Shown: in pieces, positions 1 to 64,000 of the stretch
Layout: every line of letters starts with the position of its first letter
Numbering within the stretch: position 1 is the stretch's first letter
Position numbers and translations under genes: made by a program
Source of the DNA: Candidatus Raymondbacteria bacterium RIFOXYA2_FULL_49_16
GTDB lineage: Bacteria > Fibrobacterota > OXYB2-FULL-49-7 > XYB2-FULL-49-35
Reading direction: 5' to 3'
Length of the DNA stretch: 64,000 nt
Assembly: GCA_001789205.1 (NCBI GenBank)
Contig: MFYT01000001.1
Span: 14,487 to 78,486 of the forward strand
The notes under the pieces: generated by a model
What the model saw: the letters and a program-made list of their open reading frames with translations, nothing else
Database searches by the model: none
What the model was told of the DNA's origin: nothing

Positions 1-133
1 CCGAGACGCCATTGCTGTCCATGTCGCTCTGGTTTGTGCGATACACGACAAGCACGCGTGATGGCGAGTCATCAGCAAAGAGCAGCGCCTGGAGAATGGT
101 AAGAAACGCTATCAAAAAGAGGGATTTTCTCAT
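1..133 (-). CDS. Exported protein, 5' part only (possibly TIGR03790-like)
   Basis: The reverse strand opens at an ATG at 131-133 and stays open to the window edge for 44 codons. The first 20 or so residues (MRKSLFLIAFLTILQALLFA) are a textbook signal peptide, followed by mature sequence DDSPSRVLVVYRTNQSD. The RVLVVY-N-S pattern near the mature N-terminus resembles the start of the TIGR03790 family of exported proteins of unknown function, but the visible part is too short to be sure. The gene is divergent from the thioredoxin operon. The 3' end lies outside the window. Confidence 0.6.
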   Translation of the reverse strand, partial: MRKSLFLIAFLTILQALLFADDSPSRVLVVYRTNQSDMDSNGVS

Positions 134-258
134 GTATTTAAAATGCATAATGCTCTATGTACAAGGCAAACTATTATTCATAGACACATCTGTTTATCAA
201 TTCACGAACACGCTGTCCCGTAACCGCACAAGAGTATGATATTAAGTAAAATAAGCAA

Positions 259-273
259 TGGCATGGCAAATGC
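259..273 (+). promoter_or_regulatory. Sigma-54 promoter for the trxA operon
   Basis: TGGCATGGCAAATGC has the GG (260-261) and GC (272-273) dinucleotides exactly 10 bases apart, as sigma-54 requires, and is close to the TGGCAC-N5-TTGC consensus. It lies 37 bases upstream of the trxA start codon. Very similar sites precede 1887, 2568 and 9868. Confidence 0.65.
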
Positions 274-310
274 TTTGTCATTGTTATGTAATTTGAAACA
301 GGAGGCTTTT

Positions 311-643
311 ATGGAATCTACAAAGAATGTTCTTCATGTCACAGACAGTAACTTCAAGGCTGAGGTCATTGATTCAGACCTGCCAGTGCTTGTGGATTTC
401 TGGGCAGAGTGGTGTGGGCCCTGCAGAATGCTTGGTCCAACAATTGAAAAAATAGCTGAAAAATACCAGGGCCGGGTAAAGGTCGTAAAGATGAATACAG
501 ACGAGGCGCCGCAGGCGTCCATGGCATATAGCATAGCAGCCATTCCAACGGTCATGCTTTTCAACCATGGCAGTGTTGTGGACACGCTGGTCGGGGTACA
601 GCAGCCAATAATGTACGAGCGGTCGCTCGAGAGGGTGGTATAG
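311..643 (+). CDS. trxA: Thioredoxin
   Basis: A 110-residue protein with the complete thioredoxin fold signature: the F-W-A-E-WCGPC active site at about residues 28-36 and the cis-proline in the IPTVMLF strand. It reduces disulfides in cytoplasmic proteins using electrons from a thioredoxin reductase (none in this window). The ATG at 311 is chosen because it follows the strong ribosome binding site CAGGAGGC at 299-306; in-frame codons back to 236 have no such site. It is followed after one base by the candidate selenoprotein at 645 and is preceded by a sigma-54 promoter, so the two are probably cotranscribed. The product is a plausible reductant for the ArsC domain encoded at 2568. Confidence 0.95.
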   Translation: MESTKNVLHVTDSNFKAEVIDSDLPVLVDFWAEWCGPCRMLGPTIEKIAEKYQGRVKVVKMNTDEAPQASMAYSIAAIPTVMLFNHGSVVDTLVGVQQPIMYERSLERVV

Positions 644-644
644 C

Positions 645-806
645 ATGGTGGTAAAAATAGTGGTGGTGGTGGCAGGCGGGCTTCTTGGGTTTGCCTACTA
701 TAAATTCATCGGCTGCCACGGTGGCTGAGGGCTGACGGGAAATCCGTTTACCGCCGTAGTTTACGGGGCAGTCGTGGGTCTCATGATCTCTTCGTTTGTT
801 AAATAG
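645..806 (+). CDS. DUF6132-like small membrane selenoprotein (in-frame TGA = Sec)
   Basis: Reading from ATG 645 gives a glycine-rich membrane helix (MVVKIVVVVAGGLLGFAYYK), then FIGCHGG, a TGA at 726-728, then GLTGNPFTAVVYGAVVGL and a second hydrophobic segment ending at TAG 804-806. The frame after the TGA is clearly still coding. The layout matches, from memory, the DUF6132 family (about 50 residues, two membrane segments, a conserved G-C-x-x-G-x-C-x-[IL]-T-x-N-P loop), with TGA exactly where the second Cys normally stands. A hairpin suitable as a SECIS lies 31 bases downstream. It starts one base after trxA, so translation is probably coupled. Alternatives are a nonsense mutation or sequencing error, but a second Sec-type gene at 1887 argues against that. 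Confidence 0.75.
751..768 (+). promoter_or_regulatory. Candidate bacterial SECIS hairpin for TGA 726-728
   Basis: CCGTA (754-758), loop GTT, TACGG (762-766) form a perfect 5-bp stem, extended by CC/GG outside a bulged G753. The apical loop begins 31 bases after the TGA and its first base is G, within the 16-37-base window and G-in-loop rule described for bacterial SECIS elements. Pairing was found by eye; no folding was run. Confidence 0.5.
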
Positions 807-892
807 AGCTTAAAAAGCATTGAAAAATAAAACGCTTTAATTTATATTACTTTAGTAGGAAATAACCATACAAAGAGAGTAAGGAGACCAGT

Positions 893-1699
893 ATGAAGAG
901 TATAACCCGCACCATCATCATCCTCTGTCTTGCGTCCATGGCCCCGGTGTTTGCGGCTGATTCGCTAAAAGTTTCGGTGAACGTGAGCAATCCTCCGAAC
1001 GGAAACTACGGATCCAGGTATTTTGTTGTCATGTGGATCGAAAACGCGGCTGGCCAGTTTGTAAAATCCTTTGGCCTCTGGGGCAGGGAAACCAACAGCA
1101 ATGATTTCCCCATATGGAATTCAAAAAATGGCGGTGTTAAAAGCATCGACGGAGTAAGCGCAGCGACATTGAGTTCCTCTCAGACTCTTTCCACAAACTG
1201 GAAGTGCACAAACGCGGCTGGCACCATTGTGACTGAAGGTACCTACTATATCAATATCGAGCTGACCAACCGCCATAGCACCATGCCAAACCCTGGGACC
1301 TATTTTGTACGCACACCCATTGTGATTGACCGAGAGGCAAAAACAAAGAGCACGCTTGATTCATCTCTCAATAATGGCGCAACATACATCACCAGCTTTC
1401 TGGCAGACTATATTCCCGACAATTCCACAATTGAATCATTTGGCGCTCTGACCCAGCTCATGGTCACGCCCTATGGATTTGTCATTCCAGCGGGTCTTGC
1501 CTCGCAGGTCCGTTCAGTGCGTCTCTTTTCCATTGACGGAAGACTTATCTGGCAGGACAACCTTCAGAATCGGACTGGCTCTGGCATTGTGATTACCAGA
1601 AACAGCTATCAGCAGAAGGTGCGTGCATCGGGAATCAACTACCTGGTGGCTGATTTCGGGAAGAACATTGTTACGCATCCTGTTGTCAGTGTAAAATAA
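893..1699 (+). CDS. Exported DUF2271-like protein with degenerate C-terminal sorting domain
   Basis: The 268-residue product starts with a signal peptide (about residues 1-21, ending in VFAAD). The middle, with NPPNGNYGSRYFVVMWIE and then VKSFGLWG, resembles DUF2271, a family of periplasmic proteins of unknown function often found next to flavin or thiol redox proteins. The C-terminal 80 residues (VRSVRLFSIDGRLIWQ ... IVTHPVVSVK) resemble a shortened version of the FlgD-like tail seen in the secreted enzymes later in the window, but lack the PNPFNP motif. A good ribosome binding site (AAGGAG) precedes ATG 893. A strong terminator follows. Function is unknown. Confidence 0.8.
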   Translation: MKSITRTIIILCLASMAPVFAADSLKVSVNVSNPPNGNYGSRYFVVMWIENAAGQFVKSFGLWGRETNSNDFPIWNSKNGGVKSIDGVSAATLSSSQTLSTNWKCTNAAGTIVTEGTYYINIELTNRHSTMPNPGTYFVRTPIVIDREAKTKSTLDSSLNNGATYITSFLADYIPDNSTIESFGALTQLMVTPYGFVIPAGLASQVRSVRLFSIDGRLIWQDNLQNRTGSGIVITRNSYQQKVRASGINYLVADFGKNIVTHPVVSVK

Positions 1700-1721
1700 C
1701 CGGTATTTTTGTTTTTTTTTT

Positions 1722-1754
1722 GCCCTGGAGTCGTTTTGACTCCAGAGCTTTTTT
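1722..1754 (+). terminator. Rho-independent terminator
   Basis: CTGGAGTC (1725-1732), loop GTTTT, GACTCCAG (1738-1745) is a perfect 8-bp stem with outer GC pairs and is followed by a T run at 1749-1754. A T-rich tract also lies on the 5' side. It ends the transcript of the gene at 893-1699. Confidence 0.85.
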
Positions 1755-1833
1755 ATCATACACAACTGTACAGTAATACAAAGAATTCATCATATCGGTC
1801 TTATAATCTATTGAAAAACTTATAAATACGGCT

Positions 1834-1848
1834 GGGCATGGGAAATGC
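1834..1848 (+). promoter_or_regulatory. Sigma-54 promoter for the HesB-like gene
   Basis: GGGCATGGGAAATGC has GG at 1835-1836 and GC at 1847-1848, 10 bases apart. It matches the site before trxA at 13 of 15 positions. The start codon at 1887 is 39 bases downstream, almost the same spacing as for trxA. Confidence 0.6.
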
Positions 1849-1886
1849 TATTATATTTACATCTATTCGAATACGGAGGAACAGTT

Positions 1887-2177
1887 ATGAAGATTACAGC
1901 GCTGGCAAAAGAAGAGCTCGGGAAAATCTTGGTAAAAAAAGGGCAGAAAAACTCACTTTTTCGAATTTTTATTCAGGGTTTTGGCTGAGGCGGGCCCAGA
2001 TTGGGCATTGCCCTGGAAGGGCAAAAGAGCGAACGAGATAGTTCTGAAGATGTGCAGGGTTTCACCGTGGTGTACGAAGACAATCTCAAAGGATATATCC
2101 GCGACGCAGTGGTGGACTATCGGAAGAGCTGGTTTGGTGAAGCGGGTTTTGTCGTTGAAACAGGCTATGCCTGCTAA
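1887..2177 (+). CDS. HesB/IscA-like selenoprotein (in-frame TGA = Sec)
   Basis: From ATG 1887, preceded by GGAGGA at 1875-1880, the frame encodes MKITALAKEELGKILVKKGQ..FRIFIQGFG, a TGA at 1986-1988, then GGPRLGIALEGQ and a further 50 residues to TAA 2175-2177 (96 residues counting Sec). This is the A-type (HesB/IscA) fold. The GFG-[UC]-GGPxLGxxL context is the one reported for HesB-like selenoproteins, a recognised bacterial selenoprotein family, where Sec replaces the first conserved Cys. The usual C-terminal CGCG motif is absent and the protein ends ETGYAC. It probably has a redox or Fe-S-related role that is not established. A good SECIS candidate lies 20-36 bases after the TGA. Read with TGA as a stop the product would be only 33 residues. 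Confidence 0.88.
2008..2024 (+). promoter_or_regulatory. Candidate SECIS hairpin for TGA 1986-1988
   Basis: TTGCCC (2008-2013), loop TGGAA, GGGCAA (2019-2024) is a perfect 6-bp stem. The loop starts 26 bases after the TGA and its second base is G, as expected for a bacterial SelB-binding SECIS. An overlapping alternative pairing (GGGC at 2003-2006 with GCCC at 2010-2013) also exists. Confidence 0.6.
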
Positions 2178-2182
2178 AAAAT

Positions 2183-2377
2183 ATGCCGTATTATGATTTC
2201 AAATGTACTGGTTGCGGGAAGGAGTTTGAAGAGAACATTCCCATGAGCCAGACGACCATGCCGGCGTGTCCAGACTGCATGTCGCCTGCAACGGAGAAGC
2301 TCATCACCGGTTGCGCTGTAGGAGGGGGAAAGTCCTCCGGCAACTCCTCCTGCAGCGCCCGCGGCGGCTTTACCTGA
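2183..2377 (+). CDS. FmdB/putative regulatory zinc-ribbon protein
   Basis: A 64-residue protein beginning MPYYDFKCTGCGKEFE, with CxxC pairs at about residues 8-11 and 29-32. This is the FmdB-type zinc ribbon (regulator-like, target unknown), followed by the family's typical Gly/Ser/Cys-rich tail (GGGKSSGNSSCSARGG). It starts six bases after the HesB-like gene and is probably on the same sigma-54-driven transcript. The first stop is TGA and is followed by GCC TCC TGA in frame. In family members with Cys-rich tails this could be read as U-A-S-U, but there is no good evidence that it is. Confidence 0.85.
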   Translation: MPYYDFKCTGCGKEFEENIPMSQTTMPACPDCMSPATEKLITGCAVGGGKSSGNSSCSARGGFT

Positions 2378-2485
2378 GCCTCCTGATTCTATGGGCCGGT
2401 CAGGCCTGAATTGCCAATAATTATGCTTTAAGCACCAAGGGGCGTTGCTGGTATAAATTGAAGAATGGCGCCCGTACATATATCT

Positions 2486-2500
2486 TGGTAGATATTTTGC
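2486..2500 (+). promoter_or_regulatory. Sigma-54 promoter before the activator gene
   Basis: TGGTAGATATTTTGC has GG at 2487-2488 and GC at 2499-2500, 10 bases apart, with a TTTGC -12 element, 68 bases upstream of ATG 2568. The perfect inverted repeat TGCTT-T-AAGCA at 2424-2434, about 55 bases further upstream, is in the right place for an activator binding site. This would make the activator self-regulated. Confidence 0.5.
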
Positions 2501-2567
2501 ATTTGGCGCCTGGGTTTCATGCGGCTTTCTTTGCCCGGTAATATTTTGTATTTTATTCCAATACAAT

Positions 2568-4364
2568 ATGATACCCGCCAGCCTGTTATTCTTATGCACC
2601 CAAAATTCCTGCCGCAGCCAGATGGCCGAAGGGTTTGCCCGTCAATTTGCCCCTGCTGAGGTGTTTATCGCAAGCGCAGGCATGGAACCCTCTACTGTGC
2701 ATCCCCTTGCCATTGAAACCATGTCCCAGTTTGGCGTGGATATTTCAGGACACATTTCAAAATCGATCAGGGAATTCGGGTCCCGCAACTTTGACTTGAT
2801 TATTACCTTGTGCGACAACGCACGCCAGAAATGTCCAATTATGCCCGGCTCCCCCACTGTTGTCCATTGGAACCTCGAAGATCCGGCAACAGGCGGCGGA
2901 TCGCGCGAAGAGATACGTGAACGGTTTAAACAGGGTGCAACGGTCATACGCCAGCTCTGTTATGATTTATTCAACCGCGGCTATTTTTATTCACTTGTCC
3001 AAAACAAGAAAAACACCGACAATATTCTCAATGCCCTGCCCCAGGGAATTATTGGCCACGATCTGAACAGGAAAATTTTTCTTTTTTCGAGCGAGGCGGA
3101 GAGAATCACCGGATATGTCCAGAACGAAGTGTTGGGCCGCGACTGCCACCAGATATTTGACAACAATCTCTGCGGCGAAAACTGCGCCTTTTTCGATGAC
3201 AAGGGTCGCATGCCCGAAACCCACTGTTCATATGATACCACTTACAAGACAAAAAACGGTTCGTTTAAGGAAATTACAATGACCGTGATTCCCCTGCGCA
3301 ACGAGCGACAGGAGACCACGGGAGTCCTTGCTTCCCTGGTCGATCGCACTGTGCTCAAGCATTCGCACCGGCGGACCGAGGAGCCCTTCAGGTTCGGCGA
3401 CATCATTGGCCAGGACCATAAGATGCAGCTTATCTACGACCTTATCGAAGACCTGTCTGACAGCGACGTGCCGGTCATCATCAGCGGCGAAAGCGGTACG
3501 GGTAAGGAGATCATCGCCCATGCCATACACGCGGCAAGCGGTCGGCGCGACAAGGTCTTTGTTCCGGTCAACTGCGGCGCGCTTCCCGAGGGCACGCTTG
3601 AAAGCGAGCTCTTTGGCCATGTCAAAGGCGCGTTTACCGGGGCAATGCGCGATAAAAAAGGCCGCTTTGAGCTGGCCCATACCGGTACGCTCTTTCTCGA
3701 CGAGGTGGGCGAACTCACCCTACCCATGCAGGTGAAGCTGCTCCGCGTGCTCCAACACGGCACCTTTGAGCCAGTGGGCGGTGAAAAGACCGTGACCGTG
3801 GACGTGCGCGTGATCAGCGCCACAAACCGCAACCTCAAGGACATGGTCGCAAAGGGTACTTTCAGGGAAGACCTCTATTACCGTCTGGCGGTCATTCCTA
3901 TTGATGCGCCGCCTTTACGCCACAAAAAGAACGACATTCCCCTTCTTGCCAATGAGTTTCTTGCCCGGGTAAACCGCGAGACCCGCAGGAATTTTTCCTT
4001 TTCGGCCGAGGCCATGAAGACCCTGGTGGAATACGCCTGGCCCGGCAATGTACGGCAGTTGCAGAACGCGATCCAATATGCCACTATTAAAAGCCGTAAG
4101 GAGCAGGTCCTGCTTCCCAATCATTTTCCCCACGAAGTGGCAAACGCTGCTGCGCAGCTTGGCCAGCCTGGTGCTGACGGCGCTTTTGCCCATGCGTCCA
4201 GACCTGGCAGGAAACCCAAACTCAATGCTGCGGCCGTGGAGCTTGCGCTCGCAAAAAGCGGGGGCAACAAGGCAAAGGCTGCGCGCATGCTGGGTGTGGG
4301 ACGCGCGACATTGTATAATTTCATGAACGAACACAACGGAACACTGGAGGATAGCCATGTTTAA
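2568..4364 (+). CDS. Sigma-54 activator with N-terminal ArsC arsenate-reductase domain, PAS, AAA+ and Fis domains
   Basis: The 598-residue protein has four parts. Residues 1-135 form a low-molecular-weight phosphatase/ArsC domain with the P-loop C10-TQNSC-R16, the Cys pair C82 and C89 (LCDNARQKCP) and the acid D105 (NLEDP). These positions match the thioredoxin-coupled ArsC of plasmid pI258, so the domain should be catalytically complete. Residues 150-265 form a PAS domain with clustered cysteines (C193, C202, C206, C220) that could bind metal or sense redox. Residues 275-510 are the sigma-54 AAA+ domain with Walker A GESGTGKE and the sigma-contacting GAFTGA loop. The C-terminus is a Fis-type helix-turn-helix (KAARMLGVGRATLYNFM). 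No receiver domain is present, so sensing is by the ArsC and PAS parts. It overlaps the next gene by 8 bases and is the obvious candidate activator of the nearby sigma-54 promoters. Confidence 0.93.
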   Translation: MIPASLLFLCTQNSCRSQMAEGFARQFAPAEVFIASAGMEPSTVHPLAIETMSQFGVDISGHISKSIREFGSRNFDLIITLCDNARQKCPIMPGSPTVVHWNLEDPATGGGSREEIRERFKQGATVIRQLCYDLFNRGYFYSLVQNKKNTDNILNALPQGIIGHDLNRKIFLFSSEAERITGYVQNEVLGRDCHQIFDNNLCGENCAFFDDKGRMPETHCSYDTTYKTKNGSFKEITMTVIPLRNERQETTGVLASLVDRTVLKHSHRRTEEPFRFGDIIGQDHKMQLIYDLIEDLSDSDVPVIISGESGTGKEIIAHAIHAASGRRDKVFVPVNCGALPEGTLESELFGHVKGAFTGAMRDKKGRFELAHTGTLFLDEVGELTLPMQVKLLRVLQHGTFEPVGGEKTVTVDVRVISATNRNLKDMVAKGTFREDLYYRLAVIPIDAPPLRHKKNDIPLLANEFLARVNRETRRNFSFSAEAMKTLVEYAWPGNVRQLQNAIQYATIKSRKEQVLLPNHFPHEVANAAAQLGQPGADGAFAHASRPGRKPKLNAAAVELALAKSGGNKAKAARMLGVGRATLYNFMNEHNGTLEDSHV

Positions 4365-4827
4365 TGCCGACGAATTGTTTGCCATGGGAATTGAGATTGA
4401 AAAGAACGGCGCCGCCTTTTATCAGGCCGCTGCTGTGGCCGCGGGTCCGGGTGCGGCGCAGCGTCTGTTTACCGAGTTGTATGAATGGGAGCTGGACCAT
4501 GTGGCCTTGTTTGAAAAGCTGCACGATAAAGCGGTTGCAGGGAAGAAATACAGCAAGGTCGAGGATACTGATGGATTGGGCCGCGCTTATCTTACTGCAA
4601 TGGCCGCGAACCATGTTTTTACCGGCGCGAGCAATCCCGCTACTATGGCTAAAAAATGCAAGGGGCCGCGCCAGGTCATTGAAATTGCCATGCAATTTGA
4701 GAAAGACTCAGTGGCCCTCTACGCGGGCATGAAAGGCCTGGTACCCAGGGAACTGGGAAGAAAGCATATTGATACGCTTATTCACGAGGAAGTGAAGCAT
4801 ATTGGCATGCTTCAGAAGAAGCTTTAA
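4357..4827 (+). CDS. Rubrerythrin-like ferritin-family protein without rubredoxin domain
   Basis: A 156-residue helical protein with two helix pairs carrying the di-iron ligand pattern of the COG1633 family: E and ExxH in LYEWELDHVALFEKLH, and E plus ExxH in AMQFEKDSVALY and HEEVKHIGML. Such proteins bind a di-iron centre and are thought to reduce peroxide or handle iron, needing an external electron donor because they lack the rubredoxin tail. ATG 4357 overlaps the activator's stop, so translation is coupled. The flavoprotein gene 17 bases downstream may supply electrons. Confidence 0.85.
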   Translation: MFNADELFAMGIEIEKNGAAFYQAAAVAAGPGAAQRLFTELYEWELDHVALFEKLHDKAVAGKKYSKVEDTDGLGRAYLTAMAANHVFTGASNPATMAKKCKGPRQVIEIAMQFEKDSVALYAGMKGLVPRELGRKHIDTLIHEEVKHIGMLQKKL

Positions 4828-4844
4828 AAAAGGACTTTCAAACA

Positions 4845-5564
4845 ATGGCAGAGGAACATGCCGGTGTTGTACGGGAGAAAAAAGCGCTGACACACGACAT
4901 TGTTAATCTCCGGATACAGCTGCGCGAACCAGACCATATGGTATTCAGGGCGGGCCAGATCATACGGTTGTCTAGTCAACCCTATGGCGACAAGCCAAGC
5001 GTCACACGCACCTATTCAATCGGGTCGCTTCCGTCCGACGCGGGGTTCATTGAATTGAATATCAAGCGTGCGCCCGATGGTGTTTGCACCACCTGGGTCT
5101 TTGACCATCTGCAGGAGGGCCAGGATGTCCGTTTTCAGGGGCCTTTTGGAAAATTCATGCTATCAGCGTCCTCAGCCCCGGCTATCATGATAGCGGGCGG
5201 CAGCGGGCTTGGCCCAATCAGGGCTTTTGCCATGGAGATGCGGGAAAAGGGCATGGTAAAAACCACCTGGTGTTTTTTTGGCGCACAAACTCACCGCGAT
5301 TTGTACTATCGTGATGATTTTTCACGGTTCGAGAAGGAATTGCCTGATTTTAAGTTTGTTCCCGCGCTTTCGAATGAGCCTGCTGAAAGCAATTGGCAGG
5401 GAGAGCGGGGACTGGTCACAGACGTGGTCAAACGGAGTATTCAGGACCTGAACGGGTGGGAGGCCTATTTGTGCGGTCCGCCGGGCATGATCGAAGCATG
5501 CCTTAAAATCCTGCAGGAAAAGGGCATCAGGGATATGGATGTTTATTATGATAAATTCGCATGA
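4845..5564 (+). CDS. Ferredoxin-NADP reductase-like FAD/NAD(P)H oxidoreductase
   Basis: The 239-residue protein has the FAD-binding RTYS motif (about residues 54-57), the pyridine-nucleotide loop GGSGLGPIRAFA (about 123-134) and the LCGPPGMI motif near residue 212. All are hallmarks of the ferredoxin-NADP reductase superfamily. No 2Fe-2S domain is fused, so it passes electrons to a separate carrier; rubredoxin or the ferritin-like proteins encoded nearby are candidates. It has a ribosome binding site (AAAGGAC) and lies 17 bases after the rubrerythrin-like gene, in the same probable operon. Confidence 0.88.
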   Translation: MAEEHAGVVREKKALTHDIVNLRIQLREPDHMVFRAGQIIRLSSQPYGDKPSVTRTYSIGSLPSDAGFIELNIKRAPDGVCTTWVFDHLQEGQDVRFQGPFGKFMLSASSAPAIMIAGGSGLGPIRAFAMEMREKGMVKTTWCFFGAQTHRDLYYRDDFSRFEKELPDFKFVPALSNEPAESNWQGERGLVTDVVKRSIQDLNGWEAYLCGPPGMIEACLKILQEKGIRDMDVYYDKFA

Positions 5565-5651
5565 TGCAGGGGCGTCATTCTGCCACACTGGCCAAGATTG
5601 GTGCATAATGCAGGGACGTCATTCTGCCACGCGTACCAAGATCAATAAATG
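5564..5651. repeat. Imperfect tandem duplication, two units of about 44 bp
   Basis: The 23-mer beginning ATGCAGGGGCGTCATTCTGC at 5564 recurs at 5608 with one change (G to A), and the flanks (GGCCAAGATTGG and GTACCAAGATCA) also resemble each other, so the unit is about 44 bp. Each unit contains GCAG-N10-CTGC, which can pair. The first unit begins on the last base of the preceding gene's stop codon. The array fills most of the space before ptsI. No terminator T run is seen. Confidence 0.6.
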
Positions 5652-5668
5652 ACATTTGTAAAATATTT

Positions 5669-7327
5669 ATGAAAAACAGCAACATAGTATTCAAAGGCAT
5701 TTCTATTAGCCCGGGAAAAGTGGCTGCTCCAGCGTGCCTTTTCTCCTCTCAGTTTCACCGAACGGTTCCTGAATACCAGCTTGCCAATCAGACTGAAATC
5801 AGCAACGAACTCGACCGGCTGCATGAAGTGCTGGGCGCCTGTACTGTTGAGCTCGATACGGCCTACCGGCGGACCGTGGAAAAAATCGGCAAAGCAGAGG
5901 CCGATATTTTTATGGTGCAACGCGAAATCATGCTCGACAAGGTCATTGTCGAACGCATTGTGGCCGAGATACGCGACAAACGGAAAAACGCCGAACACGC
6001 GATTTTTTCAGTGTATAACAGCTATGAAGAACAGTTTATGGCCCTCGAAGACCAGTACCTAAAGGGGCGCGCGCACGATATCGTGGACATACGGCAGCGG
6101 CTCCTGGGCCACCTGAAAAAAGTGCATCCGGTTTTTATCTGTGAAGGTCAGGACCACTGTATGCGCGGCCAGGACCGTATAATCGTCACCCAGGCGCTCT
6201 CACTTTCCATGATAACCCATATCAATGCTTCCCGGGTAAAGGGTTTTATCACTGAGCACGGCGGGCCTTCGTCGCATGCTGCCATTATCGCCCGTACACT
6301 CGGCGTTCCCGCGGTCAGCGGTGTGCACAATATCATGGACGCGATCCACTGCAGCGATATTGTCGTGGTCGACGGCGACCGGGGCGAGGTCATCCTCCGT
6401 CCTGATGCAAAAACCATTGTGCAGGTGCGGGTAGAGGAGGAAAAGCGGACCACCAGGCAGTTCGCGGTCCTGTCTCCCAAGGGTACGGAAGTGCTTGCGA
6501 ACGCCAGTTCGATCGAGGATGTGACCAAGGCAGCGCAGCTCAACGCCGATGGCATAGGCCTTTTCAGGACCGAGTTTATTTTCATTAGGTCAGACCGTCT
6601 GCTTTCCGAAGAAGAGCAGTTTGAATACTACGCGCAGGCTGCGGCGCTTATGGAAGGAAAGCCGGTTACTTTCCGGATGCTCGACGTGGGCGGCGACAAA
6701 CCGCTTCCGTTCCTGAATATTGAAAAAGAGGACAATCCCTATCTGGGATGGCGCGGTTCACGGTTCCTTCTTGACAATCCTGATGTGCTTGCGGCCCAGG
6801 TGCGGGCGCTTGCCCGTCTTTCACGGCTGCGTGAAGCGCGCATGCTCTTCCCCATGGTCGTTGATGTACGCCAGCTCCAATTGCTTCTGCGGGCGCGCAA
6901 CGACGCGCTCGAATCCTTTGACTACAACCCAGCGAATTTGAAGACCGGGGTCATGATTGAGGTGCCGGGCGCCATTTACGAACTAGACAAAATGCTTAAT
7001 CTGGTTGATTTCGCGTCCATTGGATCGAACGACCTTATCCAATACCTTTTTGCCGTTGACCGGAACAATGAACACGTGGGCGAGGGCTATGACCAGGACC
7101 ATCCGGTTTTATGGAAAGTGCTTGAAGAAATAAGCCAGAAGGCGCGCGCGGCGAAAAAGCCGGTGTCGCTATGCGGAGAAATGGCGGCTGTGCCGGGAAT
7201 TCCGGGCAGGCTCATGGCCATCGGCATTTCGTCGATGAGTGTGAGCCCGCCCTATATTCCTACAGTGCGGGACGAACTGATCAGCTTTTCCAGAGACCGT
7301 GCAGATTGCAATACGCCCTCGCCGTAA
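5669..7327 (+). CDS. ptsI: Phosphoenolpyruvate-protein phosphotransferase (PTS enzyme I)
   Basis: A 552-residue protein with the full enzyme I layout: an N-terminal HPr-binding helical domain (about 40-150), the phosphohistidine motif [13 protein letters not shown] with active H203, the PEP-binding barrel ([36 protein letters not shown]), and the catalytic cysteine in LCGEMA. It transfers phosphate from PEP to HPr. No HPr or EII gene is in the window and no GAF domain is present, so ordinary EI is likelier than EI-Ntr. The last 47 bases overlap the 3' end of the convergent desulfoferrodoxin gene. Confidence 0.95.
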
Positions 7328-7655
7328 TGCTCGCGGCATTGACCGCAAAGGCGGCTTCGGGTTTGTCGCCGGGTTTCAGCATCTTGCGGATGACTTTTGT
7401 GTCGGTTATCAGCTCAATGAATTCAATGTAGTGCTTCTCTTCCATGGGATGGGCGACTGACCCAACCCGGACGGTCACGGAGTCGCCTGTTTTTTCTATG
7501 ATCGGCACGTGTTTTTCCTTGGCCGCGTCGACCGAGTTTTCCATGAGCAGATTCATGTCCTTGCCGCAGCAGACCAGCGTTCCGCCGCCTGCGTGCGTCA
7601 CCTCAACGATGTTGCCGCACACGCCGCACTTGTAGAGTTGGTTTATTGCAATCAT
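7281..7655 (-). CDS. dfx: Desulfoferrodoxin (2Fe superoxide reductase)
   Basis: The 124-residue protein begins [15 protein letters not shown] and has an N-terminal desulforedoxin site (CGVC...LVCCGKDM) and a C-terminal superoxide reductase domain with the Fe ligands in [19 protein letters not shown] and the C-terminal CNLHGLW. It reduces superoxide to peroxide using electrons from rubredoxin. ATG 7655 is preceded by a good ribosome binding site (AGGAGAAAACC); upstream in-frame codons lack one. It is the last gene of the minus-strand operon rubredoxin-flavodiiron-ferritin-dfx. Its 3' end overlaps ptsI by 47 bases on the opposite strand. Confidence 0.93.
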
Positions 7656-7698
7656 TGGTTTTCTCCTCTTTGTTTTTTGTTTATGGTAGATATATATA

Positions 7699-7721
7699 CG
7701 TAGTGGCGAGTCACCCCTACG
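7699..7721 (-). other. Hairpin between ferritin and desulfoferrodoxin genes
   Basis: CGTAGTGG-CGAGTCA-CCCCTACG pairs over 8 positions with one mismatch, right at the ferritin stop codon. No T run follows on the transcribed strand, so it is more likely an mRNA processing or stability element than a terminator. Confidence 0.4.
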
Positions 7722-8250
7722 CACCCGCTCCCGGATTCGCACCGGTTGCCGGGGGTGGGGTATAGACGCGCTTCGCAGCCTCAGTATCCAGCATCATGAG
7801 CGCGGGGCCGCTTGCCCCCGCCATTTTCACCTTGTTCAGCAATTTGTCGAAATTCGCTTCTTCCTCAATTTGTTCGGTCACGTACCATTGCAGAAAGGTC
7901 TGGACCGAACGGTCCTTTTCCTTTTCAGCAATGTCGACCAGGTTGCTGATGGAGGCGGTCACGAACTGTTCATGTTCGAATCCCGCCCTGAACACCTCTT
8001 CGGGCGATTTGAAATCCGCCTGCGGCGCGGCAATGGCTTTGAGCGCCACCCGCGCGCCTTTGTCGTGCAGGAAATTAATGAACTTCGTGGCGTGGAAGTG
8101 CTCTTCCTGGGTCTGCACCATCATCCAATTGACAAACCCGTCAAGGTTTTGCGCCGCGAAAAAATCGGCCATTGCCAGATACAGATATTCGGAAAAAAGC
8201 TCCTTGTTTATTTGGTCGTTTATGGCTTCCTGAAGTTTTGGGGAAAGCAT
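7717..8250 (-). CDS. ftn: Ferritin
   Basis: The 177-residue protein shows the bacterial non-haem ferritin pattern: [17 protein letters not shown] with the first ferroxidase glutamate, [16 protein letters not shown] with the ExxH pair, and [17 protein letters not shown]. It oxidises and stores iron as a 24-mer in the cytoplasm. The C-terminal tail is short and rich in Pro, Gly and Ala. It lies 22 bases downstream of the flavodiiron gene and 61 bases upstream of dfx on the same strand, so it belongs to the oxygen-defence operon and keeps free iron low during oxidative stress. Confidence 0.95.
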
Positions 8251-8272
8251 GGGGTACTCCTATTGGTTTAAG

Positions 8273-9436
8273 TTACGTGATTGCCTTGATAACGGTTTCC
8301 CGTACCGAGGACAGATCGTCCTGCGAGGGAATGTATTTCACTTTCAGGGGATTCATCATTGTCCAGCCGCACTCCTTCAGGACATCGTTCACCTGTTCGA
8401 TGCTCTGTCCGCCCCATCCATAGCTTCCAAAGGCAAGGCCAATCCGGTTTTTGGGTGCAAGACCTTTCATATAGGTCAAAAACGCGGCGACCGTTGGAAG
8501 CAGATTATTGTTAAGAGTGGGGGATCCCACACAGACATACTGCGCGGTCATAATCTCGGTCATAATGTCGGACATATGGTTGTGCTGCAAACTTGCCATC
8601 ACCACGGGAACGTCCTTTTCCTCAAAACCGCTACGTATGGCAGCGGCCATCTTGGCAGTTGAGTCCCACATGGTGTCGTATACGATCACGGCCTTGCGGC
8701 CGGTTATGTTTGCCGACCATGCCTGGTAACGTTTCAGAATTTCCGGAACGTGGGCGCGCCATGCAATGCCATGGCTGGGAGCTATAAGGCGTATGGGCAG
8801 TCCCGCAAGCGCTTCGAGCGCTTTCTGCACCTGTGCGCCATAGGGAAGCACGATGTTCGCGTAGTACTTCATTGCCTCGGCAAGAATGGTCTCAAGAGGA
8901 TATTCGTCGTCAAACCTTTCGGCAGAGGCAATGTGCTGTCCAAAGGCGTCGTTTGAAAAGAGGATTTTTTCCTCGGGGCACCACGTCACCATATTGTCGG
9001 GCCAGTGGACCATGGGCGTATGGGTAAACGCGAGGGAATGTTTGCCAAGGGAGAGTGTCTCCCCGTTTTTCACTGCCTTGAAATTCCAGTTATTTTTAAA
9101 ATGTTCTTTGAGGCCCTTTTCCCCGTTGGGAGAAGTGAAGAGCGTGGCATTGGGCGCTTTTTCAAGGACCGCGGGCAATCCGCCCGAATGGTCCATTTCA
9201 ACATGGTTGGCGACCACATAGTCGATTTTTGCCGGATCAACCACCTGCGAAACGCGCTCAAACAGTTCGTCAGTAAGATAGTGCTTTACCGTGTCAATGA
9301 GAGTGATTTTCTCATCTATTATAAGATAGGCATTGTAGGTTGACCCGCGCTGGGTAAGGTATCCATGAAAATTGCGCAGGTTCCAGTCAATGCCCCCTAC
9401 CCAATAGATTGATTCGGCAAGCTGAACCGGCTTCAT
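8273..9436 (-). CDS. Flavodiiron protein (rubredoxin:oxygen/NO oxidoreductase)
   Basis: The 387-residue protein combines a metallo-beta-lactamase-like di-iron domain (ligands in H78-x-E80-x-D82-H83 and later [10 protein letters not shown]) with a C-terminal flavodoxin domain from about residue 250 ([15 protein letters not shown], then GSPTLNNN and FGSYGWGGQ). This is the class A FprA/ROO architecture, which reduces oxygen to water or nitric oxide to nitrous oxide. Its ATG overlaps the rubredoxin stop (ATGA), and rubredoxin is the usual electron donor. It is an oxygen-scavenging enzyme characteristic of anaerobes. Confidence 0.96.
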
Positions 9437-9597
9437 GCGTCTATTTCCTCAAAATCCTCTTTGCCCACGCCGCATTCGGGGCAGGTCCAATCTTCGGGTA
9501 CTGCACTAAACGGGGTTCCGGCAGGAACATTGTTGTCAGGATCGCCTTTTACGGGATCGTAGATGTAACCGCAGACTGTGCATTTGAACTTTTTCAT
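9433..9597 (-). CDS. Rubredoxin
   Basis: The reverse strand from ATG 9597 encodes a 54-residue protein with both rubredoxin metal sites, CTVCGYIYD near the start and [10 protein letters not shown] near the end. It is a one-iron electron carrier, the expected donor for the flavodiiron protein whose start codon it overlaps by ATGA and for superoxide reductase further down the operon. A ribosome binding site (CGGAGGA) precedes the start, and a sigma-54-like promoter lies about 40 bases upstream. Confidence 0.96.
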
Positions 9598-9634
9598 CCA
9601 TTCCTCCGGTTTGTAAGTTTATTTATTAGAAACA

Positions 9635-9649
9635 GCAAATTGCATACCT
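9635..9649 (-). promoter_or_regulatory. Sigma-54 promoter for the rubredoxin operon
   Basis: On the reverse strand the sequence reads AGGTATGCAATTTGC with GG (9648-9647) and GC (9636-9635) 10 bases apart and a TTTGC -12 element. It lies about 38 bases upstream of the rubredoxin start, the same spacing as the other sigma-54 sites here. It is weaker at -24 (AGGTA rather than TGGCA). Confidence 0.45.
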
Positions 9650-9837
9650 TTGCATTTAAAACGATTATGCCTTTAAATTTCAGTTAGTTAATAGCCTGTT
9701 GGAAAAAGATATATAATGCTGGAGATGTTTAACAACATGAATAGAACCGGAACAGAAATGTATTGAAATACGGTTTTTTATTTGGCAAGTATTGTTTTTC
9801 CCAGGCAGTTGCTTGTAAAACAAGGGCATAACCGCAT

Positions 9838-9852
9838 TGGCATGTATAATGC
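9838..9852 (+). promoter_or_regulatory. Sigma-54 promoter for the 9868 operon
   Basis: TGGCATGTATAATGC, with GG at 9839-9840 and GC at 9851-9852, is 10 bases apart and shares the TGGCAT...AATGC core with the site before trxA. Translation starts only 16 bases after the -12 element, so the leader would be very short or translation may begin further downstream. A perfect ATGTT-taac-AACAT inverted repeat at 9724-9737 could be an upstream activator site. Confidence 0.6.
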
Positions 9853-9867
9853 TTTTTAATTTATATT

Positions 9868-10068
9868 ATGAAATTATGCAATGAAAACATACAGAGAGCG
9901 CTCGAACTCTCCCGGGAGCTCATGGTGCTTTCTGACAAGGGAGACCTTGAACGGGAAGACGACAGCTGCGGGGTGCTCTACGGCATTGTCAGGGATGCCG
10001 CCTATAGTATCAGAAACAGCGCTCTATCGGAAAAGGAAAAGCACGTCATTTCAACCACATGGGGGTAA
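9868..10068 (+). CDS. Small conserved-type hypothetical protein (66 residues)
   Basis: The product is a soluble, charged helical peptide (MKLCNENIQRALELSRELM ... REDDSCGVLYGIVRDAAYSI). From memory similar short proteins with a C-G-V-L-Y-G-[IV]-[LV]-R-D core lie next to rubrerythrin-type genes in other anaerobes, but I do not know a function. It is directly behind a sigma-54 site and 4 bases before the ferritin-like gene at 10073, so it belongs to the redox block. The start is uncertain because no ribosome binding site is visible. Confidence 0.65.
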   Translation: MKLCNENIQRALELSRELMVLSDKGDLEREDDSCGVLYGIVRDAAYSIRNSALSEKEKHVISTTWG

Positions 10069-10072
10069 AAGA

Positions 10073-10525
10073 ATGGAATCAGCAACAGTACAGGGGTTGA
10101 TTGATTTTGCCATTGGCGAGGAACGAAGCGCTTTTTCACTCTATACGGAATTGGCCCAGCGCCTCAGCGACCAAGGTTCCAAAACAATGCTCAGGGACAT
10201 GGCTGCCATGGAAAAAGGACACGAACAGAAACTCCTAGATTTAAAGAAGGGTGTTGTTGAGAAACTTGAGACAGTGCCTGTTCCAGACCTGAAAATAGGC
10301 GATTTTCTCATTGATGTGAAAGTAACCCCAGAGAGCTCGATCCAGGAGGTGCTCGTTTTCGCGATCAAATCAGAGATGAAGGCGAACAAACTCTATACAG
10401 AGCTCTCGGGAAAAATGGAATCGACCGAGGCCAAAAAGCTCCTGCTGGCCCTTGCATCCGAGGAACAAAAGCATAAAAACGATCTCGAACGCGCCTACGA
10501 CGATATGATAAACAGGGAAAACTGA
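10073..10525 (+). CDS. Rubrerythrin-like ferritin-family protein
   Basis: The 150-residue protein belongs to the COG1633 ferritin-like family. Two helix pairs carry the di-iron motif (FAIGEERSAFSLYTELA with DMAAMEKGHEQKLLDL, and FAIKSEMKANKLYTELS with ASEEQKHKNDLE). It lacks a rubredoxin domain. ATG 10073 follows GGGGGT at 10060-10065. It is a second paralogue of the protein at 4357 and is probably cotranscribed with the 66-residue gene. Likely role: peroxide or iron handling. Confidence 0.87.
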   Translation: MESATVQGLIDFAIGEERSAFSLYTELAQRLSDQGSKTMLRDMAAMEKGHEQKLLDLKKGVVEKLETVPVPDLKIGDFLIDVKVTPESSIQEVLVFAIKSEMKANKLYTELSGKMESTEAKKLLLALASEEQKHKNDLERAYDDMINREN

Positions 10526-10528
10526 TTT

Positions 10529-11170
10529 TCAGGGAAGAAGCGCTCTTTCAATGTATACTTCATAATCGCGGCACAGCGAAAGTACCCGGACCGCCGGAAG
10601 GGACGCATCGCCATTGAGCAGTGCTTTGACAACCTGCTGTTTGCCGTTCCCGGCTACTATGAGCACCACCATGCGGGCGGTGCCTATGGCAGCTGGTGAA
10701 AGTGAAAGGCGTTGTATGGGCTGGACAGGGCTTTGGGTGGCAATGACCGGCGCCAGGGTATTATAATAGTTTCCACCGGGAAAAAGGCTTGCTGTGTGTC
10801 CGTCGTTTCCCATGCCCAGAAAAATTGTGTCAAAGACCGGAAGGCCCGGGCCAAAATGTTCTTTGAGAAGATCAGTATACTGTTCGACTGATGCGGGCCA
10901 GTTGTGCGCGTCTTTGGACCGGCCTACTGAGGACAAAAACACACGGGCCGCCTGCCCCCAGTTGCTGTCCGGATCGTCAAAAGGCACCAGGCGTTCATCG
11001 ACAGGGAAAAAGGCCGTGTGCATGCAGCGGGGTGAACACGCGATCCATTCGGTAAAAAGCGTCGCATAGGTCGGCCCGCCTGAAAGCGCCACTAATGGTT
11101 TTTCAAGATGGCGCAGGGTGGCGAGGGCAACGTCGCCAATTGAATCAAAGGGATGAGGATGCACAATCAT
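10529..11170 (-). CDS. pgl: 6-phosphogluconolactonase
   Basis: The DevB/SOL-type lactonase is recognised by the VALSGGPTYATLF sugar-phosphate-isomerase-like motif near residue 30, the FFPVDERLVPFDDPDSNWG block and the FLGMGNDGHTASLFPG signature. It hydrolyses 6-phosphogluconolactone in the oxidative pentose phosphate pathway. ATG 11170 is taken as start; an in-frame TTG nine bases upstream is possible and neither has a clear ribosome binding site. It faces rubrerythrin and zwf (11800), its pathway partner, across a divergent promoter region. Confidence 0.9.
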   Translation of the reverse strand: MIVHPHPFDSIGDVALATLRHLEKPLVALSGGPTYATLFTEWIACSPRCMHTAFFPVDERLVPFDDPDSNWGQAARVFLSSVGRSKDAHNWPASVEQYTDLLKEHFGPGLPVFDTIFLGMGNDGHTASLFPGGNYYNTLAPVIATQSPVQPIQRLSLSPAAIGTARMVVLIVAGNGKQQVVKALLNGDASLPAVRVLSLCRDYEVYIERALLP

Positions 11171-11221
11171 ATAGAACAATTTACTATTTTTTCAACCTGT
11201 TTTTCATTAAAGGAGGTATTG

Positions 11222-11797
11222 ATGGCACAGATGAAGGGAAGTAAAACCGAAAAAAACCTGCTCAAATCGTTCGCAGGAGAATCGCAGGCGCGCAACCGCT
11301 ACACCTATTTCGCGAGCATTGCGAAAAAAGAGGGATATATCCAGATTTCAAACATCTTTTCTGAGACCGCGGACAACGAGAAGGAGCACGCCAAGCGCAT
11401 GTTCAAGTTTCTCGAAGGCGGCGTGGTCGAGATTACCGCTTCGTATCCAGCGGGCAAACTGGGCACAACGGCCGAAAACCTTGCGGCTTCAGCAGCAGGG
11501 GAAAATGAAGAGTGGACAGAGCTTTATCCTTCGTTTGCCAAGACCGCGCGCGAGGAAGGGTTCGAAGATGTCGCGAAAATGTACGAGGCCATTTCAATTG
11601 CCGAGAAGCAGCATGAAAAACGCTACAACGATCTTCTTGCAAATATAAAGGCGAGCACTGTTTTGAAAAAAGCCTCGGCAATCACCTGGCGCTGTTCCAA
11701 CTGCGGGTATATCCACAAAGGAGCGGAAGCGCCCAAGACGTGTCCCGCGTGCGCGCATCCCCAGGTCTATTATGAGGTGCTTGCCGAGAATTGGTGA
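11222..11797 (+). CDS. rbr: Rubrerythrin
   Basis: The 191-residue protein has the N-terminal di-iron four-helix bundle (SFAGESQARNRYTYFASIA, DNEKEHAKRMFKFLEGG, EEGFEDVAKMYEAISIAEKQHEKRY) and a C-terminal rubredoxin domain (WRCSNCGYIHKGAEAPKTCP). It is an NADH-peroxidase-type enzyme that reduces hydrogen peroxide in anaerobes. The start at 11222 has an excellent ribosome binding site (AAAGGAGG). The stop is 2 bases before the zwf start, so the two are cotranscribed. Confidence 0.97.
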   Translation: MAQMKGSKTEKNLLKSFAGESQARNRYTYFASIAKKEGYIQISNIFSETADNEKEHAKRMFKFLEGGVVEITASYPAGKLGTTAENLAASAAGENEEWTELYPSFAKTAREEGFEDVAKMYEAISIAEKQHEKRYNDLLANIKASTVLKKASAITWRCSNCGYIHKGAEAPKTCPACAHPQVYYEVLAENW

Positions 11798-11799
11798 TA

Positions 11800-13125
11800 A
11801 TGGCTGAACGAAAAGCGATTGTTATCCTCGGCGCTTCGGGCGATCTTGCTAAAAGGAAGCTTGTTCCTGCGCTCAATGCCTTGAACCAGAATAAACGGCT
11901 TGATCCTGATACTATCATAGTAGGGTCAGGCCGCACATTTTTTTCTGACCAGGCTTTCAGGAATCGGTTTAATGCTCCAGAAGGGTTTAGAGAGCTGCTG
12001 TATTATCACCAGGGTATTCAGGGGCTCAAACAGTTTATCGAAGAGAAGGGCGCTTTTTCCCGCATTGTTTTTTTCTGCGCCCTGCCTCCCTCAACGTATG
12101 GCCAAACCGCCCAAGAGCTCAGGGCCGAGGGCTTTGGCAAAGAGGCAGCGCTTATTATTGAAAAGCCCTTTGGATACGACCGCGCGTCCGCACAGGTGCT
12201 CAATACCGAGCTGACAAAATATTTTAATGAAACACAGATATTCAGGATTGACCATTATCTTGCAAAGGAAGCAGTGCAAAACATTTTAGTGTTCAGGTTC
12301 GCTAATCCAGTTTTCACTCCTGTCTGGAACAGCGAGTGCATTGAATCGATCCAAATTAACGCATTCGAATCTGAGGGCGTTGCAGACCGGGGTGCGTATT
12401 TCGACAGCGCGGGCATTGTGCGCGACATGATTCAGAACCATCTTATTCAACTCCTTTGTCTCTTAACCATGGATGTGCCTGTGTCCCTGAACGCGGAGGA
12501 GATACAAAAGAAGAAAATATCGGTGCTCAAGACCATGCAGGTGCTTTCCTGCAACCGCTTCCAATACCAGGGATATCACGATGAAAAAGGCGTGGCACCC
12601 GGTTCTACAACAGAGACCTTTGCCGAACTGAAGCTTGTCATCAATAATCCCCGTTGGAAGGGCGTGCCGGTTTATATCAGGGCAGGCAAGGCCATGAACC
12701 GGAAAGGGACCGAGATCGGGATACGGCTCAAACCCCTGCCCAATCTTTTATTCAATGAAAAAGGCGCTGTACAGCCCAACAAGATTGTTTTTCTCATCCA
12801 GCCAATGCCGGGCATTGTACTCGATGTGGCTACAAAAATTCCCGGAAAGCACTATCAGATCGCGCAGACGCCCATGAAATTCTGCTATCGCGATTCTTTT
12901 GACAGTAATATTCCCGAGGCATACCAGAAGCTGCTCGAGGATGCGCTCAACAACGACCGTACGCTTTTTGTCAGCGCCAAGGAGGCCGAAGCGTCGTGGG
13001 AGTTGTTCGGTCCGGTCCTCGACGCGGGCAAGGTGGAAGGCTACGAAAAGTTTGCATTACCGTTTACCCGATTCTCCTTTGACTGGATAGATTTTGAACG
13101 GTATCCAGGCGCCTGTTCGAAGTAA
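11800..13125 (+). CDS. zwf: Glucose-6-phosphate 1-dehydrogenase
   Basis: The 441-residue enzyme has the N-terminal coenzyme motif VILGASGDLAKRKL and the signature IEKPFGYD followed by the catalytic RIDHYLAKEAVQN. It oxidises glucose 6-phosphate and supplies NADPH, here plausibly for peroxide and thioredoxin systems since it sits directly behind rubrerythrin. It is shorter than the usual 480-500 residues, mostly at the C-terminus and in surface loops. ATG 11800 is preferred to TTG 11791, which overlaps the rubrerythrin stop. Confidence 0.96.
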   Translation: MAERKAIVILGASGDLAKRKLVPALNALNQNKRLDPDTIIVGSGRTFFSDQAFRNRFNAPEGFRELLYYHQGIQGLKQFIEEKGAFSRIVFFCALPPSTYGQTAQELRAEGFGKEAALIIEKPFGYDRASAQVLNTELTKYFNETQIFRIDHYLAKEAVQNILVFRFANPVFTPVWNSECIESIQINAFESEGVADRGAYFDSAGIVRDMIQNHLIQLLCLLTMDVPVSLNAEEIQKKKISVLKTMQVLSCNRFQYQGYHDEKGVAPGSTTETFAELKLVINNPRWKGVPVYIRAGKAMNRKGTEIGIRLKPLPNLLFNEKGAVQPNKIVFLIQPMPGIVLDVATKIPGKHYQIAQTPMKFCYRDSFDSNIPEAYQKLLEDALNNDRTLFVSAKEAEASWELFGPVLDAGKVEGYEKFALPFTRFSFDWIDFERYPGACSK

Positions 13126-13168
13126 CCAGTCTTTGCGATGTAATGGTGAAAAGCTTTATTTTCAGTAC

Positions 13169-14119
13169 ATGAACATACCCAACCATATCCAAGCGCAAAA
13201 GGCCGCGGGCATTCCGACAATTTCCATTGAAATTTTGCCGCCCCGCAATGGCGAGAATATTGAGAATATTTTCCGGGTCCTCGATGACCTCAAGGGAAAG
13301 AAACTCGATTTCATCAGCGTGACCCATGGCGCGGGCGGCAGTCTGCGCGGGGGTACTGAGGCCATCAGCTCCCTGGTGCGCGAACGCTATGGCATCGAAC
13401 CATTGCTGCATCTTACTTGCCTCGAACAATCGCGGCAGCAGATCGAAAACATGCTCATGGTCTTCAAATATCTGGGCATGACCAATATTTTGGCCCTCAG
13501 GGGCGATCCTCCCCAGGGTGAGACCCAGTTTATCGCCCATCCGTACGGCCACAAGCTGGCGCTCGATCTTATGAAGCAAATTGCGGCGCTCAACCAAGGA
13601 AAACACCTGATCCGGCAAAGCGACATCGAATTCATGAACCTTCCCAAGGACGCGCAATACCGCGATGGCGAGAAGACCGTGTTTGCGATCTTCGGGGCTT
13701 GTTATCCCGAGGGCCATCCTGAAGGCAGCGGCCCGGAGATACAGAGGGACTATACCATCTTGAAAGCGGAGGCAGGCGCGCGCGCGTTTATTACGCAGCT
13801 TATTTTCGATGAAAAAATTTATACGAAATTTATGGACGACCTGAAGGCGCGCGGCAAAGAGCTTGTGGTTCTTCCGGGCATTATGCCTATTACCCGGAAA
13901 AAACAGCTGCCCTATGTAAAAAAGTTCTTCAAATCATTTATTCCAGAAGAAATAGAGAACGCGATTGTTTCCGCGGCCACGGACCAGGAGGCGGAGGAAA
14001 AAGGACTTGCTCTATGCGCGCAGTTGTGCAAGCGCATGCTCAAGGCGGGCGCGCCTGGCATCCATTTCTATTCCATGAACAACGGCGGCCATATTAGACG
14101 CATTTTGGACCTCATGTAA
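13169..14119 (+). CDS. metF: Methylenetetrahydrofolate reductase family protein
   Basis: The 316-residue barrel protein opens with TISIEILPPRNGEN (active-site Glu in the FE/IEILPPR motif) and contains DFISVTHGAGG, HLTCLEQ, NILALRGDPPQGE and PGIMPIT, the usual MetF landmarks. It interconverts methylene- and methyl-THF using FAD. Start ATG 13169 gives the normal N-terminus; upstream in-frame codons do not match the family. It lies 43 bases after zwf. No MetV-type zinc partner is next to it. Confidence 0.93.
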   Translation: MNIPNHIQAQKAAGIPTISIEILPPRNGENIENIFRVLDDLKGKKLDFISVTHGAGGSLRGGTEAISSLVRERYGIEPLLHLTCLEQSRQQIENMLMVFKYLGMTNILALRGDPPQGETQFIAHPYGHKLALDLMKQIAALNQGKHLIRQSDIEFMNLPKDAQYRDGEKTVFAIFGACYPEGHPEGSGPEIQRDYTILKAEAGARAFITQLIFDEKIYTKFMDDLKARGKELVVLPGIMPITRKKQLPYVKKFFKSFIPEEIENAIVSAATDQEAEEKGLALCAQLCKRMLKAGAPGIHFYSMNNGGHIRRILDLM

Positions 14120-14241
14120 ACCATTGTATTGCTATCTTGCAGGGTCAAAATAATCGTTTTGTAACAACTGTTGAAAAATAGGCGGTGTAAGCAGGGACTT
14201 CCATGTCCCCTATGCAAGCATTGCCTGAAAAACGCGTTCTG

Positions 14242-15015
14242 CTATGCCATTGCGTTCAGCAAGGTCCCTGAAAGATTGAGGTTCGCGCTCAAGCCGCCTT
14301 CCTGTGTGTACGATGACTGCTGGAAGGTTTCTTTCAAACTGGCCACCAATTCGTTTTTGTCAATGCTGCCATTGGCATCAGTGTCGAGCTGCTCGAGCAG
14401 CGTATCGGCCAGCTTTGACATGATTGACGAAGATTCGGTGTCATCAGACTTACTGAGAGCCTTGATAAGAAATGAAATGGCGTCTCCCGAATCGCTCGAA
14501 TTCTCAGACATTTCCTGGGGTGGCAGAGGCGGGGGCGGCGCGTTTTTCATGGCTTCCGCATTCTCCTCCTCATCGATCTTACCATCGCCGTTTGTGTCAG
14601 CCTTCTCGAAGATATCGTCTACGGAGGGCCCATGGCCATTGGTTTGGTCAACCATTGCCTGCATTTCTGTCTTGTCGATGCTGCCATCGCTGTTCGTGTC
14701 GAGCTTGGCGAACATTTCGCTTGCCATCCGGTTCTGCATTTCCGCGCGCATCTGGTCCATTTCCGCGCGTCTCTGCTCCATGGCTTTCTCGTTTTCTTCC
14801 GCGTTGATCTTGCCGTCCTTATTCGTATCGGATTTCTCGAAGATCTCGTCGATCGACGGACCTTGGCCCCGGCCCTGGCCCTGATCGAGCATGGCCTGCA
14901 TCTCTGTTTTGTCGATTCCGCCATCTTCATTTGTGTCGAGCCGCTTGAACATCTTCGCGGCCATGTGCGACATCATTGCCGATGAATCGACATTTCCGAT
15001 TGAACTGATACTCAT
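14242..15015 (-). CDS. Five EF-hand calcium-binding protein
   Basis: The 257-residue acidic protein carries five canonical EF-hand loops: DTNEDGGIDKTE, DTNKDGKINAEE, DTNSDGSIDKTE, DTNGDGKIDEEE and DTDANGSIDKNE, at about residues 27, 63, 107, 143 and 213. The first two pairs are clearly an internal duplication. A proline-rich linker (APPPPLPP) precedes the last hand. No signal peptide is visible, so it is cytoplasmic or leaves by another route. It is preceded by GGAGG and by a structured leader (15050-15136). Function unknown; calcium buffering or sensing is the inference. Confidence 0.88.
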   Translation of the reverse strand: MSISSIGNVDSSAMMSHMAAKMFKRLDTNEDGGIDKTEMQAMLDQGQGRGQGPSIDEIFEKSDTNKDGKINAEENEKAMEQRRAEMDQMRAEMQNRMASEMFAKLDTNSDGSIDKTEMQAMVDQTNGHGPSVDDIFEKADTNGDGKIDEEENAEAMKNAPPPPLPPQEMSENSSDSGDAISFLIKALSKSDDTESSSIMSKLADTLLEQLDTDANGSIDKNELVASLKETFQQSSYTQEGGLSANLNLSGTLLNAMA

Positions 15016-15049
15016 TTGTTACCTCCATTATTAATGAAAACTGGATTCA

Positions 15050-15136
15050 AGGTTTGTATCTTTTTCCAATACCTAAGTGAAAGGCATATTCATTTTTTTC
15101 ACCTCCTTAGACACCCTTAATTTCGGATACAAACCT
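15050..15136 (-). promoter_or_regulatory. Structured leader: 11-bp inverted repeat enclosing an SD and mini-ORF
   Basis: AGGTTTGTATC (15050-15060) and GATACAAACCT (15126-15136) are perfectly complementary and bracket 65 bases. Inside, CTAAG/CTTAG and TGAA/TTCA can also pair, and on the minus strand a perfect Shine-Dalgarno (AAGGAGGTG, 15108-15100) precedes a six-codon ORF. The layout resembles a translational attenuator for the EF-hand gene, whose start is 34 bases beyond the repeat. Confidence 0.5.
15073..15093 (-). CDS. Candidate leader peptide MNMPFT
   Basis: ATG-AAT-ATG-CCT-TTC-ACT-TAG on the minus strand, with the strong AAGGAGGTG ribosome binding site six bases upstream. It is too short to have a function of its own; if translated it would be a regulatory leader for the EF-hand gene. 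Confidence 0.4.
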   Translation of the reverse strand: MNMPFT

Positions 15137-15293
15137 GATTAGCTTCATTTTGGCTTATGCGTATTTGATGCTATGTTATATTTCTATTTATTTCAACGAC
15201 TTAGACTCGAAGGGAACTTTCAGGGTTTTAATACGTCTAATATGCAGCAAATAAGACACGTAAAAAGAAGAAATTCATTTTAAGGAGGTTATT

Positions 15294-15851
15294 GTGAAAC
15301 CTTTTTTCTGTGCCGCAACTATTTTGATCCTTATTGGAGTATGCGCATTTGGCTGCTCAAAAAAGCCGCAAGACCAGGCAAAAAACACTTTTGAAATGCC
15401 GTTTCACATGCCTAAGGGACCGGAAGGTTTTCATATACCCGGTTTTATACCTCCTTCAGCCGCTGATATCGCCAAGCTGTGCGAGGTCGTGGGGTTTGAC
15501 GAACAGACTGGGAAGAAAATAATGGAGATCATCCGCGGTTTTGATACGTCCATGAAAGAACGTATCATCAAGGTACAGCGGGAAGAATTGAATATACGCG
15601 AAGAACTTCTTAAGGACAAACCAGACCTTGCCTATATCCAGCGCAGTATTACAAACAAGACCAGCCTGTTCGCGGAGATCGAAATGGCGCAAATCAAACG
15701 CGACCTTGATATCAAGGCCTTGTTGACCCCTGAACAGTATGAACGCTGGTCAGGCGCTGTCTTTCAGAAAATGCGCGAAAGGATGCCGCAGGGCATGCGC
15801 GATCAGGGAATGCCCCCCATGTCCCAAAGCACTCCCCAGCCGGGAAATTAA
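15294..15851 (+). CDS. CpxP/Spy/ZraP-like periplasmic lipoprotein
   Basis: The 185-residue protein begins at GTG 15294 after TAAGGAGG and has a lipoprotein signal (MKPFFCAATILILIGVCAFGC, lipobox AFGC). The mature part is helical, with the LTPEQYERW motif of the LTxxQ (CpxP/Spy) metal- and stress-sensing chaperones near residue 145, a Met-rich N-terminal linker (EMPFHMPKG) and a Met/Pro/Gln-rich tail. Such proteins bind metals or unfolded envelope proteins. It precedes an ECF sigma and anti-sigma pair, as in CnrX/RseP-like envelope stress modules, so it may be the sensor. Confidence 0.85.
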   Translation: MKPFFCAATILILIGVCAFGCSKKPQDQAKNTFEMPFHMPKGPEGFHIPGFIPPSAADIAKLCEVVGFDEQTGKKIMEIIRGFDTSMKERIIKVQREELNIREELLKDKPDLAYIQRSITNKTSLFAEIEMAQIKRDLDIKALLTPEQYERWSGAVFQKMRERMPQGMRDQGMPPMSQSTPQPGN

Positions 15852-15870
15852 GGAACAGGATCCGGACGCC

Positions 15871-16392
15871 TTGAACGGTTCCGCAATCGCCTATTCTGAA
15901 GACATTGGCAGCGTTGTCCGCCAAAACGAGGACATGCTCCTGCGAGTTGCCCGGTGTATCACACGCGACAGGGAGTCGGCCAAAGACGCTTTGCAAGATG
16001 CGGTATTATCGGTGCTCACAAGCAAGGGTTCTTTTACGGGCGCAGCGTCGCTGAAGACCTATCTATACAGGACGGTGGTCAATAAATGCATCGACACCAA
16101 CCGCAGGAACGCCCGCTGGCGCACGCTCCTCTTTTTCATGCGGCCCGAGGACCTTTCTCCCGGGGCGGTTCCGGTACCGGAAAGCGCCAGCCAGGGGATG
16201 GTTATTAAGGATTTTATAAACCGGTTGCCCGATAAAATCAGGATACCCTTTATTCTGGCGGAATGCGAGGAATTGCCGTACCAGGAGATATCGGAAATAC
16301 TGCAGGTTCCGTTGAATACAGTGAGGACAAGGATATTCAGGGCCCGCGAGAAACTTCGGGGTCTGGCCTTGAAAAGGGGGATATTGCCATGA
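15871..16392 (+). CDS. ECF-type RNA polymerase sigma factor
   Basis: The protein has sigma region 2 (LLRVARCITRDRESAKDALQ, FTGAASLKTYLYRTVVNKCID) and region 4 with the helix-turn-helix LPYQEISEILQVPLNTVRTR, the standard ECF layout. TTG 15871 is taken as start, giving 173 residues; the frame is open back to ATG 15739 but that stretch overlaps the lipoprotein gene and is Cys/Pro-rich in an unlikely way. The stop overlaps the start of the anti-sigma gene (ATGA). Expected to direct an envelope stress regulon. Confidence 0.9.
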   Translation: MNGSAIAYSEDIGSVVRQNEDMLLRVARCITRDRESAKDALQDAVLSVLTSKGSFTGAASLKTYLYRTVVNKCIDTNRRNARWRTLLFFMRPEDLSPGAVPVPESASQGMVIKDFINRLPDKIRIPFILAECEELPYQEISEILQVPLNTVRTRIFRAREKLRGLALKRGILP

Positions 16393-16907
16393 AACAATGC
16401 GAACAATTCCGAATGTTAGTCAGCCGCGGCCTTGATGGCGACCTTGCAGCGTCTGAAACGGCGTTTTTACATGAACATATCATTTGTTGCCAGGAATGTA
16501 TGAAAGTCAACGAACAATACCTGCGGCTTCGCACTCTTTTACGCACCCCAATGGCTGTAGTGGAACCTGTTCTTGATCAGGCGCATGTTTCCCGTTCTTT
16601 TTGGCAAATGGGATGGAAAATCGCGGCCATGCTCGCGGTCTGTATTGGTGTATTAGGGACACTGTTCCTGGCCCGTAACGATTCTGGAGACGCTCGGGTC
16701 ATCCACATTATCGATAAGACATTGTATCCTTACATGAACACCCCGATTGGCGCATTGGCATACTACCGTCATTTTGCCGGGCATGTGGTGCAGACGCAGT
16801 TTTTCTCTATCTCTGCCCAAGCCCTGCCTTCGATGCGGTCTTCTTTATCCGACTCTGTACTATATTCCTACCGCAGCCCGCTGTTCCAGGACAAGGAGGC
16901 GGAATAA
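16389..16907 (+). CDS. Membrane anti-sigma factor with zinc-finger (ZAS) domain
   Basis: The 172-residue product has an N-terminal anti-sigma zinc-finger motif (H-x3-C-x2-C within HIICCQEC, about residues 29-36), then a single transmembrane helix near 75-95 (MGWKIAAMLAVCIGVLGTLFL) and a periplasmic C-terminal domain of about 75 residues. It probably binds and silences the ECF sigma factor, whose stop codon it overlaps, until an envelope signal releases it. Confidence 0.88.
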   Translation: MKQCEQFRMLVSRGLDGDLAASETAFLHEHIICCQECMKVNEQYLRLRTLLRTPMAVVEPVLDQAHVSRSFWQMGWKIAAMLAVCIGVLGTLFLARNDSGDARVIHIIDKTLYPYMNTPIGALAYYRHFAGHVVQTQFFSISAQALPSMRSSLSDSVLYSYRSPLFQDKEAE

Positions 16908-16915
16908 ACACCGAC

Positions 16916-17215
16916 ATGCGCCCTCGAAAACAATATGATGATTGTTTCAAACGCAATACGGTCAGGGCGTTTTTGGAAAGCGGGCGGCCCGTAGTCTTGG
17001 TTGCGGAAGAAATCGGGGTTGAGCAAAGTGTTTTGTATAAATGGAAGAAGAAATATGAACATGAGATTCTTTCATTGCCCGACCAATCAAAAGGGAAAAC
17101 CGTTACCCGGAAAGAAGTCGCAATGATTCAAAAAGAAATCATCGAGCTTAAGGAATCAATGTCTATCTTAAAATCTGTTCTGCGGAAAACGCTCACAAAT
17201 ATATGCGATTTCTAG
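16916..17215 (+). CDS. Orphan IS3 OrfA-like / HTH_Tnp_1 protein
   Basis: The 99-residue protein matches the first ORF of IS3-family elements: RKQYDDCFKRNTVRAFLES, then VAEEIGVEQSVLYKWKKKYE (helix-turn-helix), then a leucine-zipper-like segment (IIELKESMSILKSVLRK). No OrfB integrase frame or terminal repeats follow; the next gene overlaps its last 13 bases. It is therefore an insertion-sequence remnant or a domesticated DNA-binding protein. A Shine-Dalgarno-like AAGGAGGCGG lies about 12 bases upstream. Confidence 0.8.
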   Translation: MRPRKQYDDCFKRNTVRAFLESGRPVVLVAEEIGVEQSVLYKWKKKYEHEILSLPDQSKGKTVTRKEVAMIQKEIIELKESMSILKSVLRKTLTNICDF

Positions 17216-18351
17216 GATATTTCTGCATCCTTATGTATTCCAATCTGTTCTGTTCTCTTTCGGTTGGCTTTGTTCAATCCGCATATCGTGATTCTATCAG
17301 CTACGATTCTATTGTTCAAAAACTTGACATGCTTGACGCCAAGCAGGCGGATGCGGCCCTGAGCGTTTTGTTCAATTGTCTTAAAGAGATCAAGGCGAAA
17401 GGCGACACAAGGCCGTCCCTCAAAGCTGAATTAATACAAGGATTGCTTTGGCGCCAATTGTCCCAATTGCGCGTTGATAGCGCTTTTTACAAGGCTGATA
17501 ATGTTTTCAAGAAAATAGGTCTCAGGTTTCCTAATACCATCGAGGGCCCATGGTTCCGCGCAATGAACCAGATCGAAGGGGGGGATGCGTTCACGGGGAT
17601 ACGAATCCTTGATAGTCTGTCAAAAACAGCCATTTCAAACCGGAATTTCTGGTCTGATTATGAAAAGTACGCGTTCCTCGCCTTTTTACCCAAGCGGGGG
17701 GCATGGTGTCCGGCTGAAGCGGCCAATGTGCTGAGTCAGGAGTGCGGCGTTCACTTGGGAGACAGCGGAACAGGTGAGTTCCTTAAAATATACCAATGGA
17801 ATGTCCTCAGTAACATGGACGGCAATGCCATGCCCGGGTTCTTATATCACCTCAAATTTAATTATTCCAAGAAATGGGATGTTGAACAGTTTTCTCCAAA
17901 TGCCATGATGACGGTCACTGGTGGAGGCGGAATACTGCCTCAGTTTTATACCGGCAACGAGCTTAATGAGATACTTTTTAACGAAACGGAGGCTGATCTT
18001 GTATTACTGATCGATCTCAACGCCGCTGGTTCGTCTCTCCAGGAATTTGTAAATGACAAAATGCAGGGGACGTACGACTCGATTTCGGTGCAAGACGAGT
18101 TTGCCGATCAGCAGGCGTATTCGATCCAATGCTTTCAGAAGAATGCGCATAAAAACAAATATGGCGGTTACGCCTGGTATATCGCCTTTGACCGCTATTA
18201 TTCCGGAAAGAACGCCTTTGACAAGGAGCCTGATTCGAAAGTCCCTTCTCATAGGGTCCGCTATTTAATTGCTCTAAATACATGTAAAAGCGACAGGGAA
18301 AACGCGGAAAGAAACCTAAAGTCCCTTCTTGGTGCGTTTTTGATTCGTTGA
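17203..18351 (+). CDS. Exported protein of unknown function
   Basis: The 382-residue protein starts with a hydrophobic signal-like segment (MRFLGYFCILMYSNLFCSL). The first 170 residues look helical, in the manner of TPR-like repeats (MLDAKQADAALSVLFNCLKE, ALKIL-type heptads). The rest contains FLYHLKFNYSKKW, a glycine cluster MTVTGGGGILPQFY and several aromatic strands. I do not recognise a family. It overlaps the OrfA-like gene by 13 bases and converges with the ThuA gene. No ribosome binding site is clear, and the start may be the ATG at 17233. Confidence 0.65.
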   Translation: MRFLGYFCILMYSNLFCSLSVGFVQSAYRDSISYDSIVQKLDMLDAKQADAALSVLFNCLKEIKAKGDTRPSLKAELIQGLLWRQLSQLRVDSAFYKADNVFKKIGLRFPNTIEGPWFRAMNQIEGGDAFTGIRILDSLSKTAISNRNFWSDYEKYAFLAFLPKRGAWCPAEAANVLSQECGVHLGDSGTGEFLKIYQWNVLSNMDGNAMPGFLYHLKFNYSKKWDVEQFSPNAMMTVTGGGGILPQFYTGNELNEILFNETEADLVLLIDLNAAGSSLQEFVNDKMQGTYDSISVQDEFADQQAYSIQCFQKNAHKNKYGGYAWYIAFDRYYSGKNAFDKEPDSKVPSHRVRYLIALNTCKSDRENAERNLKSLLGAFLIR

Positions 18352-18375
18352 TGGCGCTTGTTTATGGAAACTCTT

Positions 18376-19029
18376 TTATTGAGCGGTCCAATATAACGCA
18401 TTGTAGAGCAATTTTTGAAACGCAGGATGATTATAGGCTTCAGCGCCATGGCCAAGGGCGCAACAAAAAACACGGGCTTTGCCAAAAGAGCGTGTCCAGG
18501 CAAGGGCAGGCATGCTCTTTGGGTGATCGGTAGTGAGTAAAATTTTACTGCCTCTGAGACGTTTTCCCGCAAGGATGAACGCATCGTCATTGATGGTCCA
18601 GGAGGACAGGCCCCGCATGACAGGATGGCAACGGTCTTGAACGCTGACGCTGAGTGATTGATCAATTGTATAGGTGTTCTTCCGATCAGTGATCCCGATG
18701 AGCCGCGACCAGAAAGGCCATTTGGGAAAAGTACATAACCCATGATGGAGCACAATGATTCCTTGCCGTGTTTTTCCCAAGTCCAGAAGCGTTTTCTTCC
18801 GATTTCCTTGCCACCATGCGGGGTGTTTTTCAGCAAGGTCTTTGTGGAAATTGTAAAATATGACAACATCGTATTTAGTTCGGCAGCGGCCGTAGTCACA
18901 TACAAAATCATCAAGCGATTGGATAAAAAAGTCGATTCCATTGAATAATCGAAACCGGAGCATTGCAGTAAATGCCGGGACATCGTACGGATGTTCACCG
19001 GTCAGCATTGCAACGGACAGATGTTTCAT
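18376..19029 (-). CDS. ThuA-like domain protein
   Basis: The 217-residue protein has the class I glutamine-amidotransferase-like ThuA fold: MLTGEHPYDVPAF at the start, YDVVIFYNF, GIIVLHHGLCTFPKW, and RVFCCALGHGAEAYNHPAFQKLL at the end. ThuA proteins occur with sugar utilisation genes (trehalose, other glycans) but their reaction is not well established. It lies 56 bases downstream of the AraC regulator on the same strand and is probably cotranscribed with it, tying it to the glycan locus. Confidence 0.88.
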   Translation of the reverse strand: MKHLSVAMLTGEHPYDVPAFTAMLRFRLFNGIDFFIQSLDDFVCDYGRCRTKYDVVIFYNFHKDLAEKHPAWWQGNRKKTLLDLGKTRQGIIVLHHGLCTFPKWPFWSRLIGITDRKNTYTIDQSLSVSVQDRCHPVMRGLSSWTINDDAFILAGKRLRGSKILLTTDHPKSMPALAWTRSFGKARVFCCALGHGAEAYNHPAFQKLLYNALYWTAQ

Positions 19030-19085
19030 GGGATTTTTCCTGCATACATGGTTTTAAAAGCAGAGTATTTTGGTATATATGGTTT

Positions 19086-20768
19086 TCATGACTTTAAAAT
19101 AAATTTCCCCGGACTTGTCTGAAAATATTTTTTAAAAAGGTGCTGAAAGTGGGCCTCGTCGTCAAATCCGAGCATTTCTCCTATTTCCCGGATCTTAAAT
19201 TTGCCGCTTCTTAATAAATTTTTTGCTTCTTCCAACCTATATGCTATTTGGAGCGCTTTGGGAGATGTGCCAAAGAGCTCTTTAAACCGTCTGAGAAAGT
19301 GGACATAGCTTACGCAGCATCGATGGGCAATGCTGTGTAAATCTATTTTCCGGCAGAAATTTTCCTTGATATGCGCGCGCGCCTCTTCGAACAAGAGAAG
19401 GGCCGCGTCCCGTTCTTTCTTTTCATGATGGATTGGAATTTGAAAAAAACGGACAGCCAATGCCGGCCGATTCAGGGCATTTACGGGTTCAGCATAATAC
19501 CTGAAAAAACGATGAGGATTTGATTTGAATGCAAGGACATGCGCTTCCTCTCGTTCCATCTTATCAATATTGAAAAGTGTGGGTCTTATTTTGATGGAAA
19601 ACGTACTCATGCTTATCGGTTGTTTCCAAAGATAGAAATAAAGAAATGAAGCGTACATGTCGACAACGGGATTCGGATCGGCATATTCGGCCAGGACAGC
19701 GTCATTAGCGGAGATCGTCAGGTATGGGCCGATTTTTTTTAACAACAAACAAATAGATAAGTTTTTCTTCAGCGGCTGATACGTACCAGAATGCATTGGA
19801 GCGGCTTTTCTGAAAATCTGGCAATAAAGCTGATCCGAGTATTTCAGATCCACCGAATAGGCGGGATTGTAGGTAAGGCTATGCTTGCCCGAAACAGGAT
19901 GGCCCAGGGCGATGGCCATTTCACAGCCTTTGGCAAGTGCGAAATGCATTTGTATTTCAAGGTCCTGATTCGAGAAATTAATAGCTTTTGCAAATGCGAT
20001 AAACGGGAGGGACGTCTGATTATCGAGTGTGTTCATGATAAATCGCTGTTTCGCGCGTATTTCCGTATTGGAACTTTTAATAAAAAAAGAGGAAATGGCC
20101 CGTCCCGCGTTAACAAACGCTGGGAATGAGAAAAGCGTTTTCCATGGACCACGGCTTCTGCGTGAGATATTTTTAATGTATGCTGTTTTCTTTTCAAAAT
20201 TGAACGGAAACGGGTCTCCATATTTTTCATCGAGTAATTCTTGCAGGCGTCTATTTAGCACCTTGTCTTCATCAATAAAATTCAAGATTGATAGAAAATG
20301 AGCGTTATAGGAGATAATCGTACGGTCTGCATTAAGCAAGACCAAGGGCCGGTCATCTGTCTTGTACAGGGAAAGAAACTGTTGCACAATGGGATTTTGG
20401 ACCGTCTGGAGACATAAAAAAACGCAGAGGTGTTGTCCGCTATTACAGGCGCTCCAATGCGAATACGAGAAACGGAAGATGGCGATCGCGGAATCCTGGG
20501 TATCACGCTTCATTTTGACGAATAAATCCTGAGGGCACAGCGGATTTTTCATTATAAAACGCATGCTAAGAAAGTTGTCGCTTAAAGATGGCAAGGCCGA
20601 AAAGACGCCGTCCAGATGTTTTCCGACCATTTCCTTGCTGCTTATCCGCAAAATCTGTGCGGCATTGTCTGATATTTCCTGGATTTTTCCGACCGGATCT
20701 ACAAATAATTGCGCGACAGTTGGATCAGCAGACACTTTACAGAAGCTTTTACTTTCCATGTCTTGCAC
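19086..20768 (-). CDS. PAS-domain AraC-family transcriptional regulator 1
   Basis: A 560-residue regulator. The N-terminal 110 residues look like a PAS domain (VAQLFVDPVGKIQEISDNAA, VGKHLDGVF). A second PAS-like segment near 135-200 is followed by a long lectin-like beta-rich middle and a C-terminal two-helix-turn-helix AraC domain (IAHRCCVSYVHFLRRFKELF, IREIGEMLGFDDEAHFQHLF). It is a close paralogue of the protein at 29969, with the same domain order and length. Divergent from the Gfo/Idh and beta-helix operon, so it probably activates it in response to a glycan-derived ligand. Confidence 0.9.
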   Translation of the reverse strand: MQDMESKSFCKVSADPTVAQLFVDPVGKIQEISDNAAQILRISSKEMVGKHLDGVFSALPSLSDNFLSMRFIMKNPLCPQDLFVKMKRDTQDSAIAIFRFSYSHWSACNSGQHLCVFLCLQTVQNPIVQQFLSLYKTDDRPLVLLNADRTIISYNAHFLSILNFIDEDKVLNRRLQELLDEKYGDPFPFNFEKKTAYIKNISRRSRGPWKTLFSFPAFVNAGRAISSFFIKSSNTEIRAKQRFIMNTLDNQTSLPFIAFAKAINFSNQDLEIQMHFALAKGCEMAIALGHPVSGKHSLTYNPAYSVDLKYSDQLYCQIFRKAAPMHSGTYQPLKKNLSICLLLKKIGPYLTISANDAVLAEYADPNPVVDMYASFLYFYLWKQPISMSTFSIKIRPTLFNIDKMEREEAHVLAFKSNPHRFFRYYAEPVNALNRPALAVRFFQIPIHHEKKERDAALLLFEEARAHIKENFCRKIDLHSIAHRCCVSYVHFLRRFKELFGTSPKALQIAYRLEEAKNLLRSGKFKIREIGEMLGFDDEAHFQHLFKKYFQTSPGKFILKS

Positions 20769-20886
20769 CCCTTTTATTCTACGTTTGTACTAAAAAGATA
20801 CTATTTTTCGGGATCAGTTTTTTACAATTTCTTTGATTGTTTCGTACATTGAATAAATAGACCCGATGGACTATCTTTACTACTGT

Positions 20887-22173
20887 ATGAACAAGAAGAT
20901 ACGGTGCGCCATAGTCGGAATCGGAGGTCACGGCGAGACCCATCTACAATATATTGGGAAAGCGGAAGATGCCGGTTTATGCACGCTGAATGCTGCGGTT
21001 GTCCGGCCTGCGGATAACCTGGATCATATTATAAAACAGTGGCGCCTAATTGAACGGGGCGTGGTTATCTTCAATTCATTCAATGACTTGATTCTGGAAG
21101 GAAGCGATCTCTTTGATCTTGTTATTCTTCCGGTAGGTATTGGATTTCATGCCGAATATTCCTGTAAAGCGATGCGTGCCGGGAAACATGTTCTATGCGA
21201 AAAACCGCCTGCGGCAACGATTCAGGAAGTCGATTCCATGAGCCAATGGTCTGAAGCATCTGGAAAGGTGTGCGCCATTGGTTTCCCGCAGATGTCTTCA
21301 GATTTGATAATTGAAGCAAAATTAAAGGTTTGCGAAGGAATTATCGGCGAAGTTAAAAAAATATCAAATTTTGGCATCTGGAAACGTGACAAACAATATT
21401 TCAGCAGAAATGGGTGGGCTGGTAAAATTACATCTCAGGGTCGTTGGATTCTTGATGGAACTATTAATAATCCATTCGCACACCAAATAATGGCAAGCCT
21501 TTTTCTGGCTTCTGCTGAACAGGGAAGATCCGCGCGTCCACGGGAAGTAACGGCGGAATTGTATCATGGCAATGATATCGAAAGTGAAGATACCTCATGC
21601 ATAAGGATTAAAACTGACAGCGGCGCGACCATTTTTGGCGCGGCAACCCAGTGCGGACCCAAAGACCATTATCCTGAAATCGAGATTGTAGGTACAAAGG
21701 GAACGATAGGTATCGTCATCGGGAAATATGCGAAAATACGTGTAAACAATTCCGTTGAGACGATTCATGCGCGCAATGACGAACGAACGAACATGTATGC
21801 GAATATTTTCAATGCGATCAATGGCGTTCACCCGATACAGTGCCCGGTTTCTATAACAAAAAATTTCACGTTGACGGTCAACGGAGCGTTCGAATCTTCG
21901 GCGTTCGTCAACAATATCCCTGCGGAATATCGGGCTATGCATTCTCCGTACGGCAGCGCCGTACCCGAAGAAGCTTTCACCGCCGTCCATGATATCGAAT
22001 CTATCATTTCCCGCGCCTTTAAAGAACGCCTGCTCTTTTCAGAGGCAGGGGTTGCATGGGCCCGGCCGTCACAGAAGTTTATGATAAACGATGACTATTC
22101 TTTCTTCAGGTTTCATGCGCATGATAAGGCGACAGTACGAAAAAAACAGTACAAAGGGGTGGTTTATGCTTAA
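20887..22173 (+). CDS. Gfo/Idh/MocA family oxidoreductase 1
   Basis: The protein has an N-terminal Rossmann fold (CAIVGIGGHGETHLQYI) and the family's HVLCEKPPAATI motif near residue 105, then the C-terminal substrate domain. The family uses NAD(P) to oxidise, reduce or epimerise sugars, inositols and glycosides. ATG 20887 places the Rossmann motif at the usual N-terminal position; an in-frame ATG at 20866 also exists and neither has a strong ribosome binding site. First gene of the plus-strand operon divergent from AraC regulator 1. Confidence 0.88.
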   Translation: MNKKIRCAIVGIGGHGETHLQYIGKAEDAGLCTLNAAVVRPADNLDHIIKQWRLIERGVVIFNSFNDLILEGSDLFDLVILPVGIGFHAEYSCKAMRAGKHVLCEKPPAATIQEVDSMSQWSEASGKVCAIGFPQMSSDLIIEAKLKVCEGIIGEVKKISNFGIWKRDKQYFSRNGWAGKITSQGRWILDGTINNPFAHQIMASLFLASAEQGRSARPREVTAELYHGNDIESEDTSCIRIKTDSGATIFGAATQCGPKDHYPEIEIVGTKGTIGIVIGKYAKIRVNNSVETIHARNDERTNMYANIFNAINGVHPIQCPVSITKNFTLTVNGAFESSAFVNNIPAEYRAMHSPYGSAVPEEAFTAVHDIESIISRAFKERLLFSEAGVAWARPSQKFMINDDYSFFRFHAHDKATVRKKQYKGVVYA

Positions 22174-22229
22174 AACGGCAAGTATCTCTCGACGCTCATT
22201 TATTAAAAACAGCTCGGAAGGAGCGTCAA

Positions 22230-23771
22230 ATGATGCATAAAATAGTATCGTTAATTGCACTATGCCTGGCGCCCGCGATCATCGGGTATACCACATATGA
22301 CAACAAGGTAGTACCCGAATTGCCCGCTCCGGGAAATGTGATTCAGGTGAACGATGTTGTATCATTTTATATGGCACTCAGAAACCAAACGTCGGGGCAA
22401 ATAATCGTCATGGCTGCTGGCCGCTATGACTGCGGGAACATCGAACCAATGAACATCACCGCAAACGGCTTTTCCATCAGAGGGGCGACCGATGACCCTG
22501 CTGATGTGGTCATTACGGGTAAGGGATTTGATAACTGCGTCAATGTTGAAGAGGAAATGTTCATGCTCTATGCGAACAAGGTGACAGTGGCGAATCTTAC
22601 CATTTCAGAGTCGCGGTGCCATGGGTTCAAATTCCAGGGCGGCAATAATGACCATACAATCCTGCATAACGTCAGGTTCTTGAACATAGGGGAGCGGATG
22701 GTCAAGGGGCCGGCGACCCTGGACGCGGTCCAATGCTCCATTCGGTATTGCCATTTTGAAGACACGAAAATCCCGGCCATTACCCGGTGCGGCAGCAGCG
22801 CGACCGATTCTGACGGCAATTATATCGCGGGCATGGATTTGATGCGCGCAAACAGCTGGGTAATTCATGATAACGTGTTTTTAAATATTAAAGGGCCTAC
22901 CGGTGGCGGACGGGGGGCCATTTTTTTCTGGCATTTATGCGAGAACATGATAACCGAGCGCAATACGTTTATCGGATGCGACCGGTCTATCTGTTACGGT
23001 AATCCCCATAATCCAGATAACGAAATTCATGTGATTAAGGGGATTATTAGAAACAATATGATCGCACCAGGGGCCACAAACGGCCTGGAGTTGTATTTTT
23101 GTTCTGGAATCAAAGTTTGGAACAATACTTCATACAGCAAATGGGCGGGTTCCGGCGCATTTATCGGGACGGACAATGACAGTTTAGAGATTAAAAATAA
23201 CATTATTTTTGGCGCCCTGAATGTAACAGGCGCGGCTTTTGATACGGCACGTAATATCGTTATGACCCGTACACAGAGAAATCTAGCCGCGAACTGGTTC
23301 AACAGCGACGAGTCGCATGGTGATCTGCATCTGATAAACGATACCTGCAGGCCGGTCAATGCTGGCCTGGTTCTTTCCGGCGTCATTGACGATTGGGACG
23401 GCCTGCCGCGTTCCGGGTCTAATGATATAGGAGCGGATGAAATATCAAATAATTCCGGGATTGACCTCAATTCAGAAACCCCGCACGGATTGTATGTAAG
23501 TGGGTCCCAACCGAATCCGGGTAATCCTTCAGCAACCTTCAAATATTATATCCCGAATACTTTTCAGGGAAAACACTTTTCCATCTGTGTTTTGAATTCA
23601 ACGGGAAATAGAATTCGTTTGCTGCGAACAGGAAATGCACTACCAGGGCATTCTTCGATTACGTGGGACGGCAAGGATGACAGCGGGTCTATTACCGGCA
23701 GCGGCGTTTATTTGCTTCAAGTACGGGTTGGAAACTTGATAAAAGTAAAACAGAGCGTGATCATTAAATAG
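22230..23771 (+). CDS. Secreted right-handed beta-helix protein 1 (lyase/epimerase-like) with FlgD-like tail
   Basis: The 513-residue protein has a signal peptide (MMHKIVSLIALCLAPAIIG), a parallel beta-helix region from about residue 60 to 400 with repeated N-N-x-I/F turns, a chondroitinase-B/pectate-lyase-like core (ISESRCHGFKF, NVRFLNIGERMVKG, IGCDRSICYGNPHNPDNEIH), and a C-terminal FlgD-like domain starting QPNPGNPSATF. It probably binds or cleaves a polysaccharide outside the cell. Its paralogue of identical length lies at 26634. The start has the ribosome binding site GGAAGGAG. Confidence 0.85.
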   Translation: MMHKIVSLIALCLAPAIIGYTTYDNKVVPELPAPGNVIQVNDVVSFYMALRNQTSGQIIVMAAGRYDCGNIEPMNITANGFSIRGATDDPADVVITGKGFDNCVNVEEEMFMLYANKVTVANLTISESRCHGFKFQGGNNDHTILHNVRFLNIGERMVKGPATLDAVQCSIRYCHFEDTKIPAITRCGSSATDSDGNYIAGMDLMRANSWVIHDNVFLNIKGPTGGGRGAIFFWHLCENMITERNTFIGCDRSICYGNPHNPDNEIHVIKGIIRNNMIAPGATNGLELYFCSGIKVWNNTSYSKWAGSGAFIGTDNDSLEIKNNIIFGALNVTGAAFDTARNIVMTRTQRNLAANWFNSDESHGDLHLINDTCRPVNAGLVLSGVIDDWDGLPRSGSNDIGADEISNNSGIDLNSETPHGLYVSGSQPNPGNPSATFKYYIPNTFQGKHFSICVLNSTGNRIRLLRTGNALPGHSSITWDGKDDSGSITGSGVYLLQVRVGNLIKVKQSVIIK

Positions 23772-23816
23772 TCATAAATAAAAACGAGCAAGAATGTACT
23801 TAAAAAGGGAGATCGC

Positions 23817-25016
23817 ATGAAAAAGGCAGTTGTTTATCTGATTTTGTGTATTTTATTAGCAGGGACTGGAGGGTTCGGACAGATCATCATTGGGCATAAC
23901 AACACTACCCTTTCCGATATTCCAAGGAAGTGGGTCGAAGCTGCGAAAACCACTCTTCACATAGCCCATGGCAGTACATCACATGGCACACAACTGTCTC
24001 TTGGAATGAACTATGTAAGGGATTATGCTGACAGCAGCCTCTTCAAATGGGACCTTTTCGGAAGAGGCGGGGCGCTGCATTATGAAGCATATTGCGCGAA
24101 TTATTTCGATACAAGCGCCACTCCATGGCTGACAATTCCAAGTTTGGGATTCTTCCCCGGTTCCAGCCAGATAACAGGGGATGAGGCTTCTGACCTTTGG
24201 ACACCGGATTATTATTCGTCGAGTTTCTGGCCTATCAGTACGAAGAATTATCTTGATGATCCCATACACAGTGAAATCAATACCATTATTTGGTCCTGGT
24301 GCAGCCAGGTCGGCGGTCTTTCTGCAAATAATATTCAACAATATTATTTGAATAGAATGAATTCACTTGAAAATGAGTATCCGGACGTCCATTTCGTCTA
24401 TCAGACAGGGCACCTGTGGGACCTTAAAACATACTCTACCAAGGCAAGAACGGATTCGAATAACCAGCTGATACGGGACTACTGCATCAATAACGGGAAA
24501 ACACTGTTCGATATCGCGGATATTGAAAGCTATGACCCTGACGGCAATTTCTATCCCAATGAGACGGACGCATGCCTCTGGTGCCCAGACTGGTGCGCTG
24601 TCCATCCTTCGGACTGCTGGAGAACGTGCGGCGGCGACAGCTGCGCCCATTCGCATTGTTTCAACTGCCAGCGCAAGGGCATTGCTTTATGGCACCTCTG
24701 GGCGCGTCTTGCCGGATGGGATGGCCAGCCTTCCACGGCCGTAAAAAACATCCCGGTTTCCGGAAGCAGCAGCATGTCGGTCAGTATATGTCCTAACCCC
24801 TTCAATCCCGGGACGGCAATCAGATACAACACCGGCCGCTTGATGACCGCTTTCTTGAAAATCTATACTGTGTCTGGCAGGCTTATTTTTACCGTGCCTG
24901 TCAAGGGGAGGGGTACATATGAGTGGAGCGCCGCATCCTTGCCCGGTGGAATATACTTTTGCATGTTAAAATCAGGCACGGAGACTGTTTCGAGAAAAAT
25001 GATGTTTCGGAAATAA
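23817..25016 (+). CDS. Secreted SGNH-like protein with PNPFNP tail
   Basis: The 399-residue exported protein has a signal peptide ending GGFGQ. The catalytic-looking blocks HIAHGSTSHGTQLS (about residue 50), IIWSWCSQVGG, FVYQTGHLW and YCINNGKTLFDIADIESYDPDG recall a family of uncharacterised SGNH-hydrolase-like proteins of Fibrobacter- and planctomycete-type bacteria. A cysteine-rich stretch (CLWCPDWC...CWRTCGGDSC) follows before the PNPFNPGTAI tail. It could be an esterase acting on acylated glycan, but the reaction is not established. Confidence 0.75.
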   Translation: MKKAVVYLILCILLAGTGGFGQIIIGHNNTTLSDIPRKWVEAAKTTLHIAHGSTSHGTQLSLGMNYVRDYADSSLFKWDLFGRGGALHYEAYCANYFDTSATPWLTIPSLGFFPGSSQITGDEASDLWTPDYYSSSFWPISTKNYLDDPIHSEINTIIWSWCSQVGGLSANNIQQYYLNRMNSLENEYPDVHFVYQTGHLWDLKTYSTKARTDSNNQLIRDYCINNGKTLFDIADIESYDPDGNFYPNETDACLWCPDWCAVHPSDCWRTCGGDSCAHSHCFNCQRKGIALWHLWARLAGWDGQPSTAVKNIPVSGSSSMSVSICPNPFNPGTAIRYNTGRLMTAFLKIYTVSGRLIFTVPVKGRGTYEWSAASLPGGIYFCMLKSGTETVSRKMMFRK

Positions 25017-25039
25017 ACGGCTGTATAAAAGGGGGCGGC

Positions 25040-26572
25040 ATGGTTTTTATCTTCATGAAGCTGTTCAAGGCTTCCTCGATAATAACGGTTCTCATCTGTT
25101 TCTCAAGCGTCAATGCCGCCGATCAGATTCATTTCGGTTCCACCGGAAATCCGTTGAACGGCCTGACCGTGACATGGCACAGCACAAATACAAATGACAG
25201 TATAAAATGGGGTTATACATCCGGTTATGAACAGGGAGAGTTTTCCGGCGTGCGGCGCACCAATTATTCGGGCTTTTTATACGACTATGCCTTTCCAGCA
25301 CTGCAGCCCTCAGCAATTCTTCATTACTCGCTTTATGACGGCAGCTGGGGACCGGAAAAAACGTTTAAAACCTCGATCGATACCTCTTCAACCTCTTTTA
25401 CATTTATCGCGAGCGGTGATTGCCAGATGAACAATTACGACCTTGGAATCTGGAAGACCAATTGGCAGACATGCGCCAATGCGGTTGGGGCAGAGGAGGC
25501 AGATTTTAATATTCAACTGGGAGACCATGTCAGCCAACTTACTGCTTGGGGTGTCTCGGAATGGGACAGCCTGTTTCGTTACGGGATAAATTTATTTGAG
25601 AACAAGCTTATATATCATACGATAGGAAATCATGACAATACATGGGATGAGTATGAACAACATCTGTCTGGCGCGGCTTTGCGCATCTGCAATCTTTTCG
25701 TGCATCCGAACAACGATAACGACTTCTGGTATTCATTTGAGTTCGGAAATACGGCCATTATCTGTCTGAACAGCCAATATCCTGATTCCCTGGCTCAATA
25801 CGAGTGGCTTCTCCAGACCCTTCAAAATGCCAACAATACCGGCAAAACGTGGAAAGCGGTGTTTTTTCACAGGCCCTTTTTCACCCAGTACAGGTCTGCA
25901 TCCAATAATATGGATCCTTACTTCGGAACATGGTGGAAGGCGTTTGACGATTACGGAGTTGACATTGTCTTGAACGGCCACAAACACAATTACGAAGTAA
26001 TGAAACCTGTCAACATGAACATGAATACTGCCGCGCCGGTCGCAGAATATGGAAGCGGCCCGGATCAGGGCAGGCTTGAGATCGTCTCGGGCAACATGGG
26101 TTCCGAAAACGCTCCGACTCCTGTGGCGGCAAGGCCCAACAGTACTTTCTGGTATAATGACAGGTCTGCGTATTGCCTGAATTACTGCAAATTCCAGGTT
26201 AACGGAAATACCATGCGCATAAGCGCCGTGCATCCATCTGGTTTTTTAATCGACAGCTTCTCATTGCACAAGGATATCTCGGCTGCGCAGCGGAATATGA
26301 AGGCGTCCCATCCGGTTGCAATAGACGCGTTCCCCGATCCTTTCAACGCCTCGCTGACAATACATCTTCAATTGCCTGTTGCGGTAAAATCAAAGATCGA
26401 GGCGCATATATTTAACATTCGCGGCACTCTCGTCGATAAATTGAGCGCGGACAGGGCGGAACTGTCTCATGGAATACCATGGAATGCCGGGCATCTGAAA
26501 AGTGGCGTGTATGTCATCAGGATAAAGGCCGGAAATAACACCTTTGTAAAAAGGGTCTCATTAATAAAATAA
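25040..26572 (+). CDS. Secreted purple-acid-phosphatase-like metallophosphoesterase with sorting tail
   Basis: After a signal peptide (to about residue 26, VNAAD) comes an N-terminal fibronectin-like domain (GLTVTWHSTN), then the metallophosphoesterase core with all five blocks: SGDCQ, QLGDHVSQ, TIGNHDNTWDEY, FFHRPFF and LNGHKHNYE. The C-terminus has a diverged tail (FPDPFNASLTIHLQ ... FVKRVSLIK). It should be a dinuclear metal phosphatase or phosphodiesterase outside the cytoplasm. ATG 25040 follows AAAGGGGGCGG; ATG 25055 is an alternative. Confidence 0.88.
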   Translation: MVFIFMKLFKASSIITVLICFSSVNAADQIHFGSTGNPLNGLTVTWHSTNTNDSIKWGYTSGYEQGEFSGVRRTNYSGFLYDYAFPALQPSAILHYSLYDGSWGPEKTFKTSIDTSSTSFTFIASGDCQMNNYDLGIWKTNWQTCANAVGAEEADFNIQLGDHVSQLTAWGVSEWDSLFRYGINLFENKLIYHTIGNHDNTWDEYEQHLSGAALRICNLFVHPNNDNDFWYSFEFGNTAIICLNSQYPDSLAQYEWLLQTLQNANNTGKTWKAVFFHRPFFTQYRSASNNMDPYFGTWWKAFDDYGVDIVLNGHKHNYEVMKPVNMNMNTAAPVAEYGSGPDQGRLEIVSGNMGSENAPTPVAARPNSTFWYNDRSAYCLNYCKFQVNGNTMRISAVHPSGFLIDSFSLHKDISAAQRNMKASHPVAIDAFPDPFNASLTIHLQLPVAVKSKIEAHIFNIRGTLVDKLSADRAELSHGIPWNAGHLKSGVYVIRIKAGNNTFVKRVSLIK

Positions 26573-26633
26573 GGCACCCGTTCAGCATGGCAAGAAGATA
26601 TACGACCATAAGCTCAAATGATGAGGGGTATGT

Positions 26634-28175
26634 ATGAAACTCATGATTCTCTGCGGTTTTATTCTTATTCAAACGAGCGTATCCTTCACCACATGGGATG
26701 GAAAGGAAGTCCCGGCCCTTCCTGCACCATCGGGCGAGGTTGTAACCTGCAGCACAATGATACAGTTCTATATGGCCTTTCGCCAGCAGAAACCCGGGAG
26801 GACCATAGTATTAAAAGAGGGGAATTATAATATCTCTTCATTGACCCCACTGAGAATTGATTCGAATGGCGTCACCATCAGGGGCGAATCTGAAGATCCG
26901 TCGAAGGTCGTACTGTCCGGCCGGGGTTTCGACAATAATTATAACGTGGATGAAGAGATGTTCTTCATAAACGGAAATACCATGACTTTTGCGAATCTGA
27001 CATTATCCGAGTCACGGTGCCATACGGTGAAGTTTACTACCCTGGGGGTCAACAGCAGTGCATTGTTTCATAATGTTCGATTCTTAAATGTCGGGGAGCG
27101 GATGATCAAGGGGCCCTCGGCGACCGTTGCAGTCAATTGCACCGTACGATACTGCCACTTTGAAGACATGAAACAGGCTTCGGCGACCAGATGCGTGGGC
27201 ACTGCCTGCGAATCGCACGACGAAGGGGGGAACTACATTGGCGGCGTGGACCTGATGAAGGCGGAATCGTGGGTATTCCACGACAATGTGTTCAGGAACA
27301 TACGGGGCGCAACGGGTGGTGGAAGGGGAGCGGTATTTTTTTGGCATGGATGCAAAAACATGATTGTGGAGCGCAATACTTTTATTGGCTGCGACCGTGC
27401 TGTTTGTTATGGCAATCCGCATAATCCAGACAATGAAATCCATGTCATCGGTGGCATCATACGCAATAATTTCATAGTCCGAGGTGCGGGAATTGCCGTG
27501 GAGGTCGATTATTCCTCTGACATCAAAGTGTTTAACAACACCGTATACAATACTGATCCGACATACGCCCGGACAGTCTTGTATTATCATAACGATAGAG
27601 GGAATGAATTTAAAAATAATATTATTTTTGGACGGTTTTTGTTGGACAGCGGCTATGTACCTGACTCGTCCAGCAATATCTGGAAAACAGATGCCGGCGA
27701 ACAGAATACAAATTGGTTCGCAGATCGTTTGAATGGCAATCTCCACCTCACTGGAAATGCACAAGCGGCGATTAACACTGGAGAACCTCTTGAGGTTTAT
27801 GACTGGGACAACCATGTCCGTTCGGCAACGGACAGTTTGCCGGATATAGGGGCGGATGAATATAATTCCGGGGTCTTTATTGAAGGCCTGGGGCGATATA
27901 GTGATATTATGTCAATCAGTACGGCGCCAAACCCCTGCAATCCTTCCGTAACCATTCGGTGCGTTCTACATACAGATCAACAGGTATATAGCGCGATTTA
28001 TAACATTGAAGGAAAGCTTATTCGTATTCTAAAAACAGGGAAAACATCAGGAAGGTTTTTAACCACCTGGGAGGGCGTCGACATGCGAGGCCGCATGGTG
28101 AATAGTGGAATATATTTCGTAAAAGCCATTGCAGGAGAAGCATGCGTTGTGAAAAAAATATCACTGATCAGATGA
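26634..28175 (+). CDS. Secreted right-handed beta-helix protein 2, paralogue of 22230-23771
   Basis: Also 513 residues and collinear with the protein at 22230. Both open with TT[YW]D-K-VP-LPAP after the signal peptide and share LSESRCHTVKF, NVRFLNVGERMIKGP, TGGGRGAVFFWHGC and IGCDRAVCYGNPHNPDNEIH. It ends with a FlgD-like domain (APNPCNPSVTIRC ... CVVKKISLIR). The conserved R, E, H and C positions in the helix core are kept in both, so both are probably active. Same operon direction as 22230, with the SGNH-like and phosphatase genes between the duplicates. Confidence 0.86.
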   Translation: MKLMILCGFILIQTSVSFTTWDGKEVPALPAPSGEVVTCSTMIQFYMAFRQQKPGRTIVLKEGNYNISSLTPLRIDSNGVTIRGESEDPSKVVLSGRGFDNNYNVDEEMFFINGNTMTFANLTLSESRCHTVKFTTLGVNSSALFHNVRFLNVGERMIKGPSATVAVNCTVRYCHFEDMKQASATRCVGTACESHDEGGNYIGGVDLMKAESWVFHDNVFRNIRGATGGGRGAVFFWHGCKNMIVERNTFIGCDRAVCYGNPHNPDNEIHVIGGIIRNNFIVRGAGIAVEVDYSSDIKVFNNTVYNTDPTYARTVLYYHNDRGNEFKNNIIFGRFLLDSGYVPDSSSNIWKTDAGEQNTNWFADRLNGNLHLTGNAQAAINTGEPLEVYDWDNHVRSATDSLPDIGADEYNSGVFIEGLGRYSDIMSISTAPNPCNPSVTIRCVLHTDQQVYSAIYNIEGKLIRILKTGKTSGRFLTTWEGVDMRGRMVNSGIYFVKAIAGEACVVKKISLIR

Positions 28176-28187
28176 AAAGTGGTTTTC

Positions 28188-28656
28188 ATGAATAGCATAG
28201 CGTTCCTCGTGTTCTCTATCACCGTCTTTGCCTTGGCCTGGGGCAAGCCTGAGTTCAGCTTGTCATCTTTACCGCAATCAAAGCGGCCAAATGAAAAGGT
28301 ATATCTATCCCTCATGGCCGGATGGCGTGTTGCACCGCGGCCTAAGGCAATTGCCGCTTTTTACGGTTATGGTGACTTTCTTTGCCCAGTATTGCCCGCT
28401 TAAGAATATTTCCGGGGATTATCCACCCACCGTGCTGCTGCATAGCGATCAGAATACGGATGTTCCCTATGAGCAATCCGTGTCCATGGCCCAGGAGCTG
28501 GTCAATAAAAAAGTTATACATGAGCTGATTATACTGCCACAACAAGGGCATTGTTTTGATAATGACATAGACAACTCTTTGGTGAAGGAGATTTTTGGAA
28601 AGATGCTTGAATTTCTCAATACACAAATAAATGGAAATATATGTCACGTTCATTAG
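28188..28656 (+). pseudogene. Decayed alpha/beta-hydrolase (secreted esterase/lipase type)
   Basis: One frame from ATG 28188 gives a signal peptide and then PKAIAAFYGYGDFLCPVLPA before a stop at 28401. A different frame (+1) then encodes NISGDYPPTVLLHSDQNTDVPYEQS ... HELIILPQQGHCF, the C-terminal third of an alpha/beta hydrolase including the acid (HSDQNTDV) and the catalytic His (QGHCF). The nucleophile region and most of the N-terminal domain are gone and the frame is broken near 28380. This is a remnant of a BD-FAE/carbohydrate-esterase-like gene. Confidence 0.8.
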
Positions 28657-29918
28657 ACATTATAATACATTACGTAATGGGCCTGCGTATTATTGACACT
28701 CATGAGCATCTGCCAGTTTTTGAGAAGTTGTGTGAACAAAACACCGATATTTTGCGCGAATACCTCCTTCACTCATTCATATCTGATCTGCGCTCCGCCG
28801 GAATGAGTGATAAGTCCGCGGAACAGGCGCGCGATATTTCCATCCCACTTTTAAAACGATGGGACATGGTTGAGCCATTCTGGGAACAGGTGCGCTATAC
28901 TGGGTATGGACAAGTCCTCGACCTTGCAGCCAGGGATATCTATGGTTTTCCGCGTATTGACAGAGACACTATAGAGCCTCTTAATAGCGCCTTTATGGCA
29001 GCTCGAAAACCTGGTCATTTTAAACATGTGCTTAAAGATTTGTCAAAGATCGATATAAGCATTAACGACAACATACACAGCACCGGCGGCAGCCTTGACT
29101 GTGACAAAACATTTTTCAGGAGCGTATTCAGGCTGGAAAGGTTTTTATTCCCTGAGAATCTTAATGATATCAAGTCCGTTGAAGAGGAAATGGGGATACG
29201 CATTCAATCGTTATCCGATTGGATTGATGCTTGTGAAGAGGTTTTTAATACATCAATAAAAAACGGCGCCGTGGCGCTTAAGCTGGGGCTTGCGTATTCC
29301 CGTCCTTTGCGGTTCGATCGGCCCAGGCGGGCGGAAGCATCACATGATTTTAATTTTCTGCGCGATGCATGGAAAAAAAAGAAATCCGTTCAGATTCAAG
29401 ATGGCAGGAAATTACAGGACTTTATGATGCATCACGTCATGAGTTTGGCGAATAGGCGGGGGCTGGTTTGCCAGTTTCATACCGGCCATCTGGAGGGCGC
29501 AGGCGCAATGCTTGGATACTCAGACCCCCTTCTGCTGAATAATTTGTTCCTTGAATACCCCGATGTAAAATTCGACATATTTCATATTGGCTGGCCTTTC
29601 CAGAACCATCTTTCATCCCTGGCAAAAATGTTTCGCAATGTGTTCGTTGATATGTGCACAGCGCACATCATCTCACCTATTGCGGCATACACTATTTTAT
29701 GCGAGTGGTTGGAAAGCATGCCATTGAATAAAATATGCGCTTTTGGCGGCGACTATGTTTTTGTTGATGGTGTATATGGCAGTCAGCTGATTACGCGCCG
29801 CAACGTGGCCAGAGCCATTGCCAGCAAGGTTGATACGGGATTAATAAACATCGAGAGAGCCAAGGAAATCGCGGAAATGCTTTTTATTAAGAACCCAAAG
29901 TTGTTATTCGGCATTTGA
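28641..29918 (+). CDS. Amidohydrolase-family protein (amidohydrolase_2/uronate-isomerase-like)
   Basis: The 425-residue protein has the metal-binding start RIIDTHEHLP, a central VCQFHTGHLEG, then FDIFHIGWPFQ and the terminal catalytic Asp in FGGDYVFVDGVYGS. This is the amidohydrolase TIM-barrel layout closest to the glucuronate isomerase-like branch. A cytoplasmic role in opening or isomerising a sugar acid is plausible given the lyase genes around it. The start may be 28641 or ATG 28677; neither has a strong ribosome binding site. The 5' end overlaps the pseudogene remnant. Confidence 0.82.
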   Translation: MSRSLDIIIHYVMGLRIIDTHEHLPVFEKLCEQNTDILREYLLHSFISDLRSAGMSDKSAEQARDISIPLLKRWDMVEPFWEQVRYTGYGQVLDLAARDIYGFPRIDRDTIEPLNSAFMAARKPGHFKHVLKDLSKIDISINDNIHSTGGSLDCDKTFFRSVFRLERFLFPENLNDIKSVEEEMGIRIQSLSDWIDACEEVFNTSIKNGAVALKLGLAYSRPLRFDRPRRAEASHDFNFLRDAWKKKKSVQIQDGRKLQDFMMHHVMSLANRRGLVCQFHTGHLEGAGAMLGYSDPLLLNNLFLEYPDVKFDIFHIGWPFQNHLSSLAKMFRNVFVDMCTAHIISPIAAYTILCEWLESMPLNKICAFGGDYVFVDGVYGSQLITRRNVARAIASKVDTGLINIERAKEIAEMLFIKNPKLLFGI

Positions 29919-29928
29919 CCATTGACTA

Positions 29929-29966
29929 ACCAGCGGGTTTTGCATTGTTCCACTATGGCCGCTGGT
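29929..29966. terminator. Inverted repeat between convergent genes
   Basis: ACCAGCGG (29929-29936) and CCGCTGGT (29959-29966) pair perfectly across a 22-base loop, in the 50-base gap between the convergent amidohydrolase and AraC genes. There is no clear T run, so a bidirectional terminator is only a guess. Confidence 0.35.
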
Positions 29967-29968
29967 AA

Positions 29969-31627
29969 TCATCTGAATTCCCCGGGATTTTTATTGAAAT
30001 ATTTCTTGAACATCTTATAAAAATTCGCCTCGTTTTCAAAACCAACCATTTCTGAAATTTCACGTATCGCATATCCGCTTGTTTTAATAAGGCCCATGGC
30101 TTCCTTAAGACGCAGTTCCATTTGATGATGCTTGGGCGTCGCCCCGTATGTTTCTTTAAATTTGCGGATGAAATGGACAACGCAAACGCAACAGCTTTTC
30201 GAAAGGCTTTTAAAGTCTATTTTTTTCCGAAAATTGTCGTTTATATAATTATACGCCTCTTGGAAAAGCGCGGTTGTTCTATTTTTATTGGACGCTTTTG
30301 ACGGAGATATAATGCGTTTAAAATATATGGCCACACAATACCGGTTAAGCATGTTGACGGGTTCAAGGTAATACGAGAAGAAAACGTCGGGCAAAAGTTT
30401 GAAGGAAATAAGCCGTGGACTATGTTCTTCCATCTTTTCCATGTTGAATAACGAGGGGCGGGTGCTGATTGTCAGTTTTTCTATCGTTAGGTCTTTTTTC
30501 CAGGCATAGAAATAGAGATACCGGGAACGAATGTCAAGGATTGGCATTGGATCGCAATACGTCATTACCTGTTTTCCGCATACTATTATTGAAAAAAAAG
30601 CGCCAATCCGTTCAAAAACGCAATTGATGCCTTTCTTTGTATTGCGTACGTTCAAGGAATGCGCGGCCACCGGAACCGATCTTCTGCACAGTTGAAAGGT
30701 AAGGCCTTCTTTGTGCTTAATGTCAATATGATACGCCGGGTCAAAGCCGTCGGTTTCATTAAAAATATGGCTCAACGCCATGGCCCAATCCATCCCAGTG
30801 CCAGGGATGAACGTGAATTCTATGCGCAGGTCCCTGGAGTCCGTATTGAAGGGCTTCCGGGATGCAAGATACGACATGCTGGACGCGGGGTCGCTGCGAG
30901 CGGAAAACCCCTTGTCGCGGCCGTTAGTTATGGCGATTTTATACGTATGAAATAGTGTTTTACAGGGGGTTTCCTGTCGAGATACTGCAACAACGGGTTC
31001 CCACCGGGCGCCATGCGATTCCGCAATGCGTTGTATATAGTCGTTTCTTTCCCTGAAGGAGAAAGGATTGGATGTATGATACGTACTGTCCAGCAATTCC
31101 ATAATATTCTTGCGAAGTATGGCTGACATGTGCGGGAAATTCAGCGCCTCGCTAAAAGCCGTATTTACCATGAGAATTCTATTGTCCTCTTCAATGACCG
31201 CGACGGGGATATTGAAACCGCGGTATAGCGTAAGAAATCTCTGGACTATAGGAGAATTAAAAGTCTGAGGGAAAAGGTGGATCAGGAAGTATTGCCTGTT
31301 AGTGAGCGCTATGGGCCGGGAATAGGAAAACAGGAAAATTCCCTTGTTCAGGGTTGAGAAGAATTCTTTGTACAGTACCCGAACATATATGCCATCTGGA
31401 CAGATGAGGTTGTTTTTAATCACATTAATAAGGGGAGCTGAGATTCCAGGCGGCGTCAGTTGCTGAAAGAGATTGTCTATTTTTTTACCAATGATTTTTT
31501 TACCTGTACTTTTTATCATTTTACCTATTGGATCAGTGCAGTCATGAATTACTCCGCTGGCATCGGCAAGGATCGCATAACCCATTGAGGTATCAAACAA
31601 TGACGGTATTTTTAATGTTTCATGCAT
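29969..31627 (-). CDS. PAS-domain AraC-family transcriptional regulator 2
   Basis: A 552-residue protein collinear with the regulator at 19086: N-terminal PAS-like part (GYAILADASGVIHDCTDPIG, IGKKIDNLFQQL), a second PAS-like segment (VIEEDNRILMVNTAFSEALNF), a beta-rich ligand domain and a C-terminal AraC helix-turn-helix pair (LSKSCCVCVVHFIRKFKETY, IREISEMVGFENEANFYKMF). It is divergent from the GH20/84-like and heparinase operon, so each paralogue appears to guard its own operon. Confidence 0.9.
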   Translation of the reverse strand: MHETLKIPSLFDTSMGYAILADASGVIHDCTDPIGKMIKSTGKKIIGKKIDNLFQQLTPPGISAPLINVIKNNLICPDGIYVRVLYKEFFSTLNKGIFLFSYSRPIALTNRQYFLIHLFPQTFNSPIVQRFLTLYRGFNIPVAVIEEDNRILMVNTAFSEALNFPHMSAILRKNIMELLDSTYHTSNPFSFRERNDYIQRIAESHGARWEPVVAVSRQETPCKTLFHTYKIAITNGRDKGFSARSDPASSMSYLASRKPFNTDSRDLRIEFTFIPGTGMDWAMALSHIFNETDGFDPAYHIDIKHKEGLTFQLCRRSVPVAAHSLNVRNTKKGINCVFERIGAFFSIIVCGKQVMTYCDPMPILDIRSRYLYFYAWKKDLTIEKLTISTRPSLFNMEKMEEHSPRLISFKLLPDVFFSYYLEPVNMLNRYCVAIYFKRIISPSKASNKNRTTALFQEAYNYINDNFRKKIDFKSLSKSCCVCVVHFIRKFKETYGATPKHHQMELRLKEAMGLIKTSGYAIREISEMVGFENEANFYKMFKKYFNKNPGEFR

Positions 31628-31822
31628 GCTCGTTATTTCCTTAGTGCCGCTAAATAATGTTGCTCTTGAACACCTCTATAAAATACAAAACATTGACTAT
31701 AATAATCGATGAATGTTCATTTCTACTAGTAATTAATATAAGTTCTACTATTGCTATATTCCCTCGATTGCGATATATTATTTATAGCAAGAGGCATTTA
31801 ATTTCTAAAGGAGAGATCAATT

Positions 31823-34800
31823 ATGAAAACGGCGTCATGTTCCCTGATAGCCATCTTTATTTTATCTCTTTATTCCTTTTCCAGCTTACAGGCGCTGATT
31901 ATTCCCAGACCTAAAGAATATACGGACCTTTCCTCGCAATGGACGATTTCGAGTTCTGACGGTTGTGCAATAGTATTAGGAAATTCGGCAAGCCAGCAGG
32001 AACACTATGCAGCAGAGTGTTTTCAACAGGACTTTCTGAAACGTTTTGAAAAGACTGTGGATATAATAACCGAATCAGCGGCCCCAGGGGGATATGCGTA
32101 TGTTTTTTATTTCGGTACAGCCACTTCGAACGGCAAAATTAACGCGCTCAAGACCCTGGATATAAGCGCTCTTCCCGCTGATGGTTTTATTATCGAGATG
32201 GCCATGGACGGCGTCGCAAAGGCGGCATTGGTGGGCGGTGCTGATGTAAACGGCGTCATATACGGCCAAAACAGCTTGTTCCAGCTTTTTGAAAAGAGCG
32301 ATAGCTCGATCATTGTGCATCGGGCCGCTGTCAGGGACTGGCCGAGTATAAAAATGAGGATACATACCAGATATCTTAATGAAAATTTTTATAATGCGGG
32401 TGTATTTAAAGAGTCAAGTGTGAATTGCATCGCCAGGTCCAGGCAGAATGCTGTTATCCTTGAATATGCTTCGGATAATTATGATACTACTCAATCCAGG
32501 ACCATTATTCAAGAAGTGGAAAAACGGGGTTTGTCCACAGTTTGGGCGGTGATAGGATTGCGGGTTGATTCTGCCGCCCAGCTTGACGCGAAAATAGCGA
32601 TCATGAGAAAGCTTTACGGGTTTGGCATTGATAACTTTTATCTGCGGTATAATGACCGTGGCAGCTGGGACGGCCCTGGACCGGAAATCGCGTTTCCAAA
32701 GATATTCGCGTTTACCGATTCTGTGGGAATACCGGATAGCAATTTGTTGTTTCTTCCCACTGACAACGGCAAAGCGGGTTCCTATGAAAGCCCGGACAGG
32801 GCGGATAACGACAGCGTGCTTGCAAAAACCGCGCGGCTGAAAAATGTACGCTGGGTTTTTACTTCGACTCCTAAAGCAAGCACACGCCAGATATGCGAAA
32901 ACATGGGATTTGTCCATAAGCCAAGCTGGTGGTACAATTGGACACGGATAGCTGCTGGTTTTACCCATATGAAATACGGGCTTACGCCTTATCCGGAAGG
33001 TTCGGACGGGTTGTATCACGAAATCCCCAACTTTGATGAATCCAGTTGGTTCAATAATGATAACAGCATGGCCTCGCTTGATATGCGCGAGGCGGACCAA
33101 AATATTGACGCTGTCCATCTTTGGATGCATCGTAATGTAGTTGAGGACTACCTTGCATTGATCTATGGCTTCTGGGCCTGGAATCCCAATGCCTATAATT
33201 TTAATGAGGTTTCCCAATATATCCATGAAACCGTTTTTGGCAAGGACAAGGTTGCGGCGGCGCATGCGTTTGACAGCGCCTTGCATGCCATTCGCCTGCA
33301 GTTTGACCCGAATTGGTACGATGATGACCTGTGCTGCGGGACATCAGGCCCTTCCCGGCCCTTTGCTCTCAATGGAAGCCGTGATAGCGCCATTGCCCTT
33401 GCCATTACCATGATGAATAATCTTGAGATACTTAAAGGTGCGAAAAACTCCCTCATTGATTCAGTGCGGTTCGTTGAACAGTATCTCTCGCAAATGCAGC
33501 GTACAGTCAATATTGTCTATGATTATATGGGCCTGGGAGAACCTGTGGCATATAGCGACAGCACGCCCCCTTCCAATGTGTCGGTATATGATCCTGCAAT
33601 AGAAAAGGGCATGGTGGTGCTGCGGTGGAACCCGGCGGTTGACCTGGAAAGTGGAATACGCAGTTATAAAATATACCGCGGTACCTCACCTGATCCGACA
33701 CAGCTTTACAGGGAAAACGTGCAGTCCACGGCCTTTTCCGAAGAAGCGGGTACCGAGTCCTTCACCTACTATTACAGGGTTAAAGCCGTTAATGGGCTTT
33801 TTATGGAAAGCCCTGAATTCAGTAATGGTGTTGCGATAACAATAGAAGCGGACACCATTCCTCCGCATATTGATACTGTGTATTGCTTTAGAAAGTCGGA
33901 AGTGAAGATGATATTCAATGAGCCAATTGATACGGCCCTGGCCCAGGATATCGGTAATTATACCATGGACCATGATATAGGGATCTCATCGGCAACGCTA
34001 TTGTCCGACAATCGTACGGTGGTCCTTTCCCTGGCATCGCTCGTACAATCGGACACAGCATACACTCTGCACGTCAGCAATATTACGGACCGCGCAGGGT
34101 CCCCGAACACCATTGCGGCAAATACCGGGCGGACCTTCCTGTTGCAGGATATTCCCAGAAATGGCCTGGTAGGGCGCTGGATGTTTGACGAGACAAGCGG
34201 CGGCATTGCGTACGATTCATCCGGATACGCGCACAACGGCTCCATAAATTTGCCCTCACGGATTGCGGGAAATATCGGCAATGCTCTCGCTTTTCATGGG
34301 GAATGGCAATACGTGCGTATCAATACTATTCCAGTGGATACTGCCGCGGGATCGCGCAACACGGTTTCTTTCTGGATGAAGCACGGGGATAATGTCACGG
34401 GAAAAATGGTACTTGGCTGGTATTATGATCTTAGTTATTCACTCATTTTTAAACAAAATTATTTTGGGGTCACCACCGGAGATGACAATCTGTTTGGCCT
34501 TCCCGCGTATCTTGTGGATACCGGATGGACCCATGTCTCGGTAGTATTTAATAATGGAACGCTTTCCGAATCCAATACCCAGATATATATTAACGGAACA
34601 ATGCAAAACATAAAAGACTGTCTTATTAATAACCCGACTACTCAGGGCAAAAAGATAAGCGCTACACTATACATTGGAGGCGTGGATTGGCACTCAACAC
34701 CGGAAAAATTAATTGGCGCCCTGGATGAACTTTGCGTCTATAACCGTGCCTTGACACCGGGTGAAGTTTTAACACTGTTTAACTATGGAAACGGTACCCA

Positions 34801-35122
34801 GATTCCCAGCATAGTCGCAAAGACACAGGAAGCCGAACATTATGGTTTGCTGACCCTGCAGGCATATCCCAATCCTTTTAATCCATCAATAAACATCGTA
34901 TTGTCAAATATGCAGCGTTCCAATACACATGCGCGGATCAGGCTTTACGATATCCAGGGGCATCTGATTCAACATTATTCCCCACAGGCAAATACAGATA
35001 GAATAAAAATTGTCTGGGATGGCCGCGATACGTTTGGCAAAAACGTGGCTTCCGGTATGTACATACTCGTTGTTAAAGCTGATAATAAACATTTTGTGCG
35101 CAAATTATTGTTGATTCGTTAA
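31823..35122 (+). CDS. Large secreted glycosidase-like multidomain protein (GH20/GH84-like, FN3, Ig, LamG, sorting tail)
   Basis: The 1099-residue protein has a signal peptide (to about residue 25), an N-terminal GH20 domain-2/zincin-like fold (RPKEYTDLSSQWTI to NGVIYGQNSLFQLF, about 28-155), then a barrel region (about 170-560) in the style of GH20/GH84 enzymes. This is followed by a fibronectin III domain (PPSNVSVYDPA, about 600-690), an SbsA-like Ig domain (about 690-780), a LamG/concanavalin domain (LVGRWMFDETSGG, about 785-990), and the FlgD-like tail AYPNPFNPSINIV. I do not see the canonical GH20 D-E pair, so the glycosidase activity is unconfirmed. The ribosome binding site is AAAGGAGAG. 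Confidence 0.82.
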   Translation: MKTASCSLIAIFILSLYSFSSLQALIIPRPKEYTDLSSQWTISSSDGCAIVLGNSASQQEHYAAECFQQDFLKRFEKTVDIITESAAPGGYAYVFYFGTATSNGKINALKTLDISALPADGFIIEMAMDGVAKAALVGGADVNGVIYGQNSLFQLFEKSDSSIIVHRAAVRDWPSIKMRIHTRYLNENFYNAGVFKESSVNCIARSRQNAVILEYASDNYDTTQSRTIIQEVEKRGLSTVWAVIGLRVDSAAQLDAKIAIMRKLYGFGIDNFYLRYNDRGSWDGPGPEIAFPKIFAFTDSVGIPDSNLLFLPTDNGKAGSYESPDRADNDSVLAKTARLKNVRWVFTSTPKASTRQICENMGFVHKPSWWYNWTRIAAGFTHMKYGLTPYPEGSDGLYHEIPNFDESSWFNNDNSMASLDMREADQNIDAVHLWMHRNVVEDYLALIYGFWAWNPNAYNFNEVSQYIHETVFGKDKVAAAHAFDSALHAIRLQFDPNWYDDDLCCGTSGPSRPFALNGSRDSAIALAITMMNNLEILKGAKNSLIDSVRFVEQYLSQMQRTVNIVYDYMGLGEPVAYSDSTPPSNVSVYDPAIEKGMVVLRWNPAVDLESGIRSYKIYRGTSPDPTQLYRENVQSTAFSEEAGTESFTYYYRVKAVNGLFMESPEFSNGVAITIEADTIPPHIDTVYCFRKSEVKMIFNEPIDTALAQDIGNYTMDHDIGISSATLLSDNRTVVLSLASLVQSDTAYTLHVSNITDRAGSPNTIAANTGRTFLLQDIPRNGLVGRWMFDETSGGIAYDSSGYAHNGSINLPSRIAGNIGNALAFHGEWQYVRINTIPVDTAAGSRNTVSFWMKHGDNVTGKMVLGWYYDLSYSLIFKQNYFGVTTGDDNLFGLPAYLVDTGWTHVSVVFNNGTLSESNTQIYINGTMQNIKDCLINNPTTQGKKISATLYIGGVDWHSTPEKLIGALDELCVYNRALTPGEVLTLFNYGNGTQIPSIVAKTQEAEHYGLLTLQAYPNPFNPSINIVLSNMQRSNTHARIRLYDIQGHLIQHYSPQANTDRIKIVWDGRDTFGKNVASGMYILVVKADNKHFVRKLLLIR

Positions 35123-37942
35123 ATGATCATGAAGGTGCTGGTTATATTCGTTCTTTATTGGTCTGTAATTTCTATCTGGGCCCTTGGCCAAACAGAGACA
35201 ACGCGCATGCCTACGGGTGTCCGGGCCTTGCATTCTCTTGCAGGGAATCCCCTGTGCAGCAGTGTTGTTTCGCAAGGCTGGATAACCAGGTATTGTGAAC
35301 GCCTGCCGGAAGATACGGTTCCGTACGGCTTTCTTGAATACGATTCTGCATGGAATCTGCGGTCTGTTGCGGAACGGGTGATCCGGATACACTATGCGCT
35401 GGCAAAGTACGGCAGTTCCCTTGAACGTCCCGCGTACAATGCGTGTATTCAATCCTTGCTGGACCATACCCGGTATTTGTTTGCGTTCAATAATACAAAA
35501 AGTGAATACGTCTGCGGCCTTTCCGGGGCTGGCCTTCTTTTAAGCAGCCTGTATCTCCAGGACGGAATGCCGGAAAAAGCCTTATGGGAACTTTGCGGGC
35601 AATTACGCCTTGTCAGCTATCTGGATTCTGTGCCAGTGGAAATACTAAAGCCATGCCTTGGTGCAGCTGCTCTAAGCATTGTTTTTGTTCCTGAATTGGC
35701 AAAAGCCTGTTTATCATTAAACCCAGGGTGTACCGGCAGTAACCGTACACGGCTTGTTTTATCAGACAGCGCTTTTTTTACAGCATTGAATCTGGAATAT
35801 GCAGGCCTGAAGCTGGTGAAAGAAGCAGTATTAAAAAAAGATTACGCAAAGGCGAAAAAATCATACCTGGAGTACAGGGCCGGCCATGCAAACCGCCAGG
35901 CAGTTCTCCTGAACATTTCAGACAGTGCTGACGTTGATCTGAACGAGGCCGATGACGCGTGCAGGAATGTCCTGATATTAAGAAACCATATGTACCGCAA
36001 ACACGATTATGGCAGCACGCTGGACTGGACCTCAATACTGGACAATGATATTGAAACAAACACATCACTCGTGGGCCATCTCCACCCGCAGCTTCTTGCC
36101 AGGGCGTATTCAAAGACACATTCAGCAAAATACGCGCATAATTGCGCCCGCATGCTCAGGTCCTGGATGGACCAGGTGCCGCCCATGCACAACATAACAG
36201 AATCAATTAATACACAGGCCCGTAACTGGCAGACGCTGAATACTGGGGGCCGTTTGTACAATACATGGCCGGAAATAATGGCACGCATGCAGGGCGAACG
36301 CGAATTTCATGATACGGTTCTGTTTGATATGATAAAAAGGACGCTCGAAAGCGCCCGCTATTTATGCGCGCATGCAACGCACCGGGGCAACTGGTTCCAG
36401 GTTGAGTCAAGCGGGCTTGGCATAGTGGCCTGTCTTTTCCCGGAATTCCATGAATCCGGCATTTTTCAGGAAACCGCCATGCGCCGCTTTAACTGGATAT
36501 TGACCCAGTACTTTTTAAAAGACGGTTTTCATGCGGAAGTCTCTTTTGAATACCATGCATTTCCACTTGGCGCGGTGGCCAAATTTTATGAGATTGCCAA
36601 AGGGAGCGGGGCGGCCTTGCCAGCCTGGTTCTCCAGGGCCATCGCACAATACTATGATGTTTTGATGTATGGCTGTTTTCCAGACTATACGCTGCCGAAA
36701 ATCAATGATGGCGGCGCTGGCGAACCGGACGCGTCATTGTACCTGCAAAACGCCTGCCGTCTTTTTGATCGAAAAGACCACGTATATGTGTCAACCAAAG
36801 GCAGGGAGGGAGTTCCTCCTTCGGCGACCACGTACCATTTTCCTGAAGCGGGCATTGGCATCATGCGCGAAAACTGGACGCTATCCTCGCAATATTTGCT
36901 TTTTGAAATGGGTTTTTATGGAACAGGGCACCAGCACGAGGATAAGCTAAACATGGTGCTGTACGCCTATGGACGCCCGTTGCTTTATGATCCGGGAATA
37001 TACGATTACAACCTGGACGATTTTGAGAGCTATTTCCGGTCATCGCTGGCCCATTCGGTGATCATGGTCGATGGCAAGGGCCAGAACAGGTCTTTCCTTG
37101 TTGATGAAGAGCACCAATGGGTAAAAGAACCCATACCAGACCCTGATTCCCGATGGATACCCGCTGAAAAGCACTGTTTTGCGGAATCATGGTATACGAA
37201 TGGTTTTTTTGAGCGGTCTCTGCATTTGTGGGAAAACCGTGACAAAACAGTGGACCTTGAAACGGGAATCGATGTACAACACCAGCGGACAATACTATGG
37301 TCAAAATCAGGGTATTATATACTCCGGGACATATTGTATGGAGAAGGAGAACATGAGGCGGAGCAGATTTTTCATCTTGCCCCTGTTATAGAAAAACACA
37401 CGGCCGATGGGATACGTCCCGGAAATTTAAGAGAAATAAACAAGATCGCAGTGGTGACTGACGAGCCTGGGTTGGCCAATCTTGCCATTATCCCTGTCGA
37501 GACCAATGGATTGTCAAAAAAGGTTTTTTGCGGTTCCACGGACCCTGTCCGGGGATGGACCGCGTTATACGCCAAACAGCCATCCAACGATCTTGTTTAT
37601 TATAAAACATCGACATTGCCAATGCGTTTCACTACAGTACTGGTACCTCTTGAAAAAGGGGAGAACCAACTCCCGGCAATAGAGAAGCTTTCCACACCAG
37701 CGGATTGGGTTGGGTTCAGGATATTTTATAAAAATCGGACGGACATGTATTTGGCCCACGACAAAGGGCCTGGAAAAATAACCATTGAAGATATAACATT
37801 CGAAGGTGAACAGGTGTTGCTGAGCACCTTTGAAAACAGCACACAAGGTTCGTTCTTTGTTGTTGGCGGCCGTTTGCTGGAGCAAAACAGGAAGGTCATT
37901 TTTCAATCAGCTGTTTGCCAAAGCATGGAGAAACAATGGTAA
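35123..37942 (+). CDS. Heparinase II/III-like polysaccharide lyase
   Basis: The 939-residue exported protein has a signal peptide (MKVLVIFVLYWSVISIWALG), an alpha/alpha-toroid N-terminal half (with LYNTWPEIMARMQ, RGNWFQVESSGLGIVACLFPE and AEVSFEYHAFPLGAV) and a beta-sandwich heparinase II/III half (MGFYGTGHQHEDKLNMVLYA, LLYDPGIYDY, AHSVIMVDGKGQNR). The N-W, Y-H and H-x-H-E patterns are those of PL12/15/17/21-type lyases that cleave uronic-acid polysaccharides by beta-elimination. No sorting tail is present. It starts directly on the stop codon of the previous gene. Confidence 0.88.
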   Translation: MIMKVLVIFVLYWSVISIWALGQTETTRMPTGVRALHSLAGNPLCSSVVSQGWITRYCERLPEDTVPYGFLEYDSAWNLRSVAERVIRIHYALAKYGSSLERPAYNACIQSLLDHTRYLFAFNNTKSEYVCGLSGAGLLLSSLYLQDGMPEKALWELCGQLRLVSYLDSVPVEILKPCLGAAALSIVFVPELAKACLSLNPGCTGSNRTRLVLSDSAFFTALNLEYAGLKLVKEAVLKKDYAKAKKSYLEYRAGHANRQAVLLNISDSADVDLNEADDACRNVLILRNHMYRKHDYGSTLDWTSILDNDIETNTSLVGHLHPQLLARAYSKTHSAKYAHNCARMLRSWMDQVPPMHNITESINTQARNWQTLNTGGRLYNTWPEIMARMQGEREFHDTVLFDMIKRTLESARYLCAHATHRGNWFQVESSGLGIVACLFPEFHESGIFQETAMRRFNWILTQYFLKDGFHAEVSFEYHAFPLGAVAKFYEIAKGSGAALPAWFSRAIAQYYDVLMYGCFPDYTLPKINDGGAGEPDASLYLQNACRLFDRKDHVYVSTKGREGVPPSATTYHFPEAGIGIMRENWTLSSQYLLFEMGFYGTGHQHEDKLNMVLYAYGRPLLYDPGIYDYNLDDFESYFRSSLAHSVIMVDGKGQNRSFLVDEEHQWVKEPIPDPDSRWIPAEKHCFAESWYTNGFFERSLHLWENRDKTVDLETGIDVQHQRTILWSKSGYYILRDILYGEGEHEAEQIFHLAPVIEKHTADGIRPGNLREINKIAVVTDEPGLANLAIIPVETNGLSKKVFCGSTDPVRGWTALYAKQPSNDLVYYKTSTLPMRFTTVLVPLEKGENQLPAIEKLSTPADWVGFRIFYKNRTDMYLAHDKGPGKITIEDITFEGEQVLLSTFENSTQGSFFVVGGRLLEQNRKVIFQSAVCQSMEKQW

Positions 37943-39039
37943 AACACATTGGGCTGGTTATATTGTTCTTCATGCATTCGATGTGTTCTTCTTCTGATTT
38001 AAACTGGCCATCCATGTATAGGGGCGGACCGGAAAGATCGGGCCTGTTCAGCGGTCCATCATTGAAAAAGATCAAGAAGGTCCGTTGGTCAGTAAAAACA
38101 GAAGGGGATTCGTACCAGGCAACGGGTGATGTCTTTTCTTCCATGTCCGCGGCCAATGACGTTGTGTATTTTGGAAACAGGCTCGCCCTAAACGCATATG
38201 ACATGGCAACTGGCAAACAACGTTGGAAGCATCAATCTGATGGCTATATAACAGGCACTCCGGCTGTGTCCAATGGCACGGTTTATTACGGCAATGATGA
38301 ATGCAGGTTATATGCGCTTGATGTAAAGACAGGCGCTGAAACATGGCATTGTACCGCCCATGCCAGGATCGTGTCTTCACCGCTTATTGTTAAAGACGCT
38401 GTTTATTTTGGCTGCAATGACGGCCATGTATATGCCATAGACACCAAAACCGGCGCTCGTATCTGGAAATTTAAAACCAGCGGCATGGTCGTCTCCTCAC
38501 CAGCGTATTGGGAGGGAGCGCTATTTTTTGGAAGTTACGATAGCATTGTATATTCAGTGAACACCAAGACTGGTGCGGAAATCTGGCGGTTTAAGACAGG
38601 GGGCTATGTAACAGGCACTCCGGCCATTGATAAAGGCGTGGTGTATATTGGCAGCCACGATTACCATTTGTACGCCTTGTCTGCGCATGATGGCTGCGTT
38701 GTATGGAAATACCGGACAAGCGGATACCGGGTGACCACCCCAGCCGTCTCTTCGAAAAGAGTATATTGCGCTGTTGGCCCGTATCTTTGCGCGTTTGAAA
38801 GCAGTACCGGTGCGTTGCTTTGGCAATACAAAGACGGATTCAGTGATTTTATAGTTCCAAGCGTCTCGGCAGGGGTTGTGTATGCATGCAACTGGAACAA
38901 GAACTTGTATGCCATTAACGCAAAGACCGGAAAGGAACTCTGGCGTTTTACCGCAGCCGCTGTTCCTGCTTCGTCCCCTATTATAGCAAACGGCGTATAT
39001 TTCGGCTGCAGGGGTGGTTATGTGTATGCCCTGGAGTAG
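37936..39039 (+). CDS. PQQ-like beta-propeller protein (exported)
   Basis: The 367-residue protein has a hydrophobic leader (MVKHIGLVILFFMHSMCSSS) and seven or eight PQQ/WD-like repeats of about 40 residues, each with a [AV]Y-ALD-KTGAE-W-[FKR] core followed by SSP/TPA and V-YFG. These are WD40-like PQQ propeller repeats, as in BamB and quinoprotein dehydrogenases; no dehydrogenase active site is seen. It overlaps the heparinase stop (ATGGTAA). The domain could bind glycan or act as scaffold; function is not established. Confidence 0.85.
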   Translation: MVKHIGLVILFFMHSMCSSSDLNWPSMYRGGPERSGLFSGPSLKKIKKVRWSVKTEGDSYQATGDVFSSMSAANDVVYFGNRLALNAYDMATGKQRWKHQSDGYITGTPAVSNGTVYYGNDECRLYALDVKTGAETWHCTAHARIVSSPLIVKDAVYFGCNDGHVYAIDTKTGARIWKFKTSGMVVSSPAYWEGALFFGSYDSIVYSVNTKTGAEIWRFKTGGYVTGTPAIDKGVVYIGSHDYHLYALSAHDGCVVWKYRTSGYRVTTPAVSSKRVYCAVGPYLCAFESSTGALLWQYKDGFSDFIVPSVSAGVVYACNWNKNLYAINAKTGKELWRFTAAAVPASSPIIANGVYFGCRGGYVYALE

Positions 39040-39055
39040 TTTAGCGGGATCGGTG

Positions 39056-40147
39056 TCAAGTATTTAAAGACGAATCAATCAACTTTTGAAGTTGGTGCGC
39101 ATACGCATCTCCATCGAGCGGTAATTCGACAGTTTTTTTCCGCAGGCCTGATAAAAGCATGGCATTACCAAGTTCAAGCGATTTGATGCCTTCCTCGGCC
39201 GGAGCGATGAGCGGAACATCGTGCAGTATTGCGTCCCGAAAATTTTTGTGGATGCCCGTGTGCTGTTCGCCAGTACTGTTGACAGGTATGTCGATCTCCC
39301 ATACCGGCGGCGCGCCAAAACAAAGGTCCGTGGTCTTGCTGAAATGGGCTGTTTCAACCTCATTGCGCGTAAAATGCAGTTTTCCGTGTTCGAGCACCAG
39401 TTTGCCGCGCTCACCAGCGATTTCGAAGCGGTTGGTGCCAGGCGCCTCAGCTGTTGTGGTGATAAAAACTCCCGTCGCATCGTTCTCATATTCCATAAAT
39501 GCGTTCACCTCGTCTTCCACCTCTATATCATGGTACTTTCCCAGCCCGATGAAGGAGGTCACCTTCTGCGGCATGCCGGTGATCCACTGAAGCAGGTCCA
39601 GATTATGAGGACACTGGTTGAGCAGGACCCCGCCGCCTTCACCTTTCCAGGTGGCGCGCCAGCTGCTTGATGCGTAATACGCGTATGACCGGAACCAGTT
39701 TGTAACAATCCAGTTGGTCCTGCGTATCTCTCCCAGTTCACCGGATACAACAAGGTGCTTCATTTTCTGGAAAACAGGGTTGGTCCGCAGATTGAACATG
39801 GCCGCGAACTTCAGCTTTTTGTCGGTATGCGCGGCAATCATTTTTTTTGCGTCGTTCACATGAACGGCAATGGGTTTTTCAACGAGTACATGCAGTCCGT
39901 TTTGAAGGGCGTCGATAGCGGCCTGCGTATGGGCGTAATGGAGGGTCGCGATAAGGACCGCATCAACAGCGCCCGACATAATCAGCTTGTGATGATCATC
40001 GAATTTTTTACCTTGGAAAAAGGCGATGCGCGTATCATCCACATCGCACAAAGCGGTTATCTCGATGTGTTCAATATTCTGGAGGAATTTGAAGTGCTCG
40101 GTTCCCATGCCGCCCATGCCAATGATTCCAAGGCGAACTTTTGTCAT
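39056..40147 (-). CDS. Gfo/Idh/MocA family oxidoreductase 2
   Basis: The 363-residue enzyme has the N-terminal GIIGMGGMGTEHFKFL dinucleotide motif, DAVLIATLHYAHTQ, and the HVLVEKPIAV motif, then the C-terminal alpha/beta domain with GGGVLLNQCPHNLDLL (the catalytic-type H in the NQCPH-D pattern). Divergent from the ROK regulator, with the operator-like dyad in the shared spacer. Likely NAD-dependent sugar or inositol dehydrogenase. Confidence 0.9.
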   Translation of the reverse strand: MTKVRLGIIGMGGMGTEHFKFLQNIEHIEITALCDVDDTRIAFFQGKKFDDHHKLIMSGAVDAVLIATLHYAHTQAAIDALQNGLHVLVEKPIAVHVNDAKKMIAAHTDKKLKFAAMFNLRTNPVFQKMKHLVVSGELGEIRRTNWIVTNWFRSYAYYASSSWRATWKGEGGGVLLNQCPHNLDLLQWITGMPQKVTSFIGLGKYHDIEVEDEVNAFMEYENDATGVFITTTAEAPGTNRFEIAGERGKLVLEHGKLHFTRNEVETAHFSKTTDLCFGAPPVWEIDIPVNSTGEQHTGIHKNFRDAILHDVPLIAPAEEGIKSLELGNAMLLSGLRKKTVELPLDGDAYAHQLQKLIDSSLNT

Positions 40148-40235
40148 GTTCCATCTCCCTTATAATTTGTGTGGTTAAAAAATAACCGGTCATTGAAGGC
40201 AAAACAAGGCTAAAAAAAGCGGGAAAATTTTTTGC

Positions 40236-40285
40236 TTGACTTTTAATATAAAATTAGTTAGTTTATTTAATAGACCAACCAACTT
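40236..40285 (+). promoter_or_regulatory. ROK promoter and operator-like dyad
   Basis: A -35-like TTGACT (40236-40241) is followed by an imperfect inverted repeat, AAATTAGTTAGTT (40251-40263) and GACCAACCAACTT (40273-40285), positioned over the expected -10 region (TAGTTT at 40259-40264 is weak). A site of this type between ROK and a divergent dehydrogenase is a likely autoregulatory operator. Confidence 0.4.
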
Positions 40286-40303
40286 AAAAAAACAGGCATC
40301 ATT

Positions 40304-41353
40304 ATGACATGCTCTAAACAAACAATGAAGCAGATTAACGTAGCAGCCTTGCTTAGGACCTTTTTGATTAATGGTCCGGCATCTCAGACGCAACTCGTTG
40401 AAATAACTAATCTTAAGAAACCTACGGTCAGCGTGTTAATCAATCAATTAAAAGAACAAGGATTAATTTTTGGCACTGGAAGCGGTAATTCTTCTCTACA
40501 GGGCGGACGTAAACCTCAATTTATCGACATCAACCGTACAAATATAGTGGGTCTTGGTGTATCTTTAAGGAATTTAGACCTGCAATTTGGTTTATATGAT
40601 CTTCAGGGCAAACAAATATGGCAAACCGCCATCCAGCTTGGAAAAAATCATTCCAGCATATGGGCGCCAATTATATTAAAAACCATTAAAAAGATCCAGC
40701 AAAGATGCGCTGCCCGGCAACAAGTATTTTTGGGTACCGGGTTTGCCATAGGATGCATTTTTAATCCCCTTAGAAATAACCTCAACGCCATTTCAAACAA
40801 CGACGAAAAGGACCTTTCCGTAAACGAACTGTTCAGCAGCCACCTGCAGAACACCGCTGTGGTGGTTGATGATTTCCCTAACGCCATGGCTATCGGCGAG
40901 ATGTGGTTTGGCCGGGCAAAGGACCTGAGCGATTTTATTTATTTCCAACCCGTACACCCGAAGCTGACTATTATTATAGATAAGAAAATATACCGGGGCC
41001 ACAGGTTTTTCGCGGGTGAGATAGGCGATTGCGTCATGGGCGCGGTCCCTATGCGCGATCTTAAGGGAAAAGCAGGTTTTTTTACAGATGCCGCGTTTTT
41101 ACAGTGGCTGTATGAACTCACGTTGTATTATGATCCGGAGAAAATAATCATCTCCGCGGAAAGCGCCCCGGCTGGCTTGAAAGACAATCTGGCCGCAATC
41201 AATGGTTTCATCGGGGACCGGTACCGGGAGCGCCATCCTGCTTTTATTAAAGATGATTTTATTCAGTTTGGGACGCTGGATTCCTCTGAAACAGTCAAGG
41301 GCGCCGTTGCCCTGGTATTTGAGAATTATTTCTATTCATACAAAGTACAATAA
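40304..41353 (+). CDS. ROK-family transcriptional repressor
   Basis: The 349-residue protein has a MarR-like winged helix at residues about 5-70 (AALLRTFLINGPASQTQLVE, KPTVSVLINQLKEQGLIF) followed by a ROK sugar-sensing domain (VGLGVSLRNLDLQFGLYD, GTGFAIGCIF, GEIGDCVMG). The ROK domain lacks a clean zinc-binding CxCGxxGC motif and the kinase ATP motif, so it is a NagC/XylR-type regulator rather than a kinase. It heads the plus-strand DegT-amidohydrolase-UroD gene run and probably controls it and the divergent dehydrogenase. Confidence 0.9.
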   Translation: MTCSKQTMKQINVAALLRTFLINGPASQTQLVEITNLKKPTVSVLINQLKEQGLIFGTGSGNSSLQGGRKPQFIDINRTNIVGLGVSLRNLDLQFGLYDLQGKQIWQTAIQLGKNHSSIWAPIILKTIKKIQQRCAARQQVFLGTGFAIGCIFNPLRNNLNAISNNDEKDLSVNELFSSHLQNTAVVVDDFPNAMAIGEMWFGRAKDLSDFIYFQPVHPKLTIIIDKKIYRGHRFFAGEIGDCVMGAVPMRDLKGKAGFFTDAAFLQWLYELTLYYDPEKIIISAESAPAGLKDNLAAINGFIGDRYRERHPAFIKDDFIQFGTLDSSETVKGAVALVFENYFYSYKVQ

Positions 41354-41367
41354 CAAAAGGAGCGATC

Positions 41368-42615
41368 ATGCCACTATCCGCAACAGTCGGCGCACGACTG
41401 GCCATTGACGGCGGCCAGAAAGTAAAAACAACCCCCTATGGCATAGGCAAGCGGTTTGGGGACGAAGAGCTTTTACAGGTGAAGGAGGCGCTGGAACAGA
41501 ACACGCTGTTTTATTATAAAGGAAAGAAAGTCAAGGAATTCACGGCAAAATTCGCCCGGATATACGGGTTCAAAAATTGCATTGCCACAAACTCAGGGTC
41601 TGCCTCCATCCATGTGGCCCTATCCGCTCTGGGTGTTTCCGTTGGCGATGAGGTCATTGTCAGCCCCTTGACCGACATAGGTTCCGTGATCGGCATACTT
41701 TTCCAAAATGCCATCCCGGTCTTTGCCGACATCCACCCGCACAACTACACCATGGACCCGGCATCAATCGAAGCCAGGATAACCGCGCGCACAAAGGCCA
41801 TTCTCGCGGTGCAGATCATGGGCGGCCCTTGTGATATGGACGCTCTCGTACAGATCTCACGGAAGCACAATATTCCCCTGGTCGAGGACTGCGCGCAGGC
41901 TTTTGGCGCTTATTACAAAGGCAAAAGGCTGGGTGGCTTTGGTGTTTTCGGCTGTTTCTCTACCAATGATTTCAAGCATATGTCCACCGGAGACGGCGGC
42001 ATGGTCGTTACCGCGGATGACGCGCTGGCACAGAAAGCTTTTGAGATCGCGGATAAAAATTATTATCGGAGCGGTACACATGTCGGTAAATCAGCCAAGT
42101 TTCTCGCCCCGAATTACCGCATGACTGAACTGCAGGGCGCTGTGGGCATTGCCCAGCTCGATAAACTTGAAAGCATTTGCCAGCGCCGGACAAAACTCGG
42201 TGATATGCTCTCCTCGCTTCTGCAGGATACGCCCGGGATATTGCCCTATGAAGTGACCGCAGGCGGGACATCCACCTATATGTTGTATCTTGCCCGGATA
42301 AAACCTGAGGAATTGCGTGTGGATCTGGACACGTTCATAAAAGCCATGAACGCCGAGGGAGTTCCCGGGGGCAGGTATCTGATGACACCAGTATATCAGT
42401 ATGACCTGTTCCAAACACGGACCATTTATCAGAACACCCATTTTCCGCTTGAAGGCACGGGAAAAAGTTATTTTTACGAAAAGGGGCTCTGCCCGGTCGC
42501 GGAAGAGGTTATTTCGACCAATCTTTCATTCCCCCTGAATGAATTCTTTACAAAGACCGATATTGAGGAAACCGCTTGTGCAATCAAAAAGGTTGCGGAA
42601 GCGTACGCAAAGTGA
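41368..42615 (+). CDS. DegT/DnrJ/EryC1 PLP-dependent sugar aminotransferase
   Basis: The 415-residue protein has the family blocks NCIATNSGSASIHVALSALG, DEVIVSPLTDIGSV, VEDCAQAFGAYYKGK and a lysine in CFSTNDFKHMSTGDGG, where the PLP Schiff base normally is, with a C-terminal barrel/dimer part. These enzymes transaminate keto-sugars or scyllo-inosose to amino sugars, or work in reverse. It has an RBS AAAGGAG. Beside two Gfo/Idh enzymes it suggests an oxidise-then-transaminate route on a cyclitol or sugar. Confidence 0.93.
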   Translation: MPLSATVGARLAIDGGQKVKTTPYGIGKRFGDEELLQVKEALEQNTLFYYKGKKVKEFTAKFARIYGFKNCIATNSGSASIHVALSALGVSVGDEVIVSPLTDIGSVIGILFQNAIPVFADIHPHNYTMDPASIEARITARTKAILAVQIMGGPCDMDALVQISRKHNIPLVEDCAQAFGAYYKGKRLGGFGVFGCFSTNDFKHMSTGDGGMVVTADDALAQKAFEIADKNYYRSGTHVGKSAKFLAPNYRMTELQGAVGIAQLDKLESICQRRTKLGDMLSSLLQDTPGILPYEVTAGGTSTYMLYLARIKPEELRVDLDTFIKAMNAEGVPGGRYLMTPVYQYDLFQTRTIYQNTHFPLEGTGKSYFYEKGLCPVAEEVISTNLSFPLNEFFTKTDIEETACAIKKVAEAYAK

Positions 42616-42622
42616 GGGACGG

Positions 42623-43429
42623 ATGATAGATATACATCAACATGTCAACTGGCAAGGCAAAAACGACAAAGGCCTGATCGCATATCTCGATGACGCGGGT
42701 GTGCGGAAATGCTGGCTTTTATCGTGGGAATCAGTGGACGGAAGCCGTGAGCAGCATTATCAGCACCTGTCTATTCAGGATGTGTACCGTACCTATAAGA
42801 AATATCCCAAACGGATCATTCCCTTCTGCGGGGTTGATCCCCGGAGGGAAAACGCTGAGAAGATCCTGATGGATCTGCATAAAAAAGGGTTCAAGGGATA
42901 TGGCGAGCTGAAATTTCGCATCCTTGCGGACAACCCGGACTTTATCCGCATGCTGCGGCTTGCTGGAAAACTCCGTATGCCTGCGCTCCTGCACCTTGAT
43001 GTTGATATTCCTTCAACTCCACAATGGTATCTTGGCGACATCATTCACCTGGAAAGGGCAGCGCGTCTTTGCCCCAAAACAATCATTATCGGCCATGGCC
43101 CCGGGTGGTGGCGCGAGATATCGGGAAACGCGCAAAAGGTCGATGTCATATATCCAAAAGGCCGTATCGTAAAAGGCGGAAGGCTCTGGTCTGTGCTTGA
43201 ACGCAATCCGAACGTTTATGCAGACCTGTCCGCCCAGTCTGCGATAAACGCCTTGTCCCGGGACATCCGATATACAAAAAGATTGCTGAATACATTCAGG
43301 AAGAAGATTTTGTACGGGACAGACAGCTATGATACCTCCCTGCTCAATTTTTTGCAGAACCTGAAGCTCGATTCCGGGGTCTTCAAGGACATTACTGAAC
43401 GGAATGCGCAAAGACTGGTCAGGGGATAG
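42623..43429 (+). CDS. Amidohydrolase-family protein (amidohydrolase_2)
   Basis: The 268-residue protein opens MIDIHQHVNWQGK with the HxH metal motif, and continues with KGFKGYGELKF, LLHLDVD (metal H), IIGHGPGWW and KILYGTDSYD (catalytic Asp). This is the short TIM-barrel PF04909 family (lactonase or decarboxylase-like). ATG 42623 lies 7 bases after the aminotransferase stop with GAGGGACGG as a ribosome binding site; the in-frame codons upstream overlap that gene. It may open a lactone formed by the dehydrogenases. Confidence 0.9.
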   Translation: MIDIHQHVNWQGKNDKGLIAYLDDAGVRKCWLLSWESVDGSREQHYQHLSIQDVYRTYKKYPKRIIPFCGVDPRRENAEKILMDLHKKGFKGYGELKFRILADNPDFIRMLRLAGKLRMPALLHLDVDIPSTPQWYLGDIIHLERAARLCPKTIIIGHGPGWWREISGNAQKVDVIYPKGRIVKGGRLWSVLERNPNVYADLSAQSAINALSRDIRYTKRLLNTFRKKILYGTDSYDTSLLNFLQNLKLDSGVFKDITERNAQRLVRG

Positions 43430-43431
43430 TC

Positions 43432-44532
43432 ATGACAAGAAAACCGGATTACACAACTCTTAGGGATAAAAAAGGATTTTCCTGGTATGTGGGAACATCC
43501 CAGGATGCGCTTCGGGGAATAACCGGCATATCCATCAAGGATTTCAATCTTAGGCCCGAGGCCTGTATAGAAGCGCACCAGCTTGGCCGTGTTAGACTCC
43601 GGGAGATGTTTGGTAATGAAGTTCAAATTGCGGGAGTGAGTACGCCCGCGATCAGCTATGGACATGTAAACGGCCTTGGTTCAGAGCTGCTGTTTCCCGA
43701 AGGTGGTGAGGTCGGGCATACCCATATCTACAAATCCCTGGATGAGGGGATCGGGGCATTGAGAAAACCGGTTGATTTTTTATCCGCAGGCATGGCGCCC
43801 TTCTATCTGAAATTCAGAGAAAGCATGAAAGCGGCCTTTCCAGGAGAGAGTGTCGGATTCGGATACGGGCTCGAAGGCCCCATTACCACGGCATGGGAAC
43901 TGCGCGGTGAGGATTTCTTCATAGATATTTTTGATAACCCCTCGGGCATGCGTGAATTTCTTGCAACAACCACTGAAAGCATTTTATGCTTTCACCGTTT
44001 TCGATGCCGTGTCCTGGGAACGCCGGAGATTGATCCAAAAAGGAGCGGCATGGCCGATGATATTGCAAGCATGGTACCGCCCGATCTCTGGGACGAACTG
44101 GTCATACCCTACTGGGACCTCTATTATCGCGGTACAACAACAGGCGAGCGCCACGCGCATGTGGAGGACCTGAGGCCGATTCAGGTGAAATATCTGGAAA
44201 AGATAGGACTTGAGTTCTATGACCCTTCAATTTCCCCTCACGTAAACCAAGAGATCGTCTTTAAGGAATGCCGCGTTCCGTTCTCCTGGAGACTTCCGAG
44301 CTTTCATTATGATGCAATGACCCACGAGGACGTGAGGAATTTTGTATTTTCAACCGCAGCCCAGGGCGCAAGCAGTGTGACCACCTGGGTCGAGGCGAAT
44401 ATGTGCAATGAGCAGGCTGCTTTAAAAGTGAAATGTTTTATCCAGGCGGCAAAAGAGGTAAAGGATTTGATTGATCGGGGTAATAGCAGAGAGGAGATAG
44501 GCAACCGTATCAGCGTTACCACAGGAGCATAG
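43432..44532 (+). CDS. Uroporphyrinogen decarboxylase (URO-D)-like methyltransferase-type protein
   Basis: The 366-residue protein has the URO-D/CmuA/MtaA barrel layout: FGNEVQIAGVSTPAISYGHVN, GFGYGLEGPITTAWELRG, GEDFFIDIFDNP, and the closing HEDVRNFVF and EEIGNRI. Members outside haem synthesis are mostly cobalamin- or folate-linked methyltransferases, often found in glycan loci of Lentisphaerae/planctomycete-type bacteria with unknown roles. Two bases after the amidohydrolase gene. A role in removing methyl groups from a modified sugar is only an inference. Confidence 0.85.
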   Translation: MTRKPDYTTLRDKKGFSWYVGTSQDALRGITGISIKDFNLRPEACIEAHQLGRVRLREMFGNEVQIAGVSTPAISYGHVNGLGSELLFPEGGEVGHTHIYKSLDEGIGALRKPVDFLSAGMAPFYLKFRESMKAAFPGESVGFGYGLEGPITTAWELRGEDFFIDIFDNPSGMREFLATTTESILCFHRFRCRVLGTPEIDPKRSGMADDIASMVPPDLWDELVIPYWDLYYRGTTTGERHAHVEDLRPIQVKYLEKIGLEFYDPSISPHVNQEIVFKECRVPFSWRLPSFHYDAMTHEDVRNFVFSTAAQGASSVTTWVEANMCNEQAALKVKCFIQAAKEVKDLIDRGNSREEIGNRISVTTGA

Positions 44533-44533
44533 C

Positions 44534-46249
44534 ATGGCGCATTGCAAACAAATGGCGTTTATTGCAGGGTTTTTTTCGTGCGTGCTTGCGGCACAGGCAG
44601 CGACAATAGTATTTGACCGCATACCAACGCATCTGCAATTGTTCCCCCGGGATTCCGCGGATTCAAGCCAGGTTGTCATTTCCGGCAGAGTGACATCGCT
44701 TGGATCAAATTCCGTCTCCGCGGAACTATATAAAAACGATTCTCTTTGGAAAAGCTGCATCACATCATTAGCCTATACCGGTAGCAGCGCTGATTTTTCC
44801 ATGAATTTCCAGTTATATTCAGAATTAGCCGAATACAAATTCAGAATACATATTGACGATTCCCTTGTTACGGAAAGGGACAGCATTACCTGCGGCGATA
44901 TTTATCTGTTAAACGGTCAGTCAAATACCCGGGCAACGGATTTTCAGGGTCTTGCGACATTTCAGAGCGAATGGATACGGTCCTATAGTACTTCAGGCTC
45001 TGATGTCAGCGTTGATTCCCTCTGGGGGCTTGCACAGGGACATATAGATCATACTCACGCGGCAGTGGGCGTCTGGGGCCTTCTTCTGGGCAAACGCTTG
45101 GTTGAAACATATGGTATTCCTGTCTGCATATTGAACGGAGCTGTCGGAGGAACGACCATAGCCGCCCATCTGAGAAACGAGTCAAACCGGTTAGATGTAT
45201 CCACTATCTACGGACGTCTTCTCTACCGCGCCTCCAAAGCAGGCATAGAGCAGAACGTCAAAGCGATCATATGGCATCAGGGGGAAAACAATACCGATGC
45301 CACGTATGCGGCATATGCCGCTAGTTTTCATACACTATACGACGCGTGGAAAGAGGATTATCTTAATCTGAAGAAAATGTATGTTTTCCAGATACGGCCT
45401 GGCTGCGGATTTGATTTCCAGAACAACCTTCGGGAAATTCAGAGGACCTTGCCTGAATCGTACGATGATATCGAAATAATGTCAACTAATGGGATCGTTA
45501 ACCATGACGGATGCCATTACGGATGCTCAGGATACGACCAAATGGCGGAATGGATTTTCGGCCTGGTTGCCCATGATTTTTACAATTCCACTGATACAAT
45601 AGGCATCCGGCCGCCGAACATTCAAAGAGCGTATTATACCACAGGGACATATGACAGAATCGCCCTTGAATTTGACCAGCCGATTGTCTGGCCGTCAAAT
45701 TACCTGGGAAACGCGATGAAGAACTACATGTATATTGACGGCGCATACGGCGCTGTTGATTCCGGATATGTTCAGGATAGCACAACGGTTATTTTGAATT
45801 TGTCAGCGTCCTCGAACGGGCAAAGAATAACCTACCTGCCAAACTGGTACTACAACGGCACAGCGACTGTTTTTGAAGGACCCTGGATACGGAACCCGCG
45901 CGGTATTGGCGCATTATCGTTTTTTGATTTTCCCATTGCAGACTCAGCGACCACGGACATTCACTATGACGAAGATACGGCCCCTGCGCATTTCCGCACT
46001 GCATGTTATCCTAATCCTTTTAATCCTGTAACCACTATCGCATTCAGCGTATCTCAGACAAGTACTATGCGAATATCCGTGTATGATTTTTCCGGTAGGC
46101 ATATTGAGACCCTTTTCAATGGACCAGTCCTTCTGGGTGAACATCATGTTCAATGGAATGCAGGGGCCTTTGCCAGCGGCTTGTATGTGTATCGTATCCA
46201 AAGGAACGGGAAATTGGTCGAGACCCGGCGGATATGCTACCTGAAATGA
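44534..46249 (+). CDS. Secreted sialate-O-acetylesterase-like SGNH esterase with PNPFNP tail
   Basis: The 571-residue protein has a signal peptide (to about residue 23), a beta-rich N-terminal domain, and a SASA-type SGNH core: block I GDIYLLNGQSNTRATDFQ (nucleophile S in GQSN), block II VCILNGAVGGTTIAAHL, block III AIIWHQGENN, and block V DGCHYGCSGYDQMAEW with the catalytic D-x-x-H. A beta-sandwich domain then leads to CYPNPFNPVTTIAFSVS, the FlgD-like tail. It should de-esterify acylated glycans outside the cell. Starts one base after the UroD-like stop (TAGC ATG). Confidence 0.88.
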   Translation: MAHCKQMAFIAGFFSCVLAAQAATIVFDRIPTHLQLFPRDSADSSQVVISGRVTSLGSNSVSAELYKNDSLWKSCITSLAYTGSSADFSMNFQLYSELAEYKFRIHIDDSLVTERDSITCGDIYLLNGQSNTRATDFQGLATFQSEWIRSYSTSGSDVSVDSLWGLAQGHIDHTHAAVGVWGLLLGKRLVETYGIPVCILNGAVGGTTIAAHLRNESNRLDVSTIYGRLLYRASKAGIEQNVKAIIWHQGENNTDATYAAYAASFHTLYDAWKEDYLNLKKMYVFQIRPGCGFDFQNNLREIQRTLPESYDDIEIMSTNGIVNHDGCHYGCSGYDQMAEWIFGLVAHDFYNSTDTIGIRPPNIQRAYYTTGTYDRIALEFDQPIVWPSNYLGNAMKNYMYIDGAYGAVDSGYVQDSTTVILNLSASSNGQRITYLPNWYYNGTATVFEGPWIRNPRGIGALSFFDFPIADSATTDIHYDEDTAPAHFRTACYPNPFNPVTTIAFSVSQTSTMRISVYDFSGRHIETLFNGPVLLGEHHVQWNAGAFASGLYVYRIQRNGKLVETRRICYLK

Positions 46250-46284
46250 TGGTAACGGGATACTAATTTGAAAAGGGGGTTGTC

Positions 46285-48246
46285 ATGAGAGGAACGAATA
46301 GGCGCAGATTAATTGCAATGCCGGTTTTGATCTTTTTGCTGCTCCTTGTGATGAATATGCCGGCTCAGGTAGCCTATGATGCACAATTCGTCAGATGTGT
46401 CATCCCGGAAACCCTGACCACGGACGAGATCTTTCCTGCGGTGATCTGCATGAGAAATACCGGCGACTCTGCTTGGGATATCACAAACACATTACTTCAT
46501 TCACAAAACCCGTACAAAAACTATACCTGGGGTACATATTTTATTCTGCAGCACCATGGGCCCATGCTTGCTCCGGGAGATACCTTTGATTTCACCTCCC
46601 ATTTCAGAGCCCCGCATTCACCGGGAAAATTCCCTTTTTCATGGCAGTGCTATAATAACAATTCCCGGCAGCTTTACGGCGAAATTGTACCGGCGGAGAG
46701 CATCACAGTGACACAGCGGATTGAACAGCCCCCGCCCCCGCCCCCGCACCAAGATTCGCTCCTCGACTCCTCGGATTTCGAATATCTCGGTTCTTTCAAG
46801 CTCCCGGCCATCTCCGGTCATGATAATACATTCAACCGCACCGGATGTGCGCTGCGCATCATGCCCGACAGTACCAGGCATCTGTTTCTGGAAACAGGGT
46901 ATCCCAATTCAATCTATGAAGTGGAAATCCCGCAGCAGTTTGTTAAAATGACGAACAACGATGGCTCGGTGCTCAACGCCGCACTCCTTGTCAAAGAGTG
47001 GGGGCCTGTTACCTGGTCAAATCCGGGTTCAGGCGACCAGGACCCTTTGGATGCCAACGGCGGTTTCTGGTGGGATGACAGCGCACAGACTCTTTACTGG
47101 ACAATTTTTAATTCATATTATACCGGTTCCGGGTTCCCTATGCTTGCCGCTTCCAGGCTTGCCAACGACAGTGTGACAAATCTGAAGTATTGGTATTTGC
47201 CCATGCCCAGCTTGGTTGCCTGGAAAGGGTACTGGAGGGGTGTGACAAATATCCCAAAAGCATTTGCCGACACCTATACCGGCGGCAGAGACATTGGATT
47301 GGGGTTCGGGGGCATGTACAGTATTGGTCAGACCGCAAGCAGGGGGCCTGCAATCGCGGCCATACAAAAACCGGACATTTCCAAAGATACCGTTGACCTG
47401 GTTGAAATGCTCAGATATAATACGTATACCACTCCTTCTGAGGCTGCTGTCAGGAACGGCAATTATTTTGGCACCGGTGACGATGGTGGCTGGTGGTACT
47501 ATCAGCCGCCAAATCCCTGGGATGGAAGGTTCGCGTATAACAGCTCATGCGCGGCAGGAGTGTTCATTGATCTTCCTGACAAGCACGGATATGTCGCGTT
47601 CGCGACCCATCTGACAGGCAGGATCGCATACGACTGGGGTGGACAAGTTGTTGACGCGCATTATGAAGACGACTGGTATTTCTATGATCTCAAGGACCTG
47701 GGGGCAGCGGCCCTGGGGCAGATCGGTCCGGGGACCATTCAGCCCACATCGTTTGTTGCATTTAATTGGCCCACACCGTTCGAAAATACCACAAACCGTT
47801 CGGTGACCGGCGCCTGTTTTGATGAGCAGACACGGACCATGTACGTGTATATGCCCGGCTCCATCGATGATGTGGCTTATTACAGGAGCCCTGTGATCCA
47901 TGCTTATTATGTGAAAAAAGATAGCGTAACGGCCGCCGAATCCGCGGTTGCGGTGATAGCTGGACCGATATTTTCTGTGAGCCCGAACCCGTTCAATCCG
48001 GCAACGAGAATCAGGATACAGGAGCCCTCCGGCTATGCTCAGAGCAAGCAAGAAGCAAGGAGCAAGAATAGTGAGATACGGATATTTGATATCCATGGCA
48101 AACTTGTCCAAAAACTTGCTACTGACTACTTGCTACTTGCTTCTGGTATTACCTGGGACGCTTCGAATCAGCCCAGCGGGTTATACATCATCAGGGTGCA
48201 GGTTGGAGGCAAAACACTGGTGAAACAGGCGCTACTGCTGAAATAA
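46285..48246 (+). CDS. Exported protein with NBR1-like Ig domain and PNPFNP tail
   Basis: The 653-residue protein has a signal segment (VLIFLLLLVMNMPAQ), an Ig domain resembling the NBR1 type (FPAVICMRNTGDSAWDI, WGTYFILQHHGPMLAPGDT, FRAPHSPGKFPFSWQ; about 30-140), a proline hinge (QPPPPPPHQD), then a roughly 430-residue, probably propeller-like domain starting FEYLGSFKLPAISGHD that I cannot assign. It closes with a SPNPFNPATRIRI tail. In the tail a DNA inverted repeat has inserted extra residues (see 48051-48144). Probably a surface glycan-binding or glycan-processing protein. Confidence 0.8.
   Translation: MRGTNRRRLIAMPVLIFLLLLVMNMPAQVAYDAQFVRCVIPETLTTDEIFPAVICMRNTGDSAWDITNTLLHSQNPYKNYTWGTYFILQHHGPMLAPGDTFDFTSHFRAPHSPGKFPFSWQCYNNNSRQLYGEIVPAESITVTQRIEQPPPPPPHQDSLLDSSDFEYLGSFKLPAISGHDNTFNRTGCALRIMPDSTRHLFLETGYPNSIYEVEIPQQFVKMTNNDGSVLNAALLVKEWGPVTWSNPGSGDQDPLDANGGFWWDDSAQTLYWTIFNSYYTGSGFPMLAASRLANDSVTNLKYWYLPMPSLVAWKGYWRGVTNIPKAFADTYTGGRDIGLGFGGMYSIGQTASRGPAIAAIQKPDISKDTVDLVEMLRYNTYTTPSEAAVRNGNYFGTGDDGGWWYYQPPNPWDGRFAYNSSCAAGVFIDLPDKHGYVAFATHLTGRIAYDWGGQVVDAHYEDDWYFYDLKDLGAAALGQIGPGTIQPTSFVAFNWPTPFENTTNRSVTGACFDEQTRTMYVYMPGSIDDVAYYRSPVIHAYYVKKDSVTAAESAVAVIAGPIFSVSPNPFNPATRIRIQEPSGYAQSKQEARSKNSEIRIFDIHGKLVQKLATDYLLLASGITWDASNQPSGLYIIRVQVGGKTLVKQALLLK
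48051..48144. repeat. Inverted repeat inside the coding sequence of a sorting tail
   Basis: AGAAGCAAGGAGCAAG (48051-48066) is complementary at 15 of 16 positions to CTTGCTACTTGCTTCT (48129-48144), and both arms continue as AGCAAG-unit arrays (48041-48066; 48115-48144). They flank the conserved IRIFDIHGKLVQKL strand of the tail domain and add in-frame residues that no other tail in the window has (QSKQEARSKN before, ATDYLLLASG after). The reading frame is preserved. Confidence 0.75.
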
Positions 48247-48257
48247 AGGAATAGTCA

Positions 48258-49121
48258 ATGAATCTTGGTATTATTGGCGCGGAAAACACCCATGCCGCCG
48301 CAATTGCCAGATTGCTGAACGTCGAGAAAAAGATCAGTGGTTTTAGGGTAAGCCACATATGGGGAGAAACAGAGGCCTTTGCACACGCTGCGGCCTTGGC
48401 CGGACAGATACCCACTATTGTTACAAAGCCCGAACACATGATCGGTCAGGTTGACTGTATTATGATAGACCATCGCCACGGCAAATATCATACGCCTGCG
48501 GCAATTCCATTTATAAAAGCGGGTATTCCGGTTTTCATCGATAAACCCCTGAGCACGTCGTTTGCAGAGGCAAAAAAGTTCCTCGCCTTTTGCGCCCGGA
48601 ACTGTGTTCCGGTCACCACCCTTAGCGCCATGCCTTGCCAGGATTCATTCAAGGAGATCCGCGGGAAAATCAAGGGGCTGGGAAAAATACGAGCACTCAG
48701 TTTCAACGGTCCTGGAGATTATAAAAGCAAATACGGCGGGATCATGTTCTATGGAATCCACCAGGCCGATATGATGGTCGAGTTGGTGGGTTCTGCGCCA
48801 GCCTCAGTACGGGTCAGCGTATGCCGGAACTCCTGCTCAGCCATATGCGCGTATCCTGACACATGCATTGCGACAATCACCATGATTCCAGGCCTGGAAT
48901 CATTCTACGTCACGGCAATGGGGGATAAGGGGTCTTTTCACTGTGCCGTGGCCACGGACCAAAATGTGTTCCTTGGCTCTGCCAGGATATTTACCACAAT
49001 GTTCCGTACAGGCAAGGAACCGTTTACGCACGAGCGTATGCTGGCCCCTATTGCGCTCCTTGATGCCATGGCCCGGTCGTTGAAAAATAAGAAGTGGGTC
49101 AAAGTCCCTGTTGTTGCATGA
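48258..49121 (+). CDS. Short Gfo/Idh/MocA-like oxidoreductase 3
   Basis: The 287-residue protein has a Rossmann start LGIIGAENTHAAAIARLL (a variant of GxGxxG), DCIMIDHRHGKYHTPAA, GIPVFIDKPLSTS (EKP changed to DKP) and a shortened C-terminal domain with GGIMFYGIHQADMMVEL. It is about 60 residues shorter than the two other dehydrogenases here. Eleven bases after the NBR1-Ig gene and 28 before the transporter, so likely in the same operon. Confidence 0.85.
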   Translation: MNLGIIGAENTHAAAIARLLNVEKKISGFRVSHIWGETEAFAHAAALAGQIPTIVTKPEHMIGQVDCIMIDHRHGKYHTPAAIPFIKAGIPVFIDKPLSTSFAEAKKFLAFCARNCVPVTTLSAMPCQDSFKEIRGKIKGLGKIRALSFNGPGDYKSKYGGIMFYGIHQADMMVELVGSAPASVRVSVCRNSCSAICAYPDTCIATITMIPGLESFYVTAMGDKGSFHCAVATDQNVFLGSARIFTTMFRTGKEPFTHERMLAPIALLDAMARSLKNKKWVKVPVVA

Positions 49122-49149
49122 ATCTTCAGCATGAAATGCCCCATTACTG

Positions 49150-52100
49150 ATGATGAATAAAAAAACCGTTCCGCTTTTTCTTGCCGGTTGCGTTGGCGGG
49201 GGCGTAGGATTGTACCTGATCCTTATGCTGGTAAGTTGGTGGGTCAGGCCTGCCATGCTGCAACAACCTCCCGCATATAAAGCCGAGGAACTAAAGAAAG
49301 TTGAGACGCTGAGACGCGTCTCCATTGATCCTGATAATCTTCCTGTCATTCATCGCGATGTTGACTACAACCAAGGGCGCACCGCCGCTTGGTATCCGAA
49401 GAATGAGGCGCCGGCACTTTCCGCATTGGTAAAAGAAAACAGGCTGCCCGCTTTGCCTGAACGGATCGGCAAGGAGCCGATTGTAGTGGAAGGGGTAGAG
49501 GGTATAGGCGCCTATGGCGGAACATGGATGTATCTGGCCACATCAGAGGCTGACATTGAAGTTGTCCAGCAGTACAGAATGTCCTACGCGAACCTGGTCC
49601 GGTGGTCCCCGCAGGGATATCCTCTTGTCCCGCACATTGCTAAAAGCTTTATTGTCTCACCAGACAGCCGGGAATTCACCTTCACGCTCCGCAAAGGCAT
49701 GAAATGGTCAGACGGTCATCCATTCACCGCTGATGACATACTGTATTGGTGGGAACATGAATGCAACGATACGCTCGTTATGGCAAAGCTTCCGGCCATC
49801 ATGGTTCTGCACAACAAGGCCGGGCGGGTGGAAAAGGTCGATCAGTATACAGTCAAATTTTCCTTTTTAGAACCAAATGGCATGTTCTTGTTCCGGCTTG
49901 CCGCGCAGGACGGCAGCTTTATGTGTGATGCGCCCGAACATTACCTGGGTTGCTATCATCCGCGGCTTGGCAACAGCGAATTGATCGAAAGAAGGATGCA
50001 GTACCGGAAACTGCCCAATGCCCGCGCTGTTTACAGGGACATCAAGACCATCTACAATCCCGAGCACCCCCGTTCGGGACCATGGATATACCGGACCTAC
50101 AAGTCCACGCCGCCGCATGTGTTTGTCAGGAATCCCTATTACTGCATGGTTGATACCAAAGGCAACCAACTGCCGTATGTTGACCGGATATTATACGAGG
50201 TGAAATCGCCTGATATGATCGGGATCAGTTTTGCGCAGGGCGAGGCGACCATGCAATCCCGCCATACCCGGTACGATCAGTACACCCTGCTTATGAGCCA
50301 GAGGATGAAATACGAGTATGACGTGTATCACTGGTATATGGGAGAACGGAGCGCCTATTCGATCTATCCGAATTTGAATATGCGGGTTGACCAGGACGAC
50401 CCGGCCACGGGATATAAGCACACCCTGTTGAACGACAAGCGTTTCAGACAGGCTCTTTCACTGGCAATAGACCGCTGGAACATCATTGATGCTGAATACA
50501 ACGGCCAGACCATGCCAGCGCAGGCGGCGCCCGGGCCTGAATCATATTTTTATTCTCCGCAACTGTGTTCGAGTTTTATCGCGTACGATCCTGAACGCGC
50601 TGGCCGCCTGCTTGACGAGATTGGACTCTCGCAACGTGACAAAGAGGGCTTTCGCTCCTTTCCCGACGGTTCGCACATGGTCTTTTTTCTCAATTATTTC
50701 AATGGCTTCATAAATGTCAACGTGGGACGGTTCGTGGTTGACGACTGGGCGCGAGTCGGCATTCGCACAATACTGCGCGAGCGCACCCGGAACCTGTGGC
50801 AGATCGAAAAACTGACACTGAAAAATGATTTCACCGTGTATACAAGCATGGGGGAATACAACCCACTGTTGCAGCCGCTTTCGCTTGTCCCGATCAACGA
50901 AAACGCCATTTTTGCTGCTGGTTTTGGAAAATGGTATGACAAAGGCGGGCTATTTGGCAATCCCCTTGCGGACCGGGCCCATGGCTGCATCGCGCCCCCG
51001 CTGGACCATCCATTGCGTAAGGCCTTGGAAGCGTATGAACAGGTGATCGGCGAACAGGACCCTGGACAACAGCGGGAAACGTTCAGTACGGTCCTCACCA
51101 TTGCTGCCGAAAACGTGTGGTCCATTAACATCTGCACTTCTCCCCCTGTTCTGGCTGTTGTCAAGAATGGTTTCCGCAATGTACCCCGGCTCGTTGTTGA
51201 TGCATGGCCCTACCTGACTCCTGGAAATGCCGGGCCAGAGACCTTTTATTTTGAAAGGCCCGAATCAGCCCCTGGTGTCTTTGCCCAGATGAAAAAGGAG
51301 ATACTCGAGCCCGCGCTTCCCCATGGTTCCCCGGCATTGGAAGCAGGCCATCAACCGTCCGCCACTACAATCGGTTCCCTTGTCAAATACGCTTTTTTAG
51401 CGATCCTCGTTGCGTCTGTTTTGTTAATCAGCCTGAAGCATCCTTTTATCGTCCGACGGCTTCTTATCATGATACCCACGCTTTTCATCATTTCAGTCAT
51501 CACTTTTGCCATCATACAATTTCCACCGGGCGATTTTTTAACGACAAAGATCGCCCAATTGCAGGAAAGCGGCGATGGGGCCGCGCTCCAGCAGATTGAA
51601 GACCTTAAAAATCTGTTCAAGCTTGACGAACCAATGCCAAAACGTTTTTTCCGATGGCTCGGGGTCTTCTGGTTCACCTCGTTTCAGGAGCAGGACAAAG
51701 GACTGCTCCAGGGCTATTTGGGCATGTCCATGGAAAACATGCGGCCAGTCAACGATCTGGTCGGAGACCGCATCCTGCTGACCGTGTTGGTTTCGCTGGG
51801 CACCATCCTGTTCACCTGGGCCCTTGCCATTCCCATTGGCATATATTCCGCGGTGCGGCAGTATTCCTTCATGGATTATGTCCTGACTTTTCTCGGTTTC
51901 ATCGGCATGTGCATACCAGGGTTTCTTCTCGCCCTGCTGCTCATGTATCTGAGCGCTGACGTGTTCGGCATTACGATATCCGGCCTTTTCTCAAGCGAAT
52001 ATGCGGTGCAGCCTGACTGGACGTGGGGCAAGGTCAAGGACCTGCTGAAGCATGTCTGGGTCCCGGTCGTGGTACTGGGCGTGGGTGGCACTGGATGGAT

Positions 52101-52470
52101 GATCCGCGTCATGCGGGCGAATTTGCTTGACGAACTAAGAAAGCCGTACGTGGTGACCGCCAGGGCCAAGGGCGTGCGCCCGTTGAAACTTCTTTTTAAA
52201 TATCCGGTCCGGCTTGCCATCAACCCCTTTGTTTCCGGCATCGGCGTCCTGTTTCCCCAGATCGTGTCGGGCGGGGCCATTGTCTCAATCGTGTTGAGCC
52301 TACCCATGGTTGGCCCGGTGATGCTCAACGCGCTTATGACCGAAGACATGTATCTTGCTGGCTCCATGCTCATGGTGTTGAGCATGCTCGGCATCCTGGG
52401 CACGCTGGTCAGCGACCTTTTATTGCTATGGCTTGACCCGCGCATACGGCTCGAAGGCGGGCACCGATGA
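49150..52470 (+). CDS. ABC transporter: peptide/glycan-binding protein fused to DppB-type permease
   Basis: The 1106-residue protein is two usual genes in one frame. Residues about 7-30 are a membrane anchor (FLAGCVGGGVGLYLILMLVS). About 100-720 is an SBP_bac_5 (OppA/DppA) domain, with FTFTLRKGMKWSDGHPFTA, FRQALSLAIDRWNI and DDWARVGIRT. From about 745 there is a second membrane helix and then a full DppB-type inner-membrane permease, with the LIMIPTLFIISVITFAIIQF helix and an EAA-type loop in the last third (ARAKGVRPLKLLFKYPVRLA). No stop or frameshift separates the two halves. The solute would be handed directly to its channel. Confidence 0.9.
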   Translation: MMNKKTVPLFLAGCVGGGVGLYLILMLVSWWVRPAMLQQPPAYKAEELKKVETLRRVSIDPDNLPVIHRDVDYNQGRTAAWYPKNEAPALSALVKENRLPALPERIGKEPIVVEGVEGIGAYGGTWMYLATSEADIEVVQQYRMSYANLVRWSPQGYPLVPHIAKSFIVSPDSREFTFTLRKGMKWSDGHPFTADDILYWWEHECNDTLVMAKLPAIMVLHNKAGRVEKVDQYTVKFSFLEPNGMFLFRLAAQDGSFMCDAPEHYLGCYHPRLGNSELIERRMQYRKLPNARAVYRDIKTIYNPEHPRSGPWIYRTYKSTPPHVFVRNPYYCMVDTKGNQLPYVDRILYEVKSPDMIGISFAQGEATMQSRHTRYDQYTLLMSQRMKYEYDVYHWYMGERSAYSIYPNLNMRVDQDDPATGYKHTLLNDKRFRQALSLAIDRWNIIDAEYNGQTMPAQAAPGPESYFYSPQLCSSFIAYDPERAGRLLDEIGLSQRDKEGFRSFPDGSHMVFFLNYFNGFINVNVGRFVVDDWARVGIRTILRERTRNLWQIEKLTLKNDFTVYTSMGEYNPLLQPLSLVPINENAIFAAGFGKWYDKGGLFGNPLADRAHGCIAPPLDHPLRKALEAYEQVIGEQDPGQQRETFSTVLTIAAENVWSINICTSPPVLAVVKNGFRNVPRLVVDAWPYLTPGNAGPETFYFERPESAPGVFAQMKKEILEPALPHGSPALEAGHQPSATTIGSLVKYAFLAILVASVLLISLKHPFIVRRLLIMIPTLFIISVITFAIIQFPPGDFLTTKIAQLQESGDGAALQQIEDLKNLFKLDEPMPKRFFRWLGVFWFTSFQEQDKGLLQGYLGMSMENMRPVNDLVGDRILLTVLVSLGTILFTWALAIPIGIYSAVRQYSFMDYVLTFLGFIGMCIPGFLLALLLMYLSADVFGITISGLFSSEYAVQPDWTWGKVKDLLKHVWVPVVVLGVGGTGWMIRVMRANLLDELRKPYVVTARAKGVRPLKLLFKYPVRLAINPFVSGIGVLFPQIVSGGAIVSIVLSLPMVGPVMLNALMTEDMYLAGSMLMVLSMLGILGTLVSDLLLLWLDPRIRLEGGHR

Positions 52471-53618
52471 AAAGGGAAGAGGCGAAGACCCAGGATTTAG
52501 GGTATCTGTCCCAGTGGCAGTTGATCCGGATCCGTTTCATCAGGCACAGGCTTGCCGTGGCTGCGCTTTTTCTGCTCATTACGCTATACACCATGGCCCT
52601 GTTCGCGGAATTTTTCGCGCCCTATCCTTCGCTATGGAAGAACCTGCACCACACCTATAGCCCGCCCCAGCCCGTACGGTTCAGCCTGGAGCATGGCCTG
52701 TATGTGTTCGGCATGCGTCAGCACATAGACCCCATCACCTTTAAACACGACTATATCGAAAACACTGGCGACATCATACCATTGCGGCTCTTTGTGAAAG
52801 GGGAACACTACAAACTATGGGGCCTCATTCCGCTTGAGCGTCATTTTTTCGGCCCTGACAGGGACACATACAAACCCAAAACGGTCCGCGGCGGTTTCAG
52901 GGGAGATATCAGCAGCAGCCCCGTTTTCTATCTTCTGGGCGCTGATAAATATGGCCAGGACATACTCAGCCGCATAATCTATGGGGCGCGTATATCCCTC
53001 TCTATTGGTTTTGTGTCCATACTCGTCACCTTTTTCCTGGGTATAGTGATCGGCGGCATCTCCGGATATGTAGGCGGAGCGGTTGATAATATCATACAGC
53101 GGTCCATAGAAATCATTAACGCCTTTCCGCAGTTGCCACTTTGGCTGGCGCTGGGCGCGGCGCTTCCCTCAGATTGGCCGCCGCTACGCATATACTTTGC
53201 CATAACCATTGTTCTGAGCCTCCTGGGCTGGACCGGTCTTGCGCGCGTGGTGCGCGGAAAACTTTTATCTTTGCGCGAGGAGGATTACGCGGTTGCCGCG
53301 CGCCTGCTGGGCGCTTCGCACCGCAGGGTCATTTTTAGGCACCTGCTGCCCGGATTCACCAGCCATATTATCGTCGAACTGACGTTGCGCGTACCAATCA
53401 TGATACTGGGAGAAACCAGCCTGAGTTTTCTGGGACTTGGCCTGCGTCCGCCAGTGGTAAGCTGGGGTGTCATGCTGCAGGACTGCATGAATATGCAGGC
53501 AGTTGCCAATTATCCCTGGCTGCTGTTACCCGTGGTGTTTATCATACTTGCGGTGCTCTGTTTCAATTTCCTGGGCGATGGATTGCGCGATGCAGCAGAC
53601 CCTTATTCGGCGAGATAA
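52467..53618 (+). CDS. ABC transporter permease, DppC/OppC type
   Basis: The 383-residue inner-membrane protein has an N-terminal OppC-type helix (LAVAALFLLITLYTMALFAEF), an extra loop of about 130 residues on the outer face, DKYGQDILSRIIYGARIS (typical of DppC), and the EAA loop EDYAVAARLLGASHRRVIFRH. It pairs with the fused permease encoded just upstream, overlapping its stop by 4 bases (ATGA). Part of an oligopeptide- or oligosaccharide-type importer. Confidence 0.93.
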   Translation: MKREEAKTQDLGYLSQWQLIRIRFIRHRLAVAALFLLITLYTMALFAEFFAPYPSLWKNLHHTYSPPQPVRFSLEHGLYVFGMRQHIDPITFKHDYIENTGDIIPLRLFVKGEHYKLWGLIPLERHFFGPDRDTYKPKTVRGGFRGDISSSPVFYLLGADKYGQDILSRIIYGARISLSIGFVSILVTFFLGIVIGGISGYVGGAVDNIIQRSIEIINAFPQLPLWLALGAALPSDWPPLRIYFAITIVLSLLGWTGLARVVRGKLLSLREEDYAVAARLLGASHRRVIFRHLLPGFTSHIIVELTLRVPIMILGETSLSFLGLGLRPPVVSWGVMLQDCMNMQAVANYPWLLLPVVFIILAVLCFNFLGDGLRDAADPYSAR

Positions 53619-53619
53619 C

Positions 53620-54624
53620 ATGGACGACAACGTACTTAAAATAACCGGCCTCCAGGTGTTCTTTTACACCGAAGAGGGCGAGGTCCGCGCAGTCGACGGC
53701 GTCAGCTTTGCCATTAAGCGCGGCCGCATCATGGCACTGGTGGGCGAGAGCGGGTGCGGCAAGAGCGTGACGGCCTATTCAATCCTCAAACTTATCCAGA
53801 AACCGGGTAAAATCGGCGGTGGTTCAATACAGCTTTTTCCAAAGGACAAAGAGCCGATAGATATTACAGCGCTCACGGAAAAATCCAACATGCTCTATAC
53901 TGTCCGCGGCGGCCTGGTGAGCATGGTCTTTCAGGAGCCCATGACCGCGTTGAGCCCCGTGCATACGGTCGGCAACCAGGTCTGTGAAGCGATTCTTTTA
54001 CACCAGGCTGTTTCAAAACAGCGGGCCCGGGAAATGGCCATAGATATTCTGTCAAAAGTCGGGATTCCCGGGGCCGGGAAGCGCATTGACCAGTATCCCT
54101 TTGAGATGAGCGGCGGCATGCGGCAGCGCGTGGTCATTGCCATGGCGCTTGTGTGCAGGCCCGAACTGCTCATTGCGGACGAACCCACAACAGCCCTTGA
54201 TGTCACTATTCAGGCGCAGATAATCGGCCTTATGAAAGAGCTGATCCAGTCCATGGGCACGTCCATACTGCTTATTACGCACGATCTGTCCGTGGTTGCG
54301 CAAATGGCCGATGATGTGGCGGTCATGTACCTTGGCCGCGTGGTGGAACAGGGAAGCGTGCGCACGATCATCAAAAATCCGCGTCATCCCTATACCATGG
54401 GTCTGCTTGCATCGCTTCCAGGCGTCCACAAGCACGAGAAAAAACGGCTCTCTTCCATTCCCGGCAGTGTGCCTTCGCTTACGCGCATACCCAAGGGCTG
54501 CCCCTTTCATCCGCGCTGTGAGTATTGCAAACCAGGAGTATGCGACATTGGGAGTGTGCCGACCCTGCAGTCTGTGGCCGAAGATCACACTGTCGCCTGT
54601 CTCCGGGCCGGAGAAATAGCATGA
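53620..54624 (+). CDS. ABC transporter ATPase, DppD/OppD type
   Basis: The 334-residue ATPase has Walker A GESGCGKSVTAYS (about residue 42), ABC signature MSGGMRQRVVIAMAL, Walker B LLIADEPTTALDVT, the H-loop THDLSVVAQM and the C-terminal OppD/F extension with a CEYCKPGVC-type cysteine cluster (Fe-S-like). ATG 53620 follows the permease stop by one base; in-frame codons upstream overlap the permease. The stop overlaps the next ATPase by ATGA. Confidence 0.95.
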   Translation: MDDNVLKITGLQVFFYTEEGEVRAVDGVSFAIKRGRIMALVGESGCGKSVTAYSILKLIQKPGKIGGGSIQLFPKDKEPIDITALTEKSNMLYTVRGGLVSMVFQEPMTALSPVHTVGNQVCEAILLHQAVSKQRAREMAIDILSKVGIPGAGKRIDQYPFEMSGGMRQRVVIAMALVCRPELLIADEPTTALDVTIQAQIIGLMKELIQSMGTSILLITHDLSVVAQMADDVAVMYLGRVVEQGSVRTIIKNPRHPYTMGLLASLPGVHKHEKKRLSSIPGSVPSLTRIPKGCPFHPRCEYCKPGVCDIGSVPTLQSVAEDHTVACLRAGEIA

Positions 54625-55619
54625 GCACGCAGGAAATGAAGAAACCGCTATTACAGGTGCGTGGCCTGTGCAAACACTTTCCCGTGTTCAGCAAGGGTTT
54701 TATTCAGAAACAGACAGGCCTTATCAAGGCTGTAGACAATGTGAGTTTTGATCTTTTACCTGGCGAGACATTGGGAATTGTGGGGGAGAGCGGATCGGGC
54801 AAGACCACGGCGGGCAGGTCGATTTTACGGGCCATAAACCCCACGAGCGGCCAAGTGCTCTATTCGTCAGGCGACCATACTGTTGATCTGGCAAAAGTCC
54901 CGGAAAAGGAGCTTAAACCCCTGCGCCGGCGCATGCAGATGATTTTCCAGGATCCCTTTTCATCATTGAATCCGCGCATGACCGTGGGCGACATTGTGGG
55001 CGAACCATTGCTGATCCATGACATTGCCAAGGGATCTGAACGCACGGACATGGTTGAAGCAATGCTTAAAAAAGTGGGTCTCAAGCCCGAGCACAGCATG
55101 CGCTACCCGCACGCCTTTTCCGGCGGCCAGCGCCAGCGCATTGGCATTGCGCGCGCGCTTATCCTGCATCCGGACTTTGTGGTGGCTGACGAAGCGGTCT
55201 CAGCGCTCGATGTGTCGGTACAGGCGCAGGTCATAAACTTGCTGCAGGACCTGCAGGCTGAACTGGGCCTCACCATCATCTTTATCGCACACAACCTGGG
55301 CGTGGTGCGCCACCTGTGCATGCGTATTGCGGTCATGTACGCGGGACACATGGTGGAATTGGCCCCAACCGAAGGGCTTTTCAACGACCCGAAACATCCT
55401 TATACCAAAGCCCTGCTCTCGGCAGTCCCTGATCCTGATCCGGACATACCCCTGAAATTCGGCGTTCCCGGCGAGGTCGCTGACGTTGGCAATCTTCCAA
55501 AGGGATGCAGCTTTGGCACCCGGTGCCAGGAATGCGTTGAACAATGCGGGCATGAGGTGCCATTGTTCAGGGAAGTTACGCACAACAGATCCGTTGCCTG
55601 CCATTTATTCAGGACCTGA
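54621..55619 (+). CDS. ABC transporter ATPase, DppF/OppF type
   Basis: The 332-residue ATPase has Walker A GESGSGKTTAGRSI, the Q-loop MIFQDPFSSLNPRMTV, signature FSGGQRQRIGIARAL, Walker B FVVADEAVSALDVS and H-loop IAHNLGVVRHL, with the OppF C-terminal cysteines (CQECVEQCG). It completes the importer encoded by 49150-55619. It converges with the beta-helix/toroid gene, only two bases apart. Confidence 0.95.
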   Translation: MSTQEMKKPLLQVRGLCKHFPVFSKGFIQKQTGLIKAVDNVSFDLLPGETLGIVGESGSGKTTAGRSILRAINPTSGQVLYSSGDHTVDLAKVPEKELKPLRRRMQMIFQDPFSSLNPRMTVGDIVGEPLLIHDIAKGSERTDMVEAMLKKVGLKPEHSMRYPHAFSGGQRQRIGIARALILHPDFVVADEAVSALDVSVQAQVINLLQDLQAELGLTIIFIAHNLGVVRHLCMRIAVMYAGHMVELAPTEGLFNDPKHPYTKALLSAVPDPDPDIPLKFGVPGEVADVGNLPKGCSFGTRCQECVEQCGHEVPLFREVTHNRSVACHLFRT

Positions 55620-55621
55620 AC

Positions 55622-58204
55622 TCATGCTTTCAGATAATCACCGCTGCCTGCTGCAAGCTTGGGCAGTACTATGAGCGCGTAACACGAGGACCGGGCGCAG
55701 ACATAGCTTTTTCCGCCAGGGAGGGGCATGGCTTTGTGCTCTGCGCCATATTCCAGAATACCACCGGACATGCGCGGGTTAAACCTGCCGTCTGACTGGG
55801 CGTTGAACAGAGCGTTTAGCGCTTTTTCAACAGCACCCTCTTTCATCGGCGTTTGCGGCAGCACCTGACGGCCTTCGAACAAGACATTCATGACAACCGG
55901 GATGCAAGCCACGGATTCTTCAAACCTGCCGTCTTCCCATTGGGCGTCGAAAACAGCCTTTAGATATTTTTCTATGGAAGCCAGGTAGGCCTTGTTGCCC
56001 GAGATTTTGTAGGCGCACAGAAGTCCCAGGGTACCCAGGTCGTCGTTGGCGCGGTGGAGACCGCCCTGCGGATCTTGTTCAGCCGGCTGCTTGGTGGCGC
56101 GGACAATAGGACCGTAAAAACCACTCGGGTATTGGATGTATTTGATGAAATGGCCGGCGATACGGGTAAAAGGTTCACCAATCCATTTATTATCTCCGGT
56201 TTCTTTGAACATCTGATACAGGAAATTGAGGGAACCGCCCTGAAAACTGCCCTGAACATCGTTGCACATCTGCGGCCATGGTTTGACCGCGTCAAACAGG
56301 GGTTCGAACTCATGGCCCCAGTAAGGCCATCCATCTTCATCACAACCCTTTTTCAAAAACCATTCGCCCCACAAACGGGCGCGTTCCAGATATTCCGGAT
56401 CTTTTGTATGACGGTACAGTTCGATAAAGGCCCAGGCCACTGATAGGGTGTCGCGGGTGTAGCACCAGGGAGTATAGGGGGTGACTTCGCGGATGGCGCC
56501 GTAATTATCGCCATGAAAGGGGTCAAGAATCTGCAGCGATTTCATGTAGCGGCCCATGTACAGCGCGGCACGTTCGTAGCGCGGGTCCTTGAAGGTCTTG
56601 TACGCACCAAGAAGGGCCATGCTCGCAAAGGCGTAGTTCCAGTTCTGGGCAGGCGGTTTTTCAGTGCCGTCCGGATGTATCAGGAACGGAAAATATCCCA
56701 CAGGCGGGAAATATTCCCCCACGGCCGGGGCCTGAATGGCGCAAAGCCAGTCGGCAATGGCGCGTGCACAGTCAAGGGACCGGGTCTTTAACGGCGGAGA
56801 GAGTTCCATGGCAGCTCCTTGTTTAGCCCAAGAGAATGCATTGACTGACAAATCCTGATACGTCTCATTGCATCTCGTAAGCGCCGATATCAATTTTGTT
56901 GGTTTTTGTACGAGGTCTCGCGGCAAGGTCGTCCTTAATATCCAGACGCATCTTTTGCGCGGTACTGGCCCCTTATCAATTACAGGTGAAGACGGCAATG
57001 GCGCGTACATGGCAATAATCGCTTTTTTGAGCGAATCAAGGCGCTTCCAATTCCACGTTGAATCAATCGCCGGAATAGAAAAAGCAAGTTGCTTTCCGGT
57101 ATACGGGTCTTTCAGTACGCAATTTCTTTCTTGAACCGGATCGTATCCGGCAAAAGCGTGTAGTGGTGCGTTTTTATTACAATACAGGTTGTTTCCATGT
57201 TCAACCGCGCCTGCGTCCACTCCCTGGGTGCAGAATATGTGCGCGTCTTTTCCCTGGTCGCTGTAAAAAACATTGTTGAAAATAAAGAGGTCCGCGCTGT
57301 TTTTCGCGACGCCGCCCCCGTCCTTTACATGAATGACGCCAAGACACGGCGGGCTTTCATTGTTTCCGCCCGCGCAGTTGATAAAAGTATTGTTATAGAT
57401 ATAATAGCCTTTTATGCCAAACGCGCCAATAGCGCCGCTTATGCAATTTATAAACAGGCAGTTGCGGATGGTCTCCTGTTCCACGCTCCACCCGCTTGCG
57501 ATCTCGGAGACGCCCCCGCCAACCGCCGGGTCCCACGCCAGTGGCGACTGGGGGCCGAAAACGCACCGTTCGTGGGCAATGTTTTTGCTGTTGGCTTTGC
57601 AGTATGAGAGCTGATTGCCTGTTTTGCCCATATTGAAAATCCAGCAGTCGCGTACCACCGCCGTATGCGTGTATTGGAAAACAATGGGCTCCTCGAACAT
57701 GCCGTGGTACTCGTCTTTCGGATCGCCCGAGGTGCGGACAATGCATGCTTCAATGGTAATGTTGCTGGAAGAGGTCGAATCGTTGTATCGTGTTACGCGT
57801 ATGCCGTCGCCTTGCGCGAACGAGGTGTGGACATAGCAGTTTTTTATGGTCACGCTATCGCATCCATTGATCCGTATCTGGTTGCTGCCGCCATTCCGGA
57901 GTTCGATGCCTTCAACAAGGATGTTTTTGCATTGGTTGAAAGCAAGGATGTCTTTGGCGCTGTTCCGCCCGCCTCCTTCGATTATGGCGCATCCTGGTCC
58001 GTCTTTGGAAATGATGGCAATGTTTTTTTTAGTTTCAATCCACCCGGAACCTGACGGCATTTTATGCACGCCTTTGGCGACCATAAGCGTGTCATTGTCT
58101 GCAAGGGCTATTAAAGCAGCATGTATGTCGGGGCCGTTGAACCGCAGGACACGTGCATGACCGAGGATGCACAGGGAAAAAAGAACAAAAAGAATAAATC
58201 TCAT
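55622..58204 (-). CDS. Secreted two-domain protein: right-handed beta-helix plus alpha/alpha-toroid (lyase/epimerase-like)
   Basis: The 860-residue protein (signal peptide MRFILFVLFSLCILGHA) first has a parallel beta-helix (about 30-420; repeated NI-IEGI-L-NGG, DSVTIKNCYVH, NITIEACIV, FINCISGAIGAFG). A Pro-rich linker then joins an alpha/alpha-toroid domain (about 460-850) of the kind found in C5-epimerases and glycoside hydrolases, with TPWCYTRDTLSVAWAFIELY, YLERARLWGEWFL and VQGSFQGGSLNFLYQMF. No FlgD-like tail is seen. ATG 58204 is preferred to the in-frame ATG at 58216 as the signal-peptide start. The fusion could cut and process a uronate chain in one protein. Confidence 0.82.
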   Translation of the reverse strand: MRFILFVLFSLCILGHARVLRFNGPDIHAALIALADNDTLMVAKGVHKMPSGSGWIETKKNIAIISKDGPGCAIIEGGGRNSAKDILAFNQCKNILVEGIELRNGGSNQIRINGCDSVTIKNCYVHTSFAQGDGIRVTRYNDSTSSSNITIEACIVRTSGDPKDEYHGMFEEPIVFQYTHTAVVRDCWIFNMGKTGNQLSYCKANSKNIAHERCVFGPQSPLAWDPAVGGGVSEIASGWSVEQETIRNCLFINCISGAIGAFGIKGYYIYNNTFINCAGGNNESPPCLGVIHVKDGGGVAKNSADLFIFNNVFYSDQGKDAHIFCTQGVDAGAVEHGNNLYCNKNAPLHAFAGYDPVQERNCVLKDPYTGKQLAFSIPAIDSTWNWKRLDSLKKAIIAMYAPLPSSPVIDKGPVPRKRCVWILRTTLPRDLVQKPTKLISALTRCNETYQDLSVNAFSWAKQGAAMELSPPLKTRSLDCARAIADWLCAIQAPAVGEYFPPVGYFPFLIHPDGTEKPPAQNWNYAFASMALLGAYKTFKDPRYERAALYMGRYMKSLQILDPFHGDNYGAIREVTPYTPWCYTRDTLSVAWAFIELYRHTKDPEYLERARLWGEWFLKKGCDEDGWPYWGHEFEPLFDAVKPWPQMCNDVQGSFQGGSLNFLYQMFKETGDNKWIGEPFTRIAGHFIKYIQYPSGFYGPIVRATKQPAEQDPQGGLHRANDDLGTLGLLCAYKISGNKAYLASIEKYLKAVFDAQWEDGRFEESVACIPVVMNVLFEGRQVLPQTPMKEGAVEKALNALFNAQSDGRFNPRMSGGILEYGAEHKAMPLPGGKSYVCARSSCYALIVLPKLAAGSGDYLKA

Positions 58205-58398
58205 ACAAGGGCCCATTACTTTATTTACTGTAAAGATTACTGTAGGAAAGAGATGCAGTCAAGGATTATCTACGAGTCTGTTTGAAAAGCCTTCCTGGCT
58301 TCGACTGGTTGCGAAAAGGGTCTGGCTGCGTTGCACTCACTCGCCGTATCGCAGCAGGATAGGTTTCATTCGCGCACCTTGCCCCCCTTTTTTTCGCT
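58205..58398. other. Intergenic stretch with short hairpins, no gene seen
   Basis: No convincing reading frame. Small perfect hairpins are present, for example AAGCC-TTCCT-GGCTT near 58288, and a poly-C/poly-T tract (58382-58394). It may be the edge of the inserted cassette that follows. Confidence 0.4.
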
Positions 58399-58474
58399 AC
58401 CATTTTTATGGCATTTTTAGGTTACTCTGTTAGCACTACCGTATATTTTTACACGAATCTGGTCGGTACCCTAT
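58399..58474. repeat. Left direct repeat of the toxin-antitoxin cassette (76 bp)
   Basis: The segment from ACCATTTTTATGGC to GGTACCCTAT is repeated on the other side of the toxin-antitoxin genes at 59315-59401, sharing GCATTTTTAGGTTACTCTGT, ACACTACCGTAT-type core and ACACGAATCTGGT. It differs by a few substitutions and a 10-11-base internal duplication in the right copy. Confidence 0.85.
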
Positions 58475-58485
58475 TTAGGGAAAAC

Positions 58486-58501
58486 GTGTCACAGGGCTTG
58501 A
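58486..58501. repeat. Left 16-bp inverted repeat of the cassette
   Basis: GTGTCACAGGGCTTGA is the exact reverse complement of TCAAGCCCTGTGACAC at 59290-59305. The pair encloses exactly the antitoxin and toxin genes and their promoter region. Confidence 0.85.
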
Positions 58502-58506
58502 TAAAA

Positions 58507-58553
58507 GAGCCAAGATTAAGCGCCAAAACCAGGTGCTAGACGTTTCTTGGCTC
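58507..58553 (+). promoter_or_regulatory. Strong hairpin upstream of the antitoxin gene
   Basis: GAGCCAAGA (58507-58515) pairs perfectly with TCTTGGCTC (58545-58553), and AGCGCC pairs with GGTGCT inside, leaving a seven-base loop. It lies just inside the left inverted repeat, before the antitoxin's ribosome binding site. It could be a recombination site fold, an operator or a leader structure. Confidence 0.55.
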
Positions 58554-58651
58554 ATAGGTATATCTCACGAAACGGATCAAAAAGCACGTTAAGCTTGCAT
58601 TTGAATATAAAAAAATATACATTATATATATACATCGTTAAGGAGTATGCC

Positions 58652-58891
58652 ATGGTTAGAACACAGATATACCTGACAAAGACCGAACACCAACGGCTCA
58701 AAACGCTGGCCTGCGAACGTGGAAAACGGCGCAGCGCCCTTATCCGCGAAGCTATTGACCGTCTCATAGACGAGTTGCCCGCTCCTGACCGGATAACACT
58801 TCTGCACAATGCCTTTGGAATATGGTCAGACAGGACCGACCTTGCCTCAGCGCGTGAAATACGCAAACAATGGGAAAGGCAGACCAGGTGA
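58652..58891 (+). CDS. vapB: CopG/RHH-type antitoxin (VapB-like)
   Basis: A 79-residue protein with a ribbon-helix-helix N-terminus (MVRTQIYLTKTEHQRLKTLA, KRRSALIREAIDRLIDE) and a basic C-terminal tail expected to wrap the toxin. It binds its own promoter and neutralises the PIN toxin. The ATG has a good ribosome binding site (AAGGAG), and the stop overlaps the toxin's start (GTGA). Confidence 0.9.
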   Translation: MVRTQIYLTKTEHQRLKTLACERGKRRSALIREAIDRLIDELPAPDRITLLHNAFGIWSDRTDLASAREIRKQWERQTR

Positions 58892-59271
58892 AGAAACGGC
58901 ATTTGGTCGATACGGACATACTCATCGACGCGCTCCGGGGCACGAAGGCGGCCCAGGCATTTCTTGAAACGCACGAGACAGCGCCGTTGATTTCAGCAAT
59001 CACAGTGACAGAATTGTTTTCCGGAGTCAGGAATGAGAAGGAGAAAAGAGAGGTTTCCGACTTCTGCCGGGCCTTTGAAACGGTTCCACTCACCGAGGAG
59101 ATCGCAATAAGGGCCGGCATTTTACATCAGCGATACTCGAGGAGCCATGGAACAGGCCTTGCCGATGCCGTAGTTGCCGCTACCGCAGAGGTTTCCGGTG
59201 TAATTCTGGCAACGGGAAACAAAAAGCACTTTCCCATGGTCGAAAATATTCTGAACCCCTATTCGAAATAA
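58888..59271 (+). CDS. vapC: PIN-domain ribonuclease toxin (VapC-like)
   Basis: The PIN-domain protein of about 127 residues begins HLVDTDILIDALRG (catalytic Asp), then SAITVTELFSGVR (catalytic Glu), GTGLADAVVAATAE (third acidic residue) and ends LATGNKKHFPMVE. It is a probable site-specific RNase. GTG 58888 is taken as start because it overlaps the antitoxin stop; an in-frame ATG at 58870 is also possible. Confidence 0.93.
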   Translation: MKKRHLVDTDILIDALRGTKAAQAFLETHETAPLISAITVTELFSGVRNEKEKREVSDFCRAFETVPLTEEIAIRAGILHQRYSRSHGTGLADAVVAATAEVSGVILATGNKKHFPMVENILNPYSK

Positions 59272-59289
59272 TAAACAGTCCCGATATCG

Positions 59290-59305
59290 TCAAGCCCTGT
59301 GACAC
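59290..59305. repeat. Right 16-bp inverted repeat of the cassette
   Basis: TCAAGCCCTGTGACAC, exact reverse complement of 58486-58501, begins 19 bases after the toxin gene. Confidence 0.85.
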
Positions 59306-59314
59306 TTCGAATCC

Positions 59315-59401
59315 ACCATATTTTATAGCATTTTTAGGTTACTCTGTTAACACTACCGTATGTTTTTATATGTTTTTACACGAATCTGGTTGGTACCCTA
59401 T
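59315..59401. repeat. Right direct repeat of the cassette (87 bp)
   Basis: Second copy of the 58399-58474 repeat, with an extra GTTTTTATAT-type duplication inside. The 87-base copy starts 10 bases after the right inverted repeat; the left copy ends 12 bases before the left one, so the nesting is symmetric. Confidence 0.85.
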
Positions 59402-59577
59402 ATATTATTTTATTCCTGCCTTTTCGCAGAATACCACGTCCTGTGGACGGGGTTGAATACGAAGCGGGGTATGGGGATGCAATCGAATTTCTCAAGTTTT
59501 TTTTCAGCCTTGTTGTTTTAAACAAATCCATATGCCTAGAACAATATTATTTTTGGTCTTGATAAACAAAAAAACTA
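59402..59577. other. Intergenic stretch, no gene seen
   Basis: AT-rich filler with one small perfect hairpin CGTCC-TGT-GGACG (59437-59449) and no T run after it. Nothing else recognised. Confidence 0.4.
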
Positions 59578-59619
59578 TTGACTTTTTATCAGCAATGGAC
59601 TATATTAAGGAATAGTCCA
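59578..59619 (+). promoter_or_regulatory. Sigma-70 promoter with GntR operator for the glutamate mutase operon
   Basis: TTGACT (59578-59583), a 17-base spacer, and TATATT (59601-59606) are near consensus. A perfect inverted repeat TGGACTAT (59596-59603) ... ATAGTCCA (59612-59619) with an 8-base centre overlaps the -10 box. The placement over the promoter and just before a GntR gene fits an autoregulatory repressor site. Confidence 0.75.
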
Positions 59620-59646
59620 GTATAAAAATGGAGTAGACCAATTGTT

Positions 59647-60645
59647 ATGTGTATGTTAAACATCAAATTAGATAGGTCAGCTTCTTCTTTGCCAACCTAT
59701 CAGCAATTACTTATTCAAATTGAGAAACAAATCCAAGACAACTCACTTCTGCCTGGAACAAAACTGCCTCCTGAGAGGGATTTGGCCGAAGAATTGGGCA
59801 TTGCCCGGGGTACTGTTCAAAAAACCTACCAGGAATTGATCCACAAAGGGCTTGTTGAGGCATTGCAGGGCAAGGGCAGTTTTGTTACACAACAACACGA
59901 AACGCAACCAATGGACCGGAAAGAGAAAGCGGTCAACGCCATTGATAACGCTATTGACCGGCTTGTACAACTGAAATTTTCGTTTCAAGAGATTAAAACA
60001 CTTATTGACTTGCGTCTTTTAGGACGTGAAGAAGCCATGCAAGACCTTTCCATTGCAGCTATAGACTGCAATCCTGAAGCCCTCGCAATATATGAAAAGC
60101 AGCTCTTTTTTATTCCACACGCGAAAATCGCCAAATTCTTACTCGACGATGTGCTCAAAGGCGCTGCAGGTATGGACAAGCTGTCTCACTTTGATCTTAT
60201 CGTCACTACAAACACGCATTATCACGACATTGTTACAGCCTGTCCCGGATTTGCGGACAAACTTGTCCAGGTTTCGGTGTCGCCAACACGCGATTCAATT
60301 GTCAAACTTGCGCGATTAACGCCCTCCCAGCAAGTGGGTGTAATCTGCGAATCAAACAAATTTTTCACGATCATTGAAAATCATCTAAAAGGATTTGAAA
60401 TTCCCGCGGGCAATATCGCGGCGTTGTATTTTTCCAATATGACCAACCTCGATACTTTCATCAAAGACCTTGACGCGGTCATTGTTCCGCCGGGATATTC
60501 GCTGCAGCAGCATACGGAGAGCATCGCGCAACTTCAGATGTTCACGGAACGCGGCGGCACAATCATTCCGTTCGATTTTCAGATCGACCGCGGGTCGCTT
60601 CTCCATGTTGAAGAGCGGATCAAATCAATCCTTCAGGGCAAATAA
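59647..60645 (+). CDS. GntR-family transcriptional regulator
   Basis: The 332-residue protein has a GntR winged helix (LPTYQQLLIQIEKQI, LPPERDLAEELGIARGTVQKTYQELIHKGLVEALQGKG) followed by a roughly 240-residue C-terminal effector domain (PHAKIAKFLLDDVL, FDLIVTTNTHYHDIVTA). It is not the aminotransferase-type MocR effector and I do not recognise its ligand. Preceded by its own operator and 6 bases upstream of the glutamate mutase genes, which it probably controls. An alternative start is ATG 59653. Confidence 0.88.
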   Translation: MCMLNIKLDRSASSLPTYQQLLIQIEKQIQDNSLLPGTKLPPERDLAEELGIARGTVQKTYQELIHKGLVEALQGKGSFVTQQHETQPMDRKEKAVNAIDNAIDRLVQLKFSFQEIKTLIDLRLLGREEAMQDLSIAAIDCNPEALAIYEKQLFFIPHAKIAKFLLDDVLKGAAGMDKLSHFDLIVTTNTHYHDIVTACPGFADKLVQVSVSPTRDSIVKLARLTPSQQVGVICESNKFFTIIENHLKGFEIPAGNIAALYFSNMTNLDTFIKDLDAVIVPPGYSLQQHTESIAQLQMFTERGGTIIPFDFQIDRGSLLHVEERIKSILQGK

Positions 60646-60651
60646 AAACAT

Positions 60652-61080
60652 ATGGAAAAGCCCGCTATTGTTTTGGGTGTCATTGGCTCAGACTGCCATT
60701 CCGTTGGGAACAAAGTGCTCGATTCCTTTTTTACGGAAAATGGATATCACGTGGTGAATCTGGGCGTCATGGTGAGCCAGGACGAGTTCATCGATGCGGC
60801 CATTGAATCAAACGCCAAAGCCATTCTTGTCTCATCGCTGTACGGCCACGGAGAAATCGATTGCGAAGGGTTCAGGGACAAATGCTTTGAACGGGGGCTT
60901 GACCGTATAATCCTTTATGCCGGCGGCAACCTTGTGGTGGGAAAGACGCTGTTCAGCGAGGTTGAACGGAAATTCAAAACCATGGGTTTCAACCGCGTTT
61001 TCCCGCCATCGGTTGATCTGCAGGAAGCGGCGGCTATCTTACAAAGAGACATCGAGGGGGTTGCGACCAATGCCGCATAA
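60652..61080 (+). CDS. glmS: Glutamate mutase sigma (S) subunit
   Basis: A 142-residue B12-binding protein with the base-off/His-on motif D14-x-H16-x-x-G19 (GSDCHSVGNKVLDSFF) and the conserved VNLGVMVSQDEFIDAA and SSLYGHGEIDC blocks. It is the small cobalamin-binding component of methylaspartate mutase (EC 5.4.99.1), which makes 3-methylaspartate from glutamate. The symbol means the mutase subunit, not glucosamine-6-phosphate synthase. Confidence 0.95.
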   Translation: MEKPAIVLGVIGSDCHSVGNKVLDSFFTENGYHVVNLGVMVSQDEFIDAAIESNAKAILVSSLYGHGEIDCEGFRDKCFERGLDRIILYAGGNLVVGKTLFSEVERKFKTMGFNRVFPPSVDLQEAAAILQRDIEGVATNAA

Positions 61081-62467
61081 ATGTATTATGAGCGTTGATA
61101 TTGGTTCCACATATACAAAAGCCGCCTTTTTCAAGCTTGAGGGCAGGGATTCCTGCGTCATTGCCCAGGAGAGCGTTCCCACGACCTCGGACGACGTATC
61201 AAAAGGGTTTTTTCTTGCCGAGAAAGAGTTGTTTCACAAGACCGGCCTCATGGCCGGGAAGGTCTATTTCTCCTCGTCCGCCCGCGGAGGGCTGAAAATC
61301 GCGGCCATGGGGCTTGTGTCCGGCCTGACCCTTGCCATTGCGAAACTTGTTGCCGCATCCGCGGGTGGAAAAATTGTGGGAAGTTTTTCCTATGGGCTTA
61401 CGGCGCACGACATTGAGAAACTGAAAGAATGGGAACCGGACATTGTTTTAATGACGGGCGGCACTGATGGCGGACACGAGTCCTTGACCTTGAAAAACGC
61501 CGGTATGCTGGCCGCGGCCAGGCTTCCCGCTTCAATCATTTTTGCGGGTAATAACCGTATTCAGGAAAAGGTTGCGGGCATACTATCGGACAGTGAAGTG
61601 TATTTCGCGGACAATGTGATGCCTGAGGTGGGCGAAGTGAACATTGAACCGGCCCGCGAGATCATCCGCCGTATTTTTATCAATAAAATTGTGGATGGCA
61701 AAGGGCTTTCCGCTCTTATTAAAAAAGTTGGAAATCCGCCAAAACCCACGCCTCTTTCCATGTTCGAGCTTGTTGGCAAGCTGCCTTTGTATGGAACAGA
61801 ATGGGACAATGTCTGCGTAGTGGACATGGGCGGCGCAACAACTGACGTATATTCCAATACCGAAACAGCGTCCGTCAATAGCGCCGTTGTTTTAAAGGGC
61901 ATCAGGGAACCCAGGCTTACACGCACAGTGGAAGGAGACCTGGGGCTTCGCGTCAGCGCCGGGTCTGTCACGCAATCAGCGGAGAACCAGGTGAAAAAGG
62001 CCCTTTCTTCCGGTGGTCTGGAGTGGTTGCGTTTTTGCGAGTATGTACTGCATGTGACGCACAAGACAGATGCGCTCCCCCGGAACAGGGAAGAGCGGGA
62101 ATTCGACCGCATTCTCGCGACCGCGTGTCTCACCGTTTCACTCATGCGCCATGCGGGAAGGACCAGGCCGGTCTGGACATCGAACGGCACGGTGCTGGTG
62201 CAACGGGGCAAAGACATGCGTAGCGTCAAGAAAATGATCGGGACGGGCGGGTTCCTGGCCCTGGAAAGGGACGCATGCGTGTATGACCGCGCGTTGAAAA
62301 AAGAAACGCTCAAAGACGAAGAGGAAGTCCTGCTTCCCGAAAGACCTGAAATTTATGCGGACGCGGAGTACCTTTTACCGCTGCTGGGTAATCTTGCCTG
62401 CGATTTTCCGGAGGAAACTGCCATGCTTGCGATACAGTCGCTGGAACCAATACAAAAGGCGGCGTGA
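61070..62467 (+). CDS. glmL: Glutamate mutase accessory protein L (reactivase-like ATPase)
   Basis: The 465-residue protein has an actin-like ATPase start ([15 protein letters not shown]), [26 protein letters not shown] and the MutL-family C-terminus ([13 protein letters not shown]). Family members (MutL/GlmL) sit with the mutase and are thought to reactivate its cobalamin, as DdrA does for diol dehydratase. It begins inside the sigma-subunit gene (11-base overlap), indicating tight coupling. Confidence 0.92.
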
Positions 62468-62468
62468 T

Positions 62469-63917
62469 ATGAAATCGCCATCCATGCCTATGAAGGAATT
62501 CCTTCTGGAACGCGGCCGAGTGCTGGAAACCTGGCCCACGGGCAAGGACCTTTCATTCGACGAGAGCGTCCAGTACCAGAGGGGTATTGCTGACGGAAAG
62601 AGGTTTTCGTCTGTTTTACAAAAGGCGCGGTCCGCAAAGCGCGTTCTTATCCAGCCCCGCGCTGGCGTGGCGCTTCTCGATGAGCATATCAGGCTCCTCA
62701 AATACCTAGAGGACGAGGGCGCGGCCGACCTTCTTCCCTCCACCATCGACGCGTACACGCGTCAGAACCGGTACGATGAGGCGGCCCGAGGAATTGAAAA
62801 GTCAACTGCTGCCGGCCACTCCTTGCTGAATGGATTTCCCGCGGTGAACTACGGTGTGCAGGGATGCCGCCGTGTAACGGAAAGCGTCGCAAAACCAATC
62901 CAGGTGCGTCATGGGACCCCGGACGCGCGCCTGCTTGCGGAGATCACCCTTGCCGGAGGTTTTACGAGTTATGAGGGCGGCGGCGTTTCGTATAATATTC
63001 CCTATACAAAAAAGGTCCCGCTTGAAAAATCCATCCGCGACTGGCAGTATGTGGACAGGCTTGTTGGATTGTACGAAGAGCATGGGATCAGGATCAACCG
63101 CGAGCCTTTTGGCCCACTGACCGGCACTCTGGTGCCGCCGTGCATCAGCCACACAGTGGGAATCATTGAAGCGCTCCTTGCGCTGGAACAAGGGGTGAAA
63201 TCCATCACCCTTGGCTACGGACAGGGCGGGAATGTGGTCCAGGACATCGCCGCTGTGCAGACGCTCCGGGAACTTGCCAACGAATACTTGCATAAGGAAG
63301 GGTATGACGGGTTTGAACTCACCATTGTTTTTCATCAATGGATGGGCGGATTTCCCGAGGACGAAGCCAAGGCATATGCCGTTATAAACCTGGGCACAGT
63401 GGTGGCGGCCATGGCTGGCGCGGACAAAATCATTGTAAAGACGCCGCACGAGGCCATGGGCATACCCACCAAGGAGGCGAATGCGCAGGGACTCAAAACC
63501 ACGCGCCAGGTCTTGAGCATGCTCGAAGACCAGCGCTTTGATTTTTCGAATGAAAAAATTGAACGCGAAAAAGAAATAATCAAACAAGAGGTGGGCGGCC
63601 TGTTGCGCGCTGTGTTCGAACTGGGCAACGGCAATGTGGCGCAGGGAACAGTCAGGGCCTTTGCGGCCGGTATGCTCGATGTGCCGTTTGCGCCTTCAAT
63701 ATACAACCAGGGCAAAGTACTCCCCATTCGCGATAATGACGGGTGCATACGCCTGTTTTCCATGGGCGGCCTGCCTCTGCCAGAGGCAGTGGTTGCCTTT
63801 CACCGGGAACGGCTCGATGAACGGGCAAAGACCGAAAAGCGGGCGCTCTCGTTCCAAATGGTCACTGACGACATTTACGCAGTCAGCAAGGGCAAACTTA
63901 TTGGGAGGCCGAAATGA
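62469..63917 (+). CDS. glmE: Glutamate mutase epsilon (E) subunit
   Basis: The 482-residue TIM-barrel catalytic subunit has [52 protein letters not shown] and [21 protein letters not shown], as in known methylaspartate mutase E. It carries out the carbon-skeleton rearrangement with the S subunit. Length and all core blocks are complete. The next step, methylaspartate ammonia-lyase, is not in the window. Confidence 0.96.
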
Positions 63918-64000
63918 GTGCGTCAAGAATAAACTGTCCTGTGCAAGTTGAACAATTCAACCCGGTCAAAGGCTAACCACCAGACCGGTACGGAACCCCG

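Follow-up and report, generated by a model that had tools for sequence, protein, structure and literature searches.

The region analyzed was a 64,000-nt window of the genome of Candidatus Raymondbacteria bacterium RIFOXYA2_FULL_49_16 (MFYT01000001.1:14,487-78,486, forward strand), whose parent assembly, GCA_001789205.1, comprises 112 contigs and 5.43 Mb. Close to the beginning of the window, a thioredoxin gene is followed by a small open reading frame that contains an in-frame TGA and ends at a TAG codon (804-806), a single base separating the thioredoxin stop codon from its ATG (Table 1). When the TGA is translated as selenocysteine (Sec, U), the product is MVVKIVVVVAGGLLGFAYYKFIGCHGGUGLTGNPFTAVVYGAVVGLMISSFVK, in which GCHGGUGLTGNP forms the loop. 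A preliminary description of this DNA had reported two hydrophobic segments, a loop running straight through the TGA, and a position one base behind thioredoxin; the translation and the TIGR01068 match bore this out, T-x-N-P and the second helix both following the TGA. Eight residues were fixed in the 27-row alignment (G11, G15, U28, T31, N33, P34, G41, and A42). An AlphaFold2 model of the window peptide, obtained with 26 homologues, was a helical hairpin with helices at residues 2-22 and 34-51 and a mean pLDDT of 80, the minimum being in the loop.

Table 1. Features of the Sec peptide locus and of a nearby second selenoprotein gene; positions are those of the window.
Feature	Position	Strand	Basis
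Thioredoxin (WCGPC), first gene of the pair	311..643	+	TIGR01068, 120.1 bits (cut-off 96.8)
Sec-containing DUF6132-like two-helix membrane protein, 53 aa	645..806	+	Translation; 27-row alignment; model helices
Cys24 codon; only Cys in the peptide, likely Sec partner	714..716	+	Translation and loop inspection
In-frame TGA, Sec28	726..728	+	Cys here in homologues read; homologue internal stops TGA in 77/77
Candidate bacterial SECIS: 7 bp, 5' bulge, loop GUU, 30 nt from UGA to loop	751..768	+	Tentative; not significant against synonymous recoding
Second selenoprotein gene, HesB/IscA-like, TGA 1986-1988, motif U-G-G-P	1887..2177	+	NF038090 43.1 bits and TIGR01911 36.7 bits, both below cut-offs; UxGP motif

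The relationship to DUF6132 (PF19628), suggested in the preliminary description, was upheld for the family, although the window protein itself scored 15.6 bits, under the Pfam gathering cut-off of 23.2 bits. Eight of the 10 homologues scanned reached 31-48 bits (three Cys forms at 31-44 and five Sec forms at 33-48), among them a Cys form (L018) with 31.3 bits and 57% identity to the window protein. Since the cut-off is thus exceeded by Cys homologues of the phylum as well as by several Sec homologues, the Sec forms belong in DUF6132. The window protein also shows two helices flanking a Cys-pair loop that ends in T-x-N-P, a definition taken from the homologues read and not from the Pfam text. 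The Sec forms share with DUF6132 the two hydrophobic helices and a G-C-x(n)-[C/Sec]-x-x-T-x-N-P loop, but differ in that Sec replaces the second Cys, with 0-7 residues between Cys and Sec, and in that half of the inspected Sec forms carry the partner Cys four residues after Sec. As had been predicted for aligned position 28, Cys was present in the Cys homologues read and TGA in the Sec relatives. On a tree built from 42 short sequences, the window protein grouped with Sec forms from Delongbacteria next to the Cys clade, and the 22 other Sec forms were separate. A single change is enough to account for the distribution of Sec and Cys on this tree, the number of conversions being beyond the resolution of 54 columns.

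Homologues were abundant and widely spread. Among 167 Fibrobacterota genomes subjected to a read-through search, 15 had the Cys form, with the typical loop GCxxGxCPITSNP, and five besides the window had a form with one in-frame TGA; contigs of Chitinivibrionales/Chitinispirillaceae were among those with homologues. Scanning one genome per species for a DNA pattern gave 32 places, of which 26 were genuine Sec forms whose helices and stop codons were rightly placed. The six other matches (L049, L054, L056, L064, L068, and L069) lacked the flanking helices and were attributed to chance. Profile searches covered 395 genomes of a Deltaproteobacteria-type phylum, 35 of which gave 37 matches, each with one TGA, and 291 genomes of the Armatimonadota phylum, with 42 matches, of which 34 had a single TGA and eight had none; six of these eight were read and all six had Cys at the Sec position. 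In the samples searched, the Sec form was found in 9% of the genomes of one phylum and 12% of those of another. After deduplication, about 87 Sec loci were counted, window included (about 86 further homologues), from at least six phyla: Fibrobacterota, Delongbacteria, Fermentibacteria, Deltaproteobacteria/Thermodesulfobacteriota, Armatimonadota, and Chloroflexi. A pattern search for relatives with Cys replacing the TGA and a search of viral contigs for relatives gave no match. Three of the Sec loci (L118, L119, and L120) formed a divergent subgroup with an additional Cys in the first helix and S-x-S-P replacing T-x-N-P.

In the homologues whose sequence was read, the TGA fell at the same residue, and each of the 77 internal stops met in the three read-through searches was TGA, with no TAA and no TAG. 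In-frame TGA in these homologues is far beyond chance. The preliminary description had called for a search for selA, selB, selC, and selD and had counted a lack of selB or selC against Sec; all four genes were present in the source genome, selB and selC included. The tRNA-Sec scored 65.6 bits, above the Rfam cut-off, and ARAGORN assigned it the anticodon TCA; selB (369 bits) and selA (505 bits) adjoin each other on the contig that carries this tRNA-Sec(UCA), and selD (367 bits) lies elsewhere. Of 26 genomes carrying the Sec form, 22 had selB, compared, by the same search, with 4 of the 15 that had the Cys form only. The four Sec-form genomes without selB all had tRNA-Sec and only partial SelB-like matches, as expected from fragmented assemblies.

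The HesB/IscA-like TGA gene, about 1.1-1.2 kb downstream of the Sec peptide gene, carries the U-x-G-P motif given for HesB-like selenoproteins (PMC13188914 Table 1). It supports Sec use in this genome and is no part of the thioredoxin-peptide unit. Its product ends in GYAC, and ordinary gene calling splits the gene. An FmdB-like small protein (2183-2377) is encoded directly after it. Judged by eye, FmdB-like genes are recurrent neighbors, since one also comes after the Sec peptide gene at L086 and at L045.

This FmdB-like gene ends at an ordinary TGA (2375-2377), a point in favor of reading the TGA of the peptide gene as a true stop too, leaving either a 27-residue peptide or a decayed DUF6132 gene. 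Homologues with a true stop and no conservation after it had been named in advance as evidence against Sec. However, T-x-N-P, G-A-x-x-G, and the second helix are kept past the TGA in about 86 relatives, the internal stops of the homologues are exclusively TGA, and the genome contains Sec machinery, so that a true stop is hardly credible. The FmdB-like stop also indicates that TGA is not globally reassigned in this genome, which bears on a decoding of TGA as Cys or Trp through another tRNA. Cys is indeed the aligned residue in homologues, but the selA/selB/selC/selD set is complete, the tRNA with a TCA anticodon scores as tRNA-Sec, a TGA gene of a known selenoprotein family lies 1.2 kb away, and ordinary TGA stops occur elsewhere; such a decoding is therefore very improbable. 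Judged from these sequence data, Sec insertion at TGA 726-728 appears close to certain.

The signal for Sec insertion was less clear. The G-looped hairpin mentioned in the preliminary description exists, but the position 31 bases after the TGA is the G of its loop (759) and not its start. Synonymous recodings of the same peptide gave equal hairpins 40% of the time (p about 0.4), and the 60-nt fold had a z of -1.0. The window hairpin being thus within chance, the SECIS of the window is only a candidate. When single hairpins were submitted to the synonymous-shuffle test, those of some relatives were supported and that of the window was not. In the group with Cys before Sec, AATCCCTGGTCAGGGAT was nearly fixed across phyla though synonymous positions are free, and it folds into a stem with loop GGUC, 19 nt past the UGA. 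The E. coli fdhF element has the same GGUC loop letters. A U-A pair (columns 18/31) changed to C-G in three sequences, a covariation signal that was lost on sliding the pairing. The Rfam model SECIS_1 matched neither the source genome nor any control genome and this search was thus uninformative.

Each of the 48 Sec loci inspected had exactly one Cys in the loop. This partner Cys was located 1-8 residues before Sec in 24 loci (six residues before in L111, read by hand) and exactly four residues after in the other 24; no locus had both or neither. The same two partner positions were found in the Cys forms. Owing to the kinship among many Sec loci, the 24/24 split represents a few lineages and not 48 independent events. 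A single partner Cys on either side of Sec is what a selenenylsulfide or disulfide pair requires, and Sec and this Cys thus very probably form a redox pair.

We also analyzed the gene neighborhoods. The linkage to thioredoxin seen in the window recurred, immediately upstream and on the same strand, in 17 of 48 Sec loci (one at 139 nt), from Fibrobacterota, Delongbacteria, and the Deltaproteobacteria-type group. About two thirds of the Sec loci had no adjacent thioredoxin, several being interrupted by contig ends, and only one of 11 Cys loci examined had a thioredoxin nearby. In three Delongbacteria-type loci (L044, L058, and L061), the order was cytosolic thioredoxin, exported thioredoxin, and Sec peptide, the second thioredoxin being called exported from an N-terminal signal-like segment judged by eye; OsmC and ArsR came after the Sec peptide in L044 and L058. 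L044 and L061 are near-identical loci on separate contigs of one Delongbacteria assembly, perhaps reflecting strain variation within the bin. A Cys form (L077) was preceded by thioredoxin, exported thioredoxin, and, by eye, a membrane iron-sulfur-like protein.

A CoA-disulfide reductase adjoined Sec forms (L086 and L087) as well as Cys forms (L072 and L073), and a DsbD-like gene was near the Cys form L072. The Sec form L089 adjoined an SO_0444 exporter with a C-terminal CopZ-like domain (L089:3656-4969), and a Sec version of this exporter family is on a published list (PMC13188914). Within the window, a 598-aa protein (2568-4364) has an N-terminal ArsC-type domain, of the thioredoxin-dependent arsenate reductase family, fused to a sigma-54 activator, and may act as a sensor of redox state or arsenate that drives sigma-54 promoters. 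The neighbor genes point to a setting of membrane thiol chemistry and reactive-sulfur or metal(loid) stress.

The locus is best explained, and with good probability, as encoding a selenoprotein form of DUF6132 that acts as a thioredoxin-reduced Sec-Cys relay in the membrane. The product would be a very small helical hairpin seated in the inner membrane, with Sec and one Cys in its loop, and this pair would alternate between a reduced state and, when oxidised, a selenenylsulfide. The cytosolic thioredoxin encoded one base upstream plausibly reduces the pair, in line with the hypothesis of the preliminary description. Exported thioredoxin-like proteins or reactive-sulfur enzymes might then receive reducing equivalents or sulfane sulfur from the peptide at or across the membrane, conceivably in the manner of a minimal CcdA/DsbD. 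As two glycine-rich helices alone would hardly form a conducting core, the peptide would probably do so as an oligomer. A Foldseek search of PDB folds with the model gave no structural match, and a mechanism thus cannot be borrowed from a relative.

Alternatively, Sec and Cys could constitute a sulfane-sulfur or metal(loid) site that takes persulfide, selenide, arsenite, or copper at the membrane, and not an electron relay, thioredoxin serving only to reset it. The presence, among the neighbors, of CoA-disulfide reductase, OsmC, ArsR/SmtB, a CsoR-type repressor (best match RicR), and the SO_0444 Cu/Zn exporter with its fused CopZ-like domain agrees with such a role, as does the ArsC-like domain fused to a sigma-54 activator in the window. 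However, no one partner is common to all lineages and thioredoxin is by far the commonest neighbor, so that we consider this role possible but somewhat improbable. Returning to the thioredoxin-reduced relay, one may tentatively go further, although the balance leans against it, and see in this widespread uncatalogued family a minimal (about 50-residue) Sec-Cys thiol conduit connecting cytosolic with exported thioredoxins, the resolving Cys having moved from one side of Sec to the other during evolution.

The relay would resemble CcdA/DsbD in its working, a membrane-protein Cys pair linked to thioredoxin, but there is no sequence match and the peptide has merely 53 residues and two helices. The YeeE/YedE family likewise consists of membrane proteins with reactive Cys/Sec at the ends of glycine-rich helices, a likeness to the Sec peptide. 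In contrast, YeeE/YedE proteins are far larger and the Sec peptide gave no Pfam match to them. A Sec form of this thiosulfate transporter family has been listed (PMC13188914). With catalogued selenoproteins, the peptide shares Sec where homologues have Cys, a Cys-Sec pair, and, in relatives, a SECIS-like hairpin.

In agreement with the preliminary description, which knew of no Sec form of this family, no paper presenting DUF6132 as a selenoprotein was found in freely readable text, unnamed earlier candidates such as GOS_A (PMC2398784) lying outside this comparison. DUF6132 is absent from the table of a 2026 inventory of 119 prokaryotic selenoprotein families and subfamilies (PMC13188914), and the NCBIfam selenoprotein models (June 2026, E 0.5; HesB-like, Tso, and others) matched none of 27 Sec forms.

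Because annotation pipelines end the open reading frame at the TGA, the family has gone unseen in genomes from at least six phyla. Most of the characterized selenoproteins are enzymes with a thioredoxin fold (PMC13188914). A membrane hairpin made of two helices and bearing a lone Sec-Cys pair would, if true, be very small for a redox-active membrane protein, and DUF6132, so far without a function, gains one that can be tested.
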